Source: a virus
Direction: 5' to 3' (one strand)
Length of the DNA: 20,989 nucleotides
Virus record (IMG/VR): IMGVR_UViG_3300045051_000055
Location: 1-20,989 of that record
Numbering within the stretch: the first letter of the stretch is position 1; each line of letters begins with the position of its first letter. The position numbers were made by a program, and so were the translations under genes. Of this stretch, positions 1 through 20,989 are shown piece by piece. Below the pieces are notes generated by a model, which worked only from the letters and a program-made list of their open reading frames with translations, was not told the DNA's origin and did no database searches.

Positions 1-876
1 ATAAGTTGTTGAGCCATTACCACCAAAAGCAGTTGGCACTTTAGGTGGGCTTGAGCCGTCAGCCATAGTCACATTGTATTTAGATGTGCCATTAGCATCA
101 CAATCAGTATTGGCAAGGTAAATATCAACCCAAAATCCACCAGCCACCAAAGTCATACCTCTAGGGTCATTACAAGCAGGTCTGAATTTCAAATCCCATA
201 ATGAATATTCATTGATTTGTGCAGTAGAGTTACCACCACTTTGACCAGTAGCATTTCCACCTGCCGCATAATGGAATCCACCAACCTTGCGAGCATTAGC
301 AGTAGGTGGCGAAGTATGATTAGATGTAGCCTCTAAAGAGCCATCTGTCTTAGCCCAAATCGCATAGTCTGTGCCAGTTGTTGCAGTAGGCATAGTAATG
401 CTTGTGCCACTTGCAATAGTCTTAATTGAGCCATTAACATCAATGTATAAAGTTGTTGATGTCTGTAATGTGAAATTACCAGTCTTTGTCCATGCAACAA
501 TAGTAGGGTCTGCTTTTCTGAATAAACCTCTAATTTCAGATTGAACACTAGCAAAAGATAATGTGCCACTACCATTTGTAACCAATGCCTGACCATTTGT
601 GCCATCAGCGCTAGGAAAATTAAAAATACCTAAACCAACAAGCAAATCAGTTGTTTGATTTACTTTTATAACAGTAATCCAAGCATCATTATCAGCATTT
701 CTAATCTTTAAAACACTAGGATTTGCTGATGTATCTAGCCAAAACATATTGGCATAAGTTGTAGATGGTGCTGTAGCACCTGATTGTAATGAGCCTAAAG
801 CCTGTAATTGAGCATTTAAATCTGCTCTAAATGCAGGAAATCCTTGGTTTGCTACTACTAAATCTGCTTGTGACAT
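1..876 (-). CDS. Tail fibre / receptor-binding protein, N-terminal part (runs off left edge)
   Basis: Reading the minus strand from ATG at 876 gives 292 codons with no stop to base 1, so the C-terminus is missing. It starts MSQADLVVANQGFPAFRADL and continues with a short stretch (SGATAPSTTYANMFWLDTSA) that I recall from the N-termini of many phage tail fibres, which attach the fibre to the tail. About residues 195-292 are Gly/Asn-rich and include YSLWDLKFRPACNDPRGMTL and GTSKYNV. From memory, this resembles the region before C-type-lectin-like receptor-binding domains in phage tropism proteins; no search was done. A strong Shine-Dalgarno AGGAGAA (887-881) lies 4 nt before the ATG and overlaps the stop codon of the upstream tail tip gene. 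Its place at the end of the tail operon fits a host-recognition fibre. Tail fibre is likely; the exact fold is uncertain. Confidence 0.82.
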   Translation of the reverse strand, partial: MSQADLVVANQGFPAFRADLNAQLQALGSLQSGATAPSTTYANMFWLDTSANPSVLKIRNADNDAWITVIKVNQTTDLLVGLGIFNFPSADGTNGQALVTNGSGTLSFASVQSEIRGLFRKADPTIVAWTKTGNFTLQTSTTLYIDVNGSIKTIASGTSITMPTATTGTDYAIWAKTDGSLEATSNHTSPPTANARKVGGFHYAAGGNATGQSGGNSTAQINEYSLWDLKFRPACNDPRGMTLVAGGFWVDIYLANTDCDANGTSKYNVTMADGSSPPKVPTAFGGNGSTTY

Positions 877-885
877 TTATTTCTC

Positions 886-3777
886 CTATGTTACCAATTC
901 ACCATAGCCTTTAGCCACATAATCAAAAGTGCGACTAACCACAGTTCCACTAGAATTCTTAAACCTAATTGTAAATCCAGTATTGCTCTTTGTGGGAATT
1001 TCATAGTAATCCCCTTGAGATAAATTTTGTGCCATGATACCCAAAGCAGGTGATACTTTAAATGCAGGGCTAAATACCACATCATAACCATTTGATGCTG
1101 TTCCTGATACCAAATCATTATCACCAATTACTCTATCAGGCATATCTATTGAAACTGATAAGGCTTGTAGAATAGGTGTAGATTCTCCACTTGTAGAAGT
1201 CAAAACAGCCTTAAATCTTAAACCTCTAGCTTTATAGTCACCAACAAAGAATCTTCTGTAATCTGTCCATACAGCAGGTGAACTATTAGGGTCATCTTCA
1301 GTTACAGAAATATATAACTGAACATCAGTATCACCATAACTATTAGGATCACCATCAAATAAACCTGTTCTATCATCAAAATTGCCTGTTACATCATCAA
1401 ATAGATTGACATAATCTGCCCTTGATACAGTTAGATTTGAAGTTACCCTACTTGTATAAACATGACCTAAATCTACAATATTAGAGAAGAAATATGTTCC
1501 CTCTGTAGAGATTGTTCCACCACCACCATCAAAATCCCCATCAGCATCATCAAATAAGCCTGTAATATCATCAAAATCAATGGCTGTATCTAATATTAGA
1601 TATCCATCTTCATTAACACTACATTCTATTTTTTGACCTGAAAATGTAGGAGATTCTGTAACTGTTTCAATGAAGTTTAAGCCTTGAATGTCCTGAATAA
1701 CTGCAACAATCTCAGCAGGCACTAAAGATTCATTGCCTAGCTTATCAATTGCCTTAATAAAATAAGTTCCTGTCATAGCAGGTGCAATGGCAAAAACAGC
1801 AGGTCTAGGCACTTTATTAATAAGATCTACAGCATCAGAATAAGTAGCACCTACAGTAGCCCTAGAATGTCTAATCCGATAATGAGATAAATCTAAATCT
1901 CCTACAGCGTTCCATGTCAAATAGGCTTGAGTTCCAACAATATTAATGGAAAACCCTGATACATTCTCAGGTGGTGCAGTTTTACCTACTACTTCATGAT
2001 TTGCAGTTGCATAGGCTGATTTAACACCTAATGTATTAATAGACCTAGCCCTAATATTATAGATTTCACCATCTAATACATTTGGCAATTCAAATCTATT
2101 CCCTGATGCCTGTCCAAGAGTTACCCAAATATCTGATGTAGATACTTTTGCCTCTACTTCATATCTATCTTGAAATGTGCTTGTTCCTGCAATATCTACA
2201 ATTAGTGTAGTAATAATACTTTCTGCAAATACAGTTAATGTATCGGATACAGAAAGACCCGGCGCAGCTACTGTGAATGGATCAGGAAGATTAGTGTTAG
2301 GTGCAAAATCTACTACTGTCTCAGATCCACCTACCCAATCATATACCTGAGATGCTGTCTCTCTAAGAGTTAGATTGACTATAGGTGCATTATTCTCCCC
2401 TGTAGCTGTAAATTCCCAAGTCAATACCTCAAATACTTTGTCATTCCATCCATATCTAGGGAATGTTACTAATACATTATCAGCAGGCTGAATTGCAAAA
2501 GCTGTGAGCTTACATGGCACATTAAAACTGATTTGCTGTCTAGCCTTTTCTAGTTCAATCTTTGAAAGTCTTTGGCAAGTAGCTGATGATGTAGTAAATG
2601 GATATTCCACATCTTTCCAAATGACTTCACCATCTTCTGCTGAATAAAAAGTATTAGTTATAGGTGGAAAGCTAGTAGGCTGATAAAGTGCTGATGGCTC
2701 ACTATATGAGCCTTTGACAGCATTAAATATATCTCTCCTAGACTGAGATGCTTGCATAGTAATAGCCCCTGCAATCATATCTTCTGTGATTGTGACTGTA
2801 GGTGTTCTATAGTGAGCTACTCTTAATGTCCACTTGCCACCTGCATAAGTTAATTTACCACCACAGGCTGTGAGCATTTTCTGTAATACATCTTTTGGCT
2901 GTTCTGCTGAAGAAAAAGCACCATTGATGGTATATCTTTTTTCAGTAGCTCCTGATGCCAATGTCACATCTTGATCACAAATATTAGCTGATTCAATAAA
3001 TGATGCATCATCAAGCTCATCAGCACTAGCACCAAAACCATATCTAGTATCTGTTAAATAGTCTCTGATACAAAGTGCGGCATTTTGAGAATATGCTGTA
3101 GTGCTATTTCTAGGATCAAATACCTTTTTGCCTTGCACTACACAGGTAATATTAGGCAATCCCTGTGGGAAAGTGTCTGAGTTATAGACTAGCTTTGAGG
3201 CTAATATTGAAATACCTTTGAATTGATATGTCAAAGCCTTAGTGCTAGATAAAAAAGCTAATGGAGATTGTGTATCTGTACCTAATAACCAATTAAAAGA
3301 TACTGCATTGGCATCACCTTTATAAGTGCCTACATAAGCATTCCCTGATAAAGATAAAGATAGCTCTGTGTCATTGACATATACCTTACTTACAGCATTG
3401 ATCTCATGACCTGCTATAGCCTGCACTATATACATAGTTTCATTCTTAGCACCCTGAGATTCCATGAATAAGATAGTGCCACCTACCCTAGTCTGACCAT
3501 AGATAACTCTTGCATTACCTACAGGCTCTCTCCGATTGATTAGCTGACCTCTGATAGATTCACCTAGATCATAAGATGGTGGATTGCCTGCTAATAATTG
3601 AGATGCAGTAGCCGCGACTGCTGTAGTAAGTGCCGCCATTGCGACAAATGAGCCAATACCTGCTGATATAGTAGCAGTAGATAAAAGACCTAATGAAGCA
3701 CCACCTGTGTAAACTGCCGCTGCTACTGCTGCGGCTACCACTACTGCTTTAAATACACCACCAAAGCTAAAGCCCAT
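886..3777 (-). CDS. Tail tip / host specificity protein, lambda J-like
   Basis: A 963-residue protein expected at the tip of the siphophage tail, where it helps contact the host. Residues 1-65 are strongly hydrophobic and Ala/Gly-rich. Then comes the conserved beginning of tail tip proteins: REPVGNARVIYGQTRVGGTI (83-102) and a pattern like IVQAIAGHEI (117-126). A PF13550-like central part (roughly 260-480) is followed by fibronectin-III-like segments (about 500-600 and 605-695; the second starts TAPPENVSGFS). Two acidic Phe-Asp repeats follow: FDDITGLFDDADGDFD (735-750) and FDDVTGNFDDRTGLFD (793-808). The C-terminus ends in FDYVAKGYGEL, similar to the closing strand of this family. Start and upstream stop share base 3777 (TAATG), so translation is probably coupled. 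It is the last tail gene before the fibre. Family placement is from motifs, not a search. Confidence 0.85.
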   Translation of the reverse strand: MGFSFGGVFKAVVVAAAVAAAVYTGGASLGLLSTATISAGIGSFVAMAALTTAVAATASQLLAGNPPSYDLGESIRGQLINRREPVGNARVIYGQTRVGGTILFMESQGAKNETMYIVQAIAGHEINAVSKVYVNDTELSLSLSGNAYVGTYKGDANAVSFNWLLGTDTQSPLAFLSSTKALTYQFKGISILASKLVYNSDTFPQGLPNITCVVQGKKVFDPRNSTTAYSQNAALCIRDYLTDTRYGFGASADELDDASFIESANICDQDVTLASGATEKRYTINGAFSSAEQPKDVLQKMLTACGGKLTYAGGKWTLRVAHYRTPTVTITEDMIAGAITMQASQSRRDIFNAVKGSYSEPSALYQPTSFPPITNTFYSAEDGEVIWKDVEYPFTTSSATCQRLSKIELEKARQQISFNVPCKLTAFAIQPADNVLVTFPRYGWNDKVFEVLTWEFTATGENNAPIVNLTLRETASQVYDWVGGSETVVDFAPNTNLPDPFTVAAPGLSVSDTLTVFAESIITTLIVDIAGTSTFQDRYEVEAKVSTSDIWVTLGQASGNRFELPNVLDGEIYNIRARSINTLGVKSAYATANHEVVGKTAPPENVSGFSINIVGTQAYLTWNAVGDLDLSHYRIRHSRATVGATYSDAVDLINKVPRPAVFAIAPAMTGTYFIKAIDKLGNESLVPAEIVAVIQDIQGLNFIETVTESPTFSGQKIECSVNEDGYLILDTAIDFDDITGLFDDADGDFDGGGGTISTEGTYFFSNIVDLGHVYTSRVTSNLTVSRADYVNLFDDVTGNFDDRTGLFDGDPNSYGDTDVQLYISVTEDDPNSSPAVWTDYRRFFVGDYKARGLRFKAVLTSTSGESTPILQALSVSIDMPDRVIGDNDLVSGTASNGYDVVFSPAFKVSPALGIMAQNLSQGDYYEIPTKSNTGFTIRFKNSSGTVVSRTFDYVAKGYGELVT
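1372..1401 (-). repeat. Copy A of an exact 30-bp repeat encoding FDDVTGNFDD
   Basis: Identical over 30 bases to 15670-15699, in the same orientation and codon frame. It encodes residues 793-802 of the tail tip protein. The flanking base differs on each side, so the identity is exactly ten codons. Confidence 0.95.
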
Positions 3778-4334
3778 TATCTACCCCATGCAATATCTTT
3801 TTCTTGCAGGCTTGCAACCATCTCCAATGAATTATCACTTGGAAATCTAGAAAGTTGCTCCTCATTGGTGTATTTTCTTACTCTAGGTCTCTCTAGGTCA
3901 ATTAAAACATTTTCTACTGTGATAGTAAGTGTGGCAGTCTGCCCATCTTCTTGAATAGACATAGTGTCCATTCTTCCTGAGAAGATCTGATACATATCTG
4001 ATACAGGCTGATTATTAGAATCTAATGCACCTACATACAATTTAGCAATTCTGCCTCTGTAGTTTTCTAATAGTGCTACAGATACTATTGAGCTTGCCAA
4101 TCCACTAAATGTGAATGTCATACCATTAGCAGATAAATCTGTGCTTTCATTAGATTCAGAAATGCCCATGACTAAGCCTGAGCCACTCCATGTCTCACCA
4201 TTGGCTTCTATATCACCATAGCCTGTCCAAAATCTAACAGCACCTGATGTAAATAAAAGCTCTACAGCATAAAAAGGGCTTAACTCAGTAGCATTAAATT
4301 CTGTGCTTAATGCTGATGGTAGTGTCCTTGCCAT
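3777..4334 (-). CDS. Conserved minor tail protein (tail tip assembly)
   Basis: A 185-residue protein between the distal-tail-like gene and the J-like tip gene. It starts MARTLPSALSTEF and contains FYAVELLFTSGAVRFWTGYG (21-40), a Gly/Trp segment NGETWSGSG, and a charged end (DLERPRVRKYTNEEQ) closing in DIAWGR. I recognise this pattern from conserved hypothetical tail genes of proteobacterial siphophages, where it occupies the tail-hub/minor-tail position (comparable with lambda L or DUF2163 genes). I cannot assign a catalytic role, and no peptidase motif is visible. Its ATG overlaps the stop of the upstream gene by one base, and it shares base 3777 with the downstream gene, so the three tip genes form one coupled block. 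Confidence 0.7.
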   Translation of the reverse strand: MARTLPSALSTEFNATELSPFYAVELLFTSGAVRFWTGYGDIEANGETWSGSGLVMGISESNESTDLSANGMTFTFSGLASSIVSVALLENYRGRIAKLYVGALDSNNQPVSDMYQIFSGRMDTMSIQEDGQTATLTITVENVLIDLERPRVRKYTNEEQLSRFPSDNSLEMVASLQEKDIAWGR

Positions 4335-4954
4335 TAGAGAGCCTCTCTAGCACCAAAAGTAATACCATATATTGCTGATTCTCTAATATCCCAAGCTGTC
4401 TGATTAGATGACAATCTAAATACACCTTTAGGGCTATTTACCACAATTGCTGAATTATCAGAAGGGCTTGATCTCAATGAAGGATAAATGGTCAAAGTAG
4501 CATTGCCACCTGAATCACTATTTACATCATCTAATACTTTATGCAATCTTGCATTTGCACCTGAGCCAAGCTGAATATAATCACCTGCCTTTAAGATGCC
4601 TGTAGTGCTATTAGTCCAACCATCAGTAAGCAATTCATTGCCTACCTGATTAGCACCTTTTACCAATGGTGTGCCTGTAGCAACACCTCTAGGCACTGCA
4701 CCATTAGGATCACCTAATAAGAATGTGCCATATGCACCATTTAGCTTAAGCATAAAGCTAATCCAATACTCTGCCTCATCTCTAGTCATAGGTCTAAGAG
4801 TAATATCAGCTTCCCAATATTGACCTGAATATTTATAGACTTGCTGACTAGCTGTAAATGGAGATACAGATTGACCCACTATATCAATAGTGCTCATTCT
4901 GACTGCTGAGATCTGTCTATTAGATGGTAAAGATAAAGGGTAAATTATTGCCAT
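4334..4954 (-). CDS. Conserved tail protein, probable distal tail component
   Basis: A 206-residue protein immediately after the tape measure gene, the position of the distal tail protein in siphophages. Visible conserved stretches are SPFTASQQVYKYSGQYWEAD (31-50), followed by MTRDEAEYWISFMLKLNG, then YGTFLLGDPNG, and a C-terminal WDIRESAIYGITFGARE. These resemble a family of conserved phage tail genes that pairs with the next gene. The N-terminal half plausibly forms a ring protein contacting the end of the tail tube; this is inference from position and order. The ATG is one base downstream of the tape measure TAA. An AAGGAT sequence lies about 12 nt upstream, so coupling may matter more than the ribosome site. 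Confidence 0.68.
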   Translation of the reverse strand: MAIIYPLSLPSNRQISAVRMSTIDIVGQSVSPFTASQQVYKYSGQYWEADITLRPMTRDEAEYWISFMLKLNGAYGTFLLGDPNGAVPRGVATGTPLVKGANQVGNELLTDGWTNSTTGILKAGDYIQLGSGANARLHKVLDDVNSDSGGNATLTIYPSLRSSPSDNSAIVVNSPKGVFRLSSNQTAWDIRESAIYGITFGAREAL

Positions 4955-4955
4955 T

Positions 4956-6953
4956 TTATGCCATCATCCTTCCATAAGTGCCACCTCTACGCTTAGAATC
5001 AGCTACTGCGGCTTTTGTAGCTTCCATGATTCTAGGCATCATAGATTGAATTTCTGTTCTTACTGTCTGTGCCACACCTGTCTGAATATTGATAGTCTGA
5101 TTGACCACTGTGCCACCAATATCTTCAGATTTAGTGATATTGCCACCTGAAAATGGTGTGAATAATTCAGCACCTTTTTCACCTACTAAATAGCTCTTGC
5201 CTGCCTGCACTAAACCACCATCAGCCCTGATACCACCTAGGCTTGCATTAGGGTTTACACCAAATCCTGTAGATCCACCTGTGCCTAAAGACTGAGTGCC
5301 TAGATTTACACTAGATCCACCCCCCATAAACACACCACCAATAGCACCTGATAATGCATTGGCAATAGGGGCTGTGATTGTCTGTCTAATCATAATCTTT
5401 GCAATATCAGCCAAGATAGAGGCAGTCATATTTCTAAATGCATCAGATACAGAAGTAGTCCTGCTGATAATGCCAAACATAGCATCATCTAATGATTTAA
5501 GTGCTCCTGTTACTACACCCTGAGTAAGGCTTGCTACATTTTTAGATTCATTGACATATTTAGTCAAAGCTACAGTAGCACCATATTCAATAGAGCTATT
5601 TAGCTCATCTTGCTTATTTTTAAACTGCTCTGCTACATCAATTGCTTCTTTGTAAGTTTCAATTAATCTAGTAGATTGCTCTAAATAAACCTGCTCTGAT
5701 AAGAAGCCCTCATCAAATTCTTTAGCTAATTTAGCCTGTGCATCAGCATAAGCCTTACTAATATCTACTAATCTCTCTCTTAGCTTTACTTCAGATTCAC
5801 TCATCAATAATGAATCTAAGCCTAATTGAGCTTTGCTTGCCATTTGCTCCATAGAAATAGCAAATGAATTAGCTAATTCAATAGAATCAGCAATAGCCTT
5901 CTTACGCTTTTCAGCCTCTCTTTGAGATTTAGCATCATCAGGATCTTTTACTGTTCTCATAGATTGCTGAACAGCTTTTTGTGATTCCTTTGCATTATTA
6001 GCTAATTCTCTAGCAAATTCTTTGTCTTTAATTCTTAGCCCTGCAACATAGGCATCATATTCTCTAAGCCTATCAAAGAATGTATTAAATTTGCCACTGC
6101 CAATATCACTAAGAGTTAGACCTATTAGGTTTACAGAAGCATTGACTGTCTGCAATGCTGTGACTACTGTTCTAACACCATACACTAAGCCTTTAAATGC
6201 TTCACCACCAAATTCAAGCAAAGTATTAAATGCACTACCTGCCTGACTAGCACTCTCAGCTACTTTTGTCATAGTAGGAACAAAGTTTTTTAGTATGCCT
6301 AGAGTTAGCTTTTGATTAGCTACTTCAAATTTATCCTGCAAATCAGCGGCACTTTGAATAGCCATTGCATATTCCATGAATGACTGTCTAAGCTCATCAG
6401 TGCCTTGAGATAATCCTACAAAGTCCACACCTTTTGCGGCTTTGCCAAAAAGTTCCATTGCAAGACCATTTCTAGTAGCTGAATCTTGCATTTTTCCTAA
6501 TCTATCAATGGCTGAATCAAATAATTCAATCATTGACATATTGGATAGATTCTCAGTGGTAATGCCTAATGATTTAAAGGCATCCTGAGCACCTCTACTA
6601 CCTTCTACAGCTTGATATACCTTAGATGTGAAAGATGAGAACATCTTTCCTGCATTTTCAGCTTCACCACCATTTCTTCTAAGTGATTCACCTAAAGCTA
6701 AAACAGTTTCAGCACCTACTTCATTGGCTTTTGCCACATCAGCAATTTGATCTGCATAAGCAATAGCCTGTCTAGTAAAACTTACTAATTGACCTACTGC
6801 AAATGCACCTGCAATAGCAAAACCTGCTGTCTTAGCAGATTTCACCATTGAATCAAAATTTCTTTGAGCTTGATAACTAGCTTTATCAAGGGCTTGATTA
6901 AATTGTGCTGTCTCTGCTGACAGCTTGACTACTAGATCACCAAGCCCTGCCAT
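4956..6953 (-). CDS. Tail tape measure protein
   Basis: A 665-residue protein that sets tail length and is ejected ahead of the DNA. It starts MAGLGDLVVKLSAETAQFNQ, the usual opening of tape measure proteins. A hydrophobic segment (about 42-60) follows, then a helical region with many Ala, Lys, Glu and Gln. A Gly-rich tail contains GGLVQAGKSYLVGEKGAELF, a hallmark of the family's C-terminus. Using the usual relation of about 0.15 nm per residue, the tail would be near 100 nm (inference). The Shine-Dalgarno AGGAGAAG (6965-6958) is strong. The ATG follows directly on the TAA of the frameshifted chaperone ORF (6956-6954), with no base between, as expected for the classic G/G-T/tape-measure arrangement. 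Confidence 0.93.
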   Translation of the reverse strand: MAGLGDLVVKLSAETAQFNQALDKASYQAQRNFDSMVKSAKTAGFAIAGAFAVGQLVSFTRQAIAYADQIADVAKANEVGAETVLALGESLRRNGGEAENAGKMFSSFTSKVYQAVEGSRGAQDAFKSLGITTENLSNMSMIELFDSAIDRLGKMQDSATRNGLAMELFGKAAKGVDFVGLSQGTDELRQSFMEYAMAIQSAADLQDKFEVANQKLTLGILKNFVPTMTKVAESASQAGSAFNTLLEFGGEAFKGLVYGVRTVVTALQTVNASVNLIGLTLSDIGSGKFNTFFDRLREYDAYVAGLRIKDKEFARELANNAKESQKAVQQSMRTVKDPDDAKSQREAEKRKKAIADSIELANSFAISMEQMASKAQLGLDSLLMSESEVKLRERLVDISKAYADAQAKLAKEFDEGFLSEQVYLEQSTRLIETYKEAIDVAEQFKNKQDELNSSIEYGATVALTKYVNESKNVASLTQGVVTGALKSLDDAMFGIISRTTSVSDAFRNMTASILADIAKIMIRQTITAPIANALSGAIGGVFMGGGSSVNLGTQSLGTGGSTGFGVNPNASLGGIRADGGLVQAGKSYLVGEKGAELFTPFSGGNITKSEDIGGTVVNQTINIQTGVAQTVRTEIQSMMPRIMEATKAAVADSKRRGGTYGRMMA

Positions 6954-7498
6954 TTAACTTCTCCTAGTTATCCTATTTGCAAATTGAGCCTTCAATACAT
7001 CCTTTGCCTTTGGCTTCTCAGGCTCTTGAAGCCTAAAGTAAGCTATCCATTCAGTCAATTCAGCACTATCCATGCTTTTCAACATAACTCCGACAGGCAT
7101 CCCCAATTTCAAAGCTAGACTGAAATAGAATTGTCTTTGGGGGCGGAGCTTTAGTTTTTTGACAAGTCCTCTAGATCAGATTCAGTCAATCTGTTTAATT
7201 TCTGAGCTACTTTGACACATCTCTCCAAAGCACTAGCTGATTTCTGACCTAAATCATAGGCATCATCATCAGAGAATAGTCTTTTACCATTCTCATCTAC
7301 TGCTGTGAAGGCTACCAATCTAGCCCTGATATTATCTAAATTACTTGCTTTACCACTTACTAGGCTTTGTTCCCAAGCATCTCTACTCTGTCCTGTCATC
7401 ATACTGATGTAGATTTCACCACCCCACTCAGGAACTTTAACTAATTCTTTTTTTAAATCATTAGCACCTAAAATTGCATCTCTGTTTAAGATTGCCAT
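6954..7498 (-). CDS. Tail assembly chaperone G-T fusion made by -1 ribosomal frameshift
   Basis: Joined product: residues 1-115 from 7498-7154 in frame 0, then a -1 shift at AAAAAAC (7160-7154), then 66 codons from CTA (7154-7152) to AGT (6959-6957), ending at TAA 6956-6954; 181 residues in all. I translated the -1 frame codon by codon and it is open throughout. The extension contains RQFYFSLALKLGMPVGVMLK and DSAELTEWIAYFRLQEPEK, which match the DUF4035/gpT pattern from memory. In lambda, gpG and gpGT bind the tape measure protein and bring tail tube subunits to it; only a small share of ribosomes shift. The ORF has no start codon of its own at a suitable place, which argues for frameshifting rather than a separate gene. 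Confidence 0.88.
7151..7498 (-). CDS. Tail assembly chaperone, gpG-like (unshifted product)
   Basis: A 115-residue protein between the tail tube and tape measure genes, the invariant place of the gpG chaperone. It begins MAILNRDAILGANDLKKELV and contains VPEWGGEIYI, a pattern seen in many gpG-like proteins, and ends in ESDLEDLSKN with TAA at 7153-7151. The start has a good ribosome site (GAGGG, 4 nt before ATG). The last two sense codons, AAA AAC, form part of the slippery heptamer, so this is the major short product and the G-T fusion the minor one. Confidence 0.88.
   Translation of the reverse strand: MAILNRDAILGANDLKKELVKVPEWGGEIYISMMTGQSRDAWEQSLVSGKASNLDNIRARLVAFTAVDENGKRLFSDDDAYDLGQKSASALERCVKVAQKLNRLTESDLEDLSKN
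7154..7172 (-). other. Programmed -1 frameshift signal
   Basis: The minus strand reads AGAGG (7172-7168), a 7-nt spacer, then A-AAA-AAC (7160-7154) in the X-XXY-YYZ phase (TCA AAA AAC) and the frame-0 stop TAA. An upstream Shine-Dalgarno-like AGAGG near a slippery heptamer is a known stimulator of -1 shifting in bacteria, as in dnaX. Downstream, AAAGCT (7152-7147) can pair with AGCTTT (7116-7111), and CCCCAA (7142-7137) with TTGGGG (7106-7101). These pairs interlock and might form a pseudoknot-like structure; its stability was not calculated. Confidence 0.85.
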
Positions 7499-7511
7499 TT
7501 AACCCTCAATA

Positions 7512-7934
7512 TTAAGATTCAACAATTGCACCTGTGATTTCTAAAGTCACATTAGCCTCTACAACACCATCAACTGCACCTGATACTGCAAAGCCTGTTA
7601 CAAATGCTGAGAAGCTCCATGTAGTAGATGGAGAATCATCAGTGAATACTAATTTGAAATTAGTTTCTTCTCTGCTTGCACGCTGTGCACGCAATAATGC
7701 GTGTTGAGTGTTGTTAGGAATATAGTTGATTGTGAAGGACAATTGACCTTCATCAGCTAGACCCATACGCTTTTCTTTAGCTAATGATGAGAGATCAGTC
7801 ACATCAATAACTGCGGCAGATCCACCCGGACCTGAAAAAGTTTTGATTTCAGAAATGGCAGTAAAAACTTCAGGAGAAGCTCCATTGCCAATTTTTAATA
7901 ACATACCTTGTGCTTCTAGTGCTTGTGATGACAT
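7512..7934 (-). CDS. Major tail tube protein
   Basis: A 140-residue protein of the lambda gpV-like tail tube family. It starts MSSQALEAQGMLLKIGNGAS, followed by a segment with IDVTDLSS, then the loop EKRMGLADEGQLSFTINY (about 54-71), and ends in a beta-rich part (VEANVTLEITGAIVES). That order (SGPGG, VTDLSS, GLxDEGQLxF) is typical of phage tail tube proteins, which stack as rings into the DNA channel. The ribosome site is strong (AGGAG). Three of its four arginine codons are CGT, unlike most neighbours, which fits a highly expressed structural protein. It follows the DUF3168 gene by one base and precedes the chaperone gene. Confidence 0.88.
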   Translation of the reverse strand: MSSQALEAQGMLLKIGNGASPEVFTAISEIKTFSGPGGSAAVIDVTDLSSLAKEKRMGLADEGQLSFTINYIPNNTQHALLRAQRASREETNFKLVFTDDSPSTTWSFSAFVTGFAVSGAVDGVVEANVTLEITGAIVES

Positions 7935-7935
7935 A

Positions 7936-8280
7936 TTAGCTCCTTTGCCAACAATAAAAATCCTGAGTTACTCTGTAAAGTTTTACATCAGGTTCAAAAA
8001 AATCTACATCAGTTTGTAGAGTAGCCTTTGCAGAGCTACCCTCTAAAGCTGTTCTTACTTGACTTGCCAAGGTTTTAGCCTCTGCATAAGTCTTTGCATA
8101 AGTATCAACCTGAATTCTAATTTGGTCAATAGTTGCACCACCATCTAGTGTATTTTCAGGTGTAGATGAGATCCTCTGATAAACAATAGCAGGCACTGTG
8201 CCTTTTTCAGGCATGACAATAGGATAAACTCTACCACCTGCCAAGCCTGACAATACTGTATATATGGTATTTTCTATCAT
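7936..8280 (-). CDS. DUF3168 tail terminator / tail completion protein
   Basis: A 114-residue protein of the DUF3168 type, which caps the tail and helps join it to the head (SPP1 gp17/HK97 gp10-adjacent position). The opening MIENTIYTVLSGLAGGRVYP, the segment PAIVYQRISSTPENTLDGG (29-47), then QIRIQVDTYAKTYAEAKTLA (52-71), and a C-terminal YRVTQDFYCW follow the family pattern closely. Its ATG overlaps the preceding gene's TGA (ATGA at 8280-8277), implying coupled translation. Identification rests on remembered family features and gene order. Confidence 0.85.
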   Translation of the reverse strand: MIENTIYTVLSGLAGGRVYPIVMPEKGTVPAIVYQRISSTPENTLDGGATIDQIRIQVDTYAKTYAEAKTLASQVRTALEGSSAKATLQTDVDFFEPDVKLYRVTQDFYCWQRS

Positions 8281-8756
8281 CTTCTCATCAACTTTCTAGC
8301 TTGAGCTTGAATTGCCTTGTCTAATCTATCTCTAATAGCATAGACAGCATCTCTCTTTTTATCCTCAAATGCACCTCTAATAAACCTCTTTGCAGGAATA
8401 GTAGCTGTGCCAAATTCTAAGAATCTCCAATAGTAAGCCTCTCCTTGAGTTTTATAAGTCCTGCCAACTCTGCCAAGCCTTCTATTAGCTCTAGTATCAC
8501 CATAAGTCCCTTTGCCTTTTCTTACACCTACTAGGAATGTTTCCTTTCCTGTGGCAGATTGACTTCTAGATCTATACCTATATAGAGATTTTCTCAGATT
8601 TCCTGAATCCTGTGGTGCTCTATTAATTGCTTCATCTAATATTACCTTTGCACCTGCACTGACAGCAGATCTCAAAGGTCTTTTCTGAATCTCTTGAGGC
8701 AAAAGCTCTAAGGCTCTTTGAAGCTCTTTTAAGCCTTTGACTTCCATGCTAATCAT
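8277..8756 (-). CDS. HK97 gp10-like head-tail joining / tail completion protein
   Basis: A 159-residue basic protein. It starts MISMEVKGLKELQRALELLP, then AVSAGAKVILDEAINRAPQD (32-51) and SGNLRKSLY, and later AYYWRFLEFGTATIPAKRFI: all usual features of the HK97 gp10 family at the head-tail joint. All arginine codons I checked (about 24) are AGA or AGG, a sharp contrast with the capsid gene. The ATG overlaps the preceding TGA (ATGA at 8756-8753); a second in-frame ATG at 8747 (residue 4) could also serve. The C-terminus (QARKLMRR) is strongly basic. Confidence 0.87.
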   Translation of the reverse strand: MISMEVKGLKELQRALELLPQEIQKRPLRSAVSAGAKVILDEAINRAPQDSGNLRKSLYRYRSRSQSATGKETFLVGVRKGKGTYGDTRANRRLGRVGRTYKTQGEAYYWRFLEFGTATIPAKRFIRGAFEDKKRDAVYAIRDRLDKAIQAQARKLMRR

Positions 8757-9064
8757 GGCTTTTTCACCAATATTTCTAAGCCATCAGCCCTGCCAATCTC
8801 TGCAATATAGAGAATGTCATAGACTGTGCCATCATAGAGAATCTGTGCTGTCTCATCAAAATCTTCTCTAAATCTGATTCTCATCCTAAATTGTGCTTCA
8901 GGGACAAATTGAGAGGCAGTGAAATATTCTCTGCCTGAAATAGGAAGCACCTCTGCCCATACTGTAGCTAGAGTATTATAGGCAATAATCTCAGCACCAA
9001 AGTTATCCCTAGTGGCTGTTTTTACCTGAATAGTGATTCTTCTATCTAACTTGCCTGCTTTCAT
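8753..9064 (-). CDS. Head closure / head-tail adaptor protein
   Basis: A 103-residue protein with the typical head-tail adaptor layout: MKAGKLDRRITIQVKTATRD at the start, then YNTLATVWAEVLPISGREYF (29-48), RMRIRFREDFDETAQILYDG (60-79), and a short ending IAEIGRADGLEILV. The family (SPP1 gp16/HK97 gp9-like) seals the connector after DNA packaging. Its good ribosome site AGAGGA lies inside the end of the upstream methyltransferase gene, and its ATG overlaps that gene's TGA. Thus a structural gene is directly coupled to the glycan cassette. Confidence 0.87.
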   Translation of the reverse strand: MKAGKLDRRITIQVKTATRDNFGAEIIAYNTLATVWAEVLPISGREYFTASQFVPEAQFRMRIRFREDFDETAQILYDGTVYDILYIAEIGRADGLEILVKKP

Positions 9065-9648
9065 GCTTTCCTCTTAAATACAAAAGAGCCTATATCTTCT
9101 CTACCTATTTCTGTCTCAATCTCAGAGTATTCAGCACAATTAAAGCCAAAGTTATCCATAAAACCTATCAGTCCTGCCTTAGTAAAATACCAACAATGCT
9201 CATCAGGTCTGAAGTGCTTACTTCTTAAAATGTGCTCTTTGCTATGATATATTGGTGTAGATATAAATACAATTTTCCTGCATTTATTCAATAGATCTGT
9301 AGGATTGTGGATGTGCTCTATAGAATCCCAAAAGCTCATGGCATCTACAGGCTCAGGCTCTTTATATTTACCAATAGCCTTAAGCCACTCTACAGCACTA
9401 GGATTAATATCAAATCCATAGGCATTATCTAGCTCTTTAATAAATGCACCTGAGCCTATTCCAATATCTATTAGAGATTCCCACTGATACCTTTTGACAA
9501 TTTCTAGTCTTGCATCATTGAGCTTTCTTCCAATATCAGTCATCTCCATTTTCTGATACTTATACCAATAAGCCTCATCATAGGGTGAATCTTCTACAGG
9601 GTAGTAGCCTAGCCCATAATTAGGAAGCCACAGTAGCTTTTCTTTCAA
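9061..9648 (-). CDS. Class I SAM-dependent methyltransferase (glycan cassette)
   Basis: A 195-residue Rossmann-type methyltransferase. SAM-binding motif I is LIDIGIGSGAF (59-69), the acidic end of strand 2 is GFDINP (78-83), and WDSIEHIHNP (107-116) matches the post-II region of Methyltransf_23-type enzymes. The opening YDEAYWYKYQKMEMTDIGRK (23-42) is common in sugar-modifying members found beside glycosyltransferases. The likely role is methylation of a sugar or small glycan; the acceptor is unknown. The start is TTG (9648-9646), chosen because AGGAGA lies 5 nt upstream and the first in-frame ATG is more than 30 codons further on. It overlaps the upstream glycosyltransferase gene by 29 nt and ends in an ATGA overlap with the head closure gene. 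Confidence 0.8.
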   Translation of the reverse strand: MKEKLLWLPNYGLGYYPVEDSPYDEAYWYKYQKMEMTDIGRKLNDARLEIVKRYQWESLIDIGIGSGAFIKELDNAYGFDINPSAVEWLKAIGKYKEPEPVDAMSFWDSIEHIHNPTDLLNKCRKIVFISTPIYHSKEHILRSKHFRPDEHCWYFTKAGLIGFMDNFGFNCAEYSEIETEIGREDIGSFVFKRKA

Positions 9649-10477
9649 GAAGATCTCCTATGTTTTTATAAAATTGATCAAAATCTAAGCCTTCTACATT
9701 CATAGGCTTATAAACAGTATCTATTTTTTCAGGGCTTACCCAATTAGTCTGAAAGGATTTGTGCTCAAAGTAATTACTCCAAAGCATCAAAGTAGGTGTA
9801 TTTAGATGCTGAGAAATAATAGTATTACCACCACACCATCCTACAAATGCTGATGCACCTTTAATTAAGCCTAAAAGCTCATCAAGGCTAGTATCACCAC
9901 ACATATTGATGACATTTTCATTCTCTACTAGGTCATTAAATGGCTTATCCCATGAGCTACCTGTCAAAACTAGCTTATATCCTTTAATTCCATTAAGAAG
10001 CTCTTTAATCTTCTTGGCAGGCATATGCCTAATCCATTCTTTAAACATCCCATGATCTGAGAAGTAGAAAATAATATATGGCTCTTTAATAGGAGTATTA
10101 CAGCCATCAGTATTGATCTCATAATCCCAATTAATCTTATATTGAGGCAAGATATTCTCAATCCTATGCCCTACTCTAAGCCCACCATTTACGCACAAAT
10201 AGTGGTCAAATCCCAAAAATCCCTCAACATGGGAATGACCACCATGCATATAAGAAGCATCAAAAATACGCTTGCCCACATCAATCGGTGCATCAAAATA
10301 TCCCCCAAATTTTACAAATGGAATTCTTTTGACAAAATCACCACTTCTAGGTCTTTTATCAAAATTCCAAATATGAATCTCAGGCTTTTCATTAGGGCAG
10401 TGTTGTTTAATGAAATCTTCCATCTTGAGCATTACCCAATGGATGTCTCCGATTCCGGGAATTGTCAATATTTTCAT
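9620..10477 (-). CDS. GT9-like (heptosyltransferase-type) glycosyltransferase
   Basis: A 285-residue protein with GT-B glycosyltransferase features like those of the GT9/ADP-heptose LPS transferase group. The N-terminus MKILTIPGIGDIHWVMLK has the glycine loop GIGDIHW (8-14). The C-terminal half has KGYKLVLTGSSWDKPFNDLV, then CGDTSLDELLGLIKGASAFV (193-212) and GWCGGNTIISQHLNTPTLML (213-232), the nucleotide-sugar-binding layout of the family. It is shorter than typical bacterial heptosyltransferases (about 320-350 residues). It probably transfers a sugar to a virion protein glycan or host surface glycan; which one cannot be read from sequence. Its ATG overlaps the preceding TGA by four bases. 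The first codons use CCC, GGA and ATC more than neighbours, a weak hint of a different source. Confidence 0.72.
   Translation of the reverse strand: MKILTIPGIGDIHWVMLKMEDFIKQHCPNEKPEIHIWNFDKRPRSGDFVKRIPFVKFGGYFDAPIDVGKRIFDASYMHGGHSHVEGFLGFDHYLCVNGGLRVGHRIENILPQYKINWDYEINTDGCNTPIKEPYIIFYFSDHGMFKEWIRHMPAKKIKELLNGIKGYKLVLTGSSWDKPFNDLVENENVINMCGDTSLDELLGLIKGASAFVGWCGGNTIISQHLNTPTLMLWSNYFEHKSFQTNWVSPEKIDTVYKPMNVEGLDFDQFYKNIGDLLERKATVAS
9646..9659 (-). promoter_or_regulatory. Ribosome site fixing a TTG start
   Basis: AGGAGA (9659-9654), 5-nt spacer, TTG (9648-9646). The site lies inside the C-terminal codons of the preceding GT9-like gene. Its strength is the main reason for placing the methyltransferase start here and not at a downstream ATG. 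Confidence 0.75.
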
Positions 10478-11019
10478 CTTCTATAGTCTCTACTTGCTTG
10501 AAAGTGCTCAATTACAGGTGTCATACCACCATAATAATCCCTAGATAAGTCAAAAATACATACATATTCAGGTGGAAGTGTATATATTTTTAGATTATCT
10601 ATGCATGAAATAGCTAAATCTAGATTCTTTTGATCAAATTGCTCAGGATTTTGCTCATTAATCTCAATCCATTTATTCAATAGCTCTATAGTCTTAGGTG
10701 TATTTCTAAAGAATACAGTGCCTGATAATAGCTCTTGACCTTTAAATCTGTGGAAAGCTATATCATACTGATCTAAATCATAGAATAGTAATGGCTCTTG
10801 CCTGACTATAGAATCAGCATCAGTCCACACTACTGCATCTAAATCCTCTATCTGACTAAGAATAAAGTGTGGCTTATAGTGAGTGTTCTTATCCCATGAG
10901 CCTTGATCCTCTATGCCTAATACACAAAATGGCACAGTTAGCTTTTCTAAAGAGGCTATTAGCTTTAAGGCTACATTCCTATATTTAGGTGTGTAATAGG
11001 AGATTATTCTAAAGTGCAT
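10474..11019 (-). CDS. GT-A fold glycosyltransferase with TDAD (DxD) motif
   Basis: A 181-residue protein with the marks of a nucleotide-diphospho-sugar transferase. The start MHFRIISYYTPKYRNVALKL fits the first strand and helix of a GT-A fold. VVWTDADSIV (63-72) holds the metal-binding DxD (D67, D69), and LLSGTVFFRNTPKTIELLNK (about 97-116) matches the acceptor-side region of GT8/capsular-type transferases. It is short, near the minimum for one GT-A domain. The donor sugar is unknown. No strong Shine-Dalgarno precedes the ATG; the 11-nt overlap with the upstream gene suggests coupled translation. Its neighbours are all sugar-related. Confidence 0.75.
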   Translation of the reverse strand: MHFRIISYYTPKYRNVALKLIASLEKLTVPFCVLGIEDQGSWDKNTHYKPHFILSQIEDLDAVVWTDADSIVRQEPLLFYDLDQYDIAFHRFKGQELLSGTVFFRNTPKTIELLNKWIEINEQNPEQFDQKNLDLAISCIDNLKIYTLPPEYVCIFDLSRDYYGGMTPVIEHFQASRDYRR

Positions 11020-11563
11020 AATCTATAGGCATCATAGGAAAGCAATCTATAGCAGAGTGCCTAGTGCAATTAATAACTTCAAAACCTACAGAATCCATAA
11101 TTGGCTTTGCTTTTCTCATATGTTCTACCCATCTACGCATATCAGGAGACTTATCTAGCTCATTAGGATGTCTGCCAAAATAGTGCTGACCTGAATTCAT
11201 ATAGTCAAAGCCAAGCAGTAAAGCTCTTTTATAACCATGCAAATAGGCTAAATTAAGTGCCTGAAATCCTGAATTTCCACCTGAAGCAATAATCTTTTTA
11301 ATTCCAAAGCTAAGAGATGGATCATATTCAATATAGTTGAGCTTATATTTTGCACAGGCATCAGGATTTAAACTCCATTTTTCACCTGCAAAATTAGGCT
11401 TATAGTGATCCCACCACTCTAGGTCACAGGCATATAAGACATCAGCCCAAGGTGCAAGATCATAAGTATTATTTACACAATAAACACTAGCTCTGCCCTT
11501 GCAATAATCTACATCTTCTTTATTTAAGCTCTTGCCACTAGCAATAATGACAGCAGTTTGCAA
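11009..11563 (-). CDS. DUF115/MptE-like, probable glycosyltransferase-like protein
   Basis: A 184-residue Rossmann-like protein starting TAVIIASGKSL (3-13), a glycine-containing nucleotide loop, then VNNTYDLAPWADVLYACDLE (30-49), and IIASGGNSGFQALNLAYLHG (91-110) followed by KRALLLGFDYM. This arrangement is that of the DUF115/MptE-like group, related to Maf flagellin-modifying and sialyltransferase-like folds. In this cassette it is probably a sugar transfer or sugar-nucleotide enzyme. The start is TTG (11563-11561) directly after the connector gene's TAA and in the same frame. Only a weak GGGTG precedes it, so reinitiation or stop readthrough is likely. No closer ATG exists that keeps the glycine loop. 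Confidence 0.68.
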   Translation of the reverse strand: MQTAVIIASGKSLNKEDVDYCKGRASVYCVNNTYDLAPWADVLYACDLEWWDHYKPNFAGEKWSLNPDACAKYKLNYIEYDPSLSFGIKKIIASGGNSGFQALNLAYLHGYKRALLLGFDYMNSGQHYFGRHPNELDKSPDMRRWVEHMRKAKPIMDSVGFEVINCTRHSAIDCFPMMPIDYAL

Positions 11564-12145
11564 TTACACACCCATTTTGAGCCTATAGAATGATAAGAGA
11601 TTAGCTACAGTAGGATTCACATTGTAGGATTTATCTCCACCTGCTTCTCTATTTGCATACATATCACCAATGACTAGCAACATTGCAAATTTTAAAGGCT
11701 TAGGCATAGGATTAGTATCAGGGCTTGAGCCTGATGTATATCCTGCCACAAATCGGATCTTCACATTATTAGCAACACCATAAAGCTCAGGATAAGTGAC
11801 ATTGAAAGCAGGTCTAATCACTACAGGCTCTGCATAAGTGTCCACAATATACTGTGATGAGTTTAAAGTCTGTTCTACACCATTGACATCAAGATATTTG
11901 ATAGATGTCACAGATTGCACAGGTGCAGATAGCACAATCTCATCTTGCCATCCTGTCAAAGCAGTTTCAATAGTCTGTGTTGCAATATATCTATTGAGAT
12001 ACTGCTCAAGATACTGCCTAGATGCAGTAATCATAGCTTCTACTGTCACTTCATCAGCAGGATTAGAATCTAATCTAAGGTATTCAGTAACCTCAGCTAG
12101 TGATAGTGGCTCATAAGTAGGATATGTGATGATTTTATCTGCCAT
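11564..12145 (-). CDS. Head-tail connector, gp6 / phiE125 gp8-like
   Basis: A 193-residue adaptor that binds beneath the portal ring. It has the family's helical opening EPLSLAEVTEYLRLDSNPAD (12-31) and SRQYLEQYLNRYI, a central strand set with APVQSVTSIKYLDVNGVEQT (74-93), and the conserved end VKIRFVAGYTSGSSP then PKPLKFAMLLVIGDMYANRE. The length is typical of the phiE125 gp8 group. It follows the 71-aa gene closely and is separated from the next gene only by its TAA, in the same reading frame. Confidence 0.86.
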   Translation of the reverse strand: MADKIITYPTYEPLSLAEVTEYLRLDSNPADEVTVEAMITASRQYLEQYLNRYIATQTIETALTGWQDEIVLSAPVQSVTSIKYLDVNGVEQTLNSSQYIVDTYAEPVVIRPAFNVTYPELYGVANNVKIRFVAGYTSGSSPDTNPMPKPLKFAMLLVIGDMYANREAGGDKSYNVNPTVANLLSFYRLKMGV

Positions 12146-12147
12146 GA

Positions 12148-12363
12148 TTATTTAACCTTCTTTGGTCTGCCTCTTTTAGTCTGAATTTTGCCAATTGGCT
12201 CAGGCTTTGTTTCTATCTCTTGATGTGGTAGTGGCTTAGTCCTCTCTACTAGACCTGCACCTAACCAATAAAAAGCAATGCCTGAATCCAACTCAAAAAC
12301 TTGCCCTGTGCTTATATCACCCATAGTAGGTGACATGAAATCCCTTAAGGCTCTTACTTCCAT
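12148..12363 (-). CDS. Small conserved-type phage protein with AT-hook-like tail
   Basis: A 71-residue protein. Residues 1-42 (MEVRALRDFMSPTMGDISTG, then QVFELDSGIAFYWLGAGLVE) resemble small proteins often found between the capsid and connector genes of HK97-like phages; their function is unknown to me. The end is Pro/Lys-rich and finishes in TKRGRPKKVK (62-71), whose RGRPKK core matches the AT-hook motif that binds the minor groove of AT-rich DNA. A tail that touches packaged DNA or the capsid is one idea, unproven. The start has a modest AAAGG site just after the capsid terminator. Confidence 0.72.
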   Translation of the reverse strand: MEVRALRDFMSPTMGDISTGQVFELDSGIAFYWLGAGLVERTKPLPHQEIETKPEPIGKIQTKRGRPKKVK

Positions 12364-12374
12364 TTTTACCTTTC

Positions 12375-12402
12375 AAAAAAGGGTGGAGATTTCTCCCCAC
12401 CC
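12375..12402 (-). terminator. Rho-independent terminator after the capsid gene
   Basis: On the minus strand the hairpin is GGGTGGGGAG-AAAT-CTCCACCC (12402-12381), eight pairs with a two-G bulge, followed by TTTTTT (12380-12375). It sits 21 nt after the capsid stop codon and ends 12 nt before the next ATG. Downstream head and tail genes have no obvious promoter of their own, so it probably acts as a partial terminator that lowers their level relative to capsid (inference). Confidence 0.8.
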
Positions 12403-12423
12403 AATCCACTCTCAGGAGACTAC

Positions 12424-13566
12424 TTAAGCTAACAAATCACCATAGTAAACAGAAGCAGGGCGATAGATTGCCAATGCCAAGCGAGCCTCAGCACGCACTG
12501 TGATCAAATTCTTTTGGAAGTTTGTATCATCAGATTCTGACATTTCAACTGTTACACCTTGGCGATTCCACACTTGGTAAGCAATATCCATAGCACCTAC
12601 CATGAATTTACCTGCTGTCATAGTGTTAGTAGCAACTACAGGCAAGCCCCACAATGTAGGAGCAAGGCTCTGTGGTGTGCCAAATACATACTCACCTGTG
12701 GTAGTCTTTGTGCGCTCAATTGCACCCCAATCAGCAGGGTTCAAAATGATAGCTGTAGGAGCATAATCAGCACCAATCACAGAGTAGATAGCTTTGTTGA
12801 TGCTATCAATGCGTGTGTCACCTGAAGCAGGTGTAAACGCTGTGAAGTTACCTGATTTAGTCATACCACCAATATTTTGACCTGAGCCATTGCCATTCAA
12901 CAATTGCTGATCAATGCGAAGATCTACACCATAACGCAAGCGAGTATCTACATAAGAGGCTAATGCAGGAGCATCATCCATTACTTGCTTAGATAGCTTG
13001 AGCCAATGAGCAATAGTCTTTACAGGAGCTTCAGCCAATTCAAAAGTCAAAGAGGCTTCAGGTTTTGTAGCACCTTCAGCAGTTTCTGCTGCGCCATTTG
13101 TAAATGCCAATTCACGGGTATATTCAACCATATTGCTGTTAGTTACACCCTGTGGCAATACATCACGCACACGCAAGCTACGGAAAGCACCGGGGATGAT
13201 ACCTACTTGTCGCTGTGGAGCAACAATGGTGTCACTGTTAGATGCAGGTGAGCCTGATTGACCTGTGATTGTGTTCTTCAACTCAACACGCGCTTTAGAA
13301 GTCTGACCTGTTAAGAATGACTTGAATTCATTTGATTCAACAAATGACTGACCTAATGTCTTAGGCATTTCAATACCACGCTTAACATTTTCAGCTTGCT
13401 TCTGCTCAATTTCAAGCAGGCGCTCACCCATAGACTTCAACTCTTGAGCAACTTTTTCAGCTTTTTCAACTGCTGATTTGCTCTCTGTGCCTGCTGATTG
13501 CAATAGGCTGTCAATCTCTTTTTGCTTTGATTCCAAAGCTACTAATACTTGATTTACATCACTCAT
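12424..13566 (-). CDS. Major capsid protein, HK97 fold
   Basis: A 380-residue HK97-family capsid. Residues 1 to about 95 are Lys/Glu/Gln-rich and helical (SKQKEIDSLLQSAGTESKSA, then KAEKVAQELKSMGERLLEIE), as expected of the delta scaffold domain removed by the prohead protease. The mature part has the usual order: PQRQVGIIPGAFRSLRVRDV, then VEYTRELAF, then AHWLKLSKQVMDDAPALASY, then LRIDQQLLNGNGSGQNIGGM, then PTAIILNPADWGAIERTKTT and LWGLPVVATNTM. No separate scaffold gene is seen, consistent with a fused delta domain. The ribosome site AAAGGAT is good. All 17 arginine codons are CGN (mostly CGC/CGT) whereas neighbours favour AGA/AGG. It lies three bases after the protease gene and is followed by a terminator. 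Confidence 0.95.
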   Translation of the reverse strand: MSDVNQVLVALESKQKEIDSLLQSAGTESKSAVEKAEKVAQELKSMGERLLEIEQKQAENVKRGIEMPKTLGQSFVESNEFKSFLTGQTSKARVELKNTITGQSGSPASNSDTIVAPQRQVGIIPGAFRSLRVRDVLPQGVTNSNMVEYTRELAFTNGAAETAEGATKPEASLTFELAEAPVKTIAHWLKLSKQVMDDAPALASYVDTRLRYGVDLRIDQQLLNGNGSGQNIGGMTKSGNFTAFTPASGDTRIDSINKAIYSVIGADYAPTAIILNPADWGAIERTKTTTGEYVFGTPQSLAPTLWGLPVVATNTMTAGKFMVGAMDIAYQVWNRQGVTVEMSESDDTNFQKNLITVRAEARLALAIYRPASVYYGDLLA

Positions 13567-13569
13567 GAT

Positions 13570-14730
13570 TTATCCTTTCAGAATTTGATTTATGCGATTT
13601 AAAATCATTGCTTGTTCCATTTCAGTCTTTACTTCTTCCCGAAGAATTGACTTCAATTGCGCCAGCAATGCTTTAGCGCCTGAGTTGCTAAGGTTCACTG
13701 AATCTCTCAGGAATTCCTCAGCATCTCTAATACTTTTCAGTGATTCAATTTGAGATTTCACTGAATCTAAGCTGATTCTTGCTTCATTATCAGCAGGATT
13801 ATCAACTACAGAAATTTCTACTAAATCAATCTGCTTTAGGTATCTAATGCCATTACGCATTTCATAACCATTCTCAGGGATCATGAAGCCAATAGATAGA
13901 CCATCTAAAGTCTGATTAATCATACCTGCATAGATAGCATCAGCAGTAGGATGACCTAAAGATAACTGACCTTTTACATAAAGACCTTTATCATCTTCTT
14001 CCATTTGTGTCCACTTGCCAATTCTTGCAGGCATATCTGATCTATAAGAGGCATGATTAAAATACATTGCAACATCACGCTTGCGATTTGCAAGAGTATT
14101 CTTATAAGCACCTCTTACAATAGAATCATTGTATGAATCAATGCCATCAAATACAGAAGCATATCCTTCAAACATACCTCTGTCTGAAGTTTTGATTTCA
14201 CACTTATTGAAATCCATCATTTTTCTTTGTGTCATACTTTTACCTCTGCTTTTACTCTCATCAATTCTATCCATTTGAGATGCTTTTGCATTTGCCCATG
14301 ATTGACCTGCATCACCACCCCAAAGTGCCCATGCAATTCTGCCTGCACTAGGATAACCTTCTTCACCTCTGCTAAAGCCCTCAGCTTCTTTATCTACTTC
14401 ATGCCTTGCAAAGTAACTGACCATTCTTCTAATAGTCTCAGGAGATAATTCTCTCTTATTAGAAATATCTCTTGCTCTAGCGACACCTACCTCTGTGCCA
14501 CCTCTATTAAATTCTTCTCTCCATGCTAGACCTCTTTTTGCTTCCTCTGCCATCTCATCAGTAGGTGTCAAATCAATTTCTTCACCTCTATAAGTGGCTT
14601 TTTCATTCCATTTGGAATAGCAAAAAGCAAGTCTTTGCTCCTCATTAGGAAAATCAGAGATTGCTTCAGGATCTCCCATACACCTAGAGATATATTCACT
14701 CTCAGTTTCATTTCCATAAGGTGTAGGCAT
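13570..14730 (-). CDS. HK97-type prohead protease with long N-terminal extension
   Basis: A 386-residue protein. From about residue 170 on it is the head maturation protease: FEGYASVFDGIDSYNDSIVR (188-207), RDVAMYFNH with likely catalytic His226, GLSIGF with Ser279, and LVEISVVDNPAD with Glu305. It cleaves the capsid delta domain during prohead maturation. Residues 1-165 are extra. Residues 1-41 carry SEYISRCMGD and QRLAFCYSKW, a small Cys-containing motif I recall from other phage proteins. Residues 70-155 carry RGGTEVGVARARDISN, SPETIRRMVSYFARHEVDK and PSAGRIAWALWGGDAGQSWA, a recurrent phage domain I cannot name. The start has strong AGGAG 8 nt upstream. An internal ATG at codon 166 also has a good ribosome site. 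A helical C-terminus (345-386) may aid capsid targeting. Confidence 0.88.
   Translation of the reverse strand: MPTPYGNETESEYISRCMGDPEAISDFPNEEQRLAFCYSKWNEKATYRGEEIDLTPTDEMAEEAKRGLAWREEFNRGGTEVGVARARDISNKRELSPETIRRMVSYFARHEVDKEAEGFSRGEEGYPSAGRIAWALWGGDAGQSWANAKASQMDRIDESKSRGKSMTQRKMMDFNKCEIKTSDRGMFEGYASVFDGIDSYNDSIVRGAYKNTLANRKRDVAMYFNHASYRSDMPARIGKWTQMEEDDKGLYVKGQLSLGHPTADAIYAGMINQTLDGLSIGFMIPENGYEMRNGIRYLKQIDLVEISVVDNPADNEARISLDSVKSQIESLKSIRDAEEFLRDSVNLSNSGAKALLAQLKSILREEVKTEMEQAMILNRINQILKG
14233..14247 (-). promoter_or_regulatory. Candidate internal ribosome site and ATG for a short protease
   Basis: AGAGG (14247-14243), 7-nt spacer, ATG (14235-14233), in frame with the protease gene at codon 166. 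Starting here gives a 221-residue protein (MTQRKMMDFNKCEIK), the usual length and start of HK97-type proteases. Confidence 0.5.
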
Positions 14731-14755
14731 CTACAGATCTCCTAATATTTATTGA

Positions 14756-14784
14756 ATAATAATATAAATCTGTTAAGCCGCCAA
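14756..14784 (-). promoter_or_regulatory. Candidate sigma70-type promoter before protease-capsid genes
   Basis: The minus strand has TTGGCG (14784-14779), a 17-nt spacer, and TATTAT (14761-14756): 4/6 and 5/6 matches to the -35 and -10 consensus. It spans the end of the upstream gene and the AT-rich 42-nt gap before the protease. A start near 14749 would leave a short leader with AGGAG. AT-rich DNA gives such matches by chance, so it is tentative. Confidence 0.35.
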
Positions 14785-15780
14785 TAATAAAATAATTTCT
14801 TCTTCACTAATTCCTAGATTAGCTGAAGCCTCAATATATTCAGGCTGAGTATTAGCATTTGCAGATTGAATTCTAGCTGTGCCATTAATGACTGTTAAGC
14901 CTATAGAGTTTATTCTTCCATAATAGATATTTGCTCTTAATGGTCTTAAAGATACTGATGCATCTTTTATGCCTACAGGGATGACCATATACTCACCACC
15001 ATGAGTATCATCACCTGATTCTGTGCCTGATGCTGTTATAGATCCTACTGATGCTGTGATATTGATGCCATTAATCTGAGCAATTGCACTGCCTGTGGCT
15101 GATGCTGTGACATTCCCCGCTGTAATCCCTAATTGAATACCTGAAATCAGATTTGTATCATCAGTTTTTGCAGATATTGCACTTATTTCACTTAATAATT
15201 GCTGTCCTGTGACAGAAATTGAGCTATTTTGAGTGCCATTTGCTGTAATACTTTGTGCTGATGAGACTAATTCCTGACCTGATACAGCTACAGAATCACC
15301 TACATTAGCAGGCACAATGCCCTGAGATATGCTTAATTCTCTGCCATTTAGAGCAATATTTGCATTAGAAATGCCTATTGCAGTGACATTTTCTGCTGTT
15401 ATTTGTGCAGAAATTCCATCTAAAAGCACAGAATCTGTCACATTTGCACTGATTTCCTGTGCAAAAGCTGTTATTTCTATGCCATTTAAGCTGATTTGAT
15501 CAATTACTGTGACATTTACACTAGAAATTGCACTATCTAGCTGTAATCCTGTAATTGCTACTGAATCTGAGACTGATTCAGCTATATTTCCTGCTGTGGC
15601 TGTAACCTGTATGCCATTGACAGTGATTGATGCAGAATTTACACCACCATCATCAAAAAGATTGAGTGCATCATCAAAATTGCCTGTTACATCATCAAAA
15701 ATGCGATTAGGCAATTCATAACTATCAAAATCACCACTTTGATAGTCAAAATCACCTAATGCACTATCAAAATTAGGCAT
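14773..15780 (-). CDS. Repeat-built structural protein (nine 22/24-residue repeats)
   Basis: A 335-residue protein I cannot assign to a named family. Residues 4-45 are acidic Phe-Asp repeats (FDSALGD, FDYQSGD, FDDVTGN, FDDALNL, FDDGG). Residues about 50-255 hold nine repeats whose key Gly falls at 56, 78, 100, 122, 146, 168, 192, 214 and 238: spacing only 22 or 24. The unit is roughly [IV]x[VLI][NTS]G[IQ]x[LI]x[ST] then [IV]xA and xDS. This points to a beta-strand repeat such as a solenoid or stacked hairpin. Residues 262-305 (EYMVIPVGIKDASVSLRPLR) form a separate C-terminal domain. Ser/Thr are abundant, so it could be a glycan acceptor (inference). It lies between portal and protease, an accessory position; a head fibre or decoration is possible. 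The ATG overlaps the previous TAA by one base. Confidence 0.72.
   Translation of the reverse strand: MPNFDSALGDFDYQSGDFDSYELPNRIFDDVTGNFDDALNLFDDGGVNSASITVNGIQVTATAGNIAESVSDSVAITGLQLDSAISSVNVTVIDQISLNGIEITAFAQEISANVTDSVLLDGISAQITAENVTAIGISNANIALNGRELSISQGIVPANVGDSVAVSGQELVSSAQSITANGTQNSSISVTGQQLLSEISAISAKTDDTNLISGIQLGITAGNVTASATGSAIAQINGINITASVGSITASGTESGDDTHGGEYMVIPVGIKDASVSLRPLRANIYYGRINSIGLTVINGTARIQSANANTQPEYIEASANLGISEEEIILLLAA
15016..15633 (-). repeat. Protein-level tandem repeat region, nine units of 22 or 24 codons
   Basis: Codons 50 to 255 of the 335-aa gene. The repeat is clear in protein, with the NG/TG/SG/DG step every 66 or 72 bases, but DNA copies have diverged, so it is old or under selection at protein level. 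Confidence 0.8.
15670..15699 (-). repeat. Copy B of the exact 30-bp repeat encoding FDDVTGNFDD
   Basis: Identical to 1372-1401, same orientation and frame. It encodes residues 28-37 of the 335-aa repeat protein. The two copies are about 14.3 kb apart, in genes for a portal-proximal protein and the tail tip protein. Confidence 0.95.
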
Positions 15781-16193
15781 TAGGCAATCCGAATAAGGGC
15801 TGAAGCTCCTGCTGTAGGCAAATCAATAGTAAATGTGCCTGATACAGAGACCACATTTGAGCCAAAGTCAAAGCAAGCTACAGCTTTATTTGATTTTGAT
15901 GAGTTATAAATCAAGCATCCTCTAGCTGTAATAGTAGAGTTAGCCCATGATGGATCATCAAAAGTGATATAGGCAGTGCTACCTGATAGACCACTTACAT
16001 AGCCTGTCAATGTCTTACCACCTGCATCATAGCCTGTGCCTGATACTTCATTAGTAGAAGAATAGGCTGTAGTAGATGCTCCTAGTGTTACTGCATCAGT
16101 ATATAAAGCAATTTTGTATGTATCAGTAGATGTATGCACACCTTCTAATAACTCTTGCTTATAACTATTACAAATTGCTGTAGTGATTGCCAT
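15780..16193 (-). CDS. Conserved phage structural-type protein, function unknown
   Basis: A 137-residue protein starting MAITTAICNSYKQELLEGVH, then DTYKIALYTDAVTLGASTTA (24-43), YSSTNEVSGTGYDAGGKTLT (44-63), then WANSTITARGCLIYNSSKSN (about 83-102) and a beta-rich end. I recall close relatives of this pattern in many aquatic and Pseudomonas phages, annotated as hypothetical or virion proteins. The composition (Ser/Thr/Gly, beta strands, no charged core) suggests a structural part, perhaps a decoration or fibre base. GAGGAG gives a strong ribosome site. It sits directly after portal and is coupled to the repeat-built gene (TAATG overlap at 15780), so the two are probably partners. Confidence 0.7.
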   Translation of the reverse strand: MAITTAICNSYKQELLEGVHTSTDTYKIALYTDAVTLGASTTAYSSTNEVSGTGYDAGGKTLTGYVSGLSGSTAYITFDDPSWANSTITARGCLIYNSSKSNKAVACFDFGSNVVSVSGTFTIDLPTAGASALIRIA

Positions 16194-16198
16194 TTAAA

Positions 16199-17647
16199 TT
16201 ACTCCTCAGAGGATTGTGCACCTGTTACATTCCCATTCTCATCTCTTACTAGCTTAATGCTCTTTCTAGTAGCTTTATTTTCTAGCTCAGATTTCAGGGT
16301 CAAAGATATTGGAGAGCTTTCCACCTTGATATTAGGATTCAAATCAATATGCAAAGGCTCTTTATTCTTAATTTCATATATTTCTGATTTCAGATCTCTA
16401 GCCATATCAGCCATTGCACCTAATACAGGTGCTGTGTTATCTACAGGCTCAGGTGGATTAGATAAAGTAGTGAGTGGTGTCATTTGTCCTTGCATATATG
16501 CAACTTCACCACCATCAATAGGTGCTAAACCTTCCTGTGCTCTACATTCATTCACAGTCTTAAGACCATTCAATACTGCTTCTTTATAAGTAGCATATCT
16601 AGTCTTTTCATCACCTCTAAGCAATGCACCAAAATCAAATTCAAATTCATATTGATTTCTGTCGCCTGCTTGAAGCAAGCTATTCTGAATTGATGTCTCA
16701 ATTCTCTCTAGATATGGTCTAAGACCTAACTTATAGAAGCCTTGCACAATCTGCTCAATACCTGATCCCCAAGTAGTAGATGCAGAAGTATCATTAATTA
16801 ATACTGATGGCACACCAAAGAATCTAGCAATATCTTCAATCTGAAATCTTCTAGTCTCAAGCAATTGCACATCTTTAGGATTCATAGAGATCTGCTGATA
16901 ATTCATGCCTGCCTCTAAAACTCTTAGAGGATCACCACTACCTTCAGCTAAATCTGCAAATTGTTTTCTGATTGCTTCTCTCTGCTCAGGCTTTAGCAAT
17001 TTATCAATTGTCAAAATACCTGTAGGCTTGAATCCATTTCTAGCTAAAGCAGATACTCTGTCATCACCTGCCAATCCAATACCAATACTATTTCTAGCAT
17101 ATGAGAGAGGAGATAATCCAACAATACCATTAGACATTAATTTGATATGCCAAATGCTTTCCTCTGCATATACTGCAATGTCTGAATTGCCATTGTTATA
17201 TCTGTAGGTTACTGTGCCATCAGTTAAAAGAGCTACTTCCATTTGCTCTGCCATCAAAGGCATAAGGCTCACTACTCTGCCACCTCTTTTGCTAATCAAA
17301 GCATATGCATTGCCATGAATAGCTAATTGCATCACCATAGTTTCAAAAAACTCAACTCTGTTTTGATAGCGATTAGGTTTATTCTTAAATAATATTGCTA
17401 ATGGATGCTCAGGATATGGCACTCTTGATCCATCATCATTTACTTTGAAGCAATTAAGAGGCAATCCTGCAACTGTCTCAGCAATCAATCTTACGCAAGC
17501 CCATACTGCTGATAGTTTTAGTGCAGTATCTTCATTGACAGTTACATTTGATGGGACTTGATATGATCCTGCATTAGCTTGCTGAAGCCCTGCCTGTCTC
17601 CTACCTGCTACACCAAAGCCAAATAAAATAGTTGAATACCATGCCAT
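16199..17647 (-). CDS. Portal protein, HK97 family
   Basis: A 482-residue portal (PF04860 type), the twelve-part ring through which DNA enters and leaves the head. Clear family marks are TALKLSAVWACVRLIAETVA (about 41-60) then GLPL, HPLAILFKNKPNRYQNRVEF (80-100), AIHGNAYALISKRGG, SNGIVGLSPLSYARNSIGIG, and RRFQIEDIARFFGVPSVLIN (about 266-285) with the WGSGIEQ segment just after. The length is normal. The last 60 residues are Lys/Glu/Ser-rich and probably disordered. It follows the terminase stop by one base and precedes the two extra structural genes. Confidence 0.94.
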   Translation of the reverse strand: MAWYSTILFGFGVAGRRQAGLQQANAGSYQVPSNVTVNEDTALKLSAVWACVRLIAETVAGLPLNCFKVNDDGSRVPYPEHPLAILFKNKPNRYQNRVEFFETMVMQLAIHGNAYALISKRGGRVVSLMPLMAEQMEVALLTDGTVTYRYNNGNSDIAVYAEESIWHIKLMSNGIVGLSPLSYARNSIGIGLAGDDRVSALARNGFKPTGILTIDKLLKPEQREAIRKQFADLAEGSGDPLRVLEAGMNYQQISMNPKDVQLLETRRFQIEDIARFFGVPSVLINDTSASTTWGSGIEQIVQGFYKLGLRPYLERIETSIQNSLLQAGDRNQYEFEFDFGALLRGDEKTRYATYKEAVLNGLKTVNECRAQEGLAPIDGGEVAYMQGQMTPLTTLSNPPEPVDNTAPVLGAMADMARDLKSEIYEIKNKEPLHIDLNPNIKVESSPISLTLKSELENKATRKSIKLVRDENGNVTGAQSSEE

Positions 17648-17648
17648 A

Positions 17649-19322
17649 TTAGAGCCTTATAGGATTAGCCAAGAAATCATCAAGATTCCCCTGCTCATTA
17701 TTGTATGCAATTGCCCTATTTAATGCCATTAATAATGCAATTACTCCATCAATCTTATTTTCAGGGCGCTCTTTTCTAGGATAGATATTGTCTTTAGCAT
17801 CAGTGTGGCATACCACATTACTCACCATCCAAGTCAAAATAGGATCTCCATTATGGTGAAATTTTCCACTTAAGACCAATGCCTCTAACTGCTTCATTGG
17901 CTCAGAGAAATTCAACACAGTAGGTCTTACCTCAATCATATTTACACCCTGATTTAGCAAACGCATTGATAATTGAGTAGCCTGAAATGGATCATAAGGC
18001 ACTTCAATTGCATCAAAACGCTTGCAATCACTTAGGATTTTATCCTCAATGGCTTGAAAGTCAATTATTGCACCATCAGTAACTGTTAATAATCCTAAAG
18101 ATTCCCATCCTGTATATTGAGAATTCTCACCTCTATCTACAGTTTCCCTAGGCAAGTAGTAATCTCCGAAGGCATAATATTCACCATCTTTGATAAAAAG
18201 ATTCATCTTTGCCGCTATATCTGTCTTACTTGCTAAGTCCAAAGCCATAAAGCAAGGCTCACCCTCAAAGTCTGTAATAGATAAATCAGGATTAGCACAG
18301 CGATCCCATGCTCTCATATCCATCCATGACACATCAGCATTGACCCATTCATTCAGGTGCTTAGTCCTGAAGTTATTAGATGCTGATGCCATAGTCATAG
18401 CCTTAGCTTGCAGTGACTGTAATACTTCAGGCATCACTGACACTCCCCAATTAGGATTAGCCTTAATTAATGCATCCTGAGTAGTCCAATCATCACCATC
18501 ATCTAGACCATAAATGATGCCAAATTGTGTCTCATCAGTAGCAGAGCCATTAAGAATTTTCCTGACAAAACCTCTGACTTCATAGCAAATACCTGCTCTA
18601 TTAGAGCCTGCTGTGGTAATTACCCAAAGCAAGGATTGCAAACGCTTACCTATAGATGTCTCTACCACATCATAAACAGCCCTAGTCTTATGGGCATGAA
18701 GCTCATCTACACAGGCAAAGTGAGTATTTAGACCATCTAGGGTAGAGCCTTCAGCACTTAGAGCCTCAAATTTAGATGCAGTCTTTACCACATTGATATT
18801 GTGAGCATTTACTTCCACTCCGAAGTGTGCCCTGAGACCATGCGATCTCCTAGCCATTTGCTGTGCATCACCAAATACAATCTTAGCCTGATCTCTAGTA
18901 GTGGCAAATGAATAGACCTCTGCACCACCTTCATTATCAGCAGTAAGCATATATAAACCTATTGCTGATGACAGGGCAGATTTACCATTGCCCCTAGGGA
19001 CTTCTACATATACCCTTCTGAATCTTCTAGTGCCATCAGGCTTTACCCATGAGAATACAGTCATAATGATAAAGACCTGCCAAGGCTCTAGCTTAATTGG
19101 CTGACCTGCTAAAGCACCTTTGATATGTGGCAGTAATTCCACAAATGAGCAAACCCTTGCCCCTTTGCTTGCATCATATTTATAGGGAAAGCCTTTTTTG
19201 CCTTGCTTACTTAAATCTTTCACTTGCCTATGACAGGCTTGCTTTACAAATTCACAGGCAAGGACTTTCCCTGCTAATACATCTTTAGTGTATTGCTCTG
19301 CTACCTTCTCATATTTATTCAT
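17649..19322 (-). CDS. terL: Terminase large subunit
   Basis: The DNA-packaging motor and nuclease, 557 residues from ATG at 19322. ATPase marks are Walker A VEVPRGNGKSA with Lys114 and Walker B CVDELHAH with Asp206/Glu207. The RNase H-like nuclease has Asp362 (FMALDLASKTDIAA), Asp444 (EVPYDPFQATQ) and Asp525 (ENKIDGVIALLMALNRA). The layout is that of the Terminase_1/HK97 group, often linked with cohesive-end packaging. A TTG 30 nt further upstream would add ten residues; I prefer the ATG because it overlaps the small subunit stop by only 8 nt and the family's conserved N-terminus (AGKVLACEFVKQACHRQVKD) starts soon after. Neither start has a strong ribosome site, so coupling to the small subunit is likely. 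Confidence 0.94.
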   Translation of the reverse strand: MNKYEKVAEQYTKDVLAGKVLACEFVKQACHRQVKDLSKQGKKGFPYKYDASKGARVCSFVELLPHIKGALAGQPIKLEPWQVFIIMTVFSWVKPDGTRRFRRVYVEVPRGNGKSALSSAIGLYMLTADNEGGAEVYSFATTRDQAKIVFGDAQQMARRSHGLRAHFGVEVNAHNINVVKTASKFEALSAEGSTLDGLNTHFACVDELHAHKTRAVYDVVETSIGKRLQSLLWVITTAGSNRAGICYEVRGFVRKILNGSATDETQFGIIYGLDDGDDWTTQDALIKANPNWGVSVMPEVLQSLQAKAMTMASASNNFRTKHLNEWVNADVSWMDMRAWDRCANPDLSITDFEGEPCFMALDLASKTDIAAKMNLFIKDGEYYAFGDYYLPRETVDRGENSQYTGWESLGLLTVTDGAIIDFQAIEDKILSDCKRFDAIEVPYDPFQATQLSMRLLNQGVNMIEVRPTVLNFSEPMKQLEALVLSGKFHHNGDPILTWMVSNVVCHTDAKDNIYPRKERPENKIDGVIALLMALNRAIAYNNEQGNLDDFLANPIRL

Positions 19323-19770
19323 TAGCCAATACTGCCCAAGGATCTGCCTCAATAGCTTCTTCAGCCATTACTATTTTGCTTCTGCTTGCAGGTGTAAAAC
19401 CCATCTCTGATGCGGCTTTTAGCATAATAGTTGCTTGCTTATTCATATTTCCTAAGTAAGGATTCACTATCGGATAACCTGATGGTGACTTTATAACCTG
19501 ACCCAATGTCTTTACCTTTTGTGAAGCCTCTCTGTAATTCACATAAGATGTGACCCATATCTCTAATACTGATATGTCTAGATTTTTTAGTAATCCTTTA
19601 GGTGCATTTTGAATTGCATATGACCATACTTCTTTTTGCTCATCAGTAAAATAGCTAGGTGGCAAAGTTAGATCACCATTAGGCTTTAGCTCTCTGACAT
19701 TAGCCCTGTCTTTTCTATAAGTTCCTTGCACTATTTTTAGTTGAGTGGGTTTTGGTTTCCTACCTGCCAT
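19315..19770 (-). CDS. terS: Terminase small subunit, P27 family
   Basis: A 151-residue protein with the P27/Terminase_4 layout: a basic start MAGRKPKPTQLKIVQGTYRK, then LPPSYFTDEQKEVWSYAI (36-53), a helical centre, SPSGYPIVNPYLGNMNKQAT (95-114), and MGFTPASRSKIVM (123-135). The small subunit recognises phage DNA ends and regulates the large subunit. The ribosome site AGAGG is 7 nt before the ATG. It is placed one base after the methyltransferase stop. Confidence 0.9.
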   Translation of the reverse strand: MAGRKPKPTQLKIVQGTYRKDRANVRELKPNGDLTLPPSYFTDEQKEVWSYAIQNAPKGLLKNLDISVLEIWVTSYVNYREASQKVKTLGQVIKSPSGYPIVNPYLGNMNKQATIMLKAASEMGFTPASRSKIVMAEEAIEADPWAVLANE

Positions 19771-19771
19771 A

Positions 19772-20917
19772 TCATGCCTCTAGTAATTCAGCCTTTTTGC
19801 CTGTGAAATCTTCCCATCTTTTTACTATTACATCACAGTATTTAGGATCTAGCTCCATCAAAAATGCTTTTCTATCTAACTTTTCACATGAAATAAGTGT
19901 AGTTCCACTTCCACCAAACAAATCTAATACATAACCCTTCTGTGGCACTTTCAAATATTCAATAGAAAAATTAATAATCTCTACAGGTTTTTGTGTAGGG
20001 TGCACACTTCCTTTTAAAGCACCTCTGTTTACAGTTTTACTTCTCAAAGGTTTATCTTCTGTAGTCCAAGCCAACTCACCATCTGACATGGTTAGCCCAT
20101 CTTGACCTTTATTCCAATATAGCCATCCTCTAGTAGCAGGCAATAAATCTGCAAAGTAATTGCCACCCCAAATAACTGATGGCACATTTAAAGATACTAT
20201 GTAATTGAATATTCCTGCATCAGGTCTTTCAGAATCCCATCCTCTAAATTCATGATGCTTTCTATTGTGCTTAGGGTTTTTACTAATGCTTTTCTTTTGA
20301 CCATCAATGCCTATGCCATAAGGTGGATCTGTGATTACAGCATTTAACATTGCTCGATTAAGCAATTTATCAATTGCATTAATATCACCTGAATCACCAC
20401 ACATAAGCCTATGATTTCCTAATACATATATATCGCCTAACTTTGTCTTAGGTTCTTCAGGCACTTCAGGCACAGCATCATCTTCTGTATTTCCATCTAA
20501 TACTTCAGGTTTTAATAATGCAGATAGCTCATCATCACTAAATCCTGTAAGCCCTAAATCAAAATCAAATTCCTTTAATTCTGCAAGCTCTAGGGCTAAT
20601 ATAGAATTATCCCATCCTGCATTAAGTGCCAATTTATTATCAGCAATCACATAGGCTTTTTTCTTTGCCTCTGACCAATCTTTTGCAATCATCACAGGCA
20701 CTTCTTTGATGCCTAACTTCTTACCTGCCATGACCCTGCCATGACCTGCAATAATTTGACCTGTCTCATCAATCAAAACAGGTGTAGTCCAACCCCATTC
20801 TTTTATTGAGCTTGCAATTTGTAATACTTGCTCATCAGAGTGGGTTCTTGAATTTCTTGCATAAGGGATTAATTTTTCAATATCCCATTTTTCAACTTTA
20901 TCAGCAGGATTTGTCAT
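19772..20917 (-). CDS. ParB-like domain fused to N6-adenine DNA methyltransferase
   Basis: A 381-residue two-domain protein. Residues 8 to about 115 are a ParB/sulfiredoxin-like domain: EKLIPYARNSRTHSDEQVLQ (14-33), then GHGR (58-61) and YVIADNKLALNAGWD (89-103). The second domain is a DNA methyltransferase with catalytic TDPPYGIG (196-203) before SAM-binding LDLFGGSGTT (331-340), the beta-class order. DPPY rather than SPPY points to adenine-N6, and HPTQKP (306-311) is typical of this group. In many phages this gene lies next to the terminase; it may protect phage DNA from restriction or mark packaging sites. The target site cannot be read. The ATG overlaps the previous TGA by four bases; the ribosome site is weak. 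Confidence 0.9.
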   Translation of the reverse strand: MTNPADKVEKWDIEKLIPYARNSRTHSDEQVLQIASSIKEWGWTTPVLIDETGQIIAGHGRVMAGKKLGIKEVPVMIAKDWSEAKKKAYVIADNKLALNAGWDNSILALELAELKEFDFDLGLTGFSDDELSALLKPEVLDGNTEDDAVPEVPEEPKTKLGDIYVLGNHRLMCGDSGDINAIDKLLNRAMLNAVITDPPYGIGIDGQKKSISKNPKHNRKHHEFRGWDSERPDAGIFNYIVSLNVPSVIWGGNYFADLLPATRGWLYWNKGQDGLTMSDGELAWTTEDKPLRSKTVNRGALKGSVHPTQKPVEIINFSIEYLKVPQKGYVLDLFGGSGTTLISCEKLDRKAFLMELDPKYCDVIVKRWEDFTGKKAELLEA

Positions 20918-20989
20918 AGCTTTTCTCTATAAGTTTTCATTTCTTGATCTACTCCCCCTATGTCTATTTTGCCTACGCAAAAATATGAC
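20914..20989 (-). CDS. C-terminal end of an unknown gene (runs off right edge)
   Basis: The minus strand from the right edge is open for at least 24 codons, ending VDQEMKTYREKL and TGA (20916-20914). The TGA overlaps the methyltransferase ATG as ATGA, the junction style used throughout this operon, which supports a real gene. Too short to identify. Confidence 0.5.
   Translation of the reverse strand, partial: SYFCVGKIDIGGVDQEMKTYREKL

Follow-up and report, generated by a model that had tools for sequence, protein, structure and literature searches.

Enzyme genes within the head operon

The minus strand of the window (the entire 20,989-nucleotide stretch of viral DNA analysed here) carries, at positions 9061-11563, four overlapping enzyme genes of the same orientation, as indicated by the gene calls and by reading of the sequence. 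Gene calls and family matches agree with the initial annotation in placing this set of glycan enzymes between the genes for the head-tail connector and the head closure protein:

12424..13566, minus strand: HK97-fold major capsid protein (Phage_capsid, 4.4e-50)
12381..12402, minus strand: intrinsic-terminator-like hairpin, 9-pair stem with 6 G-C pairs, T6 next to it
11564..12145, minus strand: gp6-like head-tail connector, upstream flank (Phage_connect_1, 2.8e-7; phrog_442, PHROG head-tail adaptor, 2.9e-22)
11009..11563, minus strand: DUF115/GT42-like transferase, 184 aa, TTG start
10474..11019, minus strand: GT-A type glycosyltransferase with a TDAD (DxD-like) motif, 181 aa, ATG start
9620..10477, minus strand: GT9-like (heptosyltransferase-like) GT-B transferase, 285 aa, ATG start
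9061..9648, minus strand: SAM-dependent methyltransferase, 195 aa, TTG start
8753..9064, minus strand: head closure (head completion) protein, downstream flank (Phage_HCP, 1.2e-25; phrog_25, 3e-24)

The stop codon of the connector gene (TAA, 11566-11564) directly adjoins the TTG start (11563-11561) of the DUF115 gene on the minus strand, and the methyltransferase stop and the head-closure start share an ATGA (9064-9061), such that the TAA-TTG and ATGA junctions described previously are indeed present at 11566-11561 and 9064-9061. The TTG start is supported by relatives of the DUF115 gene, which have an ATG at the same aligned residue. From the connector through to the head closure gene the spacings are 0, -11, -4, -29 and -4 bp, and these gapless or overlapping joins to the genes of the head operon predict coupled expression of enzyme and virion genes. 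A promoter search returned 25 candidates where 21.9 were expected, which is no enrichment. The hairpin at 12402-12381 (RNA fold of -20.1 kcal/mol, z -1.8) is located 3' of the capsid gene and 5' of the small gene p71, the connector gene and the cassette; given its position and T-run behind the capsid gene, we assign the cassette to the transcript segment downstream of the hairpin.

Clear membrane segments were not found in any of the four proteins (maximum 19-residue hydropathy 0.57-1.61), nor is any of them a membrane-embedded partner typical of O-antigen or serotype conversion modules, such as a flippase, polymerase or acyltransferase. Such modules typically occupy a separate locus outside the virion operon, which is not the arrangement of the cassette.

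Predicted activities of the four proteins

Profile and structure searches, as had been recommended, support the four kinds of enzyme proposed. The product of the DUF115 gene matches phrog_4603, annotated as an alpha-2,3-sialyltransferase (7e-39). Its score against the Pfam MptE/DUF115-like family (PF01973) is below threshold (15.9 bits, cut-off 34.6), as is that of its relative in the phage CcrColossus (31.8 bits), and since the gathering cut-off is not reached, DUF115 is used here as a label only. In a profile search of the PDB, the family aligned with the sialyltransferase Cst-II at 2.1e-5 to 1.2e-4. The top Foldseek matches of the AlphaFold model (pLDDT 94.5) are three Cst-II chains (best 4.9e-4, prob 1.00) with TM scores of 0.61-0.63 on the DUF115 query, compared with 0.34 for the following match. 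As modelled, the protein has a Cst-II-like fold and is GT42-like. The polar residues D47, D120, N165, H127 and H132 are conserved in the family, with both histidines being nearly invariant, and the profile alignment ends ahead of the catalytic region of Cst-II.

The GT-A protein, in which the TDAD motif sits within VVWTDADSIV, is recognized by Nucleotid_trans (2.4e-6; 28.1 bits, cut-off 22) and has two distant relatives, and no others, among isolated phages. The GT9 protein is recognized by Glyco_transf_9 (2e-5; 24.5 bits, cut-off 22), and 19 viral contigs encode proteins with 60-65% identity to it, while tblastn against isolated phage records returned no match. Its model, which is of moderate confidence (pLDDT 61), matches WaaC, WaaF and TibC in Foldseek (1.6e-6 to 1e-5), such that the fold is equally close to LPS heptosyltransferases and to the protein heptosyltransferase TibC. 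Every NCBIfam equivalog cut-off for LPS heptosyltransferases II and III, RfaQ and RfaF was missed by a wide distance (scores versus cut-offs 20.6/134.6, 17.9/170.2, 16.4/467 and 16/569). The methyltransferase matches Methyltransf_23 (1.8e-12) and phrog_6564 (7e-67), and is 38-47% identical to D3 Orf13, PAJU2 gp12 and proteins of Psp6, Eowyn and Mulvp2. A defence-system origin was considered and rejected, with the single weak match (DpdD, 0.0064, to the methyltransferase) taken as chance.

These assignments bear on whether the enzymes might instead glycosylate modified bases in the phage's own DNA. Some phage glycosyltransferases do have DNA as substrate (PMC12619734), and a ParB/N6_N4 DNA methyltransferase is encoded at 19772-20917. 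However, genes for the synthesis of modified bases were not seen within the 21-kb window, the enzyme families are of the GT42, GT9 and GT-A type, and the cassette is sited in the head operon rather than beside replication genes, all of which makes DNA hypermodification very improbable.

A conserved anchor with exchangeable partners

The same four genes, with the same order and overlaps, are found in at least 14 related viral contigs, which answers the question of conservation raised in the initial annotation. The median dN/dS of the cassette genes is 0.07-0.15, like that of the capsid, connector and head closure genes, and the four genes are thus a real unit under purifying selection. The two flanking genes had been described as normally adjacent, and indeed in the cassette-free loci L128, L131, L149, L153 and L163 they abut or overlap by ~4 bases; L173 likewise has no cargo.

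Using the HK97-fold major capsid protein as an anchor for finding relatives, we surveyed 29 non-redundant loci that were not chosen by the presence of the cassette. A DUF115 gene lies between capsid and gp10 in 19 of them, seven have no cargo and three have other cargo; in the top capsid-identity class it is present in 8 of 8 loci. When the DUF115 protein served as the query instead, 59/73 viral loci and 30/35 loci of bacterial genomes had a gene labelled as head, neck or tail no more than three genes away, counts in which a few contigs appear twice. The genes of P1, phiNP and XacN1 lie away from the neck, and the head-neck location is therefore a tendency rather than a rule.

Exchange of partners is directly visible in L127 and L116, where the flanks are close to those of the window (capsid 75-83%, connector 67-68%, tail tube 82%) and DUF115 is kept (54%), but two different genes replace those for the GT-A, GT9 and methyltransferase proteins. 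Elsewhere at the island the partners include FkbM, GT9, GT8, GT2, GT4 and GT-D enzymes as well as other methyltransferases, and most of those that can be identified are sugar or methyl transferases; at 11 loci DUF115 stands alone. The island is thus a swap site: related phages exchange the partners, while the anchor keeps its place in the head-neck module. The family is present in hundreds of viral contigs, and the hosts named for the listed matches in isolated phages are all Gram-negative or cyanobacterial (Synechococcus phages). In many phages that infect Gram-negative bacteria, the DUF115 gene anchors a variable island of glycan enzymes within the head-neck module; the cassette, rather than being unique, is one version of this island. 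The literature searched contains no description of it.

The variety of insertion points (capsid-connector, connector-closure, closure-gp10, after the tail genes and before TerS) would be in keeping with a target outside the virion, for instance a surface or defence protein of the host, for which the head site merely offers a convenient, late-expressed accessory slot. We consider this improbable, because the repeated association of one anchor family and unrelated partners with the head-neck module goes beyond what a generic slot would lead one to expect, and because comparison with defence-system proteins gave no convincing match.

Relatives in characterized phages

Relatives of the cassette without known function are present in D3, PAJU2, PP9W2, Psp6, P1/P7 (pmgO/hdmB) and the jumbo phage CcrColossus. 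The arrangement had been thought unfamiliar, yet the head-neck modules of D3, PAJU2, PP9W2 and Psp6 contain the same kinds of gene. Like the window, D3, PP9W2 and PAJU2 are of the HK97-fold siphovirus type and encode in this module a DUF115 family protein (31-36% identical) and a methyltransferase of the same family (~42% identical), and in the D3-type arrangement (orf7 and orf12-orf13) a glycosyltransferase-like gene just upstream overlaps the methyltransferase gene. In contrast to the window, D3 has its DUF115 gene ahead of the connector and the other two genes behind head closure, and no GT-A gene was seen in this arrangement. The gene preceding that for the methyltransferase belongs to phrog_6804, and its alignment to the GT9 protein of the window is weak (hhalign probability 29%, E 6e-4); clear homology of D3 Orf12 with this protein is thus not established. 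The DUF115 genes of PAJU2 and Eowyn carry 'structural protein' labels, which are annotations without stated evidence.

Nor is the four-gene set itself without precedent, since gp126-gp131 in the tail module of CcrColossus bring together all four annotated enzyme kinds: an alpha-2,3-sialyltransferase-like protein (phrog_4603), a nucleotide-diphospho-sugar transferase, a methyltransferase and a family 9 glycosyltransferase. The first of these genes shares a single base with the gene for a tail protein. The set differs from that of the window in its location upstream of the endolysin and holin genes of a jumbo phage, in the extra genes interspersed and in its distant sequences, some of which fall into other PHROGs.

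P1 PmgO and P7 HdmB, encoded in pmgN-pmgO-pmgP-ppp-pmgQ and hdmA-D, respectively, are DUF115 relatives (30%), and P1 PmgQ is a 27% relative of the glycosyltransferase that stands in L127 where the partners stand in the window. Distinct from the window, P1 and P7 are myoviruses in which the genes form a separate operon, which has an operator for the C1 repressor and, upstream at pmgL, a late promoter, include a protein phosphatase but no recognized methyltransferase, and are labelled 'morphogenetic'. This naming ('putative morphogenetic function' in P1, and the P7 names), together with the position of the DUF115 gene and its solitary occurrences, could suggest that DUF115 acts in assembly with an enzyme fold that is not catalytic, and that the island is a morphogenesis module. 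We regard this as highly unlikely, given that pmgO, pmgP and pmgQ are dispensable for the growth of P1 (PMC10695390), which is expected for a decoration, that the five polar residues are conserved and that transferases predominate among the identifiable partners.

Virion proteins as the favoured substrate

We suggest that the cassette directs late, cytosolic glycan assembly, with proteins of the particle (capsid, neck or tail) probably being what is decorated. Because its gene is constant and sometimes alone at the site, the GT42-like protein probably begins the glycan; the CMP-activated sugar that it would transfer may be CMP-Kdo of the host or one resembling sialic acid. Extension would then fall to the GT-A and GT9 proteins, with ADP-heptose as a possible donor for the latter, and capping or other modification to the methyltransferase, with the sugars perhaps drawn from the LPS-precursor pool of the host. 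Donors, order of steps, substrate and benefit are inferred. The outer glycan may be under diversifying pressure from antibodies, defence, or sticking to debris or mucus, in which case exchange of partners around a kept anchor would be expected.

Cst-II makes lipooligosaccharide, and WaaC and WaaF build the LPS inner core. Both identified transferase folds therefore include LPS-building enzymes, which tempers a virion reading, and Gram-negative or cyanobacterial hosts would fit an LPS substrate too. The main rival is accordingly that the enzymes remodel host LPS, in its inner core or its outer sugars, either in lysogeny or at a late stage of infection, excluding other phages or keeping progeny from binding debris; the best matches of the DUF115 and GT9 models and the LPS of the isolated hosts known from the listed matches point this way. 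However, the cassette is seamlessly sited among virion genes without promoter enrichment, clear membrane segments are absent, the GT9 protein scores far under the LPS heptosyltransferase equivalogs, and late synthesis would leave little time for remodelling the surface. Moreover, the O-antigen conversion genes of D3 (iap, O-antigen acetylase and wzy(beta)) lie ~12-15 kb away from its cassette, which argues against an LPS role of the latter. We therefore infer, as did the initial annotation, that virion proteins are the likelier substrate, and consider LPS modification rather unlikely.

Decoration of virion proteins has functional parallels. As cited in two papers, glycosyltransferases encoded by mycobacteriophages (Che8, Corndog and Myrna) modify capsid and tail-tube proteins (PMC12363180, PMC12619734); the likeness, from mycobacterial hosts, is one of function. 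TibC, described as a heptosyltransferase with protein substrates (PMC4358343), shares a GT9-related GT-B fold with the window protein and is among its best Foldseek matches, but is a larger, dodecameric iron protein that targets autotransporter adhesins.

More tentatively, there may be a widespread class of islands, as yet without a name, by which phages of Gram-negative bacteria glycosylate their virions. It would combine a GT42-like head-neck anchor with exchangeable partners, draw its sugars from the host LPS precursors CMP-Kdo and ADP-heptose, and include P1 PmgO/PmgQ and D3 Orf7/Orf12/Orf13. The virion reading offers a predicted function for a family whose P1 member is labelled 'putative morphogenetic' and whose D3 member is labelled 'hypothetical'. 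Since both of these well-known laboratory phages carry versions of the swappable island, a poorly understood group of genes becomes testable. Virion glycans reportedly influence how antibodies recognize phages, and adsorption and stability may be affected too; this is relevant to phage therapy and to the question of why P1 and similar phages keep dispensable genes in lytic regions.

Genome scans used a closer subset of the DUF115 sequences, the broad alignment having no conserved stretch. When whole genomes of Gram-negative and Gram-positive hosts were compared, occurrences were too sparse to separate the two: beyond the centre genomes, the family was seen in 3/298 genomes from the phylum of an Ensifer genome and in 1/295 from that of an actinobacterial MAG, where the match lies in a frame of 972 residues.

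Gene order and conservation of the cassette

The window, a virus record of 20,989 bases, comes from an HK97-fold siphovirus, whose late genes it carries on the minus strand. Gene calls and sequence bear out the initial annotation in placing four enzyme genes, with gapless junctions, between the connector and head closure genes:

19772-20917, minus strand: N6/N4 DNA methyltransferase with a fused ParB_N domain, adjoining the small terminase gene
Late genes ahead of the enzymes, minus strand: this DNA methyltransferase gene, followed by terminase, portal, protease, capsid, small gene and connector
9061-11563, minus strand: exactly the four enzyme genes (DUF115, GTA, GT9, methyltransferase)
Late genes after the enzymes, minus strand: head closure, gp10-like, tail terminator, tail tube, chaperone, tape measure, tail genes

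The GT9 protein, used as query against viral contigs, brought up 19 relatives at 60-65% identity. The set is kept at the same place in related phages, with one identical order (connector-DUF115-GTA-GT9-methyltransferase-head closure) and overlaps at every junction in the 14 relatives compared in detail. Median pairwise dN/dS values in this group (DUF115, 0.15; GTA, 0.11; GT9, 0.07; methyltransferase, 0.10) are close to those of the structural genes (capsid, 0.13; connector and head closure, 0.09), so selection maintains the cassette genes, which are presumably functional.

Partner exchange around a constant DUF115 anchor

What is new here is the recognition of a swap site, of its GT42-like anchor, the DUF115 gene, and of a link to phages P1 and D3. 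Among 29 non-redundant loci that reach from capsid to gp10 in a capsid-anchored survey, the DUF115 gene lies between these two genes in 19; 7 of the loci are empty and 3 carry different cargo. The close relatives L116 and L127 retain the capsid, connector, DUF115 and tail genes, with GTA, GT9 and methyltransferase replaced by two different genes, one of them a relative of P1 PmgQ within phrog_1962 ('glycosyltransferase'). Partners of DUF115 at other loci are FkbM methyltransferases and GT9, GT8, GT2, GT4 and GT-D enzymes, and the gene is solo at 11 loci. In L031 and L032 the GT9-methyltransferase pair adjoins a probable tape-measure gene, with no recognized DUF115 gene, so the pair is able to move independently of the anchor.

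At the empty site (cassette-free loci L128, L131, L149, L153 and L163), the connector gene runs directly into the head-closure gene, either end to end or with an overlap of about 4 bases; L173 is also without cargo. Most cassette carriers have 4-base overlaps at connector/DUF115 and methyltransferase/head closure, so the insertion preserves operon coupling. A strong intrinsic-terminator-like hairpin (12402-12381, minus strand) lies directly 3' of the capsid gene, ahead of the small gene and connector, and the cassette is therefore probably expressed less than the capsid. Promoters are not enriched in the region (25 found against 21.9 expected).

Relatives in other genomes

One pattern scan of viral contigs found at least 588 relatives of DUF115, and another, of bacterial genomes, found 35, mainly from Alpha-, Beta- and Gammaproteobacteria and Omnitrophota. 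At 59 of the 73 viral loci examined and 30 of the 35 from bacterial genomes, a gene labelled as head, neck or tail lies no more than three genes away; at several remaining loci, the capsid genes seem too distant for the labels used.

The four-gene set had been regarded as unfamiliar in this place, but the arrangement is part of a broad group in well-known phages, there without assigned function. D3, PP9W2, PAJU2 and Psp6, like the window, have DUF115 and methyltransferase families and a transferase-like gene in the head-neck module. In CcrColossus, genes for all four kinds of enzyme follow a tail gene, and jumbo phage Eowyn has a trio in another context. P7 hdmB and P1 pmgO are DUF115 relatives, and the lytic operon to which they belong carries a C1 operator; P1 pmgO, pmgP and pmgQ are reported to be non-essential (PMC10695390). 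P1 pmgO and pmgQ (L290, P1 74500-87500), named putative morphogenetic, are related to the island's transferases, and the profile used also picks up pmgP of P7 (L009:4504-5130) as a distant relative of DUF115.

Folds and proposed substrate

Against the PDB, a profile of the DUF115 proteins hits Cst-II sialyltransferases (2.1e-5), and Cst-II is the sole strong structural match of the DUF115 model (pLDDT 94.5). The GT9 model, of moderate confidence (pLDDT 61), best matches WaaC, WaaF and TibC. Cst-II and WaaC/F build lipooligosaccharide. TibC acts on proteins (PMC4358343). Protein and LPS substrates are indistinguishable from fold alone. Against modification of host LPS, D3 has iap, O-antigen acetylase and wzy(beta) at a separate location, clear membrane segments are absent from all four proteins, and the GT9 protein scores below curated LPS heptosyltransferase cut-offs.

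For virion-protein glycosylation, we suggest that the GT42-like enzyme would start a glycan on a virion protein, partner enzymes would extend it and a methyl group would cap it; since DUF115 also occurs solo, the anchor is the likely initiator. We hypothesize that the donors known for both fold families (CMP-sugars, ADP-heptose) overlap LPS precursors from Gram-negative hosts, which would explain both why the cassette travels without donor genes and the Gram-negative envelopes of the named hosts among the matches listed. The four-gene observation is confirmed, and its reading as glycosylation and capping methylation of virion proteins is plausible, though not proven.

One candidate glycan acceptor encoded in the window, the first of the two proteins below, is absent from some carriers of the set (L013, L110):

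14773-15780, minus strand: Ser/Thr-rich repeat protein, 335 aa, upstream of protease, with no Pfam match
886-3777, minus strand: large tail protein

The two share the motif FDDVTGNFDD, a sequence likeness that may reflect common origin or interaction.
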